Part shown: piece by piece, positions 1 to 64,000 of the stretch
Layout of the letters: the number at the start of each line of letters is the position of its first letter
Numbering within the stretch: position 1 is the first letter of the stretch
Assembly: GCF_016598485.1 (NCBI RefSeq)
Contig: NZ_JAEMUW010000001.1
Span: 124,001 to 188,000 of the forward strand
Direction of reading: 5' to 3'
Source: Micromonospora coerulea
GTDB taxonomy: Bacteria; Actinomycetota; Actinomycetes; Mycobacteriales; Micromonosporaceae
DNA: 64,000 nt
Program-made: the position numbers and the translations under genes
The notes under the pieces: generated by a model
What the model was told of the DNA's origin: nothing
Databases searched by the model: none
Seen by the model: only the letters and a program-made list of their open reading frames with translations

Positions 1-5023
<5,023 letters not shown>

Positions 5024-5071
5024 GGCCCCGTCGGCCGGGCCGCCCCGCGAGATGGGGCCGGGCCGTTCGGC

Positions 5072-7936
5072 TCAGTCCCGGTGGTGCCGGCCGGTACGCA
5101 GCGATCCGGAGTCGCTGTCCGGGGCCGGCCGGCCCAGGCCGGTGACCCAGTCGACGTACTCCTCGTCGTGCGCCGGCACCGGCTCCGACTCGCGGCTGTC
5201 GCGATCCGTCGCCGTCTCCTCGCCGCCCTTGGCCCGGTTCCGCCGGAACAGGCCGCGCCGGGGCTTGCCGGCTGGCGCCTCCTCGCGGTCGGCGACCGTC
5301 GGCGGCGTCTGGTCGCCCGCCGCCTGGCCGTCGGCGTCCGGCGCCCCGCCCCGATCGTCGGGGGAGGCGGTCGGGTCGACCGGGTCCGGCGCGGTGCGCC
5401 GGGCGGTGGCGGAGGCGGCCGGTTCGACCGGGTCCGGCGCGGTGCGCCGGGCGCTGGCCAAGGCGTTCCAGCTCGCGGCCCGGCCCAGGTCGGGCAGCGC
5501 ACGGTGCCGGGGGCGCGGGGCCGGCTCGACCGGGCCGTCGCCGTCCGCGGTGACCGGGTCCGGGGTGGACGCCGCCGGGTTGGCGGTCTGCCGGGGCGCG
5601 GGCGGCCGGGCCGGCGCCGGGGCGATCGGCCACGCCGGCCGGACCTCGCCACGGCGGTCGGCGTCGTCGGCGAAGATCGGGAGTCGGGGGCGCGGTGAGA
5701 AGCCGTGCCCGGGCTGGGCGGCAGCGCCAGCGGTGTCCGGGTCGGCACCGGCGGGCGCCGGGGCGTCGGCCGGCGCGGGAGTGCCGGCGGGCGCCGGGGT
5801 CTCGGCTGTGGCCGGCGCGGTGACGTCGAGGGAGCTCGGCGCGGTGACGTCGGGGGAGGTCGGGGTGCCGGCGGTCGCCGTGGTGGTCTCCCCCGGCGCC
5901 GCGGTGGCGGGGACCGTCTCGGCCGGCGCTGCGGTGCCGGGGAGCGTCTCGGCCGGCGCTGCGGTGCCGGGGAGCGTCTCGGCCGCAGGGGTCGCCGCCG
6001 AGCGGGACTTGCGGGTCCGCTTCGGTCGACCCGTCGCGGGCGGCGCGGCCAGGGGTGCGGATGTCGACCCGGCCGGCGAGCCGGCCTTGTCGGCCCCGGT
6101 GCCGGCCAGTCCGGACCGGGCGGCGGCCGGCGGCGCCTGGGCTTCCGGTGCGGTCACCGCCGGCGGCTGGGTGGCCGGTTCGCGCGCGTCGTCCGCCGGC
6201 GCGCCGGCCGGGACGTCGGTGCCGCGCGTACCGGCGCCGGGCGCGGTGGCCGGCCGCCTGCCCTGCCGGCGGGATGCGGACGCCCCGCCGCCCGCGGTGC
6301 GGGCCGCCGCGACGTCCGCGGTGGATGTCGTGGTCCCGGCCGTGCCGGTCGGTGTCGCCGGGGGAACCGGCGTCCCGGCCGGGGGTGCGGGGGCCGGGGG
6401 CGCCGGAGGTGCGGCTGAGGCGGCCAGTGCCGGATCCGGTGCGGTGGTCATCGCGGGCCGCGGCGCGGCCGGCGTCCGGCCGGCGGCGACCACGTCGATG
6501 GCGGAGATGCGCCGCGCCGGCGAGAGCGGGGCCGACGCCGGCAGGCTCTGGATCGGGTCGTCGTGGTCGAACAGTGGGGCGGCCCCGCCGGGCCGGACCG
6601 GGGCCGGCGTACCGCTGGCACGGTCGCCGCCGAGAGCGTCGAGCGCCGCGGAGCCGGCGGGGCGGCCCGGGTCGTCACCGGCGGCACCGGACGCGGTTGC
6701 GGTGAGCTCGCGGCCGTCGGCGGGTACGGCGGTCGGGCTGGCGAGGGGGCGGTCGCTGTCGGGTCCGGCGCTCGGCCCGGCGACGCCGTCGTGGTCGGCG
6801 GAGCTCGCCGGCGTGCCGGCGGTGGGGTGGAACACGGTGGCCGGTGCCGGGGTGGGGGTGCCGCTCGACGTCGCCGGCCAGTCCCAGTGTGCGGGGGTGG
6901 GACGGCCGGCCCCGGCGGCTTCGGTGTGCCGGGCGGCCGGGAGATGGCCGGGATCGGCGTGGCTCGGATCGGCCGTGGTCGGGCCGTCCGCCGCCCGATC
7001 GGTCGGGCCGGCCGGCGTGGTGGCGGGACCGGCGGGAAGCGGCTGGAGGATGTCGGTCGGCTCGATGGCGTCGGTCGCCGGCGCCTGCGACGGCCGGGGC
7101 AGCACCGTGGTGGCCGCCGAGCCGAGCAGGCCGGCGGCGACCGCGATCAGCGCCCCGTAGTACGGCGCGAGCTGGTAGCGGTCCGCGGCGACGCCCGGGC
7201 CGGCGGTCAGGTAGGCGAACGCCACCAGGACCGGGCCGGCCGCGCCGGCCGCGCCGCCGACCAGCGGCGGGTGACCGCGCCGGCGGGCCAGTGCGCCGAC
7301 CGCCGCGCCCGCGAGCAGGGCCACCGTGGGCAGGATCAGCATGGCCAGGGACTGCGCCGTGGCCGCGTCCAGCCAGGACGGTTCGAGCACCCCGAGGCGT
7401 ACGGTGGGCAGCTGCCCGGTCGAGGCGAGCGCCGGCGCCACGGAGACCAGCGCGAGCAGCCAGACGACGCCGGCGGTGAGCGCGATGTTCCAGCCCAACG
7501 GCGGGTTCAGCAGTACGGCGAGCGCCGTCCCGGCGCCGACCACCGCGCCGAGGATCGCGCAGATGCCGACGGCCCACACCGGGTCGACGGTGCCGCCGAG
7601 TTCGGCGGCCCGGGCCGGCTGCATGCACAGCGGTGCGACGACGATCGCGCCGAGCGCGGCGGCTCCGGCGACCGAGAGCTGTTCGCCGGTGCCGCCGGAG
7701 AACCCGTCCCGGCGGGCGAGGCGTTCGGTGCCCACGGCACCGGCCACCGCGGCGACCGCCGCGAACCAGGCCACCCAGACGAGCTGGGCCGGCCACCGGT
7801 TGATCGAGCTGTCGGTGAACGCGCCGCCCAGGTGCACGATGCCGAACCCGTACGCGACGCCGAGCTGGCCGGCCCCGGCCAGCACGCTCACCCCGAGCGC
7901 CGTGAGCAGCAGCCTGCCCCACGTCCGAAAGGCCAT
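5072..7936 (-). CDS. Large membrane protein with repetitive Ala/Pro-rich cytoplasmic tail, function unknown
   Basis: I do not recognise a characterised family. From the ATG at 7936 (a GTG at 7945 is possible) the protein has 954 residues. Roughly the first 270 residues hold several hydrophobic helices (for example LLLTALGVSVLAGAGQLGVA), probably eight or so membrane passes. They are followed by about 650 residues of low-complexity Ala/Pro/Thr sequence with internal repeats (AETLPGTAAP units; RRTAPDPV units), and a short acidic end with EEYVDWVTGLGRP. The repeats are matched by near-identical DNA repeats at 5376-5453 and 5915-5984, so length probably varies between strains. The tail is likely cytoplasmic or a disordered linker. 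It is transcribed alone, convergent with thiC. Confidence 0.7.
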   Translation of the reverse strand: MAFRTWGRLLLTALGVSVLAGAGQLGVAYGFGIVHLGGAFTDSSINRWPAQLVWVAWFAAVAAVAGAVGTERLARRDGFSGGTGEQLSVAGAAALGAIVVAPLCMQPARAAELGGTVDPVWAVGICAILGAVVGAGTALAVLLNPPLGWNIALTAGVVWLLALVSVAPALASTGQLPTVRLGVLEPSWLDAATAQSLAMLILPTVALLAGAAVGALARRRGHPPLVGGAAGAAGPVLVAFAYLTAGPGVAADRYQLAPYYGALIAVAAGLLGSAATTVLPRPSQAPATDAIEPTDILQPLPAGPATTPAGPTDRAADGPTTADPSHADPGHLPAARHTEAAGAGRPTPAHWDWPATSSGTPTPAPATVFHPTAGTPASSADHDGVAGPSAGPDSDRPLASPTAVPADGRELTATASGAAGDDPGRPAGSAALDALGGDRASGTPAPVRPGGAAPLFDHDDPIQSLPASAPLSPARRISAIDVVAAGRTPAAPRPAMTTAPDPALAASAAPPAPPAPAPPAGTPVPPATPTGTAGTTTSTADVAAARTAGGGASASRRQGRRPATAPGAGTRGTDVPAGAPADDAREPATQPPAVTAPEAQAPPAAARSGLAGTGADKAGSPAGSTSAPLAAPPATGRPKRTRKSRSAATPAAETLPGTAAPAETLPGTAAPAETVPATAAPGETTTATAGTPTSPDVTAPSSLDVTAPATAETPAPAGTPAPADAPAPAGADPDTAGAAAQPGHGFSPRPRLPIFADDADRRGEVRPAWPIAPAPARPPAPRQTANPAASTPDPVTADGDGPVEPAPRPRHRALPDLGRAASWNALASARRTAPDPVEPAASATARRTAPDPVDPTASPDDRGGAPDADGQAAGDQTPPTVADREEAPAGKPRRGLFRRNRAKGGEETATDRDSRESEPVPAHDEEYVDWVTGLGRPAPDSDSGSLRTGRHHRD
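5376..5453. repeat. 48-bp-period direct repeat inside the membrane-protein gene
   Basis: Two identical 30-base blocks at 5376-5405 and 5424-5453 (starting TCGACCGGGTCCGG) encode the RRTAPDPV segments of the protein tail on the minus strand. The period of 48 bases keeps the reading frame. Confidence 0.8.
5915..5984. repeat. 30-bp tandem repeat inside the membrane-protein gene
   Basis: Units 5915-5944 and 5945-5974 (starting GTCTCGGCCGGCG) are identical and a third copy begins at 5975. Each encodes ten residues of the AETLPGTAAP type, so copy number can change without a frameshift. Confidence 0.85.
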
Positions 7937-8010
7937 GTCGGGCACGTTACGGCCCGGTGCGCCCGATCGCCACCTTGACGCAGCCCGGCGCGGCGTGGTT
8001 CCCTGCGGGG

Positions 8011-8319
8011 CTACTTCAGCTCGACCAGGCGGGCCAGATACGTGGTGTCCCCGACGTTGGTGAGCATGTGCACGGCGCCCGGGTCGCGGTAGACCACCCC
8101 GCCGGTCGGCTCGTCGGCGTCGATCCGGGTGCCGTCGATCGTCTGCACCACGTTCTTCGCGCCCTGGATCGCCACCACCAGGTACGGGTGGTCGTGCCGG
8201 TGCAGCGGCTGCCGCTCGCCCGGCTCCAGCCGGATGTGCCAGACCCGGACCCGGTCGTTCTCGTACACGATCTCCTGCCCCACCGGGCCGAGTTCGAGGT
8301 CCTGCGACAGTTCGGTCAT
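8011..8319 (-). CDS. Small single-domain cupin protein
   Basis: A 102-residue beta-barrel cupin. It shows the metal-binding pattern of cupin motif 1 around PLHRHDHPYLVVAI (His-x-His) and a motif-2-like GAVHML near the C-terminus. Single small cupins of this size serve as isomerases, dioxygenase-like enzymes or ligand sensors, so the reaction cannot be named from sequence. Its ATG overlaps the stop of the upstream F420-type oxidoreductase as ATGA, so it is the last gene of the transcript ATPase-oxidoreductase-cupin. The shared transcript suggests it handles the imported substrate or its oxidation product. Confidence 0.8.
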   Translation of the reverse strand: MTELSQDLELGPVGQEIVYENDRVRVWHIRLEPGERQPLHRHDHPYLVVAIQGAKNVVQTIDGTRIDADEPTGGVVYRDPGAVHMLTNVGDTTYLARLVELK

Positions 8320-9266
8320 CGGATTCCGTCCAGCTGAGGGAGCACCTCGGCGGCGATGAGCTCCAGGTGGTCGAGGTCGGCGAAGTCGATCAGCCGCAGG
8401 TGCACCCGGGTGGCGCCGATCGCGCCGAACTCACCGAGCCGGTCGACCAGCTGGGCCGGGGAGCCGACCACCGGGTCCTCCGGCGGAAGGGCGCTCTTGA
8501 CGTGCAGCGGCGCGGCCCGGCGCTGCGCCTCCGCGTCGGTCCGGCCGATCGCCACCACGATTCCGGCGGAGAGCACCAGCGGCGCCCGCCCGGACTCGGT
8601 ACGGCCGGTGCGGGCGCACGCCTCGGTCACCCGCTCGTACGCGGCCGCCGTCTGGGCGACGCTCTTGAACGGCATGTTGAACTCGTCGGCGTACCGGGCG
8701 GCCAGCTCGGGGGTGCGCTTGGGGCCGCGCCCGCCGACGATCACCGGCGGCCCGGGCCGCTGTACCGGCTTGGGCAGCGCGGGCGCGTCCACCAGCCGGT
8801 AGTGCTCGCCGGTGAAGCGGTAGGTCTGCCCGGGCGGGGTGCGCCACAGCCCGGTGATGATCTCCAGCTGCTCGGCCAGCCGGTCGAACCGCTCGGCCAC
8901 CGGGGGGAAGGGGATGCCGTACGACAGGTGCTCCCGCTCGTACCAGCCGGCGCCGATGCCCAGCTCGACCCGGCCGCCGCTCATCTGGTCGACCTGGGCC
9001 ACCATCACCGCGAGCGGACCGGGGAGCCGGAAGGTGGCCGAGCTGACCAGCGTCCCGAGCCGGATCCGGGAGGTCTCCCGGGCCAGCCCGGCCAGGGTCA
9101 GCCAGGCGTCCGTGGGACCGGGCAGCCCGGGGTCGTCGCCCATCGACTGGTAGTGGTCGGCGCGGAGGAAGCCCTCGAACCCGCCCGCCTCGACCAGCCG
9201 GGCGAACCGGAGCTGGTCGTCGTAGCTGGCGCCCCGGTGCGGCTCGGTGAAGATCGACACCCGCAT
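8316..9266 (-). CDS. LLM-class F420-dependent oxidoreductase
   Basis: Luciferase-like monooxygenase-fold enzyme of 316 residues. Conserved features are the N-terminal VSIFTEP strand, FLRADHYQ with the His of the F420-dependent subgroup, RIRLGTLVSS, the GRVELGIGAGWYEREH signature, and a C-terminal VHLRLIDF barrel strand. These fit F420- rather than FMN-dependent members. The ATG at 9266 lies two bases after the stop of the ABC ATPase gene, so earlier in-frame codons belong to that gene in another frame. Substrate unknown; being transcribed with an importer ATPase and a cupin suggests catabolism of the imported compound. Confidence 0.88.
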   Translation of the reverse strand: MRVSIFTEPHRGASYDDQLRFARLVEAGGFEGFLRADHYQSMGDDPGLPGPTDAWLTLAGLARETSRIRLGTLVSSATFRLPGPLAVMVAQVDQMSGGRVELGIGAGWYEREHLSYGIPFPPVAERFDRLAEQLEIITGLWRTPPGQTYRFTGEHYRLVDAPALPKPVQRPGPPVIVGGRGPKRTPELAARYADEFNMPFKSVAQTAAAYERVTEACARTGRTESGRAPLVLSAGIVVAIGRTDAEAQRRAAPLHVKSALPPEDPVVGSPAQLVDRLGEFGAIGATRVHLRLIDFADLDHLELIAAEVLPQLDGIR

Positions 9267-9268
9267 GG

Positions 9269-10066
9269 TCAGCGTCCTCCCGTGCCGGACGCCGCCGGCG
9301 TCCCCGCCGGGCCGTCCCGTTCCATCAACAGCTCGTGCAGCTCGGCGCTGACCCGGGCGACCTCGGCCAGGTGGGCGTTGCGGCCGAGGGTGCGGGGCCG
9401 CGGGATGTCCACCTCGAGGATGTCGCGGATCCGCCCGGGACGCGGGCTGAGCACGACCACCCGGTCGGCGAGGAGCACCGCCTCGTCGATCGAGTGGGTG
9501 ACGAAGACGATGGTCGCCTTCGTCTCCATGTGCACCCGCTGGAGCTCGCCGGAGAGCTCCTCCCGGGTGAGCGCGTCGAGCGCCGAGAAGGGCTCGTCCA
9601 TCAGCATCACCCGGGGTTCCCCGATCAGCGACCGGCACAGCGAGACCCGCTGCTGCATGCCGCCGGAGAGTTCGTGCGGCAGGCGCTTCTCGAAGCCGCC
9701 GAGGCCGGTCAGGTCCAGCAGCTCCCGGGCCCGCTCGCGGTGCTTCGACCGGCTCCAGCCGAAGATCTCGACCGGGAGCAGGACGTTGTCCAGCACCGAG
9801 CGCCAGGGCAGCAGGGCGGGCCGCTGGAACAGCATGGCGATGTCGCGGCGGGGCCGGGTGATCGGCGCGCCGGCCACGGTGATCTCGCCCTCGGTGACCG
9901 GCAGCAGCCCGGCGATCATCCGGAGCAGCGTCGACTTGCCACAGCCGGAGCGGCCGAGGACGGCGACGAACTCGCCCTCCGCGACGTCGAGGTCGATGCC
10001 GCGGAGCGCCTCGACCCGTCCGGACCGGCCGTCGAAGGTACGGGACACCGCGGCCAGCTTGATCAT
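9269..10066 (-). CDS. ABC importer ATPase, SsuB/TauB/NrtD-type
   Basis: Nucleotide-binding subunit of an importer for small organic compounds. Motifs in order: Walker A GRSGCGKST, Q-loop FQRPALLPW, ABC signature LSGGMQQR, Walker B VMLMDEPFSALDA, and the switch His in VTHSIDEAV. These are typical of the nitrate/sulfonate/taurine importer family, which also contains HMP-precursor (ThiZ-like) transporters. The ATG at 10066 gives 265 residues with GGAGGG about 12 bases upstream; a GTG at 10099 would add 11 residues. Binding protein and permease are on the divergent transcript starting at 10352. Confidence 0.9.
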   Translation of the reverse strand: MIKLAAVSRTFDGRSGRVEALRGIDLDVAEGEFVAVLGRSGCGKSTLLRMIAGLLPVTEGEITVAGAPITRPRRDIAMLFQRPALLPWRSVLDNVLLPVEIFGWSRSKHRERARELLDLTGLGGFEKRLPHELSGGMQQRVSLCRSLIGEPRVMLMDEPFSALDALTREELSGELQRVHMETKATIVFVTHSIDEAVLLADRVVVLSPRPGRIRDILEVDIPRPRTLGRNAHLAEVARVSAELHELLMERDGPAGTPAASGTGGR

Positions 10067-10351
10067 GTTCCGCCGTCTCCCTCCGGTCCCGCCGATCACG
10101 AGCCCGGCAAGGGTAACCGGCGCCCGTCCCTATAGCACCGTCCGGGGTGGACGGCTGTCAGTTTCCATCACGCAACTTCGTTTCCGTTCCGCAACCGATA
10201 CGCCCGGGCTGACCGAGCTGGCCTTCTCGTACGCTGTGCCCGCGAATAGTCCCCTCACGACGGTCCCGTCAGCTGTCCCCTCCTGCCGGCACCGTCGGAC
10301 CCACGACCCGTCCGGGTGGCATGACCTGGTCGGAAAGGACATGGTGCACTG

Positions 10352-11383
10352 ATGAGAAGGCTGACCCGTACGGTCGCCGCCGCCGCGCTGGCCACCGCCC
10401 TCGCCCTGGTCGCCGGGTGCAGCAGCGGCTCGGACAAGTCGGACGAGGCCAAGGGCGCGAACGGTGCCGCCCTGGAAAAGGTGACGTACCTCACGTCGTT
10501 CGGCAACTTCGGCCGGGACTCCTACGCCTGGGTGGCGAAGGAGAAGGGCTTCTTCTCCGACGCCGGCTTCGACGTGGAGATCAAGCCCGGTCAGGGCACC
10601 GGCACCGTCATCCAGACGGTCGTCGGCGGTCAGGCGGACTTCGGGCCGATCGACCTCACCGGTGGCATCCTCCAGCTCGGCAACGGCCAGGCCAAGGACT
10701 TCGTCGCGGTGGCGGCGATCCAGCAGCGCACCATGGCCGCCATCGTCTCGGTCGAGGGCAAGAACATCGCCACCCCGAAGGACCTGGAGGGCAAGAAGCT
10801 CGCCGACACCCCCAGCTCCGTCGTGCGCAACCTCTTCCCCACGTACGCCCGGCTGGCCGGCATCGACGCCAGCAAGGTGACCTGGGTCAACGGCGAGGCG
10901 CAGACGCTGATGGGCACGCTCGCCTCCGGCTCGGTCGACGGCATCGGCCAGTTCGTGGTCGGCCAGCCCACCGTCGAGGCGGTGACCAAGAAGAAGCCGG
11001 TCGTGCTCCCGTACAGCAACGTGATGCAGGACCTCTACGGCAACGTGCTGATCACCTCCACGAAGATCGCCAAGGAGAAGCCGGAGATGGTCAAGCGCTT
11101 CACCGCGGCGCTGCTCAAGGGCCTGGAGTACGCCCTGGCCAACCCGCAGGAGGCGGCGGACATCCTGAAGAAGAACGTGGACGCCACCAACCCGGCCGCG
11201 GCCGCCGCCGAGCTGCAGCTGATGGCCGCGTACGTCCGGTCCAGCAACTCCGGCACCGCGCTGGGCACCCTGGACAGCGGCCGGGTCGCCAAGAGCATCG
11301 CCCTGCTGCAGGGCGCGGGCGCGCTCAAGCAGAACCTGACCCCCGACCAGATCATCGACTTCAACCTCGCGCCGAAGGCCTGA
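10352..11383 (+). CDS. Substrate-binding lipoprotein, NMT1/THI5-like (SsuA/ThiY type)
   Basis: Extracytoplasmic solute receptor of 343 residues. A lipoprotein signal peptide ends in the lipobox LVAGC (Cys23). The mature N-terminus (VTYLTSFGNFGRDSYAWVAKEKGFFSDAGFDVEI) resembles receptors for taurine, sulfonates or the thiamine pyrimidine precursor. Its neighbourhood to the thiamine operon makes HMP-like precursors one candidate, but there is no TPP riboswitch sequence upstream, so this is a weak inference. It is followed at 11485 by the permease gene. The 285 bases to the divergent ATPase gene must contain both promoters; I could not assign them. Confidence 0.87.
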   Translation: MRRLTRTVAAAALATALALVAGCSSGSDKSDEAKGANGAALEKVTYLTSFGNFGRDSYAWVAKEKGFFSDAGFDVEIKPGQGTGTVIQTVVGGQADFGPIDLTGGILQLGNGQAKDFVAVAAIQQRTMAAIVSVEGKNIATPKDLEGKKLADTPSSVVRNLFPTYARLAGIDASKVTWVNGEAQTLMGTLASGSVDGIGQFVVGQPTVEAVTKKKPVVLPYSNVMQDLYGNVLITSTKIAKEKPEMVKRFTAALLKGLEYALANPQEAADILKKNVDATNPAAAAAELQLMAAYVRSSNSGTALGTLDSGRVAKSIALLQGAGALKQNLTPDQIIDFNLAPKA

Positions 11384-11484
11384 CCGGTCGACTCGGACAA
11401 CGGGGGTGCGGCCCGCCGGGGTTCCGGTGGGGCGCACCCCCTTCCCGTGCCGGTCGTGGGGCCGGTCGAGCAGAGGAGGACACG

Positions 11485-12333
11485 TTGACGGAGTTCACCT
11501 GGACCGGGGCCGGTACGCCGGCGCCGGACCAGTCCGCGCCGGCGCCGGTCGGGTCGCGCCGGGCCGGCGTACGCCCGGCGGCGGTGGCGCTGCCGGCGCT
11601 CGGGCTGCTGATCGCGGTGACGGTCTGGTGGACGGTCACGTCGGGCCTGCACCTGGTCCATCCGGCGTCGCTGCCGCCGCCGCAGGTGGTGTGGCGCGCG
11701 CTGACCGGCACGAGCGACGTGCTGCTGCCGGCGCTGGGGATCACCACCGCGATGACCGTGCTCGGCTTCCTGCTCTCCTCGGTGGCCGGGGTGCTGATCG
11801 GCATGGCGCTGGCCGCCTCCCGGCCGGTCGAGCGGATGTTCGCGCCGCTGCTGGTGGCGGTCAACGCGGTACCGAAGATCGCGTTGGGCCCGCTGCTGGT
11901 GGTCTCGGTGGGTTGGGGCCAGAAGCCGATCCTGACCATGGTGTTCCTGCTCTGCTTCTTCCCGATCGTGCTCTCCACCGCGACCGGGCTGACCACCACC
12001 CCGGCCGACCTGGCCGAGCTGGCCCGGTCGCTGAACGCCTCGTGGTGGCAGTCGTTCCGCAAGGTGCGCTTCCCGGCCGCCCTGCCGCAGATCTTCGTCG
12101 GGTTGAAGGTGGCGATGCCGCTCGCCGCGATCGGCGCGGTGATCGGGGAGTTCTACTCGGACAAGCCCGGCCTGGGCTACCAGATCCTGCAGTACAACGG
12201 CATCGGGGACACCGCGACGGCCTGGGCGGCGATCGTGCTGATCGCGGTGATGAGCATCCTGCTCTACTCCGCCCTCGGCCTCGTCGAGCGCCTCGCCCTG
12301 CCCTGGGTCCGCGCCACCACGTCGTCCCGCTGA
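11485..12333 (+). CDS. ABC importer permease, SsuC/TauC-type
   Basis: Membrane subunit of the same importer, 282 residues with about six transmembrane helices. The cytoplasmic coupling helix that contacts the ATPase is visible as the ELARSLNASWWQSFRKVRFPAALP stretch, with the family's EAA-like pattern. The start is a TTG at 11485 placed five bases after GAGGAGGA; no ATG or GTG upstream has a comparable ribosome site. It follows the binding-protein gene by about 100 bases and ends before a strong hairpin terminator. Substrate unassigned. Confidence 0.9.
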   Translation: MTEFTWTGAGTPAPDQSAPAPVGSRRAGVRPAAVALPALGLLIAVTVWWTVTSGLHLVHPASLPPPQVVWRALTGTSDVLLPALGITTAMTVLGFLLSSVAGVLIGMALAASRPVERMFAPLLVAVNAVPKIALGPLLVVSVGWGQKPILTMVFLLCFFPIVLSTATGLTTTPADLAELARSLNASWWQSFRKVRFPAALPQIFVGLKVAMPLAAIGAVIGEFYSDKPGLGYQILQYNGIGDTATAWAAIVLIAVMSILLYSALGLVERLALPWVRATTSSR

Positions 12334-12370
12334 CCCGGCGTCGGCCGGGGACGCCGGAGCTCACCCCGAA

Positions 12371-12400
12371 GTGTGGCCCGCCCGTCCCGGCGGGCCACAC
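12371..12400. terminator. Bidirectional hairpin terminator
   Basis: A perfect 12-bp stem (GTGTGGCCCGCC at 12371-12382 with GGCGGGCCACAC at 12389-12400) and six-base loop lies between the convergent permease gene and the binding-lipoprotein gene. It has no long T-run, as is usual in high-GC actinobacteria. Confidence 0.8.
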
Positions 12401-12413
12401 CGCACTGCCCGCC

Positions 12414-13595
12414 TCAGCCGGCCAGGCGCCAACGCCCGCCGCGGGCCACCAGGGTCGTCAGCGCCTGGGGCATCAGGCCGGAGTGGTTGTCCGGGGTCAT
12501 CCGGATCGGGCCGGAGAGCCCGTCGAGCTGCGACGTCTCCAGGACATCGCGGAGGCCATCCCGGTTGATCCGGCCGGGCTCGCCGCCGGAGCGCAGCTCG
12601 GCGTCCGCGATGAGCTGCACCGCGTCGGCGGCGAAGGAGGAGTAGCCGTGGTAGCCGCCGAAGCGGGCGGTGTAGTCCTGGAACCACTGCCGGCGGGCGG
12701 CCTTGGCGGGGGTGGTGGCGATGACGTCGTCGATCACCATGGTCTGGGTGAAGATCAGGGTCGCCTTCTCGGTGGTCCGCGCCGACGCGCCGAGGAAGAG
12801 GTCGCCCGCGGCCGACGAGTCGAAGAAGAGCGATGGGGCGGACCTGTTCTGCCCCGCGCTGGCCGCGGCGAGCGCCGCCTGCTCCGGCGGTGTCCAGACG
12901 ACCAGCGCCTGCGGCTTCCGGTCGACCAGCGCCCCGACCTGGCTGGCGACGTCGGTGTCGGTGGGGCGGACGGCCTCGGTGCGGAGCAGCCGGATGCCGG
13001 CCTTGTCGAACTCGCGGCTCAGCGCGGTCAGCCCCTCCCGGCCGTAGTTGTCGGCGCTGTGCAGCACGGCCACCTTGCGGATGTTGCGGCGGGTCAGCTC
13101 GGTGGTGAGTGCGCCGGCGCTGTCGGCCGCGTTGGGGGCCAGCTTGAACACGTACCGGCGCTGGGCGACCGGCTCGGTCACGCCCCCGGAGGAGGCGAGC
13201 GCGATGGTGGGAATGCGCTTCTCGTTGATCGTGCGGACGGCGCCCACCGCGCATTCGTTGCAGCCGCCCATGATGATCGCGGTGACCTTCGAGTCGTTGC
13301 TGAAATCGTTGATGTTGCGCAACGATTCGGCGGCGTCCGAGCGGTTGTCCTTCACCTTGAGCTCGATCTTCCGGTCGCCCAGTGCGCCGGAGGAGTTCAA
13401 CTGCTCGACCTTCAGTTCCAACGCCCGCTGGTACACCTTGCCCAACGGTGCCGAGGCGCCGGAGAGTTCCAGGTCGGCGGCGATGACGATCGGGCTGGTG
13501 TCCTGCTGCTCCTCGCCGATCTGGCAGCCGGTGAGCGTGGTGGCCAGCACGGCCGAGGCGAGCGCCGCGATACTCGCGGAGCGGATGGGGCTCAA
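12414..13595 (-). CDS. Branched-chain-type ABC substrate-binding lipoprotein (LivK-like)
   Basis: Periplasmic-binding-protein type I lipoprotein. The TTG at 13595 is preferred because GGAGGA lies five bases ahead and it gives a compact signal peptide ending in TLTGC (Cys24); a GTG at 13634 would add 13 residues. The 393-residue product has the LivK-type pattern: IVIAADLELSG..., IIMGGCNECA..., and VAVLHSADNYGREG. No permease or ATPase genes of a Liv system accompany it. Orphan LivK-like receptors beside a sensor kinase may act as ligand receptors for signalling, which is an inference from its position divergent from the conservon kinase. Confidence 0.85.
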   Translation of the reverse strand: MSPIRSASIAALASAVLATTLTGCQIGEEQQDTSPIVIAADLELSGASAPLGKVYQRALELKVEQLNSSGALGDRKIELKVKDNRSDAAESLRNINDFSNDSKVTAIIMGGCNECAVGAVRTINEKRIPTIALASSGGVTEPVAQRRYVFKLAPNAADSAGALTTELTRRNIRKVAVLHSADNYGREGLTALSREFDKAGIRLLRTEAVRPTDTDVASQVGALVDRKPQALVVWTPPEQAALAAASAGQNRSAPSLFFDSSAAGDLFLGASARTTEKATLIFTQTMVIDDVIATTPAKAARRQWFQDYTARFGGYHGYSSFAADAVQLIADAELRSGGEPGRINRDGLRDVLETSQLDGLSGPIRMTPDNHSGLMPQALTTLVARGGRWRLAG

Positions 13596-14040
13596 CTTGG
13601 TCCTCCAGGTGCGGCGCGGGCGGGGCCCGATCACCGCCGCTTATCCGTCCTCAGTGGAAGACGGGATTGGTCTGCCGTACGGTGTGCGCGAAGCCTGCAA
13701 AACCTTGCCAATGCCGGGCCCTGTGGTCAAGCGCGGAAGCCGGGAGCTGTTTCGGGACGCTCATCCCACATGGTGGGGACGCGGAATGTTCACCGTTGCT
13801 CACTTTGCAGATTCAACCGACCACTCTGGATGCACATGCCCTGTTCAGAGGGCTGGGGAAAAGAAGGTAATAGTTGACCGGAGCCCGGGTTGAGCGCCCG
13901 CCGATCGTTTCCTGCCTCACTGCGGCTTCCCAAACAGGATCTTCTCTGATGAAATCGCGGCCGTGCCGCGCGTGGCGCTGGCCGCTGTACCAGGCACGGG
14001 TCGGCGGGTCAGGCGTGGAAGAAACGACGGAGGCGATGTC
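13596..14040. other. 445-bp divergent intergenic region
   Basis: No convincing gene. A plus-strand frame at 13667-13870 (67 codons) has no ribosome site and an atypical composition. The region is less GC-rich than its surroundings, as expected for regulatory DNA of the divergent lipoprotein and cvnA genes. TTGACC occurs at about 13874 without a well-spaced TANNNT element, so I assign no promoter. GGAGG at 14029-14033 is the cvnA ribosome site. Confidence 0.5.
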
Positions 14041-17000
14041 GTGAGCACCGGACCTACGACCCTGCCCGAGATTCCCGGCGCCGCCTCGCGGAACCGGCGA
14101 CGACGGCTGCCCCGGCTGCGGGACGCGCGGATCCGGTCCAAGCTCGCCCTCATCCTGGTCGTACCGGTCGCCGCGGTCATCGCGCTGGCGACTATCCGAC
14201 TCGTCTCGGTCGGCGAGGGCGCCTACGACGCCACCCGGATCCGGTCCCTCACCGCGCTCTCCATCGACATCTCCGCGCTCAACCAGGACCTGCACAAGGA
14301 GCGGATGGCGGCGGCGGTCTACCTGGTCGCGCCCGACCAGAAGCCGGACGACTACAACCTGCGGGTCCGCCGCACCGACGAGCGGATCGCGGCGTACCGC
14401 CAGGAGCGGGGGCAGCTCGACAACCTGCCGGCCGCGGTCCAGGACCGGCTCGAGGTCATCGACGATCACCTGGCGACGCTGAACGGCACCCGCCAGGAGG
14501 TGCTCGACCGGCAGCAGATGCCGGTGGCCGAGGCGAGCCTGCGCTACGGCGTCATCCTCGCCGACCTGGTCTCGTACGGCGACACGCTCGCGCAGCAGTC
14601 CGGCGGCGAGAGCCTCGCCGACGCCCGACGGGCGGTGGCCGCGTTCGCCCACGCCAAGGCCGCGGTCGCCGAGGAACAGGCGGTCGCCTTCACCGCGCTG
14701 GCCGCCGGTCGACTCGACGAGGAGCAGTTCTCCTCCTTCCTCGCCACCCTGACCGGACAGCAGGAGGCGCTGCTCTCCTTCGCCCGCTCCGCCGAGCCGG
14801 CACAGCGGGCCCTGGTGGACAGCACGGTCTCCGGCGACGCGGTGCAGCTCTCCGACCGGGTCGCGGCGGACCTGTCCCGCTCGGTCGGGCAGGCTCCGGT
14901 GGGGCAGGCTCCGCTGGTCACCCGGGACGACGCCGCGGCCGCCATCGGCGCGGTCGACGACCTGATGCGGTGGGCCGAGATCCAGCTCCAGGACCAGCTG
15001 CTCGCCGACGCCGACGCCGCCCGGACCGACGTCATCCGGCAGGCGATCATCGAGTCGGTGCTCGTCCTGCTCACCCTCATCATCGCGGTGTCCCTCGCTG
15101 TGGTCCTGGCCCGCTCGCTCAACCACTCGCTGCGCCGGCTGCGGGAGGGCGCCCTCGCGGTGGCCAACCACGACCTGCCGGAGGCGGTGAGCCGGCTGCA
15201 GAACGTCAACGCCATCGGCGACGGCGGCGTGGAGGCGATCGTCGAGCAGGTCCGCGACCCGATCCAGCTCAGCAACCGCGATGAGGTCGGCCAGGTGGCC
15301 GTCGCCTTCAACGTGGTCCACCGCGAGGCCGTCCGGGTGGCCGCCGAGCAGGCCGCGCTGCGGACCAGCGTGTCCGCGATGTTCCTCAACCTGGCCCGGC
15401 GCAGTCAGACCCTGGTCGACCGGATGATCGGCGAGCTGGACGCCATCGAGCGCACCGAGGAGGACCCGAAGCGCCTCGCCCAGCTCTTCGAGCTGGACCA
15501 CCTGGCCACCCGGATGCGCCGCAACGACGAGAACCTGCTGGTGCTGGCCGGCGCCGACTCGGCCGTGCCGCGCCGCGACGACGCGCTCCTGGTGGACGTG
15601 CTCCGCGCCGCCCAGTCCGAGGTGGAGCTCTACAACCGGATCGAGTTCGGCACGGTCGACACCGACGTCTCGGTCGCGGCCCACGCGGTGAACGACGTGG
15701 TGCGGCTGGTCGCCGAGCTGCTGGACAACGCCACCCGGTTCTCCCCGCCGAACACCACGGTGGTGGCCGACGGCCGGCGGATCCGGGACTACGTGCTGAT
15801 CCAGGTCGAGGACCGCGGTCTGGGCCTGACCGACGAGCAGTTCGACTCGCTGAACCGGCGGCTGGCCGCCCCGCCGACGGTGGACGTGGCGGCCTTCCGG
15901 CTGATGGGCCTCGCCGTGGTGAGCCGGCTCGCGTCCCGCTACGGCGTCCGGGTCGAGCTGCGGCGCAACGTCGAGGGCGGGACGGTCGCCCAGGTGACCC
16001 TGCCCAATTCGACGGTGGTGCTGCCGGCGAACCGGGGCCACGACCCGACGCCGCTGACCCGGCCGCGCCAGCCGCTGGCCGTCGAGCAGACGCCGCTGGC
16101 CACGGTGGGTCACGCGGACCCGCTGGCCGGCGCCGGGCGGGCCGGGGCGGCCACCCTGACCGACCAGTGGCGTACCTCGACGCCCGCGCCGGCCCGCTGG
16201 CAGGGGGCGACCGAGGCCCGGGACACCACCTCCGCCGTGCAGGCCGGCGGTGCGACCGGTGCGCTGCCGACCCTGCCCCCCATGCCGGCGCCCGCGCCGC
16301 CGGCCCACGTCTCCAGCGGCGGCCTGTCGGTGGGTACGCCCACCGGCGCCTACCCCACCCTCGCCCCGCTGCCCAAGCGGACCCCGGGCGGCGAGGCGGC
16401 CGATCCGGGTACCTCGGGACTCCCGGTCGGCCCGCTCACCGGGCTGGGCGGCGTCGCCACGGCCGGCCCGGCCCCGGTGGCGCCGGTGACCGCGCCCGTC
16501 GCGGCGACCCCGCCGGCCGCGGCCGTCCCGGTGGTGGCCCGACCGGCCCAGCCGGCCGAGGCGCCGATCTTCCGGGAGATGGAGGCGGTCTGGTTCCGCT
16601 CCCACGGCGACGACGAGACGACGATCTTCACCCGCCCGCGGTTCGACGACGAGCCGGCCCCGGCCGCGCCGCAGCCGGTCGCCGCGGCGTCCCGACCGCC
16701 GCTGCCGACCCGCACCCCGGGTGCCCAGGCGGCGGCCGTGTCGTCCCCGCCGCCGTACAACCCGCCGGCCGCGCCCACCGTGCCGCCCGCCGCGGCCGTA
16801 CCCCCGCCGGTGCCACCCGCTGCCCCGCCGCCGTCGGCCCCCGCGCCGGCGTCGGCGCCGCCCAGGACGGACCCGGACGCGTGGCGGACGGCGGCCGACG
16901 ACGGCTGGACCCGGGCGTCCCGGGCCGCCGAGCCGGCCACCGGCGGCACCACCCGCTCCGGTCTGCCGAAGCGCGTGCCGCAGGCCCAGCTCGTCCCCGG

Positions 17001-17151
17001 CGGCATCGAGCCGAAGGGAGGCCGGTCCCAGAGCCGGCGCACGCCCGACGAAGTACGCGGCCTGCTGTCGGCCTACCACCGCGGTGTGCAGCGGGGCCGG
17101 ACGGCCGGCGCGGACCTGAACAGCACCTCTAACAAGGAGACGAACCGATGA
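14041..17151 (+). CDS. cvnA: Conservon sensor histidine kinase CvnA with nitrate/nitrite-sensing-type domain
   Basis: Membrane sensor kinase that heads a conservon, a four-gene signalling unit of actinobacteria. The GTG at 14041 follows GGAGG by seven bases and gives 1036 residues. Order: first membrane helix near residues 35-55, an extracellular NIT-like helical domain to about 335, second helix near 336-358, HAMP region, a dimerisation segment with FELDHLATRMRR, and an ATPase domain with ELLDNATRFSPP (about residue 560) and EDRGLGL. About 370 C-terminal residues are Pro/Ala-rich with repeated LPKRTPG/LPTRTPG-type tags. The stop overlaps cvnB as ATGA. Conservon kinases are thought to act on the downstream GTPase rather than a classical response regulator; none is present here. 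Confidence 0.92.
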   Translation: MSTGPTTLPEIPGAASRNRRRRLPRLRDARIRSKLALILVVPVAAVIALATIRLVSVGEGAYDATRIRSLTALSIDISALNQDLHKERMAAAVYLVAPDQKPDDYNLRVRRTDERIAAYRQERGQLDNLPAAVQDRLEVIDDHLATLNGTRQEVLDRQQMPVAEASLRYGVILADLVSYGDTLAQQSGGESLADARRAVAAFAHAKAAVAEEQAVAFTALAAGRLDEEQFSSFLATLTGQQEALLSFARSAEPAQRALVDSTVSGDAVQLSDRVAADLSRSVGQAPVGQAPLVTRDDAAAAIGAVDDLMRWAEIQLQDQLLADADAARTDVIRQAIIESVLVLLTLIIAVSLAVVLARSLNHSLRRLREGALAVANHDLPEAVSRLQNVNAIGDGGVEAIVEQVRDPIQLSNRDEVGQVAVAFNVVHREAVRVAAEQAALRTSVSAMFLNLARRSQTLVDRMIGELDAIERTEEDPKRLAQLFELDHLATRMRRNDENLLVLAGADSAVPRRDDALLVDVLRAAQSEVELYNRIEFGTVDTDVSVAAHAVNDVVRLVAELLDNATRFSPPNTTVVADGRRIRDYVLIQVEDRGLGLTDEQFDSLNRRLAAPPTVDVAAFRLMGLAVVSRLASRYGVRVELRRNVEGGTVAQVTLPNSTVVLPANRGHDPTPLTRPRQPLAVEQTPLATVGHADPLAGAGRAGAATLTDQWRTSTPAPARWQGATEARDTTSAVQAGGATGALPTLPPMPAPAPPAHVSSGGLSVGTPTGAYPTLAPLPKRTPGGEAADPGTSGLPVGPLTGLGGVATAGPAPVAPVTAPVAATPPAAAVPVVARPAQPAEAPIFREMEAVWFRSHGDDETTIFTRPRFDDEPAPAAPQPVAAASRPPLPTRTPGAQAAAVSSPPPYNPPAAPTVPPAAAVPPPVPPAAPPPSAPAPASAPPRTDPDAWRTAADDGWTRASRAAEPATGGTTRSGLPKRVPQAQLVPGGIEPKGGRSQSRRTPDEVRGLLSAYHRGVQRGRTAGADLNSTSNKETNR

Positions 17152-17555
17152 ACAGGCCAGCGGCCATGCAGGACATGGGTTGGCTGCTCACCAACTTCGC
17201 CGACAGCGTGGCGGGCATCGCCCACGTGGTGGCGGTGTCCGCGGACGGGCTGCTGCTCGCCTCCTCCCGGGACCTGCCCGGGGACCGGGCGGACCAGCTC
17301 GCCGCGATCACCTCCGGCGTGGTGAGCCTGACCGAGGGCGCGGCGCGGATGTTCAGCGCGGGCGGCGTGCTCCAGACCGTGATCGAGATGGACAGCGGCT
17401 ACCTGTTCCTGATGTCGATCAGCGACGGCTCCTCGATGGCGGTGCTCGCCGCCCGCAGCTGCGACGTCGGCCAGGTGGGCTACGAGATGGCGCTGCTGGT
17501 GGAACGGGTGGGTGCGGCCCTGGTGCCGTTGCCCCGGGATGCCGTCCGGTCCTGA
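17148..17555 (+). CDS. cvnB: Roadblock/LC7 domain protein CvnB
   Basis: Roadblock/LC7-fold protein of 135 residues, the second conservon component. In other organisms such proteins modulate the GTPase activity of the MglA-like partner, here CvnD. The core reads GWLLTNFADSVAGIAHVVAVSADGLLLASS followed by a YLFLMSISDGSSMAVLA strand pair, which is the standard fold signature. ATG overlaps the cvnA stop by four bases. A 66-base gap with a hairpin and a very strong ribosome site separates it from cvnC. Confidence 0.93.
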   Translation: MNRPAAMQDMGWLLTNFADSVAGIAHVVAVSADGLLLASSRDLPGDRADQLAAITSGVVSLTEGAARMFSAGGVLQTVIEMDSGYLFLMSISDGSSMAVLAARSCDVGQVGYEMALLVERVGAALVPLPRDAVRS

Positions 17556-17580
17556 CCGGAACCGACGTGACCAGGTGATC

Positions 17581-17599
17581 CGGAGCCGGCCCGGCTCCG
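17581..17599 (+). other. Intercistronic hairpin ahead of cvnC
   Basis: CGGAGCC (17581-17587) pairs with GGCTCCG (17593-17599) around a five-base loop, ending eight bases before the cvnC Shine-Dalgarno sequence. It could block read-in or modulate cvnC translation. Confidence 0.6.
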
Positions 17600-17606
17600 T
17601 ACGGAG

Positions 17607-17616
17607 GGAGGTGATC
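17607..17616 (+). promoter_or_regulatory. Perfect extended ribosome-binding site of cvnC
   Basis: GGAGGTGATC matches ten consecutive bases complementary to the conserved 16S rRNA 3' end and lies five bases before the cvnC ATG. This is much stronger than the other sites in the operon and suggests CvnC is made in excess. Confidence 0.8.
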
Positions 17617-17621
17617 GCGAG

Positions 17622-17984
17622 ATGGAACCACGGCGGGACCCGCGCGGGGCGCTGGTGCGACCGTACGCGGTCACCCGTGGCCGTACGGAGCCGTTGCAGA
17701 ACATCGCTCTGGAGGCGGTGCTGTCGTGCACGCCCACCCAGGTGGCCGAGGCGCGGTTCGCCGGGCACGACAAGTACCGCATCGCCTCGGTCTGCGAGGG
17801 CCGGGCACAGTCACTCGCGGAGATCGCCGCGTACACCCGGATGCCGCTGGGCGTCACCCGGGTGCTGGTCGCCGACATGGTGGCCGAGGGCCTGCTGACG
17901 CTACACACCGCCGCTCCCCCCGAGGGATTCGAGGAGCGGATGAACCTGCTTGGAAGGGTGCTAAGTGGACTTCGCGAACTATGA
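17622..17984 (+). CDS. cvnC: DUF742 protein CvnC
   Basis: Third conservon component, 120 residues, DUF742 family. Typical features are the N-terminal LVRPYAVTRGRTEP, which gives the family its recognisable start, and a winged-helix-like middle part with SLAEIAAYTRMPLGVTRVLVADMVAEGLL. The DNA- or protein-binding role is not established for this family. The last 20 bases overlap the start of cvnD, so the GTPase is translationally coupled. Its own ribosome site is unusually strong. Confidence 0.93.
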   Translation: MEPRRDPRGALVRPYAVTRGRTEPLQNIALEAVLSCTPTQVAEARFAGHDKYRIASVCEGRAQSLAEIAAYTRMPLGVTRVLVADMVAEGLLTLHTAAPPEGFEERMNLLGRVLSGLREL

Positions 17985-18588
17985 CCCCGCCGGGGCGCGC
18001 CGCAGCCGGGAGATCATCTCCGCGAAGATCGTGGTCGCGGGTGGCTTCGGCGTGGGCAAGACGACCCTGGTCGGAGCGATCTCCGAGATCACTCCGCTGA
18101 CCACCGAGGCGTTGATGACGGCCGCCGGCGTGGGCATCGACGACCCGTCGAAGGTGCCCGGCAAGGAGACCACCACGGTCGCCATGGACTTCGGCCGGAT
18201 CACCATGGCGCAGGACCTGATCCTGTACCTGTTCGGCACGCCGGGCCAAACGCGCTTCTGGTTCATGTGGGACGAGATCATCCGTGGTGCGGTGGGGGCG
18301 GCCGTCCTGGTCGACACCCGGCGGATCACCGACGCCTTCGCTCCGCTGGACTACTTCGAGAACCGCAACCTGCCGTACGTGGTGGCGCTGAACCGGTTCG
18401 ACGACGCGCCGCATTACGAGCTGGAGGAGGTACGCGAGGCGCTGGCGATCCCGCCGGACGTGCCGCTGGTCTCGTGCGACGCCCGGCACCGGGAGTCGGT
18501 CAAGCAGGTGCTGGTGACCGTCGTCGAGCACGCCATGCTCCGCCTCCAGGCCGAGCACGGCCGCGGCTTCCCGACTCCGGTCGGCTGA
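17965..18588 (+). CDS. cvnD: Conservon small GTPase CvnD
   Basis: Ras-like/MglA-like small GTPase of 207 residues, the output component of the conservon. G1 is GGFGVGKTT, the switch region contains a TTTVAMDFG strand, G3 is the atypical FGTPGQTRF, and the G4 position reads ALNRFD (NKxD variant). The GTG start lies within cvnC, preceded by GGAAGG. Such proteins are predicted to cycle between GDP and GTP under control of CvnB and the kinase. A strong terminator follows. Confidence 0.93.
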   Translation: MDFANYDPAGARRSREIISAKIVVAGGFGVGKTTLVGAISEITPLTTEALMTAAGVGIDDPSKVPGKETTTVAMDFGRITMAQDLILYLFGTPGQTRFWFMWDEIIRGAVGAAVLVDTRRITDAFAPLDYFENRNLPYVVALNRFDDAPHYELEEVREALAIPPDVPLVSCDARHRESVKQVLVTVVEHAMLRLQAEHGRGFPTPVG

Positions 18589-18632
18589 CGCAGTCCGCCC
18601 CGGTGTGGGGCGGTCCGGGTACGTGTCGACAG

Positions 18633-18662
18633 GGCGCCGTCTCCGCCACCGGAGACGGCGCC
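18633..18662. terminator. Bidirectional hairpin terminator after cvnD and nnaR
   Basis: A perfect 13-bp stem (GGCGCCGTCTCCG with CGGAGACGGCGCC) with loop CCAC sits between two convergent genes and can terminate both. Confidence 0.88.
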
Positions 18663-18678
18663 GCAGGGCCCCTCCGGT

Positions 18679-19767
18679 TTATTCCACCCGGAGCCGGTAG
18701 CCGCGCTTGACCACGGTCTGCACCACGCGGGGGGCGCGCAGGCCGGCCCGGAGCCGGGCCACGGCCATCTCCACCGCGTGCTCGTCGGCGCCGCGCGGCA
18801 GCGTCCGCAGCAGGGCCGTGCGGGACAGCACCCGCCCCGGCGACCGGGCCAGCGCCCGCAGCACGGCCATCGGCGCCGGGGCGAGCGGGCACAGCTCCCC
18901 GTCCACCACGGCCGCGTGCCCGCGCAGGGTCAGCAGGTGGCCCCCGGCCTTGACGCTCACCGTCCGGCGCGGCAGCTCGTCCACGATCGTACGGACCAGC
19001 GCGCCGAGCCGGGCCCGGTTCGGCGCGCTCACCGGCACCCCCCGCCGGACCAGCGGCTCGGCGGTGACCGCACCCACGCAGCTGGCGAGCACGTCGCCGC
19101 GGAGCGCCTCCAGCACCGTCTCGGTCCGGTCCCCGGCAGCCCGCAGCAGCGCCTCCGCGGCCGGCGCGGAGGTGAACGTGACGGCGTCCACCAGCCGGCC
19201 GGCGACCAGGTCAATGAGCCGGTGCAGCGGGGCCGGGTCGGTCGGCGCCGCCCAGCGGTACACCGGCACCTCGATCACGGTGGCCCCGGCGTCCTCCAGC
19301 GCGGCGGTGCACTCCGGTTGCCGGTCGCCGTGCAGCTGCATGGCGATGACCTGCCCGGCCACCCCGCGCCGGCGCAGGTGCTCGACCACCTCGTCGCAGC
19401 TCTCCGAGGCCGGCGACCACTGGTCGTGCAGGCCGGCGGCCCGGATCGCGCCGCGCGCCTTGGGGCCGCGGGCCACCACGTACGACCGGGCGAGCACCGA
19501 CCGCAGCGGCTCGGCCAGTCCCCAGCCCTCGGCCGCCTCCAGCCAGCCGCGCATCCCGATGCCGGTGTTCGCCATCAGGATGTCCGGCGGCCGGTCGAGG
19601 CAGGCCCGGGTGGCCTCGCGCAGGTCGGTGTCGTCGGCGAGCGGGACGATCCGCAGCGCCGGGGCGAGCACCACCCGGGCGCCGCGCCGCTGGAGCAGCG
19701 CGGCCAGCTCGTCCCGCCGCCGGTCGGCGGTCACCCCGATCGTGAAGCCGGCCAGTTCGTCGGCCAT
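18679..19767 (-). CDS. nnaR: HemD-like/winged-helix fusion regulator, NnaR type
   Basis: Residues 1 to about 260 have the uroporphyrinogen-III synthase fold (ADRRRDELAALLQRRGARVV, a TSAPAAEALL strand). About 95 C-terminal residues form an OmpR-type winged helix (PMAVLRALARSPGRVLSRTALLRTL, ending VVQTVVKRGYRLRVE). This architecture is that of NnaR, which in Streptomyces and Mycobacterium cooperates with GlnR to activate nitrate assimilation genes. The ATG at 19767 shares one base with the nirD stop (TGATG) and has GGAGG just upstream, so it is co-transcribed with nasA-nirB-nirD and may feed back on its own operon. Real synthase activity cannot be judged from sequence alone. Confidence 0.87.
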   Translation of the reverse strand: MADELAGFTIGVTADRRRDELAALLQRRGARVVLAPALRIVPLADDTDLREATRACLDRPPDILMANTGIGMRGWLEAAEGWGLAEPLRSVLARSYVVARGPKARGAIRAAGLHDQWSPASESCDEVVEHLRRRGVAGQVIAMQLHGDRQPECTAALEDAGATVIEVPVYRWAAPTDPAPLHRLIDLVAGRLVDAVTFTSAPAAEALLRAAGDRTETVLEALRGDVLASCVGAVTAEPLVRRGVPVSAPNRARLGALVRTIVDELPRRTVSVKAGGHLLTLRGHAAVVDGELCPLAPAPMAVLRALARSPGRVLSRTALLRTLPRGADEHAVEMAVARLRAGLRAPRVVQTVVKRGYRLRVE

Positions 19768-20114
19768 CACTCCTCCTGTCGCAGCCGCACCTCGACCACC
19801 CCGGCCCGACAGCGCGCCTCGTGCCGCCGCAGCGTCACGTCGGGGAGGTCCAGGCAGCGCCCGGTGCGCAGGTCGTAGACCTGCTTGTGCAGCGGGGAGG
19901 CGAGCGTGGGCACGCCGCCGCGGCTGCCCACGATGCCCCGCGACATCACGTACGCGCCGCCGACCGGGTCGAGGTTGTCCACCGCGTACAGCTCGCCGCC
20001 GGTGGCGAAGAGCGCCACCTGCACGCCGTCGACCAGCGCGGCGACGCCCCGGTCGGGGTCCAGCCGGTCGAGGGGGCAGACCGGGGTCCAGTCCAGCGTG
20101 CTCGTCGGGCTCAT
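19767..20114 (-). CDS. nirD: Nitrite reductase small subunit NirD
   Basis: Rieske-fold small subunit of the cytoplasmic NADH-dependent nitrite reductase, 115 residues. It shows WTPVCPLDRLDPDRGVAALV and the SPLHKQVYDLRTGRCLD strand pair. The CxH/CxxH iron ligands of true Rieske proteins are absent, which is normal for NirD. The ATG overlaps the nirB stop as ATGA. It supports NirB, the catalytic subunit, in reducing nitrite to ammonium. Confidence 0.93.
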   Translation of the reverse strand: MSPTSTLDWTPVCPLDRLDPDRGVAALVDGVQVALFATGGELYAVDNLDPVGGAYVMSRGIVGSRGGVPTLASPLHKQVYDLRTGRCLDLPDVTLRRHEARCRAGVVEVRLRQEE

Positions 20115-22639
20115 CGGCGTACCTCCGGCAGGCCGAGCGCGACCGGCTGGCGGCGGCGTTCGGCGCCGGCCGCCAGCGGTGCCCCGCGGGCCGGTACGGG
20201 CTGGCCGCGTTCGAGGGCGAAGGTGATGGACGGGTCGGGCACGTCCGGGGCGTTGACGAAGGAGGTGAACCGGCGCAGCCGGTCCGGGTCGTCGAGGACG
20301 TCCCGCCACTCGTCCGAGTACGACGCGACGTGCCGGGCCATCGCCGCGTCGAGGTCGGCGCAGAGCCCGAGCGAGTCGTCCACGATGACGGCGCGCAGGT
20401 GGTCGAGGCCGCCCTCCATCGCCTCGATCCAGGCGGCGGTGCGCTGCAACCGGTCGGCCGTGCGGATGTAATACATCAAGAATCTGTCGATTAGCGGAAT
20501 CAGCGCCTCGGTGGATAGATCAGTGGCGAACAGGTCGGCGTGCCGGGGCCGGAAGCCGCCGTTGCCGCCGAGGTAGAGGTTCCAGCCGGTCTCGGTGGCG
20601 ATGATCCCGAAGTCCTTGCTGCGCGCCTCGGCGCACTCGCGGGCGCAGCCGGAGACCGCCGACTTGATCTTGTGGGGGGCGCGCAGGCCCCGGTAGCGCA
20701 GCTCCAGCGCGATGGCCAGCCCGACGGAGTCCTGCACCCCGTACCGGCACCAGGTCTCGCCGACGCAGGACTTCACCGTGCGCAGCGCCTTGCCGTACGC
20801 GTGGCCGGACTCGAAGCCGGCGTCGACCAGCCGGCGCCAGATCTGCGGCAGTTGGTCGACCCGGGCCCCGAACAGATCGATCCGCTGCCCACCGGTGATC
20901 TTCGTGTAGAGCCCGAAGTCCCGGGCCACCTCGCCGATCACGATCAGCTTCTCCGGGGTGATCTCGCCGCCGGGGATCCGGGGCACCACCGAGTAGCTGC
21001 CGTCGCGTTGCAGGTTGGCCAGGAAGTGGTCGTTGGTGTCCTGCAAGGACGCCCGCTCGCCGTCGAGCACGTGCCCGGTGCCGAGCGAGGCGAGGATCGA
21101 GGCCACCACCGGCTTGCAGATGTCGCATCCGCGCCCCCGCCCGTGCTCGGCGATGAGCTGCGAGAAGGTGCGGATGCCGCGGACCTGGACGATCTCGAAC
21201 AGCTGTTGCCGGCTGGCGTCGAAGTGCTCGCAGAGGGCCGTCGACTGCTTCACCCCGGCCGCGTCGAGGAGCTGCTTCAGCATCGGCACGCAGGAGCCGC
21301 AGCTCGTGCCGGCCCGGGTGCACGCCTTCAGCGCGGGCACGTCCGCGCAGCCGTCGGCGATCGCCGCGTCGATCTGCTCGCGGGTCACCGCGTTGCAGGA
21401 GCAGACCTGCGCCGCGCCGGGCAGCGCGGCCACGCCGCCGCCGGTCTCGCCGGCCGGGGCCAGCAGCGCCAGCGGGGGAGCGGGCAGCGGCCCGCCGACG
21501 CTGGCCCGCAGCGTCGGGTAGGCGGTCGCGTCCCCGACCAGCACGCCGCCGAGCAGCGTCCGCGCGTCGTCGGAGAGGACCAGCTTCGCGTACGACCGGG
21601 TGGCCGGGTCGGTGAAGGTGACGTCCAGGCAGCCCGGGGTGGTGCCGTGCGCGTCGCCGAACGACGCCACGTCCACGCCGAGCAGCTTCAGCTTGGTGGC
21701 GGTGTCCGCGCCGGGGAAGGTGGCCGCGCCGCCCAGCAGCCGGTCGGCGACCACCTCGGCCGTCGCGTAGCCCGGAGCGACCAGCCCGTGGCAGGTGCCG
21801 TCGACCGCCGCGCACTCGCCGATCGCCCAGATCCGCTCGTCCTCCGTGCGGCACGTCGCGTCCACCAGCACCCCGCCGCGCGGGCCGAGTGCCAGGCCGG
21901 CCGCCCGGGCCAGCTCGTCCCGGGGCCGGATGCCGGCCGCCACCACGACCAGCTCGGCGGCGATCGAGCCGCCGTCGGAGAGCGCCAGCTCGGCCACCGT
22001 GCCGTCCGGGCCGGGGCGCAGCGCGTTGGTCGCCACCCCCAGGTGGGTCGTCACGCCCAGCTCCTCGACGTAGCGCCGGAGCATCGCCCCGCCCGCCGAG
22101 TCCACCTGCACCGGCATCAGCCGGGGCGCGAACTCGACCACATGGGTGGCGAGGCCGAGCAGCCGCAGCGCGTTCGCCGCCTCCAGACCGAGCAGGCCGC
22201 CCCCGATCACCGCGCCGGTCTCCCGGCCCCGGGCGTGCTCGCGGATCGCCGCCAGGTCGTCCAGCGTCCGGTAGACGAAGACCCCCGGCAGGTCCGTGCC
22301 GTCGACCGGCGGCACGAAGGCGGACGACCCGGTGGCGAGCACCAGCGCGTCGTACGGATGCTCGCCGGCCGCCGTGGTGACCACCCGCCGGACCCGGTCG
22401 ATTCCGGTGGCCGGCTCGCCGAGCCGCAGCGCCACGCCGTCGTCGGGGCTGTGCAGGTTCAGCTCCTCGGCGCTGACCCCGTCGAAGAAGGCCGAAAGCC
22501 GCACCCGGTCGTACGCGGGCCGAGACTCCTCGGCCAGCACCGTGACCCGCCAGCGTCGCTCGTGGTCCCGGGCGCGCAGCGCCTCGACGAAGCGCTGCCC
22601 CACCATGCCGTTGCCGATGACGACCAGCTCGCCGTCCAT
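20111..22639 (-). CDS. nirB: Nitrite reductase large subunit NirB
   Basis: NADH-dependent assimilatory nitrite reductase, 842 residues from the ATG at 22639. Order: FAD-binding domain (VVIGNGMVGQRF), NADH-binding domain (AVIGGGLLGLEAA), a BFD-type [2Fe-2S] domain (CSCNAVTREQI ... CGSC), a ferredoxin-like repeat, and the siroheme/[4Fe-4S] domain with CVGETWC (CX5C) and CARECAEA (CX3C). GGAGGTGA precedes the ATG. Two further in-frame ATGs at 22669 and 22756 also have ribosome sites, the outer one overlapping the upstream gene's stop (ATGA). The N-terminus may therefore carry 10 or 39 extra Gly-rich residues. Confidence 0.95.
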   Translation of the reverse strand: MDGELVVIGNGMVGQRFVEALRARDHERRWRVTVLAEESRPAYDRVRLSAFFDGVSAEELNLHSPDDGVALRLGEPATGIDRVRRVVTTAAGEHPYDALVLATGSSAFVPPVDGTDLPGVFVYRTLDDLAAIREHARGRETGAVIGGGLLGLEAANALRLLGLATHVVEFAPRLMPVQVDSAGGAMLRRYVEELGVTTHLGVATNALRPGPDGTVAELALSDGGSIAAELVVVAAGIRPRDELARAAGLALGPRGGVLVDATCRTEDERIWAIGECAAVDGTCHGLVAPGYATAEVVADRLLGGAATFPGADTATKLKLLGVDVASFGDAHGTTPGCLDVTFTDPATRSYAKLVLSDDARTLLGGVLVGDATAYPTLRASVGGPLPAPPLALLAPAGETGGGVAALPGAAQVCSCNAVTREQIDAAIADGCADVPALKACTRAGTSCGSCVPMLKQLLDAAGVKQSTALCEHFDASRQQLFEIVQVRGIRTFSQLIAEHGRGRGCDICKPVVASILASLGTGHVLDGERASLQDTNDHFLANLQRDGSYSVVPRIPGGEITPEKLIVIGEVARDFGLYTKITGGQRIDLFGARVDQLPQIWRRLVDAGFESGHAYGKALRTVKSCVGETWCRYGVQDSVGLAIALELRYRGLRAPHKIKSAVSGCARECAEARSKDFGIIATETGWNLYLGGNGGFRPRHADLFATDLSTEALIPLIDRFLMYYIRTADRLQRTAAWIEAMEGGLDHLRAVIVDDSLGLCADLDAAMARHVASYSDEWRDVLDDPDRLRRFTSFVNAPDVPDPSITFALERGQPVPARGAPLAAGAERRRQPVALGLPEVRR

Positions 22640-22770
22640 CACGTCACCTCCACCGCCTCGCGGTCCCATCCCGTCACCTCCGCCGGCCCGCACCGGGTCA
22701 CCGCCGGCCAGCGCGTCGCTCCCGCCGGCTCCCGGGCGCGCACCGCCGGCCGTCATCGCGTCGCCTCCGC
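22637..22770 (-). repeat. Degenerate tandem repeat of ribosome-site/start region before nirB
   Basis: Reading the minus strand, a unit like GGCGGAGGTGACGGGATG recurs as GGCGGAGGCGACGCGATG (ATG 22756), GGCGGGAGCGACGCGCTG, GGCGGTGACCCGGTG, GGCGGAGGTGACGGGATG (ATG 22669) and GGTGGAGGTGACGTGATG (ATG 22639). All three ATGs are in frame with nirB. This looks like expansion of a short segment containing a Shine-Dalgarno site and start codon. Confidence 0.75.
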
Positions 22771-24201
22771 CGGTTCCGCCCCGGCGAGCCAGTCGACGAT
22801 GCCGGCGAGCGCGTCGCGGCAACCGCCGCAGCCGGTGCCGGCCCGGGTCGCCCCGGAGAGCGCCTCGACCGTCCGGGCGCCGGAGCGCCAGCAGGCCACC
22901 AGTGCTCCCTTGCTGACGTCGTTGCACTGGCAGACCGTGGCCGCGTCCGGCATCAGTGCCGGGGACGCGGCGGGCGCGGCCGGCACCGTGCCGAACGCCC
23001 GGCCCAGCAGCAGCGACCGCCGGTCCGCCGGCACCGGGGCGCCCCGGTCGAACAGCTGCACCACGGTGCCGACCGCCGGGTTGTCGCCGAGCAGGATCGC
23101 CCCGGTCAGCCGCTCGTCGCGGATCCGCAGCCGGGCGTACGTCCCCCGGGCCGGGTCGGCGAAGGTGAGCTCCTCCACCGGCGGCCCGTCGGGCGCCGGA
23201 CCGTCGACCGCGTCGCCCATCGCCGCCAGGTCGATGCCGGCCGCCTTGAGCCGGGTCACCACCGGCCGGGGCCGGTAGCGGGCCAGCGGGTCGTCCCCGG
23301 TCAGCACCTGCGCCAGCACCCGCGCCTGCGCCCAGGCCGGGGCGACCAGTCCGGTCAGCGTGCCGTCGTGCTGGACGCAGTCGCCGATCGCCGAGATCCG
23401 CCGGTCGCTGGTGCGCATCCGGTCGTCCACCACCACACCCCGCTCGACGGCCAGCCCGGCGGCGGCGGCCAGCGTGGTGTCGGGGCGCACCCCGCAGGAG
23501 AGGACCAGCAGGTCGGCGGTGAGGGACCGGCCGTCGGCCAGGTCGAGGCGCACCCCGCTGCCGTCGGCGGCCACCCCGGTCGCCGGGACCGCCAGCACGG
23601 TCCGCACGCCGAGCCCCTCGAGGGTGCCGGCGAGCACCGCCCCGGCCGCCGGGTCGAGCTGCCGCTCCATCAGCCAGCCGGTGGCGTGCACCACGGTCAC
23701 GGCCAGCCCGCGCGCGGCCAGCCCGCGGGCCGCCTCCAGGCCGAGCAGCCCGCCGCCGAGGACCAGGGCGCTGCGGGCGCCCTGGGCGGCCGCCAGGATG
23801 CGCCGGCAGTCGTCCAGCGTCCGGAACGGCACCACCCGCTCCGGCAGCGGGTCCAGGCCGGGCAGCGGCGGCACCAGCGCCCGGCTGCCGGTGGCCAGGA
23901 CCAGGTGGTCGTAGCGGTGTCCGTCGCCGTCGTCGGTGCGTACCACCCGGTTGGCGCGGTCGATCGCGGTGACCGCCACGCCGGTCCGCACGTCCACGCC
24001 CTGTCCGGCGACCTCGGCCAGCTCCACGTCCGGCTCGGCGATCTTCCCGGCCAGCAGGGTGGAGAGCATGATCCGGTTGTACGCCCGGTGCGGCTCCGCC
24101 CCGAGCACGGTGACCTTGCGATCCCCGTCCCGGGCGTGCAGCTCGGCGGCGAGCCGCGACCCGGCCATGCCGTACCCGACGATCACGACCCGCTCGCTCA
24201 C
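22753..24201 (-). CDS. Assimilatory nitrate reductase electron-transfer flavoprotein (NasC-like)
   Basis: FAD/NAD(P)-dependent oxidoreductase of 482 residues that probably passes electrons from NAD(P)H to the molybdenum subunit encoded just upstream. It has an N-terminal FAD motif (VVIVGYGMAGSRLA), a second nucleotide-binding motif (ALVLGGGLLGLEAARGL), an AIGDC motif, and a C-terminal BFD-type [2Fe-2S] domain (CQCND ... GTGCGGC). It resembles the N-terminal half of NirB, from which such subunits derive. It starts at a GTG overlapping the nasA stop (GTGA) and its stop overlaps the outermost possible nirB ATG. Confidence 0.9.
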   Translation of the reverse strand: MSERVVIVGYGMAGSRLAAELHARDGDRKVTVLGAEPHRAYNRIMLSTLLAGKIAEPDVELAEVAGQGVDVRTGVAVTAIDRANRVVRTDDGDGHRYDHLVLATGSRALVPPLPGLDPLPERVVPFRTLDDCRRILAAAQGARSALVLGGGLLGLEAARGLAARGLAVTVVHATGWLMERQLDPAAGAVLAGTLEGLGVRTVLAVPATGVAADGSGVRLDLADGRSLTADLLVLSCGVRPDTTLAAAAGLAVERGVVVDDRMRTSDRRISAIGDCVQHDGTLTGLVAPAWAQARVLAQVLTGDDPLARYRPRPVVTRLKAAGIDLAAMGDAVDGPAPDGPPVEELTFADPARGTYARLRIRDERLTGAILLGDNPAVGTVVQLFDRGAPVPADRRSLLLGRAFGTVPAAPAASPALMPDAATVCQCNDVSKGALVACWRSGARTVEALSGATRAGTGCGGCRDALAGIVDWLAGAEPAEATR

Positions 24202-26312
24202 GATTCGACCCTCTCCACCCGTACCGCACAGATCTTGAATTCGGGCATCCCGGAGACCGGGTCGACGGCGTCGTTGGTGACCGAGTTGGCCCGGGCGGCG
24301 CCGGCCCAGTGGAACGGCGCGAAGACGGTGTCCGGCCGGATCGTCGGGGTGACCCGGGCGGGGGCGCGCAGCTCGCCGCGGCGCGAGACGACCCGGACCT
24401 CGTCGCCGTCGGCGACGCCGAGCCGGGCGGCCAGGTCGGGGTGCAGCTCGACGAAGGCGCCGGGTGCGGCGCGGCGCAGCGCGCCGACCCGCCGGGTCTG
24501 GGTGCCGGACTGGTACTGCGCGAGGACCCGCCCGGTGGTGAGGTGCAGCGGGTAGTCGGCGCTGACCTCCTCGGCCGCCGGCCGGTGCGTCACCGGGTGG
24601 AACCGGGCCCGCCCGTCCGGGGTGGGGAACCGGCCGGCGAAGAGCCGGGGGCTGTCCGGGCCGGCCGGGTCGGGGCAGGGCCAGAAGACGCCGGTGTCGG
24701 CGTCGATCCGCTCCCACGTCACGCCGGCGTAGTCGGCCGGCCCGCCGGCGGAGGCCCGGCGCAGCTCGGCGAAGACGGTCCGCGGGTCGGTCGGGAACTC
24801 CACCGGCGCGGCGAGCCGGGTGGCGAGGTCGGCGAGGACCGCCAGGTCGGTGCGGACGCCGGGGGGCGGTTCGCGCAGCGCCCGGCGGCGCAGCACCCGA
24901 CCCTCCAGGTTGGTCATCGTGCCGTCCTCCTCGGCCCACTGGGCGACCGGTAGCACCACGTCGGCCAGCTCCGCCGTCTCCGAGCGCAGGAAGTCGGCGA
25001 CGACCAGCAGGTCCAGGTCGCGCAGCCGGGACTCGATCCGGGCCGCCCGGGGGGCCGACACCACCGGGTTGGAGCCGAAGACCAGCAGCGCCCGCGGGCC
25101 GTCCGGTGTGCCGAGGGAGTCCAGCAGCCGGTACGCCGGCACTCCCGGCCCGGGCAGGTCGTCGGCCGGTACGCCCCAGACCCGCGCGACGTGCTCCCGG
25201 GCGGCCGGGTCGTCGATCCGGCGGTACCCGGGGAGCTGGTCGGCCTTCTGCCCGTGTTCCCGGCCGCCCTGGCCGTTGCCCTGCCCGGTGAGGCAGCCGT
25301 ACCCGGAACCGGGGCGGCCGGGCAGGCCGAGGGCGAGCGCCAGGTTGATGAAGGCGGTGACCGTGTCGACGCCCTTGGCGTGCTGCTCGGCGCCCCGGGC
25401 GGTGAGGATGATCGCGCTGCCGGCGGTGCCGAGCGCCCGGGCGGTCGCCTCCAGGTCGGCGACCGGCACCCCGGAGAGGCGTTCCACCTCGGCGGGCCAG
25501 CAGCCGGCGACGGTGCGACGGACGGCGTCGAAGCCGTCGGTGCGGGCGGCCACGTAGTCGCGGTCGATGAAGCCCTCGGTGAGGGCGATGTGCAGCAGCG
25601 CGTTGGCCACCGCCAGGTCGGTGCCGGGCAGCGGCTGCAGGTGCAGGTCGGCCTGACGGGCGGTCGCGGTGACCCGGGGGTCGATCACGATCAGCCGGCC
25701 GCCGCGTTCCCGTTGGTCGGCCAGGTGGCGCATCAGCGGCGGCATGGTCTCCGCCGGGTTGGCGCCGACCAGCAGCAGGGTCTCCGCGCGGCCGAGATCC
25801 GCCAGGGGGAAGGGCAGCCCCCGGTCGACGCCGAGGGACCGGATGCCGGCCGCCGCCGCCGAGGACATGCACCAGCGGCCGTTGTAGTCGATGTGCCGGG
25901 TGCGCAGCGCCACCCGGGCGAACTTGCCCAGGGCGTACGCCTTCTCGTTGGTCAGCCCGCCGCCGCCGAAGACGGCCACCGCGTCCCGGCCGTGTCCGCC
26001 CTGGACGGTGCGGATGCCGGCCGCCACCCGGTCGAGCACGGCGTCCCAACTGGCCGGGCGCAGTTCGCCGCTGGCCGGGTCACGCAGCAGGGGCGTGGTC
26101 AGGCGCTCGGGGTGGTCCAGCAGCTCGGCGGCGGTCCAGCCCTTCTGGCAGAGCCCGCCACGGTTGGTGGGGAACTCCCGGGGCAGCACCTCGATCCGGC
26201 CCCGCGCCTCCCGCAGCACCATCCCGCACTGGAGGGCGCAGTACGGGCAGTGGGTGGCCGCCTCGCGGGGGGCGACCCCCGGTCGTGTCGCCAGCCGTGC
26301 ACCGTCTGTCAT
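24198..26312 (-). CDS. nasA: Assimilatory nitrate reductase catalytic subunit
   Basis: Molybdopterin-guanine-dinucleotide oxidoreductase that reduces nitrate to nitrite in the cytoplasm, 704 residues. The N-terminal [4Fe-4S] motif is CX2CX3CX25C (C22, C25, C29, C55). Molybdopterin-binding strands follow (NGRWCMSSAAAAG, LLLVGANPAE, a GCLTGQGNGQGGREHGQKADQLPGY loop typical of Nas enzymes), and a C-terminal MopB-binding domain (LTTGRVLAQYQSGTQTRR). It is first in the operon nasA-electron subunit-nirB-nirD-nnaR. A four-part GlnR-type site lies 25-62 bases upstream, so it is likely activated under nitrogen limitation. Confidence 0.94.
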   Translation of the reverse strand: MTDGARLATRPGVAPREAATHCPYCALQCGMVLREARGRIEVLPREFPTNRGGLCQKGWTAAELLDHPERLTTPLLRDPASGELRPASWDAVLDRVAAGIRTVQGGHGRDAVAVFGGGGLTNEKAYALGKFARVALRTRHIDYNGRWCMSSAAAAGIRSLGVDRGLPFPLADLGRAETLLLVGANPAETMPPLMRHLADQRERGGRLIVIDPRVTATARQADLHLQPLPGTDLAVANALLHIALTEGFIDRDYVAARTDGFDAVRRTVAGCWPAEVERLSGVPVADLEATARALGTAGSAIILTARGAEQHAKGVDTVTAFINLALALGLPGRPGSGYGCLTGQGNGQGGREHGQKADQLPGYRRIDDPAAREHVARVWGVPADDLPGPGVPAYRLLDSLGTPDGPRALLVFGSNPVVSAPRAARIESRLRDLDLLVVADFLRSETAELADVVLPVAQWAEEDGTMTNLEGRVLRRRALREPPPGVRTDLAVLADLATRLAAPVEFPTDPRTVFAELRRASAGGPADYAGVTWERIDADTGVFWPCPDPAGPDSPRLFAGRFPTPDGRARFHPVTHRPAAEEVSADYPLHLTTGRVLAQYQSGTQTRRVGALRRAAPGAFVELHPDLAARLGVADGDEVRVVSRRGELRAPARVTPTIRPDTVFAPFHWAGAARANSVTNDAVDPVSGMPEFKICAVRVERVES

Positions 26313-26336
26313 GCCGGCAAAGCGTGCCGCCGGGCG

Positions 26337-26374
26337 GTTTCCGGTCCGGGTCCCTTCTGTTTCGGTCCTGTCAA
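26337..26374 (-). promoter_or_regulatory. GlnR box upstream of nasA
   Basis: Read on the minus strand: TTGAC-N6-GAAAC-N6-GACCC-N6-GAAAC. This matches the actinobacterial GlnR consensus gTnAC-n6-GaAAC repeated at an 11-base period; both GAAAC half-sites are exact, the first a-site differs at one base and the second is weak. The centre is about 43 bases from the nasA ATG, a usual activator position if transcription starts at or near the ATG. Confidence 0.8.
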
Positions 26375-26423
26375 GAGCGCCTCACACCGGACGGGACCAC
26401 CGGGCCGGACCTCACGGTTTAGA

Positions 26424-26445
26424 ATATGGGACAACGATCCTACAT
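26424..26445 (+). promoter_or_regulatory. Imperfect operator-like dyad in methyltransferase leader
   Basis: ATATGGGA and TCCTACAT are imperfect inverted arms (6 of 8 positions) around six bases, overlapping a TAGAAT -10-like element at 26420-26425. The segment is AT-rich against its surroundings. The regulator is unknown. Confidence 0.4.
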
Positions 26446-26459
26446 TTCGGGAGGCCGGC

Positions 26460-27155
26460 ATGACCGTGGCGGACGCCTTCGACGCCGTGGCGGGCAGCTA
26501 CGACGAGGCCCGGCGACGGCTGGTGCCCTGCTTCGACGCCTTCTACGGCACCACGGTCGAGGCCGCCGCCCCGCCGCTGCGGGCGGCGCTGGCGGCGGGG
26601 CGTACCCCGGAGGTGCTGGACCTCGGCGCGGGCACCGGCCTGCTCTCCCTGCTGCTCGCCGCCGCCGTGCCCGGGGTCCGGCTGACCCTGGTCGACGCCG
26701 CGCCCGCGATGCTCGCGGTGGCCGCCGACCAGCTCCGCGCCCGGGGCGTGCCGCACCGGGTGGTCCGCGCCGACCTCGCCGACCCGCTGCCGCCCGGGCG
26801 GTACGACGCGGTGGTTTCCGCGCTCGCCATCCACCACCTGACCGACGCCGGCAAGCGGGCCCTCTACCGGCGTGCCGTGGCGGCCCTCGTCCCCGGCGGG
26901 GTGTTCGTCAACGCCGAGCAGGTGGCCGGCCCGACGCCGGCCCTGGATCGCCGTTACGACGAGGTCTGGACCGCTCGGATCACCGAGCTGGGCTCGGACG
27001 CGACCGAGATCGCCGCCGCCCGGGAGCGGATGCGGCACGACCGCCCGGCGCCGGTGGCCGATCAGTGCGGCTGGCTCACCGAGGCGGGGCTGGTCGACGT
27101 GGACTGCTTCTTCAAGGAGTGGCGCTTCGCCGTCTTCGGTGGCCGGGCGGCCTGA
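26460..27155 (+). CDS. Class I SAM-dependent methyltransferase
   Basis: Rossmann-fold methyltransferase of 231 residues, with motif I VLDLGAGTGLLSLLL, an acidic strand end LTLVDAAPAML, motif II RADLADPLPPGRYDAVVSALAIHHL and a late substrate-cap region rich in charged residues. It is of the general small-molecule type; the substrate cannot be told. GGGAGG lies five bases before the ATG. It is divergent from nasA with 147 bases between and is followed by a toxin-antitoxin pair. Neither gene has an obvious role in nitrate use, so this segment looks like an insertion between nasA and narK. Confidence 0.87.
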   Translation: MTVADAFDAVAGSYDEARRRLVPCFDAFYGTTVEAAAPPLRAALAAGRTPEVLDLGAGTGLLSLLLAAAVPGVRLTLVDAAPAMLAVAADQLRARGVPHRVVRADLADPLPPGRYDAVVSALAIHHLTDAGKRALYRRAVAALVPGGVFVNAEQVAGPTPALDRRYDEVWTARITELGSDATEIAAARERMRHDRPAPVADQCGWLTEAGLVDVDCFFKEWRFAVFGGRAA

Positions 27156-27273
27156 CAGCTCGTCCGGGCCGCAGCAGACCTGGTGACGTCGGTGCGTCCC
27201 GGCGGACGGTCTCGCCGGGAATGTCGGCGGTGGGCGTTCTTGCGCGGGGACGCGGGCGGGCGGCCCGCCGGGG

Positions 27274-27299
27274 ATGACCGCCGGTCATACCGAACGGTA
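27274..27299 (+). promoter_or_regulatory. Two abutting palindromes in the antitoxin promoter
   Basis: ATGACC-GCC-GGTCAT (27274-27288) and TACCGAACGGTA (27288-27299) share one base and span from a TGACCG -35-like element to the -10 element. This is a typical place for a ribbon-helix-helix antitoxin to bind and repress its own operon. Confidence 0.7.
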
Positions 27300-27303
27300 G
27301 TCT
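27298..27303 (+). promoter_or_regulatory. -10 element TAGTCT, leaderless antitoxin transcript
   Basis: TAGTCT lies seven bases before the ATG with no ribosome site between, as in leaderless actinobacterial transcripts. A TGACCG -35-like element is 17 bases upstream. Confidence 0.6.
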
Positions 27304-27310
27304 GGGCGGC

Positions 27311-27568
27311 ATGACTGCCAAGGTGACGCTCTCGTTCTCCGACGAGACGATCGAGGAGGCACGCCGGTTCGCCAAGCGCGAGGGGCTGTCGCTCTCCGCC
27401 TGGATGGACCAGGCCGCCCGGGAGAAGGCGCTGCGCGAGGTCTTCACCGCGCACGCCGCCGCCGTCGGTCGCGCCGGGCTCGACCTGGAGTCCGCCGCAC
27501 TCGCCGACGCCCACGAGGTCGCCATGGTCGACGACGTGCTCTTCGGCGGACGCCCGCGTGCTGCGTAG
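27311..27568 (+). CDS. Antitoxin, ribbon-helix-helix/MazE-like
   Basis: Small protein of 85 residues preceding and overlapping a PemK/MazF-type toxin gene. The N-terminal VTLSFSDETIEEARRFAKREGLSLSAWMDQAAREKA fits a short beta-strand followed by two helices, as in ribbon-helix-helix antitoxins. The C-terminal half is Ala-rich and probably the toxin-binding tail. It overlaps the toxin start by 11 bases, the usual translational coupling. The promoter carries two palindromes compatible with autorepression. Confidence 0.8.
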   Translation: MTAKVTLSFSDETIEEARRFAKREGLSLSAWMDQAAREKALREVFTAHAAAVGRAGLDLESAALADAHEVAMVDDVLFGGRPRAA

Positions 27569-27851
27569 GGGAGAGATCTGGCGCATCGACGGCGCCCGGG
27601 AACGCCTCGGACTGGTGATCAGCTCCGACGTCTACAACTCCACCGACGTGCCCATCGTGATGGTGGCCGAGGTGGTCGACGAGTCGCTGCTGCGCGACTC
27701 GCCCCTCGCGGTGACGATGGGCCGCTGGGTGGTGATGCCCGACCGGCTCTCCTCGCCGATGAAGAAGTGGTTCACCGAGTGCGTGGACGTGGCCGACACG
27801 GAGACCATGCAGCGGGTCGGCCGGGCGCTGCGCATCCTGCAGGAGATCTGA
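27558..27851 (+). CDS. PemK/MazF-family endoribonuclease toxin
   Basis: Type II toxin of 97 residues. The family hallmarks are the N-terminal LRRGEIWRID strand, LGLVISSDVYN, and a central strand leading to a conserved Ser/Lys region (DRLSSPMKKWFTECVDVADTETMQRVGRALR). MazF-like toxins cut single-stranded mRNA at short motifs. It starts at a GTG inside the antitoxin gene. Together they form a mobile stress or maintenance module located between nitrate reductase and the nitrate transporter. Confidence 0.87.
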   Translation: MLRRGEIWRIDGARERLGLVISSDVYNSTDVPIVMVAEVVDESLLRDSPLAVTMGRWVVMPDRLSSPMKKWFTECVDVADTETMQRVGRALRILQEI

Positions 27852-27911
27852 CCGCCTCACCACCGGCCCCGGGGCGACGTGCGATTCCCGTTTCCGGAAC
27901 GACCCCCGACG

Positions 27912-27943
27912 GGCACCGCGGGGAAACCCCGTGTTCCTAGCGT
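27912..27943 (+). promoter_or_regulatory. Candidate narK promoter with GlnR-like half-sites
   Basis: GGCAC-N6-GAAAC (27912-27927) resembles one GlnR repeat, and an inverted GTTTC lies at 27890-27894. TAGCGT at 27938-27943 is a possible -10 element. The site is weaker than the nasA box and its distance from the -10 is short for an activator. Confidence 0.35.
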
Positions 27944-27975
27944 CCCCCTCGTCGCAACGACGAGGAGGAGCCGCC

Positions 27976-29349
27976 GTGAGCACACTCGCCCCCGCCGCCA
28001 CCCGGACCCCGGCCGCCGCCGGGCACCGACGGCCGATCACCGACTGGCGCCCCGAGGACCCGGAATTCTGGCGTACGACCGGCGCCCCGATCGCCCGCCG
28101 CAACCTGTACGTCTCGATCTTCGCCGAACACGTCGGCTTCTCGGTGTGGAGCCTCTGGTCGGTGATGGTGCTCTTCCTCGGCCCCGCGTACGGCATAGAC
28201 CCCGCCGGGAAGTTCCTGCTCACCGCCGTGCCGGCCGCGCTGGGCGCGGTGCTGCGGCTGCCGTACACCCTGGCGGTGGCCCGGTTCGGCGGCCGGAACT
28301 GGACCATCGTCAGCGCGCTGCTGCTGCTGGTGCCGGCGGTGCCGATGGCGCTGCTGCTCGAACCCGGGGTGTCGTACGCCACGCTGATGGTGCTGGCCTG
28401 CCTGACCGGGGTGGGCGGGGGCAACTTCGCCTCCTCGATGGCGAACATCAACCTCTTCTATCCGGACCGGCTCAAGGGGCGGGCGCTGGGGCTCAACGCC
28501 GGCGGCGGCAACCTCGGCGTACCGGCGGTGCAGCTGGTCGGGCTGGCGGTGCTGGCCACCGCCGGGGCCGCGTACCCCCGCCTGGTGCCCGCGGTCTACC
28601 TGCCGCTGATCGTGCTGGCGGCGCTGGCCGCGGCGCGCTGGCTGGACAACATCCCCGGTGCCCGCAACGAGCCCGGCGCCCTGCGCGAGGCCGCCCGGGA
28701 CCCGCATACCTGGGTGATGTCGCTGCTCTACATCGGCACCTTCGGCTCGTTCATCGGCTTCGGCTTCGCCTTCGGCCAGGTGCTCCAGCTCCAGTTCCAC
28801 GACCGGTTCCCCACCCCGGTGGACGCCGCCTGGCTGACCTTCCTCGGGCCGCTGATCGGCTCGCTGATCCGGCCGCTCGGCGGTCAGCTCGCGGACCGGC
28901 TCGGCGGGGCCCGGGTGACCTTCTGGAACTTCGTCGCCATGGCGGCCGGTGCCGGCCTGGTGCTGTACGCGGCCCGGGAGCGGTCGTTGCCGCTCTACCT
29001 GACCGGGTTCCTCTCGCTCTTCGTCTTCTCGGGCGTCGGCAACGGGTCGACGTACAAGATGATCCCGGCGATCTTCCGCGCCCGGGCCCGCGCCGAGGCG
29101 GAGCTGACCGGCGACCGGGAGGCGGCCGACCGGCGGGCCCGCCGGCTCTCCGGGGCGCTGATCGGCATCGCCGGTGCGGTCGGCGCCTCCGGCGGCGTGC
29201 TGGTCAACGTCGCCTTCCGGCAGTCGTTCCTGACCTCCGGGAACGCGGACGCCGCCTACCTGGCCTTCATCGGCTGGTACGCGCTCTGCTTCCTGGTGAC
29301 CTGGGCGGTCTACCTGCGGCCGGGGCCGCGCCGGCTGGCCGGCGTGTGA
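27976..29349 (+). CDS. narK: Nitrate/nitrite transporter NarK-type (MFS)
   Basis: Major facilitator superfamily transporter for nitrate uptake or nitrite export, 457 residues and about 12 transmembrane helices. The nitrate signature lies in the fifth helix region (GVGGGNFASSMANINLFYPDRLKGRALGLNAGGGNLG) and a second, similar Gly-rich stretch is in the C-terminal half (GAVGASGGVLVNVAFRQSF). The GTG at 27976 follows GAGGAGGA; an upstream GTG in the same frame lacks a ribosome site. Function follows from family and from nearby nasA/nirBD. Confidence 0.92.
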   Translation: MSTLAPAATRTPAAAGHRRPITDWRPEDPEFWRTTGAPIARRNLYVSIFAEHVGFSVWSLWSVMVLFLGPAYGIDPAGKFLLTAVPAALGAVLRLPYTLAVARFGGRNWTIVSALLLLVPAVPMALLLEPGVSYATLMVLACLTGVGGGNFASSMANINLFYPDRLKGRALGLNAGGGNLGVPAVQLVGLAVLATAGAAYPRLVPAVYLPLIVLAALAAARWLDNIPGARNEPGALREAARDPHTWVMSLLYIGTFGSFIGFGFAFGQVLQLQFHDRFPTPVDAAWLTFLGPLIGSLIRPLGGQLADRLGGARVTFWNFVAMAAGAGLVLYAARERSLPLYLTGFLSLFVFSGVGNGSTYKMIPAIFRARARAEAELTGDREAADRRARRLSGALIGIAGAVGASGGVLVNVAFRQSFLTSGNADAAYLAFIGWYALCFLVTWAVYLRPGPRRLAGV

Positions 29350-29396
29350 CCTGTACCATCGGCATGTCGCGAGCCGCGCTGGGGTGACCCCCCGTT

Positions 29397-29426
29397 TTGA
29401 CCTGCCGACCGGGCGGCGGGTAACGT
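29397..29426 (+). promoter_or_regulatory. Promoter of the rplM-rpsI operon
   Basis: TTGACC (29397-29402) and TAACGT (29421-29426) are separated by 18 bases, giving a transcript with a leader of about 110 bases before rplM. Confidence 0.6.
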
Positions 29427-29484
29427 TGCCTGCTGTTGTACGACATCCAGAGGCGTGCCGCATCAGGTACGCTTGGTCGTTCGT

Positions 29485-29508
29485 GCGCGCCTGGTCATCT
29501 CGGCGCGC
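29485..29508 (+). other. Hairpin in rplM leader
   Basis: GCGCGCC (29485-29491) pairs with GGCGCGC (29502-29508) around ten bases, 33 bases upstream of rplM. Ribosomal-protein leaders often carry autoregulatory stems; whether this one binds L13 is unknown. Confidence 0.45.
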
Positions 29509-29541
29509 GACCCCAGACCGACGACGAGACAAGGTAGACCT

Positions 29542-29985
29542 GTGCGTACGTACAGCCCGAAGCCGGGTGAGATCGAGCGTCAGTGGCACGTTATCGACGC
29601 CTCTGATGTCGTGCTGGGCCGCCTGGCCACCCACGCCGCCACGCTGCTGCGCGGCAAGCACAAGCCGACTTTCGCGCCGCACGTCGACACGGGCGACTTC
29701 GTCGTCATCGTGAACGCGGGCAAGGTGGCGCTGACCGGCAACAAGCGGCAGACCAAGGTCGCCTACCGCCACTCGGGTTACCCGGGTGGTCTGAAGCAGG
29801 TCGGCTACGACGAGCTGCTGACCAAGCGTCCCGAGCGGGCCGTCGAGCTGGCCGTGAAGGGCATGCTCCCGCACAACAAGCTCGGCCGTCAGCTGATCAA
29901 GAAGCTGAAGGTCTACGCCGGTGCCGAGCACCCGCACGGCGCGCAGCAGCCGGTGCCGTTCGAGATCAAGCAGATCGCGCAGTGA
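29542..29985 (+). CDS. rplM: 50S ribosomal protein L13
   Basis: Large-subunit ribosomal protein of 147 residues. It matches L13 throughout: [41 protein letters not shown], the Y(R)HSGYPGGLK loop, and [14 protein letters not shown] followed by [11 protein letters not shown]. The GTG at 29542 gives the usual actinobacterial N-terminus ([15 protein letters not shown]). It is followed 20 bases later by rpsI, the universally conserved pairing. Confidence 0.98.
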
Positions 29986-30005
29986 GCGCGGGCGAAGGAA
30001 GCAGC

Positions 30006-30470
30006 ATGACCGACATCACCGAGACCGAGGTTGCCCCCGAGGCCGCCGAGGCGCCGGCGCCCGTCGCCCGCGCGCCCCGCGGTGACCGCCCGATCCAGAC
30101 CGTGGGTCGGCGCAAGGAGGCCATCGTCCGGGTGCGCATCGTCCCCGGCAGCGGCAAGATCACCTGCAACGGCCGGGACCTTGAGGCCTACTTCCCGAGC
30201 AAGGTGCACCAGCAGCTCATCAAGGACCCGCTGGTCACCGCCGAGAAGCCCGAGGCGTTCGACGTCATCGCCAACCTGCGGGGCGGCGGCACCACCGGCC
30301 AGGCCGGTGCGCTGCGGCTGGCCATCGCCCGGGCGCTGATCGTCAACGAGCCGGACGACCGCCCGGCCCTGAAGAAGGCCGGCTTCCTGACCCGTGACGC
30401 CCGGGTCAAGGAGAGCAAGAAGTACGGCCTCAAGAAGGCCCGCAAGGCTCCTCAGTACTCGAAGCGCTGA
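30006..30470 (+). CDS. rpsI: 30S ribosomal protein S9
   Basis: Small-subunit protein of 154 residues whose C-terminal tail reaches the P-site tRNA. A 35-residue acidic/Ala-rich N-terminal extension, common in actinobacteria, precedes the conserved core ([19 protein letters not shown]). It ends with the invariant [12 protein letters not shown] tail. The ATG at 30006 is chosen over the frame-start at 29982 because GAAGGA precedes it. A long hairpin terminator follows. Confidence 0.98.
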
Positions 30471-30501
30471 TCACCACCAGCACGTTGTACTTCTGACGGA
30501 C

Positions 30502-30539
30502 GGCCGGGTCCGCCTCCCCGAACGGGAGGTGGCCCGGCC
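30502..30539 (+). terminator. Terminator after rpsI
   Basis: A long stem (GGCCGGG...CCTCCC with GGGAGG...CCCGGCC, one internal loop) is followed by TTCGCCTTTCC. It lies between rpsI and glmM. Confidence 0.75.
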
Positions 30540-30582
30540 GTTCGCCTTTCCCCTGGGACCGTTACATCGGAGGTTGGCGGGT

Positions 30583-31938
30583 ATGGGCCGGTTGTTCGGC
30601 ACGGACGGCGTTCGCGGGCGGGCGAACGCAGATCTCACCCCGGAGTTGGCGCTCGCGGTGGCGGTGGCCGCCGCCCACACGCTCGCCGAGACGGACAGGA
30701 GCCATCCGCCGCTCGCCGTGGTGGGCCGGGACACCCGGGCCAGCGGCGAGATGCTGGAGGCGGCCGTGGTGGCCGGTCTCACCAGCGCCGGCGCCAACGT
30801 GGTCCGGGTCGGCGTGCTGCCCACCCCCGCGGTGGCGTTCCTCACCGCGGAGGCGAAGGCCGACCTGGGCGTGATGCTCTCCGCGTCGCACAACCCGATG
30901 CCCGACAACGGGATCAAGCTCTTCGCCGCCGGCGGGCACAAGCTGCCGGACGAGATCGAGATGCGGATCGAGGCGGCGGTCGAGGCGAACGCCACCACGG
31001 CGTGGGACCGGCCGATCGGGGCCGGCGTCGGCCGGGTGCACGACCTGCTCGACGGTGCCGACCACTACGTCCAGCACCTCGTCGGCACGGTGCCGCACCG
31101 CCTCGAGGGCATCAAGGTCGTGGTGGACTGCGCGAACGGCGCCGCCGCCGAGGTCGCCCCAGTGGCGTACCGGGAGGCGGGCGCCGAGGTGATCGCCATC
31201 CACGCCGAGCCGGACGGGCTCAACATCAACGACGACTGCGGCTCCAACCACATCGACGCGCTCCGCGCCGCCGTGGTCGAGCACGGCGCGCACCTGGGGA
31301 TCGCGCACGACGGCGACGCCGACCGGTGCGTCGCGGTCACCGCCGACGGCGAGGAGGTCGACGGCGACCAGCTGATGGCGATCCTCGCGCTGGCCATGCG
31401 CGAGGCGGGCGAGCTGACCCAGGACACCCTGGTCGCCACCGTGATGAGCAACCTCGGCCTGCGGCTGGCGATGTCCGCGCAGGGCATCCGGCTGGTCGAG
31501 ACCAAGGTCGGCGACCGCTACGTGCTGGAGGAGCTGCGCGCCTCGGGCCTGGCGCTGGGCGGGGAGCAGAGCGGCCACATCGTCATGCCGGCGTTCGCCA
31601 CCACCGGCGACGGCGTGCTGACCGGGCTGCACCTGATGTCCCGGATGGCCGCCACCGGCAAGTCGCTGGCCGAACTGGGCTCCGTGGTGACCAAGCTGCC
31701 CCAGGTGCTGATCAACGTGCCGGTGGGCGACCGCACCGTGGGCGCCGCCGCGCCGGCCGTCCGCGCCGAGGTGGAGCGGGCCGAGGCCGAGCTGGGCGAG
31801 ACCGGCCGGGTGCTGCTGCGCCCGTCGGGCACCGAGCCGCTGGTTCGGGTGATGGTCGAGGCGGCCACCGAGGCGACGGCCCGCGAGGTGGCCGAGCGCA
31901 TCGCCGAGCAGGTCCGCGCCGCCAGCCCGACCGCCTGA
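30583..31938 (+). CDS. glmM: Phosphoglucosamine mutase GlmM
   Basis: Converts glucosamine 6-phosphate to glucosamine 1-phosphate for peptidoglycan precursor synthesis. The 451-residue protein begins [12 protein letters not shown], has the active-site phosphoserine loop SASHNP (Ser102), the metal-binding DGDADR loop, the sugar-binding GGEQSGH, and the phosphate-binding [12 protein letters not shown]. The ATG follows GGAGG by about nine bases. It sits downstream of rplM-rpsI, as in many actinobacteria, and works with glmS encoded at 37018. Confidence 0.97.
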
Positions 31939-31945
31939 CAGGTCG

Positions 31946-31977
31946 GCCCGGCCGCGCGCTCGAAGTCGCGGCCGGGC
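31946..31977. terminator. Bidirectional hairpin terminator after glmM
   Basis: GCCCGGCCGCG (31946-31956) pairs perfectly with CGCGGCCGGGC (31967-31977) around ten bases, between convergent genes. Confidence 0.82.
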
Positions 31978-31987
31978 ATCCCGCCGT

Positions 31988-32743
<756 letters not shown>

Positions 32744-32745
32744 CG

Positions 32746-33120
32746 TTACTCCTCTGCCAGTAGTCGTGCCGTCGGGATCCGCCGCAGCAGCGCGGCCGGC
32801 ACCAGCGCGGCGACGCAGGTGACCAGCACACCGGTTGCCGCCACCAGGGCGGCGACCAGCACCAGCGCGGCCGGGAGGTCGCCGACCAGCCAGGCCGCCC
32901 CGGCCAGCCCCAGCGCCGCCCCGGAGAGCGCGCCGAGCAGACCGAGGGTGAGCCCCTCGTACCCGATCAGCCGGCCCAGCGCGGCGTCGGTCCAGCCGAT
33001 CGCGCGCAGCGTCGCCAGCTCCGCGGCCCGGTCCCGGATGTTGAGGTAGAGCACGTCGGCGACGGCGGCGGCGCCGAGCAGCACCGTCGCGACGGCGGCC
33101 ATGGTGTCCGGGCCTCGCAC
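32746..33120 (-). pseudogene. FtsX-like ABC permease, C-terminal remnant
   Basis: Only about 124 codons remain: a hydrophobic helix (VATVLLGAAAVADVLYL), the conserved cytoplasmic NIRDRAAELATLRAIGW that is the signature of the last FtsX domain, and two more helices ending PTARLLAEE. A complete permease of this type has several hundred residues, with this domain at its very end. Similarity stops near 33120, where the opposite-strand PadR remnant begins. The first available GTG would start it mid-helix, so it is probably not functional. It abuts the ATPase gene by two bases. Confidence 0.75.
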
Positions 33121-33584
33121 ACTCAGGGAGACGGGACGGCCTGGTGGTCGCCGAGCGGCAGGCCCAGGCGGTGAAGCCCGACCGGGTGGTCTACGAGATC
33201 ACCCAGGCGGGCCGGGCCGAGCTCGACCGGTGGCTCGGCGAGCCCAGCCCCCGCAGCGGCGGCTTCCGGGACGACTTCTTCCTCAAGGTCACCGCCGCGG
33301 CCCGCTCCGGGCAGCCGGCCACCGTCCGGACGGTGCTCGGCAACCAGCGCGGGCACCTGATGCGCGAGCTGTGCAACCTCGACGGGTTGCGCCGCCGCAC
33401 CGAGGATCCCGTGGTCGGTCTGCTGCTCACCGCGGCGAGCCGGCACGTCGAGGCGGATCTCGCCTTCGTCGACGACGCCGAGGCGGTGCTGCTCGCCGAT
33501 GGCGGCGCACTGCTCGACACGCTTCAGGCGGGCCGGCCCGAGGCTGCCGACCGGCGGCCCGGCCCGATCCGGGCGACGGGCTGA
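33121..33584 (+). pseudogene. PadR-like transcriptional regulator, C-terminal remnant
   Basis: The reading frame gives the end of a winged helix (RRDGLVVAER, VKPDRVVYEITQAGRAELDRWL) and the helical dimerisation domain of a PadR-family regulator. The N-terminal helix-turn-helix that PadR proteins need for DNA recognition is missing. The frame loses similarity upstream of about 33126, at the same point where the minus-strand permease is cut. The best remaining start is GTG 33144 (146 codons, no ribosome site). PadR genes are commonly divergent from the MacB-like transporters they regulate, so one deletion of the shared promoter region explains both remnants. Confidence 0.72.
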
Positions 33585-33667
33585 CCGGCGGGGGTACCCC
33601 GTTCCGCCCGCCGCCTAACAGTTGGTCGAACGGCTGGGGATCCAGATCCTGTCGGCTCGCGGGTGGT

Positions 33668-34777
33668 TCAGGCGGCCTGGACCCGGTGCAGGAACCGCTC
33701 GGCCAGCGCGACCACCTGCGCGGCGTCCAACTCGCCCGCCGGGCCGGCCACCGTCACCTCGGCCATGGCCAGGCCCGGCACGTCGGTGTCCTGCCAGCCG
33801 CCGACGAACCACGCCTTCTCCTCCGCTGCGAGGGCGAGGTTGGCGTCGTTCAACGCGCGGGCCGGATGCGGCAGCCAGAGGCGGAACTGGTGGGTGTGCG
33901 GCGGCGCCGGATGCACCCGGGCGCCGGGCAGGGTGGCCAGCACCGCGGCCACCTCCTTCGCGTGCGCCACGTGGCCGGCCAGCCGGGGCAGCTCCCGGTC
34001 CAGGCCGGCGAGCGCGGCGAGGGCCGCCGGCCACTGCTGGAACACGTTGCCGCCGTAGCGGTGCCGCCAGGCCCGGGCGTAGCGGGCCAGGTCGGCGGAG
34101 CCGGCCAGCGCGGCACCGGAGTGGCCGCCGAGGGACTTGTAGAAGGAGACGTAGACGCTGTCGGCGAGGCCGGCGACCTCGGCCAGGGACCGACCGAGGT
34201 GGACGGTGGACTCCCAGAGCCGGGCGCCGTCGAGGTGCACCCGCGCCCCCCGGCCGCGGGCCGCCGCGACCACCGCCACCAGCTCGTCCCAGGTCGGCAG
34301 CACGAAGCCGGCGTCGCGCAGCGGCAGTTCGAGCAGCAGGGTGCCGATCGGTTCGTCGAGCGCGTCCACCTCCTCCGCCGTCGGGTTGCGCGGGGCCTGC
34401 GTGGTGAGCACCGCCCGCAGCCCGCCGAGCATCGCGTACGCGTCCCGCTCGTGCACCAGCGGGTGGCTCAGCGGGTGCAGGCCGACCGCGCTGCGGCCGG
34501 TCACCTCCGTGCCGTAGCGCATCGCGAGCTGCTGGGCCATGGTGCCGGTGGGGAAGAAGACGGCGGCCTCCGTGCCCAGCAGCCCGGCGACCCGGCGTTC
34601 CACCGCCTCCACCGCGCCGCCCTCGCCGTAGATGTCCGGCAGCAGGTCGTCGGGGACGGCGGCCCGGATCGTGTCGAGCTGCTCGGCGACCGAGGCCGGC
34701 CGGATCCCGGAGAGCACGGTGTCGCAGCCGCGCAGCGCCGTCACCCGGCGGATCCGGTCGACGTACGCGTCGGTCAT
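33668..34777 (-). CDS. Threonine aldolase family PLP enzyme
   Basis: Fold-type I PLP enzyme of the beta-eliminating lyase/threonine aldolase family, 369 residues. Visible features are YGEGGAVEAVERRVAGLLG, the VFFPTGTMAQQLA cofactor loop, HLDGARLWES with the conserved Asp and Arg, and SFYKSLGG holding the Schiff-base lysine. Family members split L-threonine or L-allo-threonine into glycine and acetaldehyde, but bacterial paralogues may use other beta-hydroxy amino acids. The ATG overlaps the stop of the upstream aminotransferase gene as ATGA, so both are made from one transcript. Confidence 0.87.
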   Translation of the reverse strand: MTDAYVDRIRRVTALRGCDTVLSGIRPASVAEQLDTIRAAVPDDLLPDIYGEGGAVEAVERRVAGLLGTEAAVFFPTGTMAQQLAMRYGTEVTGRSAVGLHPLSHPLVHERDAYAMLGGLRAVLTTQAPRNPTAEEVDALDEPIGTLLLELPLRDAGFVLPTWDELVAVVAAARGRGARVHLDGARLWESTVHLGRSLAEVAGLADSVYVSFYKSLGGHSGAALAGSADLARYARAWRHRYGGNVFQQWPAALAALAGLDRELPRLAGHVAHAKEVAAVLATLPGARVHPAPPHTHQFRLWLPHPARALNDANLALAAEEKAWFVGGWQDTDVPGLAMAEVTVAGPAGELDAAQVVALAERFLHRVQAA

Positions 34778-35970
34778 CGGGGCTCCTTCAGTCGGCGCAG
34801 CCGGGTGACCGCCTGGGTCAGCACCTCCGGGCGCTTGCAGAACGCGAACCGGACCAGCCTCCGGCCCGCCTCCGGGTCGTCGTAGAAGACCTGGGTGGGC
34901 ACCGCCACCACGCCGCACCGCTCGGGCAGCGACCGGCAGAACTCCACCCCGTCCCGGCCGCCCAGCGGCGTGACGTCGGCGGTGACGAAGTACGTCCCCT
35001 CCGGGGCGTACACCGCGAAGCCCGCGTCGGTGAGCCCGGCGACGAGCTGGTCGCGCCGCCGCCGCATGCCGTCGGCGAAGTCGGCGAAGTAGGTGTCCGG
35101 CAGGGCCAGCGCCACCGCCACCGCCGGTTGCAGCGGGCCGGCGTTGACGAAGGTGAGGAACTGCTTGACCCGCAGCACGGCGGAGACCAGCGGCGCCGGC
35201 CCGCTCACCCAGCCGACCTTCCAGCCGGTGCAGGAGAAGGTCTTGCCGGCCGAGGAGATCCGCAGCGTGCGCTCCCGCATCCCGGGCAGCGTGGCCAGCG
35301 GCACGTGCGGCGCGGCGGCGTCCGGGAAGACCAGGTGCTCGTACACCTCGTCGGTGACCGCGTAGGCGTCGTGCTCGTGGCACAGCTCGGCGACCAGCGC
35401 CAGCTCGTCGGGGGTGAACACCTTGCCGGTCGGGTTGTGCGGTGAGTTCAGCAGCACCAGCCGGGTCCGCGGGCCGAACGCGGCGCGCAGCTCCGCCGGG
35501 TCGAAGGCGTACCGGCCGTCGGCGGCCGGGCGCAGTGTGACCGGGCGGCGGGCCGCGCCAGCCAGCGCGATCGAGGCGGCGTACGAGTCGTAGTACGGCT
35601 CGAAGCAGACCACCTCGTCGCCCGGCTCACAGAGGGCGAGGATGCTGGCGGCGATCGCCTCGGTGGCGCCGGCCGTCACCACGATCTCGCCGTCCGGGTC
35701 GTACGCCAGCCCCCAGAACCGGCGCTGATGGTCGGCGACGGCCGCGCGCAGCGCCGGGATCCCGGGGCCCGGCGGGTACTGGTTGTGGCCGGAGCACAGC
35801 GCCTCGGCGGCCGCGGCCAGCATCTCCGGCGGGCCGTCGGTGTCGGGGAACCCCTGGCCGAGGTTGACCGCGCCGGTACGCACGGCGAGCGCGGACATCT
35901 CGGCGAAGATGGTCGTGCCGAACGGCCGCATCCGGGCCACCAGCGGGTCGACATCGGGGAGTGTCGTCAC
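34774..35970 (-). CDS. PLP-dependent aminotransferase, class I/II (DapC/kynurenine aminotransferase-like)
   Basis: Aminotransferase of 398 residues from the GTG at 35970. Conserved segments: NLGQGFPDTDGPPEML, ITAGATEAI-like VVTAGATEAIAAS, LLNSPHNPTGKVF (cofactor-binding Asn), DEVYEHLVF, and SSAGKTFSCTGWKVGW with the PLP lysine. This pattern fits the kynurenine/glutamine transaminase-like group that also contains succinyldiaminopimelate aminotransferases of actinobacteria; which reaction it does here is open. Earlier in-frame codons are excluded because a TAGGCT -10 element lies just before this GTG. It is co-transcribed with the threonine-aldolase-like gene. Confidence 0.88.
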   Translation of the reverse strand: MTTLPDVDPLVARMRPFGTTIFAEMSALAVRTGAVNLGQGFPDTDGPPEMLAAAAEALCSGHNQYPPGPGIPALRAAVADHQRRFWGLAYDPDGEIVVTAGATEAIAASILALCEPGDEVVCFEPYYDSYAASIALAGAARRPVTLRPAADGRYAFDPAELRAAFGPRTRLVLLNSPHNPTGKVFTPDELALVAELCHEHDAYAVTDEVYEHLVFPDAAAPHVPLATLPGMRERTLRISSAGKTFSCTGWKVGWVSGPAPLVSAVLRVKQFLTFVNAGPLQPAVAVALALPDTYFADFADGMRRRRDQLVAGLTDAGFAVYAPEGTYFVTADVTPLGGRDGVEFCRSLPERCGVVAVPTQVFYDDPEAGRRLVRFAFCKRPEVLTQAVTRLRRLKEPR

Positions 35971-35977
35971 CTGCGTC

Positions 35978-35983
35978 AGCCTA
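35978..35983 (-). promoter_or_regulatory. -10 element TAGGCT of aminotransferase gene
   Basis: TAGGCT on the minus strand lies seven bases before the GTG at 35970 with no ribosome site, indicating a leaderless transcript and supporting this start. Confidence 0.6.
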
Positions 35984-36013
35984 CGGCCCGGGCGGGACAC
36001 CTCAAGTCCGCCG

Positions 36014-36775
36014 TCAGCCGCCGCAACTGACCCGCCAGGCGTGGTCGTCGGCCGACTCGGTGACGGGCCGGCCACCGCTCACCGTCATCGCGCAGGCGAT
36101 GGTGCGCCCGCCCTTGTCGTCGCCCTTGTTCGCCCACACGGACGCCCGGCCGGGGTCGTCGGTGCTGATCTTCGTACGCCAGGGCAGCCGTACGCCGTGG
36201 AGTTCTACGGGAAAGCCGTCCGCGTCGTAGTACAGGATGTTGGCCGGCCCCTGACCGGTCACCTCGTACGCGACGAGGAACCGGCCCGGCCCGCTGGACG
36301 GCGTGGCGGCGGGCTTCCGGGTGGGCGTCGGGTCCGCTGCCGGCGGCCCGCCCTGGTCCGCCTCCGCGTCCGGGTCCTCGGACTCGTCCGCGGTGGTCGG
36401 CTCCTCCTGCCGCGGCTCGGCGGCCCTCGGCTCGCCGAACGGGTGGGCCGGCAGGTTGACGAGGAGCCCGGCGACGCCGAGGAACCCGCAGACCGCCAGC
36501 ACGACGGCGGCGAACACCGAGAGGACGATGGTGGTCGTCCTGCCGTCCCGGCCGCGTCGGCGTCCGGCGGGTTCGGCGGGTTCCGCGAGGGGGGCGGGAG
36601 ACCCGGGCGCGGGCTGGGCCACCCCGGTCGGCGGCAGCCAGGGATCGGGCCCCGGCCTGGACGGCGCCGGGGCCGGCCGGTCCGGCTGCACCCACGGCTC
36701 GGGCGCGGCCGCCGGGTCGGGCGGGACCGCGCCCGTCGACCACTGTCGGTCGGGGGGTGGCGTTGCTTCGGACAT
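36014..36775 (-). CDS. MmpS-like membrane-anchored protein
   Basis: Single-pass protein of 253 residues. About 85 Pro-rich cytoplasmic residues are followed by a basic patch and one membrane helix (TTTIVLSVFAAVVLAVCGFLGVAGLLV). Next come an acidic Pro/Glu linker and a C-terminal beta domain (FLVAYEVTGQGPANILYYDADG ... VELHGVRLPWRTKIS) resembling MmpS transport-accessory proteins. No MmpL-type transporter gene is nearby, so its partner, if any, is elsewhere. It is a single gene, divergent from glmS. Confidence 0.75.
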   Translation of the reverse strand: MSEATPPPDRQWSTGAVPPDPAAAPEPWVQPDRPAPAPSRPGPDPWLPPTGVAQPAPGSPAPLAEPAEPAGRRRGRDGRTTTIVLSVFAAVVLAVCGFLGVAGLLVNLPAHPFGEPRAAEPRQEEPTTADESEDPDAEADQGGPPAADPTPTRKPAATPSSGPGRFLVAYEVTGQGPANILYYDADGFPVELHGVRLPWRTKISTDDPGRASVWANKGDDKGGRTIACAMTVSGGRPVTESADDHAWRVSCGG

Positions 36776-37004
36776 CAGCTCCGCTCGCAGGGGACGGGCC
36801 GCGGAGGCGGCCGCGGCCGGCGGCGTGCCGGGGATCGGTCGTCGCCCCGGCGTGGAAGCCTGAATCTACGTGGCCCGCCGCACCCGCCGGTGACCTGGAC
36901 GGGGCCGGGTGGTATGTCCGATCCTTCGGTGGTGTTCACCTGAACGCTCAAATTCAGTGATCGATTACCGCACTTCCGAGCACGCGCGATGAGCGAAACT
37001 GGGT

Positions 37005-37010
37005 TAGGCT
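37005..37010 (+). promoter_or_regulatory. -10 element TAGGCT of glmS
   Basis: TAGGCT lies seven bases upstream of the glmS ATG with no Shine-Dalgarno sequence, consistent with a leaderless mRNA. There is no room for a glmS ribozyme-type leader. Confidence 0.62.
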
Positions 37011-37017
37011 CGGGGCC

Positions 37018-38931
<1,914 letters not shown>

Positions 38932-38958
38932 CCGACCGGGCCCGCCCGGCATCCGGAG

Positions 38959-38985
38959 CCCCCTGCGCCGCCCACGGCCAGGGGG
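38959..38985 (+). terminator. Terminator after glmS
   Basis: CCCCCTG and CAGGGGG enclose an inner GCCG/CGGC stem with loop CCCA, followed by TTCC. It lies between glmS and the convergent hydrolase gene. Confidence 0.82.
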
Positions 38986-39015
38986 TTCCGCCGTCTTCCG
39001 ACCTGCCGCCCCTGA

Positions 39016-40716
39016 TCACCGGCCGAGCACGATCCGGGCCATCCCGTCGAGCGCCGGGTTGCCGGGCTCCCAGTAGCCGGTGTGGCCGTACCGGCCGCTG
39101 GGGAAGCGCCGGCCGCCGAAACCCGGATCGCTCGGGTCATGCCCGAACCACAACTCGTGGTCGCCCGAATGGAGCAGCGCCGCCGCTGCGCCGAGCGGCG
39201 TGGCGCCGAGCACCGCCCGGCGGGCCAGCTCGTCGGGGGGCCGGGCCAGCCGGATCACGTCGTCCGGCGCGGTGCTCGCCCACACCTGGCCGGCCGGCAT
39301 CCGCAGCTCGGCGGCGTGCGCCACCCCCACCCCGGGCGAGCCCACGAAGACCAGCGCGTCGGCAGCCAACCCGTGATCGCGGGCGGCCGTGCCCACCACC
39401 ACCGACCCGTAGCTGTGCCCGAGCACGGTGTGCCGGGCCGGCGGCCCCTCGTGCGAGGCGCGCAGCCCCTCGGAGAACCGGTGCAGCGCCGGCCCCGCGT
39501 CCCGGGCCTGCCCGCCCCGCGCCGCCTCGGGCAGGAAGTCCGGGGCGTCGTAGTCGAGCCAGAGCACCGCCGCCGTCTGCTCGGTAGGGGCGAGCGCCGC
39601 GCAGCGGTCCAGCACCCGGGCCGCGCGGCCCAGCTCGCCCGGCGCGTCGGCCAGGTCGGCGGTCATCCCCGGCACGTACGTCAGCACCGCGCCCGCCCGG
39701 TCCGGATTGCCCAGCGCCACGATCGCCCGCCCGTCGCCGGCCGGGTCGAGCCCGAGCAGGTACGCCCGGGGCGGCGCCGACCTTGCCAACCGCTCGGCGA
39801 GCCCGTCCAGCCCGCGGCGGGCCGCCGCCACCCGGGCCAGCGCGGCCAGCTCCAGCGGACCCCGTGGCACCCGAGCCAGCAGCGCCCGCTCGCGGGCCAG
39901 CAGGGCCGCCTGCCGGCCGGCCAGCAGCAGCCGGTTGGCCTGGTCCCGCGCCGACACCGGCACCCCGTCGAGGCGACCGACCAGGGCCGGCTCGTGGATC
40001 ACCAGCCAGCGGCGCTCGGCCGGCGTCAACCCCGCCCACCAGCGCCCCACCTCGGCCGGACCGGCACCGCCCGACGGCCGCCAGGCGGGCGGGACGCGCA
40101 CCCAGCCCGCCCGGGCCGCCGCCGACAATTCGGCCAGCCGGCCGGCCGCCTCCCGGTCCGCCGCCCCGGCCAGCGCCAACGCCTCGCGCACCGCCGCCGC
40201 CACCTGGGCCACCGTCGGCCCGACCCGGTCGGCGGGACGCGGCACGGCCGGGTCGGCCCGCACCCGGCCCGACCGGTCGACCAGCAGCCGGCCCTGGTCG
40301 GCGCGGGCCACGGCGGCGGCCAGCCGGGCCTTCGCCGCGCCGAGCCGGGCGGCGAACTCGGCGAGCACCTGGTCGACCTCGATCAGCGCGGGCAGCACCT
40401 CGGTCAGCTCGCCGCGCAGCGCCGTGACCCGCGCCCGCGCTGCGTCGCCGGCCGCGCCGGACCAGGCGGGGCGGAGGGTGGCCACCCGGGCGTCCAGGGC
40501 GTCGGCCCGCCGCCGCACCGGGCCGGCCAGCCCGCGCCAGGCCGCCCCGGCACCGGCCCAGGCGGCCGGGTCCGCGGACCAGAGCTGGGCGTACCCGACC
40601 GGCTCCGGCGCACCGGGCCCGCCCACCGACGGTGCGGGCCCGCCCACCGACGGCGCGGCGGGTAGCGCCGGCGAGGCGGCGTGCCGGGCCGCCGGACGCC
40701 CGGGACGGTGGCTCAT
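39016..40716 (-). CDS. DUF1023-type alpha/beta hydrolase with WXG-like N-terminal helices
   Basis: Protein of 566 residues. The first part is helical and rich in Ala and Arg (GYAQLWSADPAAWAGAGAAWRGLAGPVRRRADALDARVATLRPAWSG), like the WXG-type helical regions of type VII secretion proteins. The last 250 residues form an alpha/beta hydrolase of the DUF1023 group, with nucleophile elbow LGHSYGSVV and a late DHELWFGHDP stretch bearing the likely catalytic Asp and His. Substrate unknown. The ATG overlaps the stop of the small WXG-like gene (ATGA), so the two form a pair. A 21-base tandem duplication (40615-40656) encodes the APSVGGP repeat near the N-terminus. Confidence 0.8.
   Translation of the reverse strand: MSHRPGRPAARHAASPALPAAPSVGGPAPSVGGPGAPEPVGYAQLWSADPAAWAGAGAAWRGLAGPVRRRADALDARVATLRPAWSGAAGDAARARVTALRGELTEVLPALIEVDQVLAEFAARLGAAKARLAAAVARADQGRLLVDRSGRVRADPAVPRPADRVGPTVAQVAAAVREALALAGAADREAAGRLAELSAAARAGWVRVPPAWRPSGGAGPAEVGRWWAGLTPAERRWLVIHEPALVGRLDGVPVSARDQANRLLLAGRQAALLARERALLARVPRGPLELAALARVAAARRGLDGLAERLARSAPPRAYLLGLDPAGDGRAIVALGNPDRAGAVLTYVPGMTADLADAPGELGRAARVLDRCAALAPTEQTAAVLWLDYDAPDFLPEAARGGQARDAGPALHRFSEGLRASHEGPPARHTVLGHSYGSVVVGTAARDHGLAADALVFVGSPGVGVAHAAELRMPAGQVWASTAPDDVIRLARPPDELARRAVLGATPLGAAAALLHSGDHELWFGHDPSDPGFGGRRFPSGRYGHTGYWEPGNPALDGMARIVLGR
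40615..40656. repeat. 21-bp tandem duplication in the DUF1023 hydrolase gene
   Basis: GGGCCCGCCCACCGACGG-type units at 40615-40635 and 40636-40656 differ at one position and encode two copies of a PSVGGPA heptapeptide. Confidence 0.75.
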
Positions 40717-41009
40717 CGGGGCACCCCGGCCAGGCGGCGGGCGGCCCGGTCGTCGACCGCCTCGTAGCCCGCCGCGGCGAGTCCGACCGCGTCGGCGGTG
40801 GCCGCCACCCGGGCCGCCAGCGCCCCGCACCAGCGGTGCACCGCCGACTCCAGCTCGGCCAGCGTCACGCCGGTCCGCCAGCCGTCGGCCGTCGGCAGCA
40901 GCCCCGGCGCCCCGGCCACCCCGTGCGCCAGCGCGTACCCGTCGTCGCCCAGTGCCCGGGCGACCGCGCGGAGCAGCGCGGGCTGGACGGTGAACGGCTC
41001 CTCGGTCAT
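40713..41009 (-). CDS. Small WXG100/type VII secretion target-like protein
   Basis: A 98-residue, helix-rich protein with LLRAVARALGDDGYALAHGVAG and a second helix containing ESAVHRWCGALAARVAATADAVGLAAAGYEAVD. The size, two-helix layout and final Y-E-x-x-D element, like the C-terminal export signal YxxxD/E, fit the type VII secretion target family. It is coupled to the downstream DUF1023 hydrolase. No ESX membrane components are in the window, so secretion is inference. Confidence 0.72.
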   Translation of the reverse strand: MTEEPFTVQPALLRAVARALGDDGYALAHGVAGAPGLLPTADGWRTGVTLAELESAVHRWCGALAARVAATADAVGLAAAGYEAVDDRAARRLAGVPR

Positions 41010-41233
41010 CGGTGGACCCCCGGGCTCGGCCGCCGTCGGCGCGGGACGTCGGCGGCGGATCGACGGCCGACCCGGGCGGCGGGCCCGGGTCGGCGGACTA
41101 CGGGGGCGACGCTAGGTGGCCCGGCGGCGGGTACGTCGGCCCTGTGGACGACGGGCGGTGGCCGTACCCCCGGGTTGTGCACAGGCGTTGCCCACCGCGG
41201 AGCCGGTGGCTAATCTGCGACCCCGGCCGCCGG

Positions 41234-41239
41234 TAGGGT
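41234..41239 (+). promoter_or_regulatory. -10 element TAGGGT of acpS
   Basis: TAGGGT lies seven bases before the GTG at 41247, with no ribosome site, suggesting a leaderless transcript. Confidence 0.55.
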
Positions 41240-41246
41240 GTGTGCC

Positions 41247-41615
41247 GTGATCGTGGCTGTCGGCATCGACGTCGTGCTGGTGGACCGGTTCGCCCGGGCC
41301 CTCGCGCGGACGCCGCTGCTCGCCGACCGGCTCTTCACCGAGGCCGAGCGCTACACCCGCTCGGGCAACCCGCGCTCGCCGGAGTCGATGGCCGCCCGCT
41401 TCGCGGCCAAGGAGGCGGTGGCCAAGGCGCTCGGCGCCCCCGCCGGGCTGAGCTGGCACGACTGCGAGATCGTGCCCGACCCGGACGGCCGGCCGTGGCT
41501 GACCGTCTCCGGCACGGTGGCCGCCGCCGCGGCCGAGCGCGGGATCAACCGCTGGCATCTGTCGTTGTCGCACGACGGCGGCATCGCGTCGGCGATGGTG
41601 GTGGCGGAACGGTGA
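41247..41615 (+). CDS. acpS: Holo-[acyl-carrier-protein] synthase AcpS
   Basis: Transfers phosphopantetheine from CoA to the acyl carrier protein of fatty-acid synthesis. The 122-residue protein has the family motifs [13 protein letters not shown] (Mg-binding Asp), [13 protein letters not shown] (Glu-x3-Lys) and a C-terminal [14 protein letters not shown]. The GTG at 41247 follows a TAGGGT element; an in-frame GTG nine bases earlier would add three residues. It is followed 46 bases later by the NAD(P)HX repair gene, a common actinobacterial order. Confidence 0.95.
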
Positions 41616-41661
41616 GCTGACCGGCGGGCCGGCCGGCCCGCCGTCGAGGGGACGGGGTGGC

Positions 41662-43131
41662 ATGGAACCGGTGTGGCGGGTCGGGGACGTACGCGCGGCG
41701 GAGGCGGGCCTGATGGCCACCCTCCCGCCCGGGACGCTGATGCAGCGGGCCGCCGCCGGGCTGGCCCGCCGCTGCGCGCTGCTCCTCGAAGACCGGGGCG
41801 GGGTCTACGCCGCCCAGGTGCTGCTGCTGGTCGGCGCCGGTGACAACGGCGGCGACACCCTGTACGCGGGCGCGCGCCTGGCCCGGCGCGGGGCGGCCGT
41901 CTCGGCCCTGCTGCTCACCCCCGGCCGGGCGCACGCCGAAGGGCTGGCCGCGCTCCGGGCCGCCGGTGGGCGCCTGGTCGACCGGCCGCCGGCGGTGGTC
42001 GACCTGGTGCTCGACGGCATCGTCGGGATCGGTGGCACCGGTGGGCTGCGAGAGACCGCCGACCAGTTGGCGGCGAGCCTGGTCCGGCACTGCGGGCGGG
42101 ACGGCGACCGGGCCACCGTGGTGGCGGTGGACGTGCCGAGCGGCGTCGCCGTGGACACCGGGCACGTCCCGCTGACCGCGTCCGGCCGGCCGAGCGCGGT
42201 GCGGGCCGACGTGACGGTGGCCTTCGGCGCGCTGAAGCCCGCGCTGGTGGTCGGGCCGGCCGCCGAGCTGGCCGGGCACGTCGAGCTGGTCGACATCGGG
42301 CTGCGCCCCTGGCTGCGCGGGTCGCCGGCGCTGCGGGTCACCGAATGGTCGGACGTCGTCGAGTGGTGGCCGCGGCTCGGCGCGTCCTCGGAGAAGTACG
42401 CCCGGGGCGTGGTGGGGGTGGCGACCGGCTCGGCGACGTATCCGGGGGCGGCGGTGCTCTCGGTCGGCGGGGCGCTGGCCGGGCCGACCGGCATGGTGCG
42501 CTACGCCGGCGGGGCCCGGGCCGAGGTGCTGCACCAGCACCCGTCGGTGATCGCCACCGGCCGGGTCGCGGACGCCGGCCGGGTGCAGGCCTGGATCTGT
42601 GGCTCCGGGCTGGGCACCGGCGACGACTCCGCCGCCGAGCTGCGCGCGGTGCTGTCGGCGCCGGTGCCGGTGGTGCTCGACGCGGACGCGCTCACCCTGC
42701 TGGTGGACGGCAAGCTCGCCGACCGGCTGCGCGACCGGGACGCCCCGATCGTGGTCACCCCGCACGACCGGGAGTACGCCCGGCTCTGCGGCGAGACCCC
42801 GGGCGCGGACCGGGTGTCGGCCGCCCTGCGGCTGGCCGCCTGGATGAACGCGGTGGTGCTGCTCAAGGGGGATCGCACGATCATCGGTACGCCGGACGGC
42901 CGGGCGTACGTGAATCCGACCGGCACCCCCGTGCTGGCCACCGGCGGCACCGGCGACGTGCTGGCCGGGCTGCTCGGCTCGCTGCTCGCGGCGGGGCTGC
43001 CGGCGGACCGGGCGGCCGCCGCGGCGGCGTACCTGCACGGGCTGGCCGGCCGGGAGGCGGCCCGGAGCGGGCCGGTGACCGCGCCGGACGTGGCCACCGC
43101 GCTGCGCCCGGTGCTGGCCCGGCTGCCCTGA
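41662..43131 (+). CDS. nnr: Bifunctional NAD(P)H-hydrate epimerase / ADP-dependent dehydratase
   Basis: Repairs hydrated NAD(P)H. Residues 1 to about 215 are the YjeF_N epimerase domain with VGAGDNGGDTLYAGARLARRG and VDVPSGVAVDTG. The remainder is the ribokinase-like dehydratase (GSATYPGAAVLS, CGSGLGTGDDSAAEL, LDADAL, TPHDREYARL, LKGDRTIIGTPDG, and the catalytic ATGGTGDVLAG). Length, 489 residues, is normal for the fused enzyme. It stands between acpS and alr. Confidence 0.95.
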   Translation: MEPVWRVGDVRAAEAGLMATLPPGTLMQRAAAGLARRCALLLEDRGGVYAAQVLLLVGAGDNGGDTLYAGARLARRGAAVSALLLTPGRAHAEGLAALRAAGGRLVDRPPAVVDLVLDGIVGIGGTGGLRETADQLAASLVRHCGRDGDRATVVAVDVPSGVAVDTGHVPLTASGRPSAVRADVTVAFGALKPALVVGPAAELAGHVELVDIGLRPWLRGSPALRVTEWSDVVEWWPRLGASSEKYARGVVGVATGSATYPGAAVLSVGGALAGPTGMVRYAGGARAEVLHQHPSVIATGRVADAGRVQAWICGSGLGTGDDSAAELRAVLSAPVPVVLDADALTLLVDGKLADRLRDRDAPIVVTPHDREYARLCGETPGADRVSAALRLAAWMNAVVLLKGDRTIIGTPDGRAYVNPTGTPVLATGGTGDVLAGLLGSLLAAGLPADRAAAAAAYLHGLAGREAARSGPVTAPDVATALRPVLARLP

Positions 43132-43199
43132 CCGGCGGGCCGGGCCGCGTCCGGCGGTCCGACCGTGCGGCTGCGACCCGGCGTGATCACCGGCGGAAG

Positions 43200-43205
43200 T
43201 AGGCT
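43200..43205 (+). promoter_or_regulatory. -10 element TAGGCT of alr
   Basis: TAGGCT lies six bases before the alr ATG, with no ribosome site, indicating leaderless transcription of the alr-hydrolase-tsaE unit. Confidence 0.58.
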
Positions 43206-43211
43206 GGGGAC

Positions 43212-44330
43212 ATGTGGCAGTCGGAGGTACGCGTCGACCTGGACGCGATCCGGGAGAACGTGACCCGGCTGAAATCGGGCACCAGCGCCGAGCTGATGGC
43301 GGTGGTGAAGGCCGACGGGTACGGCCACGGCATGGTCCCGTCCGCTCGGGCCGCGCTCGACGCGGGTGCCGACTGGCTCGGCGTCTGCACCCTGGACGAG
43401 GCGCTGAGCCTGCGCCGGGAGGGCATCAGCGCACCGGTGCTGGCCTGGCTGCTCAGCCCGGGGCTGCCGCTGCACGACGGGGTCGCCGTCGGGGTGGACC
43501 TCGGTTGCGCGAGCCTGCCGCAGCTCGACGAGATGATCGAGGCGAGCCGGCGGGCCGAACGCCCGGCCCGGGTGCACCTGAAGATCGACACCGGGCTGTC
43601 CCGGGGCGGGGCCACCGTCGCCGACTGGCCCACCCTGCTGGAGGCCGCGGCGAAGGCACAGGCCGACGGCCTGGTCGAGGTGGTCGGGGTGTGGAGCCAC
43701 TTCGTGTACGCCGACTCGCCCGGCCACCCCACCACCGACCGGCAGTTGGCCGTCTTCCACGAGGGGCTGGCCATGGTCGAGCGGGCCGGGCTGCGCCCGC
43801 GCTACCGGCACCTGGCGAACTCGGCCGCCACGCTGACCCGCCCGGACACCCACTTCGACCTGGTCCGCCCGGGGCTGGCGAGCTACGGCCTCTCCCCGGT
43901 CGCGGGTGAGCGGTACGGGTTGCGCCCGGCGATGACCGCCCGGGCCCGGGTGATGCTGACCAAGCGGGTGCCGGCCGGCACCGGCGTCTCCTACGGCCAC
44001 ACCTACCTGACGGAGCGGGAGGCGAACCTGGCCGTGGTGCCGCTCGGCTACGCCGACGGGGTGCCGAGGCACGCCTCCAACACCGGTCCGGTGCAGCTCG
44101 GCGGCAAGCGCCGCACCATCTCCGGCCGGGTCTGCATGGACCAGTTCGTGCTGGACTGCGGCGACGACGAGATCGCCGCGGGCGACGTGGCGACGCTCTT
44201 CGGCAGCGGCGCGGACGGCGAGCCGACCGCCGACGACTGGGCCGACGCGGTCGGCACCATCAACTACGAGATCGTGACCCGGTTCGGCGGCGTGCGGGTG
44301 CCCCGCGTCTACGACGGCGAGCGGCCGTGA
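43212..44330 (+). CDS. alr: Alanine racemase Alr
   Basis: PLP-dependent racemase producing D-alanine for peptidoglycan. The 372-residue enzyme has the N-terminal PLP lysine in VVKADGYGHG (Lys33), HLKIDTGLSRGG, HLANSAAT, RPGLASYG, the second catalytic residue Tyr in GTGVSYGHTY, and the C-terminal GRVCMDQFVLD. Its stop overlaps the following hydrolase gene (GTGA). It heads the alr-hydrolase-tsaE transcript. Confidence 0.97.
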   Translation: MWQSEVRVDLDAIRENVTRLKSGTSAELMAVVKADGYGHGMVPSARAALDAGADWLGVCTLDEALSLRREGISAPVLAWLLSPGLPLHDGVAVGVDLGCASLPQLDEMIEASRRAERPARVHLKIDTGLSRGGATVADWPTLLEAAAKAQADGLVEVVGVWSHFVYADSPGHPTTDRQLAVFHEGLAMVERAGLRPRYRHLANSAATLTRPDTHFDLVRPGLASYGLSPVAGERYGLRPAMTARARVMLTKRVPAGTGVSYGHTYLTEREANLAVVPLGYADGVPRHASNTGPVQLGGKRRTISGRVCMDQFVLDCGDDEIAAGDVATLFGSGADGEPTADDWADAVGTINYEIVTRFGGVRVPRVYDGERP

Positions 44331-45424
44331 GCTCGTCACCCCGGTTCCGCATTCCCCGGCCCCGGACCGCGGCCGGCAAGGTCGCCGGCGTGGTCGGCGC
44401 CGCCGTCGGCGTTGCCGCCGCCGGGCTCGCCGCGGGCGTGGTGAGCGAGCGGGTCCTGGTCCGCCGGCTCAAGTCCGACCCCACCGATCCGTACGCGCAT
44501 GAGGTCTTCGAACAGCTGCGGTACGACGAGTCGTACCGGTTCGAGATGCCGGACGGCACAGACATCCACGTCGAGGTGGTCGAGCCCACCCGACCGGTCG
44601 CCGGCCATCCGACCGTGCTCCTGGTGCACGGCTTCTGCCTGGACATGGGGACCTTCCACTTCCAGCGCAAGATGCTCGCCGAGCGGGGCGACTACCGGGT
44701 CGTCGCGTACGACCAGCCGGGGCACGGGCGCTCCGGCCGGCTGGAGAGCGGCGAGTACGACCTGGCCGCGCTGGGCCGCACGCTGCGCCGGGTGATCGAC
44801 GAGACCGCGCCGGAGGGGCCGCTGGTGCTGGTCGGCCACTCGATGGGCGGGATGACCATCATGGCGCTCGCCGAGCTCTACCCGGAGATGTTCGGCGACC
44901 GGGTGGTCGGCACGGTGCTGATGGCCACCTCGGGCGGCCTGCTCGCGGAGACCAAGCTGGTGGCGCCCGCGCTGATCGGCCGGGTCAGCGGGCCGGTGCT
45001 CTACATGGTGAGCAACGCCACCCGGTACGGCGGCACGGTGATCGACAAGGCGCGGAAGTCGACCACGAACGTCTCCTGGCTGCTGACCCGCAAATACGGC
45101 TTCGGCACCCCGAAGCCCAGCCCGGCCCTGGTCTCGTACGTGGAGAGGATGAACTCGCGGACCTCGGCCGACACCGTGACCCGCTACCTGCGGACCCTGG
45201 CCACCCACTCCCGGTTCCCGGCGCTGGCGGCGCTGGCCGGCACGCCGGTGCTGGTGATCGTGGGGGACAAGGACATGATCACCCCCGTGACCCACTCCGA
45301 GGAGATCGTCCGGCGCCTGCCGCACGCCCAGTTCGTCAAGATCCAGGACAGTGGGCACGTGGTGATGCTGGAGCACGCCGACGAGGTCAACGCGGCGATG
45401 GAGCGGTTCTTGGAGGGGTTGTGA
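44327..45424 (+). CDS. Alpha/beta hydrolase with N-terminal membrane helix
   Basis: Hydrolase-fold protein of 365 residues. An N-terminal basic stretch and hydrophobic helix (VAGVVGAAVGVAAAGLAAGVV) anchor it in the membrane. The catalytic features are the oxyanion strand LLVHGFCLDM, nucleophile elbow GHSMGG, and a late GDKDMITPV Asp region and GHVVMLEH His. This gene is commonly found between alr and tsaE in actinobacteria; its substrate is not known. Starts at a GTG coupled to alr and overlaps tsaE by four bases. Confidence 0.88.
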   Translation: MSSSPRFRIPRPRTAAGKVAGVVGAAVGVAAAGLAAGVVSERVLVRRLKSDPTDPYAHEVFEQLRYDESYRFEMPDGTDIHVEVVEPTRPVAGHPTVLLVHGFCLDMGTFHFQRKMLAERGDYRVVAYDQPGHGRSGRLESGEYDLAALGRTLRRVIDETAPEGPLVLVGHSMGGMTIMALAELYPEMFGDRVVGTVLMATSGGLLAETKLVAPALIGRVSGPVLYMVSNATRYGGTVIDKARKSTTNVSWLLTRKYGFGTPKPSPALVSYVERMNSRTSADTVTRYLRTLATHSRFPALAALAGTPVLVIVGDKDMITPVTHSEEIVRRLPHAQFVKIQDSGHVVMLEHADEVNAAMERFLEGL

Positions 45425-45903
45425 CCGTCGTCGTCGAGCTGAAGACGGTGGACGACACCCACGAGTTCGGCCGCCGGCTGGCCGGCGTGCTGCGCGCGGG
45501 CGACCTGGTGCTGCTCAGCGGCCCGCTGGGTGCCGGCAAGACCGCGCTGACCCAGGGCATCGGCGCCGGCCTCGGGGTACGCGGCGGCATCACCTCGCCG
45601 ACCTTCGTGATCGCCCGGGTGCACCGGCCGGATCCGGCCCGGGGCGGCACGGTGGCGCTGGTGCACGCCGACGCGTACCGGCTGGGGGAGTCGGCGGACC
45701 CGCGCGCCGAGATCGACGACCTGGACCTGGACGCCTCGGTGGACGAGGCGGTGACCGTGGTCGAGTGGGGCGAGGGGATGGTCGAGCAGCTGGTCGACGC
45801 CCACCTGCGGGTGCGCCTCGACCGGCGCGACGACGACACCCGGGTGGTGACCCTGGAGCCGGTCGGCGGCGACTGGGCGCAGCGGGTCGCGACCCTCGAC
45901 TGA
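45421..45903 (+). CDS. tsaE: tRNA threonylcarbamoyladenosine biosynthesis ATPase TsaE
   Basis: ATPase of the t6A-modification complex with TsaB and TsaD. The 160-residue protein has a P-loop LSGPLGAGKTALTQGIG, a SPTFVIARVH switch-like segment, HADAYRL, and VVEWGEGM typical of the family. It starts at a GTG overlapping the hydrolase stop. Elsewhere in actinobacteria tsaE is normally followed directly by tsaB; here ung and an XRE-type gene intervene. Confidence 0.94.
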   Translation: MTVVVELKTVDDTHEFGRRLAGVLRAGDLVLLSGPLGAGKTALTQGIGAGLGVRGGITSPTFVIARVHRPDPARGGTVALVHADAYRLGESADPRAEIDDLDLDASVDEAVTVVEWGEGMVEQLVDAHLRVRLDRRDDDTRVVTLEPVGGDWAQRVATLD

Positions 45904-45957
45904 CGGCTGTCGTACCCGCTGCCTACAGTGCCCGGGACCGACTGCGAAAGGCTGCCG

Positions 45958-46659
45958 ATGCGCGACAACGCCCCGACCCTCGACCTGCTGGCGCTCCTCC
46001 CCGACGAGTGGCGGGCGGTGCTCACCCCACATCTGGACCCGGCCCGCACCGCGGCGCTGGCCGAGTTCGTCGCCCGGGAGTACGCGACGCAGACCGTCTT
46101 CCCCCCGGTCGAGGACCTCTTCTCCGCCTACCGGCTGTGCGGGCCGGCGGGGTGCCGGGTGCTGATCCTGGGGCAGGACCCGTACCACCGGGCCGGGCAG
46201 GCGCACGGGCTGAGCTTCAGCGTGCGCGAGGGGGTGACGGTGCCGCCGTCGCTGCGCAACGTCTTCAAGGAGCTGGGCGAGGACGTGGGCGTGCCGAAGC
46301 CGCGCAGCGGCAACCTGAGCGGCTGGGCGGCGCAGGGCGTGCTGCTGCTCAACTCGGTGCTCACCGTCCGCCAGGCCACCCCCGGCTCGCACGCCAACGC
46401 CGGCTGGGAGGAGTTCACCGACGCCACGATCCGCGCCCTCGACGCCCTCGACCAGCGGGTGGTCTTCCTGCTCTGGGGTGGCTACGCCCGCAAGAAGGCG
46501 GCCCTGGTCACCAACCCCCGGCACGTGGTGCTGGAGGCTGGCCACCCCAGCCCGATGAACCCGCGTGGCTTCATCGGCAGCCGGCCGTTCAGCGCCGCGA
46601 ACAAGGCCCTCGCCGACGCCGGCCTGCCCACCATCGACTGGGAGCGCTCAGCCGGCTGA
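45958..46659 (+). CDS. ung: Uracil-DNA glycosylase, family 1
   Basis: Removes uracil from DNA. The 233-residue protein carries the family-1 active-site motif GQDPYH, the uracil-binding LLLNSVLTV strand and the C-terminal HPSPM loop that inserts into the minor groove. The ATG at 45958 with GAAAGG upstream is preferred; a GTG at 45928 in frame adds ten residues. TACAGT just upstream may be the -10 element. The last 12 bases overlap the 3' end of the convergent XRE-type gene. Confidence 0.95.
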   Translation: MRDNAPTLDLLALLPDEWRAVLTPHLDPARTAALAEFVAREYATQTVFPPVEDLFSAYRLCGPAGCRVLILGQDPYHRAGQAHGLSFSVREGVTVPPSLRNVFKELGEDVGVPKPRSGNLSGWAAQGVLLLNSVLTVRQATPGSHANAGWEEFTDATIRALDALDQRVVFLLWGGYARKKAALVTNPRHVVLEAGHPSPMNPRGFIGSRPFSAANKALADAGLPTIDWERSAG

Positions 46660-47361
46660 CCGCCGCCGGTGGCGGCGGAGGAGATCGGCGGCGCGCGGGT
46701 CGGTCAGCTCCACCTGGAGCAGCGGCACGACCCGGTAAAGACGGTCGCCGTGCCGGACCTCGATCGACTCGGGCAGCTCGTCGCAGAGCTGCGCCCGGAT
46801 CTCGCCGTACCGGGTCCGCCAGCGGTGCTCGCCCGGCTCCTCCGGTTCGAGCTGCAGGCCGCCGAACTCCTCCCACCGGGCGTTCCAGCGTTGCCCGTAC
46901 CCGGCCCTCAGCCAGGCGGTGAAGCGGGACGAGTCACGCCAGCGCAGGGCGATCTCCACCGCGTCCACGGGGACCGGTGCGCCTTGGAGCAGCGCGGCGG
47001 TGCTGCCGGTCAGCAGGTGGGGCAGGTCGCCGAGCCGGTCGATCAACCGGTCCAGCCCGAGCTGCTCGATCCGCTCGGGGAGCGGCCGGGCGGCCAGCTC
47101 GGCCATCCTGGTGTCGAGGTGCGCGTCCAGCGGCTCGACGGCGACGGCGAGCTGGAGGTCGAGCGCGGCGAACAGCCGCTCGACGAGGGTGAGGCTGGGT
47201 AACCGGTCGCCCCGCTCGACCCGGGCGATGGCAGCCTGGCTCGTGCCGACCTGGTCGGCCAGCGCCTGCTGGGTCAGCAGCCGACCGCCCCGCTCCCGAC
47301 GGAGAGCGGCGGCGATCTGCGTGGCAAGGCGACTCTCGGGCACCTCCGGATGATGAAGCAC
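46648..47361 (-). CDS. XRE-type helix-turn-helix protein with nucleotidyltransferase-like C-terminal domain
   Basis: Protein of 237 residues. Residues about 10-70 are an XRE/Cro helix-turn-helix (LLTQQALADQVGTSQAAIARVERGDRLPSLTLVERLFAAL). The C-terminal part contains LLTGSTAALLQGAPVPVDAVEIAL, which resembles the GG/GS-x-DxD core of MNT-type nucleotidyltransferases, although the second catalytic acidic residue appears shifted (DAVE), so activity is uncertain. A start at GTG 47343 right after GGAGG-like sequence is an alternative. A large AT-rich palindrome lies just upstream and is its likely operator. It is on the opposite strand to its neighbours and sits between tsaE and tsaB, which suggests acquisition. 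Confidence 0.75.
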   Translation of the reverse strand: MLHHPEVPESRLATQIAAALRRERGGRLLTQQALADQVGTSQAAIARVERGDRLPSLTLVERLFAALDLQLAVAVEPLDAHLDTRMAELAARPLPERIEQLGLDRLIDRLGDLPHLLTGSTAALLQGAPVPVDAVEIALRWRDSSRFTAWLRAGYGQRWNARWEEFGGLQLEPEEPGEHRWRTRYGEIRAQLCDELPESIEVRHGDRLYRVVPLLQVELTDPRAADLLRRHRRRSAG

Positions 47362-47367
47362 CGCATT

Positions 47368-47415
47368 GAGCGATATACGTGAGAGTCATATTTATGCCTC
47401 ACAGGTATATCGCTC
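47368..47415. promoter_or_regulatory. 48-bp AT-rich palindrome, probable operator of the XRE-type gene
   Basis: GAGCGATATAC (47368-47378) and GTATATCGCTC (47405-47415) are perfect inverted arms, extended inward by GTGAG (47379-47383) and CTCAC (47398-47402). The centre is AT-rich, in strong contrast to the surrounding DNA. It ends seven bases from the GTG start of the XRE-type gene. Confidence 0.78.
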
Positions 47416-47549
47416 GCGGTGGTGCCGTGCCGTCCCGGATCGACACCGGCGGTGCGGGCCGGCGTCGCGGTTGACCGGCTGGCCGGCAGAACGGACCGGT
47501 CGGGTGCGTCCCGACCCGGGGGGTGACCGGGCGGGAGCGGGGTGCCGGC

Positions 47550-47555
47550 TAGGCT
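47550..47555 (+). promoter_or_regulatory. -10 element TAGGCT of tsaB
   Basis: TAGGCT lies eight bases before the tsaB GTG without a ribosome site. It shows tsaB-rimI-tsaD has its own promoter, separate from tsaE. Confidence 0.58.
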
Positions 47556-47563
47556 GGTTCACC

Positions 47564-48241
47564 GTGCTCGTACTGGTGGTGGACTCCTCGACGCCCGCGG
47601 TGACCGCGGCGCTGGTCGAGGTCTCGGCGGACGGTGTCCTGGCCCGCGCGCAGCGGTGCACGGTCGACGCCCGGGCCCACGGCGAGCTGCTCGCGCCGCA
47701 GGTCGACGCGGTGCTGGCCGACGCCGACGCCCGCCCCGCCGACCTGGCCGCGATCGTCGCCGGGCTCGGTCCCGGGCCGTTCACCGGGCTGCGGGTCGGC
47801 CTGGTCACCGCCGCCACCATGGGCCAGGTGCTCGGCATCCCCACGTACGGCGTCTGCTCGCTGGACGGCATCGGCCACCCGGTCGCAGCCGGCGAGCCGG
47901 TCCTCGCGGCCAGTGACGCCCGCCGCCGGGAGGTCTACTGGGCGGTCTACGACGGCGCCGGCCAGCGGATCGCCGGGCCTAACGTCGACGCGCCCGCGGT
48001 CGCCGCCGAGCGCGCCCGCGCGCTGGCCGTCACCGTGGCCGTGGGCGACGGGGCACACCGGTACGCCGACGTCCTCGGCCTGCCGGTCCGGGCCGAGCCG
48101 CGCTACCCGGACGCGATGGCGCTGGCCGGGCTCGCCGCCGAGCGGATCCGGGCGGGCGCGCCCGGCGAGCGGCTCACCCCGCTCTACCTGCGCCGCCCGG
48201 ACGCGGTGGCGGCCACCGGCCACAAGCCGGTCCTCCCGTGA
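47564..48241 (+). CDS. tsaB: tRNA threonylcarbamoyladenosine biosynthesis protein TsaB
   Basis: Non-catalytic partner of TsaD in t6A tRNA modification, 225 residues. It begins LVLVVDSSTPAVTAAL, has the dimer-interface GPGPFTGLRVGLVTAATMGQVLGIPTYGV segment of the family, and lacks the metal-binding HxxxH motif of TsaD. The GTG at 47564 is chosen from the -10 element just upstream; longer in-frame starts would run through the palindrome region. The stop codon lies inside the first copy of a 59-bp tandem repeat. Confidence 0.94.
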   Translation: MLVLVVDSSTPAVTAALVEVSADGVLARAQRCTVDARAHGELLAPQVDAVLADADARPADLAAIVAGLGPGPFTGLRVGLVTAATMGQVLGIPTYGVCSLDGIGHPVAAGEPVLAASDARRREVYWAVYDGAGQRIAGPNVDAPAVAAERARALAVTVAVGDGAHRYADVLGLPVRAEPRYPDAMALAGLAAERIRAGAPGERLTPLYLRRPDAVAATGHKPVLP

Positions 48242-48364
48242 GCGCGAGGAGTGAGCCGGGTCTGCGAGCCCCGCAGTCGCGAACCGAGGCGACACCGTGA
48301 GCGCGAGGAGTGAGCCGGGTCTGCGAGCCCCGCAGTCGCGAACCGAGGCGACACCGTGAGCGCG
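48238..48364 (+). repeat. 59-bp tandem repeat carrying stop, ribosome site and start between tsaB and rimI
   Basis: Two identical 59-base units, 48238-48296 and 48297-48355, begin GTGAGCGCGAGGAG, and a third copy starts at 48356 (nine matching bases). The first GTGA contains the tsaB stop and the third GTG is the rimI start. The unit contains GAGGAG and a GGAGG-like CGAGGCGA near its end. Similar segments are, from memory, dispersed near start codons in Micromonospora-type genomes; this recollection needs a search. Confidence 0.88.
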
Positions 48365-48808
48365 GTCCGGGTCGGTCGGTTCCGTTGGTGGCACATCGAC
48401 CGGGTGATGCCGATCGAGGCGGACCTCTTCGGCGCCGAACAGTGGTCCCCGGCGATGTTCTGGAACGAGCTGGCCAACGGCCACCACTACCTGGTCGCCA
48501 CCGACGCCGCCGGTGAGCTGCTCGGCTACGCCGGGCTGGCGGTGGCCCCGCCCGACGAGGCGTGGGTGCAGAACATCGCGGTCCGCCGGGACGCCCAGCG
48601 TCGGGGCGTCGGCCGGCTGCTGCTGGAGGCGCTGCTCGCCGAGGCGGCCCGGCGCGGCGCCCGCAGCACGCTGCTGGAGGTGGCGGCGGACAACGCGCCT
48701 GCGCAGCGGCTCTACGCGACGTACGGCTTCGAGCCGATCGGGGTGCGGCGCGGCTACTACCAACCCAGCAACGTCGACGCGCTGGTCATGCGGCGCACCG
48801 AGGACTGA
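48356..48808 (+). CDS. rimI: Ribosomal protein S18-alanine N-acetyltransferase RimI
   Basis: GNAT acetyltransferase of 150 residues, located between tsaB and tsaD as in most actinobacteria. It has the acetyl-CoA pyrophosphate loop [19 protein letters not shown] (R/Q-x-x-G-x-G/A) and the C-terminal [21 protein letters not shown] region, with an AWVQNIAV beta-strand before motif A. Its GTG is the third repeat of a 59-bp unit and the ribosome site is supplied by the repeat. It may acetylate S18 or other N-termini. Stop and tsaD start overlap by one base. Confidence 0.92.
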
Positions 48809-49860
48809 TGAGCATGGCTGACGAACCCCTGATCCTCGGCATCGAGACCTCCTGCGACGAGACCGGCGTGGGCATCGTGCGCGGCCACACCCTGCTCGCC
48901 GACGCGCTGGCCTCCAGCGTCGAGGAGCACGCCCGGTTCGGCGGCGTGGTGCCCGAGGTGGCCAGCCGGGCCCACCTGGAGGCGATCGTCCCCACCATGG
49001 AGCGGGCGCTGGCCGAGGCCGGCGTGACCATCGCGGACATCGACGCGATCGCGGTGACGTCCGGGCCGGGCCTGGCTGGCGCGCTGCTGGTCGGCGTGGC
49101 CGCCGCCAAGGGCTACGCCGTGGCGGCCGAGAAGCCGGTGTACGGGGTCAACCACCTCGCCGCGCACGTCGCCGTGGACACCCTGGAGCACGGGCCGCTG
49201 CCGGAGCCGTCGATCGCCCTGCTGGTCTCCGGCGGGCACTCGTCGCTGCTGCGCGTCGACGACCTGGCCCGTGGCGTCACCCCGCTCGGCTCGACCATCG
49301 ACGACGCCGCCGGTGAGGCGTTCGACAAGGTCGCCCGGCTGCTCGGGTTGCCCTTCCCCGGCGGCCCGTGGATCGACCGGGAGGCCCGGGCCGGCGACGG
49401 CGGTGCCATCGCCTTCCCGCGCGGCCTGACCGCCGCCAAGGACCTGGCCGCCCACCGGTACGACTTCTCCTTCTCCGGGCTGAAGACCGCGGTGGCCCGC
49501 TGGGTGGAGGCGCGGCAGCGGGCCGGCGAACCGGTGCCGGTGGCCGACGTGGCGGCGTCCTTCCAGGAGGCGGTCTGCGACGTGCTGGTCGGCAAGGCGC
49601 TGGACGCCTGCCGGACCAACGGCATCGGGACGCTGGTGATCGGCGGGGGCGTGGCCGCCAACTCCCGACTGCGGGCGATGGCCGAGCACCGGGCGGCGAA
49701 GCACGGCATCCGGGTCCGGGTGCCCCGGCCGAACCTCTGCACGGACAACGGGGCGATGGTCGCCGCGCTCGGCTCGCACCTGGTGTCCTCGGGCGTCGCG
49801 CCCAGCCGCCTCGACCTGCCGGCCGACTCGGCGATGCCGCTGACCACGGTCAGCGTCTGA
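48808..49860 (+). CDS. tsaD: tRNA threonylcarbamoyladenosine synthase TsaD
   Basis: Catalytic subunit transferring threonylcarbamoyl to A37 of ANN-decoding tRNAs, 350 residues. It starts [20 protein letters not shown] and has the metal-binding HLAAH, a [10 protein letters not shown] nucleotide strand, [29 protein letters not shown] and [11 protein letters not shown]. The ATG at 48808 shares a base with the rimI stop; a second ATG six bases on is also possible. The t6A gene set is complete in the window except for the separate tsaC-type enzyme. Confidence 0.97.
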
Positions 49861-49873
49861 CGGGGGAGGGCCG

Positions 49874-50128
49874 ATGATCGTACGGATGTGGGAGGCGCGG
49901 GCGGAGCCCTACGGCTTCGCGGAGCTGATCACCTGGGTCTGCGACACCGCGCTGCCCGAATTCGAGCACGACCCGCTGCACCTGTCCAGCGAGGTCTTCT
50001 CCTCCACCGACCACCGGCTGGTGGTGATCTCGAAGTGGCGCAGCGGCCCGCGGGACCTGCCGGAGCCGCCGATGCGGCTGGTGGCCCGGCCGCCGCACTC
50101 CTGGGACTTCACTCAGGTGGACCGCTGA
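49874..50128 (+). CDS. Small conserved-type protein of unknown function
   Basis: An 84-residue protein with a ribosome site (GGGAGGG) five bases upstream and only 13 bases after tsaD, so it is probably co-transcribed. The sequence is balanced and not low-complexity (MWEARAEPYGFAELITWV, then DPLHLSSEVFSSTDHRLVVISKW), consistent with a small alpha/beta fold. I do not recognise a family. It converges on the damaged YbaB-like locus. Confidence 0.6.
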   Translation: MIVRMWEARAEPYGFAELITWVCDTALPEFEHDPLHLSSEVFSSTDHRLVVISKWRSGPRDLPEPPMRLVARPPHSWDFTQVDR

Positions 50129-50146
50129 CCGGACGGCGGGTGCGGG

Positions 50147-50311
50147 TCAGCCGCCCAGCCGGCCGTGCAGCGAGGTGAAGAGCGCGTCGGACACCCGGTC
50201 GGCCTCGACCACCCGCTCCGCCCAGTCGGCCAGCCCCTCGGCGGCGGTGATCAGCAGCTGGACGTGCGAGCCGTACGTCTCCAGCGCGTGCGACAGCACC
50301 GCGGGCGCTGG
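50147..50311 (-). pseudogene. Out-of-frame continuation downstream of the YbaB-like gene
   Basis: From about 50311 the minus strand reads, in a different frame from the YbaB-like gene, AVLSHALETYGSHVQLLITAAEGLADWAERVVEADRVSDALFTSLHGRLGG and then a stop. Composition is protein-like, whereas the YbaB frame at this place gives Arg/Cys-rich nonsense. It is either the true C-terminus shifted by a frameshift, or the tail of a second gene fused by a deletion. A free-standing GTG at 50299 would give 50 residues, without a clear ribosome site. Confidence 0.5.
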
Positions 50312-50622
50312 GCGCCGAAGCCGAGGTCGTTGAGCAGCGGCCCGAGCCCCTGCGGCAGGGTCACCGGCTGCGCGGCGAACTGCTCCTGAAGGGCGGCCTG
50401 CAACTCGGCCCGGGCGGTGCCGAACGCCTCGCGGATCGCCGCCGCCAGGTCCTCGGAGGGCAGCCGCATGACCCGCGGGTCGAGGTCGAGGGCGAGCAGG
50501 TCACCGGTGCCGTCCAGCTCGACGTGCACGAGGCCACCCGCCGCGTCGCCGGCAGCCCGGACGGCGGTGAGGCGGCCCAACGGGCCGTCCGGTCGGTCGT
50601 ACTGGTCGGTCACTGTGGCCAC
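50251..50622 (-). CDS. YbaB/EbfC-like protein with probable frameshift near its end
   Basis: Protein of 123 codons as it stands. The first 104 residues are a plausible YbaB/EbfC-type DNA-binding or type VII-associated small protein (VHVELDGTGDLLALDLDPRVMRLPSEDLAAAIREAF then a long amphipathic helix). After GFGA the frame becomes QRPRCCRTRWRRTARTSSC, a composition typical of a wrong frame. Another frame carries sensible sequence onward from about 50311. Start is GTG 50622 or 50613. It is convergent with the upstream small gene. Confidence 0.6.
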   Translation of the reverse strand: MATVTDQYDRPDGPLGRLTAVRAAGDAAGGLVHVELDGTGDLLALDLDPRVMRLPSEDLAAAIREAFGTARAELQAALQEQFAAQPVTLPQGLGPLLNDLGFGAQRPRCCRTRWRRTARTSSC

Positions 50623-50804
50623 CCCGTTCCCGGTCGACTGTGGCGGGACCTGGACCGGCCACGCCCCGCCGGAAGCCTAGCGATCGCCGGTCGCCGGGGT
50701 GGCCCCGCCGCCGAGGCACCCGGTGCGACCTGCGTCGCAATGGCGCTGACCGGCGGGAATTGGGATGCGTGACGCGGTCGTCGCCGCCTAGCGTCGCAGG
50801 CGTC

Positions 50805-52511
50805 ATGCGCTTCGAACCCGCCGGCGATCCCGGCACCCCCGACGCCCGGTCCGCCACCCGCTACCTGGTGTGGCTGGCCGGCCGGCACCCGTTCCTCTTC
50901 ACCGCCGGCATCGGGCTGGGCATCGCCTGGATGGTCGCCCAGGCGCTGATGCCGGCCGCCGTGGGCCGGGCGATCGACGCCGGCCTCGCCCACCGCGACC
51001 CGGACGCCCTGCTGACCTGGGGCGCCGTGCTGCTGGGGCTGGGCGTGTTCCAGGCGGTGGCCGGGATCCTGCGGCACCGCTGCGCGGTGCACAACTGGCT
51101 GGCCGCCGCGTACCGGACCGTGCAGGTGACCGTCGAGGCCACCAACCGGCTGGGCGCCGCGCTGCCGCGCCGGGTCGCCGCCGGCGAGGTGGTGAGCATC
51201 GGTACGGCCGACATCGAGCACATCGGCAGCGCCGTCGACATCACCGCGCGGGGCGCCGGTTCGATCGTCGCCGTCGTCACGGTCGCGGTGATCCTGCTGG
51301 ACGCCTCGGTGCCGCTCGGGCTGGTGGTGGTGCTCGGCGTACCGCTGCTGATGGGCCTGGTCGGGCTGCTGATCCGGCCGCTGCACCGGCAGCAGCAGGC
51401 GTACCGGGACTCGGAGGGGCGGCTGACCGCCCGGGCCGGGGACATCGTCTCCGGGCTGCGGGTGCTGCGCGGCGTGGGCGGCGAGCCGCTGCTCTCCGCG
51501 CGGTACCGGGCGCAGTCCCAGGCGCTGCGCGCGGACGGCCTCCGGGTGGCCCGGGTCGAGTCGCTGCTGGAGGCGGCCCAGGTGCTGCTCCCCGGCGCGT
51601 TCGTGGTGCTGGTGACCTGGCTCGGGGCGCGGTTCGCGCTGCGCGGTGAGATCAGCGCCGGCCAGCTCGTCGCCTTCTACGGCTACACCGCCTTCCTGAT
51701 CAGCCCGCTGCGCAACCTCACCGAGGCGGCCGACAAGCTGACCCGGGGGCATGTCGCCGCCCGGCGGGTGGTCCGGCTGCTCCGGCTCACCCCGGAACTG
51801 GTCGACCCGCCCCGCCCGGCGACGCTGCCCGCCGGACCGGGCGAACTGGTCGACGTCCAGTCCGGGCTGGTGCTGCGGCCGGGGCGGCTCACCGCGCTGG
51901 CCGCGACGGCGCCGGAGGACGCGGCGACGATCGCCGACCGGCTCGGCCGGTTCGTCGACGGCGACGTGACGCTGCACGGCGTACCGCTGCGGGACCTGGC
52001 GGTGGCGACGGTGCGCGAGCGGATCGTGGTGGCCGACAACGACGCGCATCTCTTCACCGGCCCGCTCCGGTCGGAGCTGGACCCGCACGACGCGGCCGGC
52101 CGCGACGCGGTCGAGGCGGCCCTGGTGGCGGCGAGCGCGACGGACATCGTCGACGCCCTGCCCGACGGCTTGGCGGGCCAGGTGGCCGAGCGAGGCCGGG
52201 AGTTCTCCGGCGGGCAGCGGCAGCGGCTGCGGCTGGCCCGCGCGCTGGTCGCCGACCCGGAGACGCTGGTGCTGGTGGAGCCGACCAGCGCGGTGGACGC
52301 GCACACCGAGGCGAGGATCGCCGACCGGCTGAGCGCGGCCCGGCGGGGGCGGACCACCCTGGTCTGCACCACCAGCCCGCTCGTGCTGGGCCGGGCCGAG
52401 CACGTGGTCTTCGTGGAGGACGGCAAGGTGGTGGCCGAGGGCCGGCACGACGAGCTGCTCGCCGCGGAGCCGCGCTACGCGGCCACGGTGAGCCGGGAGG
52501 AGGAGCGATGA
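50805..52511 (+). CDS. ABC exporter half-transporter with degenerate Walker motifs
   Basis: Half-transporter of 568 residues: a six-helix exporter domain (about residues 20-320) and a nucleotide-binding domain. The P-loop position reads LAATAPEDAATIADRL (around residue 365), lacking the Gly/Lys/Ser of Walker A. Walker B is LVLVEPTSAVD, with Val replacing the Asp next to the catalytic Glu. The ABC signature FSGGQRQRLRLARAL is intact. It is therefore the non-catalytic half of a heterodimer with the next gene. ATG 50805 follows TAGCGT at 50789-50794. Substrate unknown (drug or lipid type). Overlaps the partner gene as ATGA. Confidence 0.88.
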   Translation: MRFEPAGDPGTPDARSATRYLVWLAGRHPFLFTAGIGLGIAWMVAQALMPAAVGRAIDAGLAHRDPDALLTWGAVLLGLGVFQAVAGILRHRCAVHNWLAAAYRTVQVTVEATNRLGAALPRRVAAGEVVSIGTADIEHIGSAVDITARGAGSIVAVVTVAVILLDASVPLGLVVVLGVPLLMGLVGLLIRPLHRQQQAYRDSEGRLTARAGDIVSGLRVLRGVGGEPLLSARYRAQSQALRADGLRVARVESLLEAAQVLLPGAFVVLVTWLGARFALRGEISAGQLVAFYGYTAFLISPLRNLTEAADKLTRGHVAARRVVRLLRLTPELVDPPRPATLPAGPGELVDVQSGLVLRPGRLTALAATAPEDAATIADRLGRFVDGDVTLHGVPLRDLAVATVRERIVVADNDAHLFTGPLRSELDPHDAAGRDAVEAALVAASATDIVDALPDGLAGQVAERGREFSGGQRQRLRLARALVADPETLVLVEPTSAVDAHTEARIADRLSAARRGRTTLVCTTSPLVLGRAEHVVFVEDGKVVAEGRHDELLAAEPRYAATVSREEER

Positions 52512-54256
52512 GCGCCGCGCTGCCGGTCGCCGACGCCGACCAGGTCCGCCGGTACGCCCGCACGCTGGTCCGCCGGCACCCGCGCGGCCTGGCCGTGGCG
52601 CTCGGGCTGCACGCCCTCGCCGCGGCGGCCGGCCTGGTGGCGCCCCGGCTGCTGGGTGACCTGGTGGAGGGGATCTCGCGGGGGGTTGCGGCGGTCACCG
52701 TCGACCGGGTCGCGCTGGCTATCGCCGGGTTCGTGGTGGTCCAGTCGGTGCTGGTCCGGTTCGCCCACCTGGCCTCGGCCCGGCTCGGCGAGCGGGTGCT
52801 CGCCGAGCTGCGCGAGGACTTCGTCGACCGGGTGCTCGCCCTGCCGCTGTCCACGGTGGAGCGGGCCGGCACCGGTGACCTGCTCACCCGCACCTCGCGG
52901 GACGTCTCGGCGCTGTCCCGCACGGTCCGGTTCGCGGTACCGGAGACGCTGATCGCGGTGCTGACGGTCGTGCTGGTCCTCGGCGCGCTGCTGCTGACCG
53001 GTCCGCTGCTGGCGCTGCCCTGCCTGCTCGCGGTCCCGGTGCTCTGGGCCGGCACCCGCTGGTACCTGCGCCGCGCCCCCGAGGGCTACCTGCGGGAGAA
53101 CGCCGCCTACTCGGACATCACCGACGGGATCAGCGAGACGGTGGCGGGGGCGCGCACCACCGAGGCGCTGCGCCAGCAGGCCCGCCGGCGGGCCCGCAGC
53201 GACGCCGACATCCGGCGGTCGTACGCCGCCGAGCGCTACACCCTCCGCCTGCGTACCGTGTTCTTCCCGATCGCGGAGATCGGGTACGTCGTGCCGGTGG
53301 TCGCCACCCTGGTGATCGGCGGCTGGTTCCACCTGCGGGGCTGGGCCAGCCTCGGTCAGGTCACCGCGGCCACCCTCTACGTGCAGCAGCTGGTGGACCC
53401 GATCGACCGGCTGCTCTCCTGGCTGGACGAGCTCCAGGTCGGCGGCGCCTCGATGGCCCGGCTGCTCGGGGTGGCCGCCGACGGGGCGCCGGCACCGGCG
53501 ACGCCCGCCGCGCCCGTCCCGCCGGGCGGGGAGCGTCGGCTCGCCGCCCGCGACGTCCGGTACGCCTACCGGGAGGGCCACGACGTGCTGCACGGGGTGA
53601 CCCTGGTGCCCCGGCCGGGGGAGAAGCTGGCCATGGTCGGCCCGTCCGGCGCGGGGAAGTCCACCCTGGGTCGGTTGCTGGCCGGGGTGCACGCGCCGCG
53701 CTCCGGCGCGGTGACGGTGGACGGTCGGCCGCTGGCCGAGCTGCCCCTGGCCGAGCTGCGCAGCCACGTCGCGCTGGTCAGCCAGGAGCACCACGTCTTC
53801 ATCGGCACCGTGGCGGAGAACGTGGCGATGGTCCGGCCGGCGGCGGACGACGCCGAGGTCCGGGCCGCGCTGGCCGCTGTCGACGCGCTGGGCTGGGCGG
53901 AGGCGCTGCCGGCAGGGCTGGCCACCCAGGTCGGTTCGGGCGGGCACCCGCTCACCCCGGCGCAGGCCCAGCAGCTCGCGCTGGCCCGGCTGGTCCTCGC
54001 CGACCCGCACACCCTGGTGCTGGACGAGGCCACCTCGTTGATCGACCCGCACGCCGCGCGGGAACTGGAACGCTCCCTCGCCGCCGTGTTGCAGGGGCGG
54101 ACGGTGATCGCGATCGCGCACCGGCTCTTCTCCGCGCACGACGCGGACCGGGTGGCGGTGGTGGAGGACGGCCGGATCACCGAGCTGGGCTCGCACGACG
54201 AGCTGGTCGCCGCGGGTGGCTCGTACGCCGCCCTGTGGCGGTCCTGGCACGGCTGA
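52508..54256 (+). CDS. ABC exporter half-transporter, catalytic half
   Basis: Partner half-transporter of 582 residues with an N-terminal exporter membrane domain and C-terminal ATPase. Walker A GPSGAGKST (about residue 377), Walker B LVLDEATSLIDP (about 502) and the switch IAHR are intact. The signature is degraded to LTPAQAQQLALARL instead of LSGGQ. Combined with the first half, only one composite ATP site (this Walker A/B with the partner's FSGGQ) can be fully active; the other site lacks both components. Expected to act as a heterodimeric exporter in the cytoplasmic membrane. Confidence 0.9.
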   Translation: MSAALPVADADQVRRYARTLVRRHPRGLAVALGLHALAAAAGLVAPRLLGDLVEGISRGVAAVTVDRVALAIAGFVVVQSVLVRFAHLASARLGERVLAELREDFVDRVLALPLSTVERAGTGDLLTRTSRDVSALSRTVRFAVPETLIAVLTVVLVLGALLLTGPLLALPCLLAVPVLWAGTRWYLRRAPEGYLRENAAYSDITDGISETVAGARTTEALRQQARRRARSDADIRRSYAAERYTLRLRTVFFPIAEIGYVVPVVATLVIGGWFHLRGWASLGQVTAATLYVQQLVDPIDRLLSWLDELQVGGASMARLLGVAADGAPAPATPAAPVPPGGERRLAARDVRYAYREGHDVLHGVTLVPRPGEKLAMVGPSGAGKSTLGRLLAGVHAPRSGAVTVDGRPLAELPLAELRSHVALVSQEHHVFIGTVAENVAMVRPAADDAEVRAALAAVDALGWAEALPAGLATQVGSGGHPLTPAQAQQLALARLVLADPHTLVLDEATSLIDPHAARELERSLAAVLQGRTVIAIAHRLFSAHDADRVAVVEDGRITELGSHDELVAAGGSYAALWRSWHG

Positions 54257-54294
54257 CGGCACGCCGGCCCCCGCGGGGCCCCCGGCGACGGGCG

Positions 54295-55035
54295 TCAGTT
54301 GCGGCGCAGGATGCGGTAGGTGGCGATGCCGCCGGTGCCGAGGGCGATGAGGAAGACCAGCCAGACGACGGTGGTGCTGACCTCGGTGCGGCCGCCGCTG
54401 CCGACGTTGGCCGCGGCCGCGGCGACCAGCGAGTCGCTCTGCGCCGGGGGCAGCGCGGCGGGGGGCAGCTGTTGCCAGCGGACCAGCCCGGTGCTCTCCA
54501 GCATCGCCATGTGGTCGGTGACGAACTTGTTGGCCTCGTCGGCGAGCTTGCGCACGGTGGCGTCCCGGGTGCTGGCCCGTACCGCCCCGATCACCGGGAA
54601 GATCTTGCCGTGGGCGACCCGGAGCCGGGTGACGAAGATCTGGTCGAAGCGGGTGCCGGTCGCGTTCTGCATCTCGCCCAGCCACCCCTTCTGCTCGCTG
54701 GTCGGGTCGGTCGGCAGGGTGGCGCCCAGCTTGTTGGCGGCGTCCACCACGAGCTGGTCGAGGACGCCGTGCTGCCGGGCGATCTCCGCCCCGATCTCGC
54801 GTACCCGCGGCGACCGGCCCTTCTCGGCGGCCAGCTGCCCGGCCGGCATCTCCCAGAGCCCGGCCAGCCGTACCCCGTTGAGCAGGGTCATGTCGGCGGC
54901 GTTCAGTTGCGATCCGGGCGCGGCCAAAGCGGTGCCGGGAAGGACGCCGAGCCCCGCGACGAGCGTGATGAGCAGCAGCGCCACCCGGTGGGTCCGGTGC
55001 GCTGGCCGGCGGCGTGCGGATTCCAGCGGTGCCAT
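54295..55035 (-). CDS. DUF4142 protein with signal peptide and C-terminal membrane anchor
   Basis: A 246-residue exported protein. A signal peptide with a basic start and hydrophobic core (VALLLITLVAGLGVLPGTALA) ends around Ala-Ala-Pro. A helical DUF4142 domain follows (GLWEMPAGQLAAEKG, VREIGAEIARQHGVLDQLV, DHMAMLESTGL), of the ferritin-like helical type. The C-terminus has a single membrane helix (VVWLVFLIALGTGGIATYRIL) and a short basic tail. The DUF4142 role is unknown. GAGGAGG lies ten bases before the ATG. Confidence 0.85.
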   Translation of the reverse strand: MAPLESARRRPAHRTHRVALLLITLVAGLGVLPGTALAAPGSQLNAADMTLLNGVRLAGLWEMPAGQLAAEKGRSPRVREIGAEIARQHGVLDQLVVDAANKLGATLPTDPTSEQKGWLGEMQNATGTRFDQIFVTRLRVAHGKIFPVIGAVRASTRDATVRKLADEANKFVTDHMAMLESTGLVRWQQLPPAALPPAQSDSLVAAAAANVGSGGRTEVSTTVVWLVFLIALGTGGIATYRILRRN

Positions 55036-55166
55036 CGTTGCGGTGCCTCCTCGGTCCGGACCGAACGCGTGTGTCGCCGGGCGGCCGCACCTCGCCGGCC
55101 GCCCGTTCGGACACTGGTACGGATCACCGGCGCGATCGGTTCACCGGGGGCCGACAGCCCTCGTGG

Positions 55167-56351
55167 TCAGGAGGCGTCGAGCGGATCCGCGAGCAGCCGC
55201 TCGAAGGCCAGCTCGGCCGCCCCGATCAGCGCGGCGTCGTTGCCTAGTTGCGGGGTGCGCAGCCGGACGTGCTCCAGGCACGCCGAGAGCGCGACCGAGT
55301 TGAGCCGGCTGCGCACCTGCGCCGCCGCGGCGAGGTACAGGTCCCGCATCGTCCCACCGAAGATCACCATCTCCGGATTGAAGAGGTTGACCAGGTTCCC
55401 CACGCCGAAGCCCAGCCAGTCGCCGACCTGCCGGACCGCCGTCTGGGCGCGGGCATCACCGCGGTCGGCGGCGTCGAAGACCGCCAGCACCGCCTCCCGG
55501 CCGAACGCCTCCGGCCGGTCGGCGGCCTTGAGCAGGGCGTACTCCCCGATCTCGGTCTCCCAGCAGCCACGGGACCCGCACTCGCAGGGGGAGCCGTGCC
55601 GGTTGACCACCATATGGCCCACCTCGCCGCCGTAGCCGCCGTGCCCGGTCAGCCGACGGCCGCCGGCGATGATGCCGGCGCCCACGCCGACGTCCCCGTA
55701 CAGGTAGATGACGTTGTCGCAGCCGGCCGCGGCACCGCGGGCGTGTTCGGCGAACGCGCAGACGTCGGCCACGTTGGCCACCACCACGGGCGTGTCCGCG
55801 CCCAGCTCGGTGGCGAGGGTGGCGCCGATCGGCTCGTTCACCCAGCCCGCGTGGGGGCTGAGCCGGACGAGGCCGTCCTCACGGCGCACCATGCCGCAGA
55901 CCGCGATTCCGGCGCCGACGCCGATCGTCCCCGGCGGCACCGCCCGCCGCATCTCCTTGAGCGCCCCGGCCAGCAGCGGCGCGGTCTCCGCGGCGACCAG
56001 CCCGCGCGGCCGGCCCAGCTCGCGGCGGTCGAGCACGACACCGCCGAGCCCGATCCGGGCGGCCTGCAACCGGTCCACCTCGATGCTGAACGCCCAGGCG
56101 TGGACCCGGGCCGACTCGGGCCGGACGACCAGCGACGGCCGCCCGGCGCCCCGCCCGCGCTGCTTCGGGATCGCCTCGCTGACCAGGCCGGCGCTGGCCA
56201 GGTCGGCGGTCAACGCACCGATGGTGCTGCGGTTGAGCCCGAGGGCGGTGGTGAGTTCGGCCCGCGACATGGCGCCGCGGAGGTGGACGTGGCGCAGCAG
56301 CGCACCGAGATTCTGCCGGCGAATCTCCTCCTGGCTCGGCCCCGTGCGCAT
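55167..56351 (-). CDS. ROK-family transcriptional regulator of the sugar operon
   Basis: Repressor of the ROK type, 394 residues. The N-terminal winged helix (MSRAELTTALGLNRSTIGALTADLASAGLVSE) binds DNA. A sugar-kinase-like ROK domain follows (GVGAGIAVCGMV, DVGVGAGIIAGGRRLTGHGGYGGEVGHM) with the zinc-binding CECGSRGCWE motif. It is the last gene of the operon binding protein-ATPase-permease-regulator, eight bases after the permease, so it probably represses the operon in response to the imported sugar. Confidence 0.9.
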   Translation of the reverse strand: MRTGPSQEEIRRQNLGALLRHVHLRGAMSRAELTTALGLNRSTIGALTADLASAGLVSEAIPKQRGRGAGRPSLVVRPESARVHAWAFSIEVDRLQAARIGLGGVVLDRRELGRPRGLVAAETAPLLAGALKEMRRAVPPGTIGVGAGIAVCGMVRREDGLVRLSPHAGWVNEPIGATLATELGADTPVVVANVADVCAFAEHARGAAAGCDNVIYLYGDVGVGAGIIAGGRRLTGHGGYGGEVGHMVVNRHGSPCECGSRGCWETEIGEYALLKAADRPEAFGREAVLAVFDAADRGDARAQTAVRQVGDWLGFGVGNLVNLFNPEMVIFGGTMRDLYLAAAAQVRSRLNSVALSACLEHVRLRTPQLGNDAALIGAAELAFERLLADPLDAS

Positions 56352-56359
56352 CAGCGGGC

Positions 56360-57625
56360 TCAGCGGTTCCCGGTCGCGGCGGCCCGACGCCGGGACAGCG
56401 CGTCGACCCCGGCGGCCAGCAGCAGCACCAGCCCGGTGAACAGGTACTTCACCCCGGAACTGGCGTCCATCAGCCCCATCCCGTTGTCGATCACCGCGAC
56501 CACCGCGCCGCCGAGCACGGCGTCGACCACCCGGCCCTTGCCGCCGAAGAGGCTGGTCCCGCCGATCACCGCCGCGCCGACCGCGTACAGCAGGACGTCG
56601 CTGCCGCCGGTGGTGGCGTCCACCGAGCTGAACCGGCTGGCCGCCACGATGCCGCCGACCGCGGCCATCGAGGAGCAGATCACGAAGACCGAGATCCGGA
56701 TCCGGTCGACGCTGATGCCGGCCCGGTGGGCGGCCTCCCGGTTCCCGCCGACCGCCTGCAGGTGCCGCCCGTACGCCGTGCGGGACAGCACGAAGCTGAG
56801 CGCGACGAACAGCACCGCGATCAGCGGCACCACGACCGGCATGCCGCGGTTCGAGCTGATCAGGCTGTTCAGGCTGCGCTCCACGTTGAGCACGTACACG
56901 GCGGCGCCGACGACCGCGGCGAGGCCGCCGATCCGGATCAGCACCACCGACAGCGGATCGGTCGCCAGGTCCCGGGTCCGCCGGGTGTGGTACCGGCGCA
57001 GCTGGGTGACGCCGTACCCGGCGACGGCGACCGCGGCCAGCAGCCAGCCGACCAGCGGCGACAGGTTCCGGTTCTCGATCGCGACGATGGGGGCGGCCTG
57101 CACCGCGACGGTGGTGCCGCCCTTGATCAGCATCAGCATGATGCCCTGGAAGGCGAGGAACGCGGCGAGCGTGACCACGAAGGACGGGATGCCGACCTTG
57201 GCCACCAGGAAGCCGAGCACCAGCCCGATGGCCGCACCGGTGGCCAGCGCGGCGGTGGTGGCCAGGTACCAGGGCCAGCCCTGGAGGGTGAGCAGGTTGG
57301 CCAGCACGGCCGCGCAGACCCCGCTGGCGAAGCCCGCGGAGAGGTCGATCTCGCCCAGCAGCAGAACGAACACCAGCCCCATCGCGATCAGCACGACGGC
57401 CGCACCCTGGGTGAACAGGTTCGCGAAGTTGCCGGCGGTGAGGAAGTTGGGCCGCAGCACCGAGAAGAACGCGCAGAGCACGACCAGGCCGAGGATCGCC
57501 GGCAGGGCACCCATGTCGCCGCCCCGCAGGCGGGCGAGGTAGCTGCGCACGTGGCCGTCGAGGGTGGTCCGGGCGGGGACGGCCGACCAGGTCTCCGGGT
57601 GGTCCGTCCGAGATTGCGTGATCAT
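56360..57625 (-). CDS. Sugar ABC transporter permease (RbsC/XylH/FrcC-like)
   Basis: Membrane subunit of a carbohydrate uptake transporter of the CUT2 class, 421 residues with about ten helices. Signatures are NLFTQGAAVVLIAMGLVFVLLLGEIDLSAGFASG, VTLAAFLAFQG, a long insertion with LATDPLSVVLIRIGG, and the C-terminal GAAVIGGTSLFGGKGRVVDAVLGGAVVAVIDNGMGL. The length and the insertion are closer to the XylH type than to ribose permeases. ATG overlaps the stop of the ATPase gene as ATGA. Sugar could be xylose or a related pentose or hexose; not decidable here. Confidence 0.9.
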   Translation of the reverse strand: MITQSRTDHPETWSAVPARTTLDGHVRSYLARLRGGDMGALPAILGLVVLCAFFSVLRPNFLTAGNFANLFTQGAAVVLIAMGLVFVLLLGEIDLSAGFASGVCAAVLANLLTLQGWPWYLATTAALATGAAIGLVLGFLVAKVGIPSFVVTLAAFLAFQGIMLMLIKGGTTVAVQAAPIVAIENRNLSPLVGWLLAAVAVAGYGVTQLRRYHTRRTRDLATDPLSVVLIRIGGLAAVVGAAVYVLNVERSLNSLISSNRGMPVVVPLIAVLFVALSFVLSRTAYGRHLQAVGGNREAAHRAGISVDRIRISVFVICSSMAAVGGIVAASRFSSVDATTGGSDVLLYAVGAAVIGGTSLFGGKGRVVDAVLGGAVVAVIDNGMGLMDASSGVKYLFTGLVLLLAAGVDALSRRRAAATGNR

Positions 57626-58428
57626 TCCAGGCCCCCCACTGTCCCGTTGCGTCGGCGACCGCCGTCGTTCCTGCCGTTGGCGCCGAGCGAGTCGCTGCGC
57701 CCGGACGTGATCAGCTCGACCACCTGGGCGTGCGTGACGTCGGTGGTCCGCACCTGGGCGACCATCTGACCCAGGTAGAGCGTCGCGATCCGGTCGGAGA
57801 CGGCGAAGACGTCGTTCATGTTGTGCGAGATGAGGACGACCGCCAGCCCGTTGTCGGCGAGCCGCCGGACCAGTTCGAGGACCTGGGCGGTCTGCGCCAC
57901 GCCGAGGGCCGCCATCGGCTCGTCGAGGATGACCAGCCGGCTGTTCCAGAGCACCGCCTTGGCGATCGCCACCGTCTGCCGTTGACCGCCGGACAGGCTG
58001 GACACGTGCTGGCGCAGGGAGCCGATCGTCCGGACCGAGAGCTCGGCGAGGGTCCGGGCCGCCAGTTCCTCCATGGTCGGCTCGTCGAGCACCAGGCCCG
58101 AGCGCCGCTCCCGGCCGAGGAACATGTTCTGCACGATGTCGAGGTTGTCGCAGAGCGCGAGGTCCTGGTAGACCACGTCGATGCCGAGACCGGCGGCGTC
58201 CCGGGGACCGTTGATGGTCACCGGCCGTCCCTCGAAGAAGAACTCGCCGGCGTCGGTGCCGTAGATGCCGCTGATGCACTTGACCAGGGTCGACTTTCCG
58301 GCGCCGTTGTCGCCGACCAGCGCGGTCACCTCGCCCGGGTACACCGCGAAGTCGACGTCGCGGAGCACCTGCACGGGACCGAAGCTCTTGTCGACTCCAC
58401 GCAGCTCCAACAGGGGTGTCTCGGACAC
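57622..58428 (-). CDS. Sugar ABC transporter ATPase with a single nucleotide-binding domain (FrcA type)
   Basis: ATPase subunit of 268 residues. Walker A GDNGAGKSTL, ABC signature LSGGQRQTVAIAKAV, Walker B LVILDEPMAALG and the ISHNMNDVF switch are present. It has one nucleotide-binding domain, whereas RbsA, XylG and AraG have two in about 500 residues, so a homodimer of the FrcA type is expected. AAGGAG precedes the GTG at 58428. It lies between the binding-protein and permease genes of the operon. Confidence 0.9.
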   Translation of the reverse strand: MSETPLLELRGVDKSFGPVQVLRDVDFAVYPGEVTALVGDNGAGKSTLVKCISGIYGTDAGEFFFEGRPVTINGPRDAAGLGIDVVYQDLALCDNLDIVQNMFLGRERRSGLVLDEPTMEELAARTLAELSVRTIGSLRQHVSSLSGGQRQTVAIAKAVLWNSRLVILDEPMAALGVAQTAQVLELVRRLADNGLAVVLISHNMNDVFAVSDRIATLYLGQMVAQVRTTDVTHAQVVELITSGRSDSLGANGRNDGGRRRNGTVGGLE

Positions 58429-58493
58429 GGGTGTCTCCTTACTGGGTGTCCGGATGCCGGTTCGCCGGTCCGGGCCGGCCGGCCGCGGCCGGC

Positions 58494-59582
58494 TCAGCTG
58501 ATGCCCGCCCGGGCGCAGAGCGCGGCGTACTCCGCGGTGCACACGTCGGCCTTGTCGACGAAGCCGTCGGCGATGACGTTCTTCACGGTGTCCTTGGTGA
58601 TCGGTTCCGCGCCCAGCAGCACGGCGGGCACGTCCCGGCCGCCCTGGGGGTCGTGGAACCGCTGCTCGGTCTTCTTCCGCTCGCCCCGGGCCAGGCCGAT
58701 CACCAGGTCGGCGGCGGCCTCGGCCTCCGCCTTGATCGGCTTGTACACGGTCATGCACTGGTCGCCGGCGAGGATGTGCCGCAGGGCCTGGGCGTCGGCG
58801 TCCTGGCCGGTGACCGGGACGCGCCCGTTGAGCTTGTTCTTCCGCAGCACCGAGATGACCGCGTTGGCCAGCCCGTCGTTGGCGGCGACGACGCCGTCGA
58901 TCCGGCCGTTCGTCTGGGTCAGCATCTGCTCGAAGATCGTGCCACCGGTGGTGTTGTTCCAGCCGGGCACGTCCTGGTCGGGGCCGGCGACGTACTGACG
59001 CGCGGCGTACTTCGGCTTCAGGACCGAGTCGTAGCCCTCCTTGAACTGGGCCGCGTTGTTGTCGGTCGGCGCGCCGTTCAGCTCCGCGATCACCGGGCGC
59101 CGTACGCCCCGGTCGGCGAGGCAGGTGACCAGGCCCTCGCCCATCATCCGGCCGACGGCGACGTTGTCGAAGCTGACGTAGTACTGCGCGGAGCCGCCGA
59201 GGGTGGGCCGGTCGTAGTCGATGGTGGCGACGCCGCGCTGGGTGGCCTTGTCCAGGACCGCCTTGCCGGTGCCCGAGTCCAGGTTGGTGATCATCAGTAC
59301 GGTCACCCCGTTCGTGATCATCTGCTCGGCGATGGTCACGAAGCGCGCCTTGTCGTTCTGGGCGTTCTGGATGTCGTACTCCACGCCGGCGGCCTTGAAC
59401 GCCGCCTCCAGGTACTTGCGGTCGGCGGTCTCCCAGCGATTCGACGAGGCGCTGTCGGGCAGGATCACGCCGATCTTCGCTCTGGGCTGGCTCCCGGCAG
59501 CGTCGCCGGCGGCGTCGCAGGCGGTCAGGCTCCCCGCGGTCAGCACACCGACCGCGGCGAGGGTGAGGATCCCTCTGCGCAT
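58494..59582 (-). CDS. Sugar ABC transporter substrate-binding lipoprotein (XylF-like)
   Basis: Periplasmic-binding-protein type I receptor for a sugar, 362 residues. The lipoprotein signal ends LTAC (Cys22). The first strand pair (IGVILPDSASSNRWETADRKYLEAAFKAAG) and MITNLDSGTGKAVLDKATQRGVATIDYDRPTLGGSAQYYVSFDN match the XylF group. AAAGGA is nine bases upstream of the ATG. It is the first gene of the operon, whose upstream region (59583-59804) contains repeated TTGTT elements. Confidence 0.9.
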   Translation of the reverse strand: MRRGILTLAAVGVLTAGSLTACDAAGDAAGSQPRAKIGVILPDSASSNRWETADRKYLEAAFKAAGVEYDIQNAQNDKARFVTIAEQMITNGVTVLMITNLDSGTGKAVLDKATQRGVATIDYDRPTLGGSAQYYVSFDNVAVGRMMGEGLVTCLADRGVRRPVIAELNGAPTDNNAAQFKEGYDSVLKPKYAARQYVAGPDQDVPGWNNTTGGTIFEQMLTQTNGRIDGVVAANDGLANAVISVLRKNKLNGRVPVTGQDADAQALRHILAGDQCMTVYKPIKAEAEAAADLVIGLARGERKKTEQRFHDPQGGRDVPAVLLGAEPITKDTVKNVIADGFVDKADVCTAEYAALCARAGIS

Positions 59583-59675
59583 GTGCACGGTTCCTTTCGA
59601 GGGAGACGGAACTCGAGGGGGAGCGTGAAGGGGAGGTACGCGCCGGTGGGCTGCCGCATGCCGCCTCACCTGCGA

Positions 59676-59702
59676 TTTGTTGTTCCGGGCAACGTATTGT
59701 TC
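59676..59702 (-). promoter_or_regulatory. Candidate ROK operator upstream of sugar-binding protein
   Basis: GTTG-N7-CAAC (59679-59693) is a small dyad within an AT-rich stretch that has three TTGTT elements (around 59677, 59680 and 59697). It resembles the spaced TTGTT/AACAA arms of XylR/ROK operators, but the match is short. Confidence 0.4.
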
Positions 59703-59804
59703 ACCGCCCGGTCGCACAAGAGCCGGGTCGGTCAGGACCTCGTCACCAGCGATAACAATTCCGCAACGCGGCCGACATCGATGCCGCCGCCGCGCCCCCG
59801 GCGC

Positions 59805-60284
59805 TCAGCGGGCGGCGAGCGGAGCGGTCACCGCGGCCGTGAGCGCGATCAGGTCCGTGGGGCTCAGCTGCACCTGGAGCCCGCGACGCCCGGCGGAGAC
59901 GTACACGGTCGGGTGGTCCAGCGCCGAGGCGTCGACCACGGTCGGCAGGCGTCGGCGCTGGCCGAGCGGGCTGATGCCGCCGCGCACGTACCCGGTGGCC
60001 CGCTCGGCGGCCGTCCGGTCGGCCAGGGCGGCCCGCTTCCCGCCCGTCGCGGCGGCGAGCGCCTTGAGGTCCAGCTCGCCGGTGACCGGCACGACCGCCA
60101 CCGTGAGTCCACCATCGACCTCGGTGACCAGCGACTTGAACACCCGCTCCGGCGGCACCCCGAGGGCCGCCGCGACCAGGGCGCCGTAGTTCGGCGCGTC
60201 CGGGGAGACGTCGTACGGGTGGGTGCTGTGCGCGATCTTCCGCCGCGCGAGCAGCGCGGTCGCCGGAGTGCCCTGTCCCGCCAT
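59805..60284 (-). CDS. ybaK: Cys-tRNA(Pro)/aminoacyl-tRNA deacylase, YbaK/EbsC family
   Basis: Hydrolyses mischarged Cys-tRNA(Pro) or related aminoacyl-tRNAs. The 159-residue protein has the YbaK fold: VFKSLVTEVDGGLTVAVVPVTGELDLKALAAATGGKRAAL, the GYVRGGISPLGQRRRLPTVVDASAL segment and a final VSAGRRGLQVQLSPTDL. Its ATG follows a TAGCTT -10 element by six bases, so the transcript is probably leaderless. It stands alone. Confidence 0.93.
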   Translation of the reverse strand: MAGQGTPATALLARRKIAHSTHPYDVSPDAPNYGALVAAALGVPPERVFKSLVTEVDGGLTVAVVPVTGELDLKALAAATGGKRAALADRTAAERATGYVRGGISPLGQRRRLPTVVDASALDHPTVYVSAGRRGLQVQLSPTDLIALTAAVTAPLAAR

Positions 60285-60290
60285 GCCGAC

Positions 60291-60296
60291 AAGCTA
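60291..60296 (-). promoter_or_regulatory. -10 element TAGCTT of ybaK
   Basis: On the minus strand TAGCTT lies six bases before the ATG, with no Shine-Dalgarno sequence. Confidence 0.5.
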
Positions 60297-60328
60297 GCGC
60301 CCGGCGGGCGCCCGGGCGAGCCGGAATG

Positions 60329-61510
60329 TCAGGCCGGCTGGCCGATCAGCACGGTGGGCGCGCCGGCCACCCGGGTCAGCACCAGGCTCGCCGCCGCGTC
60401 ACCGGAGAGCCGCAGGTCCCGGCGCAGCCGCTCCGGCTCCAGCGCCGAGCCGCGCTTGAGGATCTCCACCCGGCCGACCCGACGGTCCCGGAGCAGGGCC
60501 CGCAGCCGCTTCAGCGAGAACGGCAGCACGTCGGTCACCGCCAGGCAGCGGGCGTACGGGGTCGCCCTGGCGGTGTCGGCGTACAGGTAGGCGATGCTCG
60601 GGTCGGCGAGGGTCGCATCCAGCTCCCCGGCCAGCTCGGCGACCAGGTGCGCGCGGACCACCGCCGGGTCCGGGTCGTACAGGAAGCGGCGGGTGGGCCC
60701 GACCGGCGCCTCCGCGTCGCCGGAGCCGGTCAGCACGTGCGGGACGTCGCCGCGCAGCACGGTGGCCCGGTGGGGCACCTCGGCGAGCGGGCCGCACCAG
60801 AGCGCAGCCTCCACCAGGTCGCCGTCGACGCTGACCCATTCGGCCTCCGCGCCGGCCGGAATCAGCGCGTGGTCCAGCCCCGGGGCCACCTTGACCACGG
60901 TGCGCGGCACCCGCTCGGCCAGCCCGGTGACGAAGTCCCACGGCGGCGAGTAGGCGTTCGGGTCGAAGATCCGCCGGCCGGTACCGGCCCGGCGCCGGGC
61001 CGGGTCGCAGAAGACCGCGTCCACCCGGCGCACGTCGAAGGCGGTCGCGTCGCCGCACTCCACCGTGAACTCCTCGGCCAGCCCGGCCGCCTCGGCATTG
61101 GCGGCGGCCATCGCGGCGGTGACGGGGTCGGCCTCCACGCCGTACACCCGGATGCCGGCGCGGGCGGCGGCCAGCCCGTCCGCGCCGAGTCCGCAACCCA
61201 GGTCGGCCAGGGTGCGTACTCCGGCGGCGCGCAGCCGGGCGGCCCGCCGGTCGGCGACCACCCGGCGGGTGGCCTGCTCCAACCCGGCGCGGGTGAGGAA
61301 CATGCCGGCCGCGGCGGGCCCGAACTTGCCCACGGCCCGGCGGCGCAGCTCGGCCTGGGTGAGCGCGGCGGCGGCCAGCCCGGCCGGCACGCCGGCCGAG
61401 CGGAGCGCGGCCGCCGCGGCCAGCGGGTCGCCGCCGGCCACCCGGGCCGCCGCGGCGAGCGCGGCCGACCCCTCGGCGGTACGCAGCGCGGCGAGCTGGT
61501 CGAGGTCCAT
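60329..61510 (-). CDS. SAM-dependent methyltransferase with THUMP-like domain
   Basis: Protein of 393 residues. A helical N-terminal region is followed by a Rossmann methyltransferase (LADLGCGLGADGLAAARAG, YGVEADPVTAAMAAANAEAAG, VDAVFCDPARR with a DPxR-type motif IV). The C-terminal part (YLYADTARATPYARCLAVTDVLPFSLKRLRALLRDRRVGRVEILKRGS) matches the THUMP-like domain found in a group of actinobacterial methyltransferases. The target is probably RNA, by analogy; not established. It is divergent from groES. Confidence 0.88.
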   Translation of the reverse strand: MDLDQLAALRTAEGSAALAAAARVAGGDPLAAAAALRSAGVPAGLAAAALTQAELRRRAVGKFGPAAAGMFLTRAGLEQATRRVVADRRAARLRAAGVRTLADLGCGLGADGLAAARAGIRVYGVEADPVTAAMAAANAEAAGLAEEFTVECGDATAFDVRRVDAVFCDPARRRAGTGRRIFDPNAYSPPWDFVTGLAERVPRTVVKVAPGLDHALIPAGAEAEWVSVDGDLVEAALWCGPLAEVPHRATVLRGDVPHVLTGSGDAEAPVGPTRRFLYDPDPAVVRAHLVAELAGELDATLADPSIAYLYADTARATPYARCLAVTDVLPFSLKRLRALLRDRRVGRVEILKRGSALEPERLRRDLRLSGDAAASLVLTRVAGAPTVLIGQPA

Positions 61511-61670
61511 CGGGCCATTCTCCCGGCCCGACCGCGACCGGGCCGGCCGGGTGTCGGCACGCCACCGACGTGGCGTGGTCCGCGAGGTCCCCGAGGCCGC
61601 GAGGTCGCGCTGTGGCGGGGATCGCGACCGGTCGGGCCGGCCGGTCCGTGGCGACGCGCCGGGTGTCGGG

Positions 61671-61697
61671 CTGGCACTCTCCTTGACGGAGTGCTAG
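61671..61697. promoter_or_regulatory. CIRCE operator 1 (HrcA-binding)
   Basis: CTGGCACTC-N9-GAGTGCTAG. This matches the CIRCE consensus TTAGCACTC-N9-GAGTGCTAA except at the outer ends. The -35 hexamer TTGACG (61683-61688) lies in its spacer, so HrcA binding blocks RNA polymerase. Confidence 0.93.
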
Positions 61698-61711
61698 CCG
61701 AGGCATAACCT
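61683..61711 (+). promoter_or_regulatory. groES-groEL promoter
   Basis: TTGACG (61683-61688) and TAACCT (61706-61711) with a 17-base spacer; start near 61718. The promoter is flanked by two CIRCE elements, giving HrcA-controlled heat-shock induction. Confidence 0.85.
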
Positions 61712-61715
61712 GCGA

Positions 61716-61742
61716 TTAGCACTCTCCCATCGAGGGTGCCAG
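61716..61742. promoter_or_regulatory. CIRCE operator 2 (HrcA-binding)
   Basis: TTAGCACTC-N9-GGGTGCCAG. The left arm is exact and the right arm has two changes. It covers the transcription start region of the groE operon. Confidence 0.9.
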
Positions 61743-61882
61743 CTTCCGGGCCTCGGCCCGGTCGCTGAACGCCAGGCGGACCGGCACCCGCGACGACGGC
61801 CCCGCCCGGTGGCATGTGGCAGATTGACGCCGTTCGGCTTGCCGTCCGGCAACGAAACCAAGTACCCCAGGAGGGTATGCCC

Positions 61883-63902
<2,020 letters not shown>

Positions 63903-63922
63903 CCCGACGCCGTACGGCATCG

Positions 63923-63957
63923 TCAGGGCACACCGTCACGCCGACGGTGTGCCCTGA
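63923..63957 (+). terminator. Terminator after groEL
   Basis: A perfect 15-bp stem (TCAGGGCACACCGTC with GACGGTGTGCCCTGA) and five-base loop, about 20 bases after the groEL stop. Confidence 0.88.
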
Positions 63958-64000
63958 TCCGTATCTGGTTACGGAACGCTGACGCGGCTACCGGTCCGGC
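63958..64000. other. Sequence to the right edge, no feature recognised
   Basis: Forty-three bases with no recognisable gene start or repeat. Confidence 0.4.

Follow-up and report, generated by a model that had tools for sequence, protein, structure and literature searches.

How two divergently oriented genes came to lose their beginnings at the same point is the question raised by a locus in a 64,000-nucleotide stretch of DNA from Micromonospora coerulea, a soil bacterium. The whole stretch is called the window here, and positions are given in its own numbering. The source genome (G000) comprises 6.8 Mb in 136 contigs and is 99.99% complete. The original prediction placed a deletion scar at about 33.12 kb, where it saw an FtsX-type permease gene on the minus strand and a PadR regulator gene on the plus strand cut together. 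The claim of a common cut was borne out by alignment; the position was not, and has to be moved to 33132-33134, which lies within the interval of 33100-33140 then given.

The left neighbour of the module is the conserved glmM (30583-31938, plus strand, start picked by eye), which we take to encode phosphoglucosamine mutase. It is followed by a full-length gene for a MacB/LolD/FtsE-like transporter ATPase (31988-32743, minus strand; PF00005, ABC_tran, 109 bits), by the permease remnant (32746-33132, minus strand), and by the PadR remnant (33132-33584, plus strand); base 33132 is common to both remnants. To the right lie a presumably threonine-aldolase-like gene (33668-34777, minus strand), which is the neighbour in a subset of relatives, and a gene that we likewise assume to be aminotransferase-like (34774-35931, minus strand, start picked by eye), the conserved right neighbour. 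The order glmM, module, aminotransferase is otherwise that of many relatives.

What remains of the two truncated genes can be read from their domains. In the minus-strand open reading frame 32746-33120 (124 amino acids), Pfam recognizes only the C-terminal FtsX domain (PF02687, 40.3 bits), and with NCBIfam none of the matches listed for the permease reaches its cut-off. The intact permease of M. halophytica (L042) has 939 residues and two FtsX stretches; the window copy has a single, C-terminal one, consistent with the predicted loss of its N-terminal part. The plus-strand frame 33144-33584, which opens at the first in-frame start of the PadR remnant, a GTG at 33144, gives only PF10400 (22.7 bits), and the Pfam search returned no match to the winged-helix domain PF03551 in the window copy. 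Intact PadR of M. halophytica has PF03551 (64.8 bits) as well as PF10400. The cut falls at PadR codon 50, i.e. inside PF03551 (residues 7-81 in L042), so that the start of this domain is lost and its end is kept; the expected loss of the helix-turn-helix has to be qualified to that extent. Judging by the fold of this family, the recognition helix presumably belongs to the lost part.

Alignment of 5 kb of the window with 39 related loci delimits the junction closely. The left-hand match ends at 33131-33134 in 27 loci, in two of which (L041 and L063) a second permease gene is what matched. On the right, the match sets in precisely at 33132 in 34 loci; the remaining loci are more distant, with matches that stop early, or are without the side in question. 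The two homologous halves abut directly at a single junction, without any filler. Twenty-two loci (21 from Micromonospora and one from Phytohabitans) could be aligned at the junction, with the left flank within ftsX and the right flank at PadR codon 50, and compared with them the window lacks a net 2,649-2,719 bp. This supports the proposal that one deletion removed the divergent promoter region and both gene starts. Relative to M. halophytica (permease of 939 codons, PadR of 199 codons and 97 bp between them, with starts chosen by us) the net loss is 2,678 bp: permease codons 1-811, the 97-bp divergent region and PadR codons 1-49. The window thus keeps the last 128 of 939 permease codons with the stop (32746-33132), and PadR from codon 50 onward, with nothing of its upstream region. 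Since the entire intergenic region was removed, the promoters are presumably lost with it and the remnants would not be expressed.

The possibility that the lost part had moved elsewhere in the genome was ruled out by a search with the complete permease (a query of 941 residues, i.e. the 939 codons plus two residues preceding the chosen start). Its sole match in the 6.8-Mb assembly was residues 811-941 at the window locus itself (86% identity), and no other copy of the 811 lost codons was found there.

A survey of the genus places the window form among its relatives. It covered 160 genomes including G000, and at least 55 of the 159 others carry the PadR half; strong matches were used together with two short FtsX remnants (G190 and G152), and G000 itself and 25 weaker, short rows were left out. 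Among the matches listed, relatives with an intact locus, which the original prediction had called for, were plentiful: 47 of the 55 genomes whose PadR half matched strongly have a spacing of 2,641-2,716 bp between the two flanking halves. In none of the 55, again among the matches listed, are the halves joined as in the window, so that the short genes in relatives that would have told against a private loss were not seen; for the genomes surveyed this also rules out a deletion common to the genus. As to the others, the PadR and FtsX halves are on separate contigs in G023 and G157, the PadR-proximal permease is lost entirely or for the most part in G016, G033, G152 and G190, and the FtsX half is missing from G036 and G142. 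Many named relatives give near-full-length matches for both FtsX and PadR. In G119, two FtsX matches (query 1-405, 78% identity) extend 22 bases beyond the junction point, which we take as probable alignment drift because the PadR half of this genome sits 2,641 bp away.

The bases at the breakpoint bear on how the ends were joined. The window reads GGAGAC/GGGACGG (the slash marks the junction), and relatives usually show CCC/GGGACGG or CCC/GCGACGG as right flank; their left flanks mostly end in GAC or CAC and continue with GG, CG, CA or AG. One to three bases can therefore be assigned to either side and may represent microhomology; which of the positions 33132-33134 is the exact point is decided by the ancestral left flank. 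Comparison of the flanks revealed no longer repeat at the breakpoint ends. The genome encodes Ku (PF02735, 186 bits, above the cut-off), a family that was found in one of 14 control genomes, that of Bacillus subtilis. With microhomology of 1-3 bp, no longer repeat and Ku encoded, end joining is the likely mechanism.

We consider it highly probable that one deletion of some 2.7 kb, closed by end joining, has given rise to a young pseudogene cluster. Such a deletion, sealed with at most 1-3 bp of microhomology, would have taken the 5′ 811 codons of the ftsX-type permease gene, the divergent promoter region and padR as far as codon 49, and would have inactivated an apparently PadR-controlled permease-ATPase transporter module; control of the transporter by PadR is suggested by the divergent arrangement. 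The downstream ATPase gene would have been deprived of its upstream promoter region and of the permease, and carries a 3-residue Walker A insertion besides, making the whole module most likely a young pseudogene cluster.

An assembler that left out 2.7 kb of real sequence would leave the same picture, and the junction does rest on one assembly, in a draft state of 136 contigs, of one strain of the species. We nevertheless hold an assembly error to be very improbable. The breakpoint has but 1-3 bp in common and no repeat that would invite collapse, the missing 811 codons are on no other contig, the junction is internal to a contig of 493,893 bp, and a comparable deletion is found in G142, a genome assembled in two contigs. 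Two separate deletions, one per gene, have nothing found in their favour and are less probable still: there is a single junction without filler, stepwise loss to one point needs more events, and no strain with one truncation only was seen among the 55 genomes (among the matches listed).

Further damage to the module is seen in the ATPase itself. Its Walker A loop reads GASGSGSSGKST, with three extra residues that correspond in the DNA to a perfect 9-bp tandem duplication (32584-32601, minus strand). The duplication is private to the window: the relatives gave 49 ATPase matches, and each of the 48 that span the motif has G[P/A]SGSGKST without the insertion, the 49th (L081) breaking off before Walker A. 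These 48 matches stand for fewer than 48 species, as L038/L085, L039/L086, L051/L090 and L045/L076/L089 repeat genomes. The same 3-residue excess of the window ATPase appears in its alignment with MacB (5lj9); the first domain of the top match, 8j5q, was aligned to it without gap. The uninterrupted pattern GxSGSGKST is absent from the window ATPase, and the loose GxxxxGK[ST] is still matched. With the loose P-loop pattern still passing, simple motif scans would miss the duplication. In NCBIfam the best models are those of MacB, FtsE and LolD, the best 25 of 183 matches all being under their cut-offs. The gap between glmM and the ATPase gene is only 49 bp, so that the second permease that some relatives have at this place is absent from the window. 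Together with the own-genome search, which returned the remnant alone, this agrees with the earlier view that the ATPase was probably left without partner. The enzyme is probably damaged as well as partnerless, since an insertion in the Walker A loop is likely to abolish its activity.

If the remnants are non-functional, the time since the loss should be reflected in their sequence. The dN/dS values of the window are close to the relatives' means for the ATPase (0.232 versus 0.228), the FtsX part (0.224 versus 0.244), the PadR part (0.194 versus 0.190) and the GlmM control (0.104 versus 0.119). The set consisted of 23 hand-picked loci out of 52, from 22 distinct relatives, L051 and L090 being one assembly, so that neither member of this pair can show a change that the other lacks. 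With the window counted in, the rows numbered 19 for GlmM, 24 each for the ATPase, the FtsX part and the PadR part, 22 for the aminotransferase (truncated L087 dropped) and 9 for the threonine-aldolase-like gene. At 257 columns invariant across the other rows, the window has three private changes; the other rows have a mean of 2.26 and a maximum of 11, and 61 would be expected if the remnants had been neutral along the full length of the terminal branch (dS about 0.11). For a neutral fraction of 0.15, P is 0.0036 with background and 0.019 without; for a fraction of 0.10 it is 0.033 and 0.14, respectively. Neither pairwise dN/dS nor private changes at invariant columns thus revealed an excess of amino-acid change in the remnants, and relaxed selection was dropped as a proof of pseudogene status, there being no signal; the data serve solely as an age bound. 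Either the event is recent compared with the sampled split, or constraint still acts on the remnants. Should they be non-functional, the absence of excess change makes the loss a young one, confined to roughly the final 10-15% of the sampled branch, a bound that assumes neutral remnants after the deletion and refers to the nearest sampled relatives, which may not be the true nearest. That the short forms are functional, e.g. as a miniature FtsX and a C-terminal PadR domain that does not bind DNA, would fit the open remnant frames and the dN/dS that is not raised, but it is the least probable reading of all, as unchanged dN/dS is expected without function if the event is young, the divergent region is gone together with both starts and the greater part of the permease, and the window form occurs in none of the 55 other genomes among the matches listed.

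The probable single-step deletion in the window is paralleled elsewhere in the genus. In G142 (L081, 4090-5065), PadR begins abruptly at residue 17 and the ATPase at residue 93, the two truncated genes are one base apart on opposite strands, and no match to the permease was found in the 10-kb locus. Judged by the codons left in each genome, this deletion is independent of the one in the window, because PadR codons missing from the window survive in G142, and permease and ATPase codons missing from G142 survive in the window. In G036, PadR alone remains. Rearrangements of other kinds are also seen. In L041, L063, L078 and L079 the PadR-proximal permease is wholly or mostly lost, and PadR, the ATPase and a second permease on the glmM side are kept, as if the ATPase had switched partner. 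In L039/L086 and L087 a second permease is placed beyond PadR, ahead of the threonine-aldolase-like gene. Tandem copies of parts of the PadR-permease-ATPase module occur in L088 (G195) and in L089, which shares its contig with L045/L076 (Micromonospora sp. HK10) and has a PadR remnant separating the copies. In the genus, the module seems dispensable and subject to frequent turnover. One may speculate that its loss was selected for, beyond being merely tolerated, since two independent deletions, one in the window and one in G142, each took the starts of regulator and transporter together, and the window ATPase suffered a lesion of its own in the Walker A loop. We think this unlikely; such a pattern would be expected if an active pump were costly and the regulator useless or harmful without it.

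The locus offers a clean example of how a divergent regulator-transporter pair may be lost in one step; its age can be roughly bounded, and another genome of the genus provides an independent counterpart. It is also one where annotation pipelines could call three short or intact-looking genes, a permease, a regulator and an ATPase, to none of which the function of its family can be assigned without a test. A narrow search of open-licence literature, which says little, found nothing on PadR together with FtsX and an ABC transporter in Micromonospora, nor on PadR-family genes divergent from ABC transporters in Streptomyces.

How does the locus compare with known systems? ABC transporters of the FtsX/MacB/LolCDE type (type VII) are treated in PMC5985334 and PMC12646458. 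Like them, the locus combines an FtsX-like permease domain with an ATPase closest to MacB, FtsE and LolD; the difference is that 128 permease codons are retained, against 939 residues with two FtsX stretches in the permease of M. halophytica. A similar contrast holds for the PadR-family regulators, the intact homologue in L042 having both PF03551 and PF10400 and the window copy being without its first 49 codons and without a match to PF03551. As regards the event itself, PMC5124664 and PMC5869714 deal with NHEJ-like genes and with the repair of double-strand breaks in Streptomyces. Our case differs from that work in that the mechanism is deduced from sequence rather than observed, and it resembles end-joined deletions of actinobacteria that have Ku in that the genome likewise encodes Ku and the junction has 1-3 bp of microhomology and no repeat. 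Among known processes, the window case is one of ordinary pseudogenisation, i.e. gene decay, and as such it is well supported.
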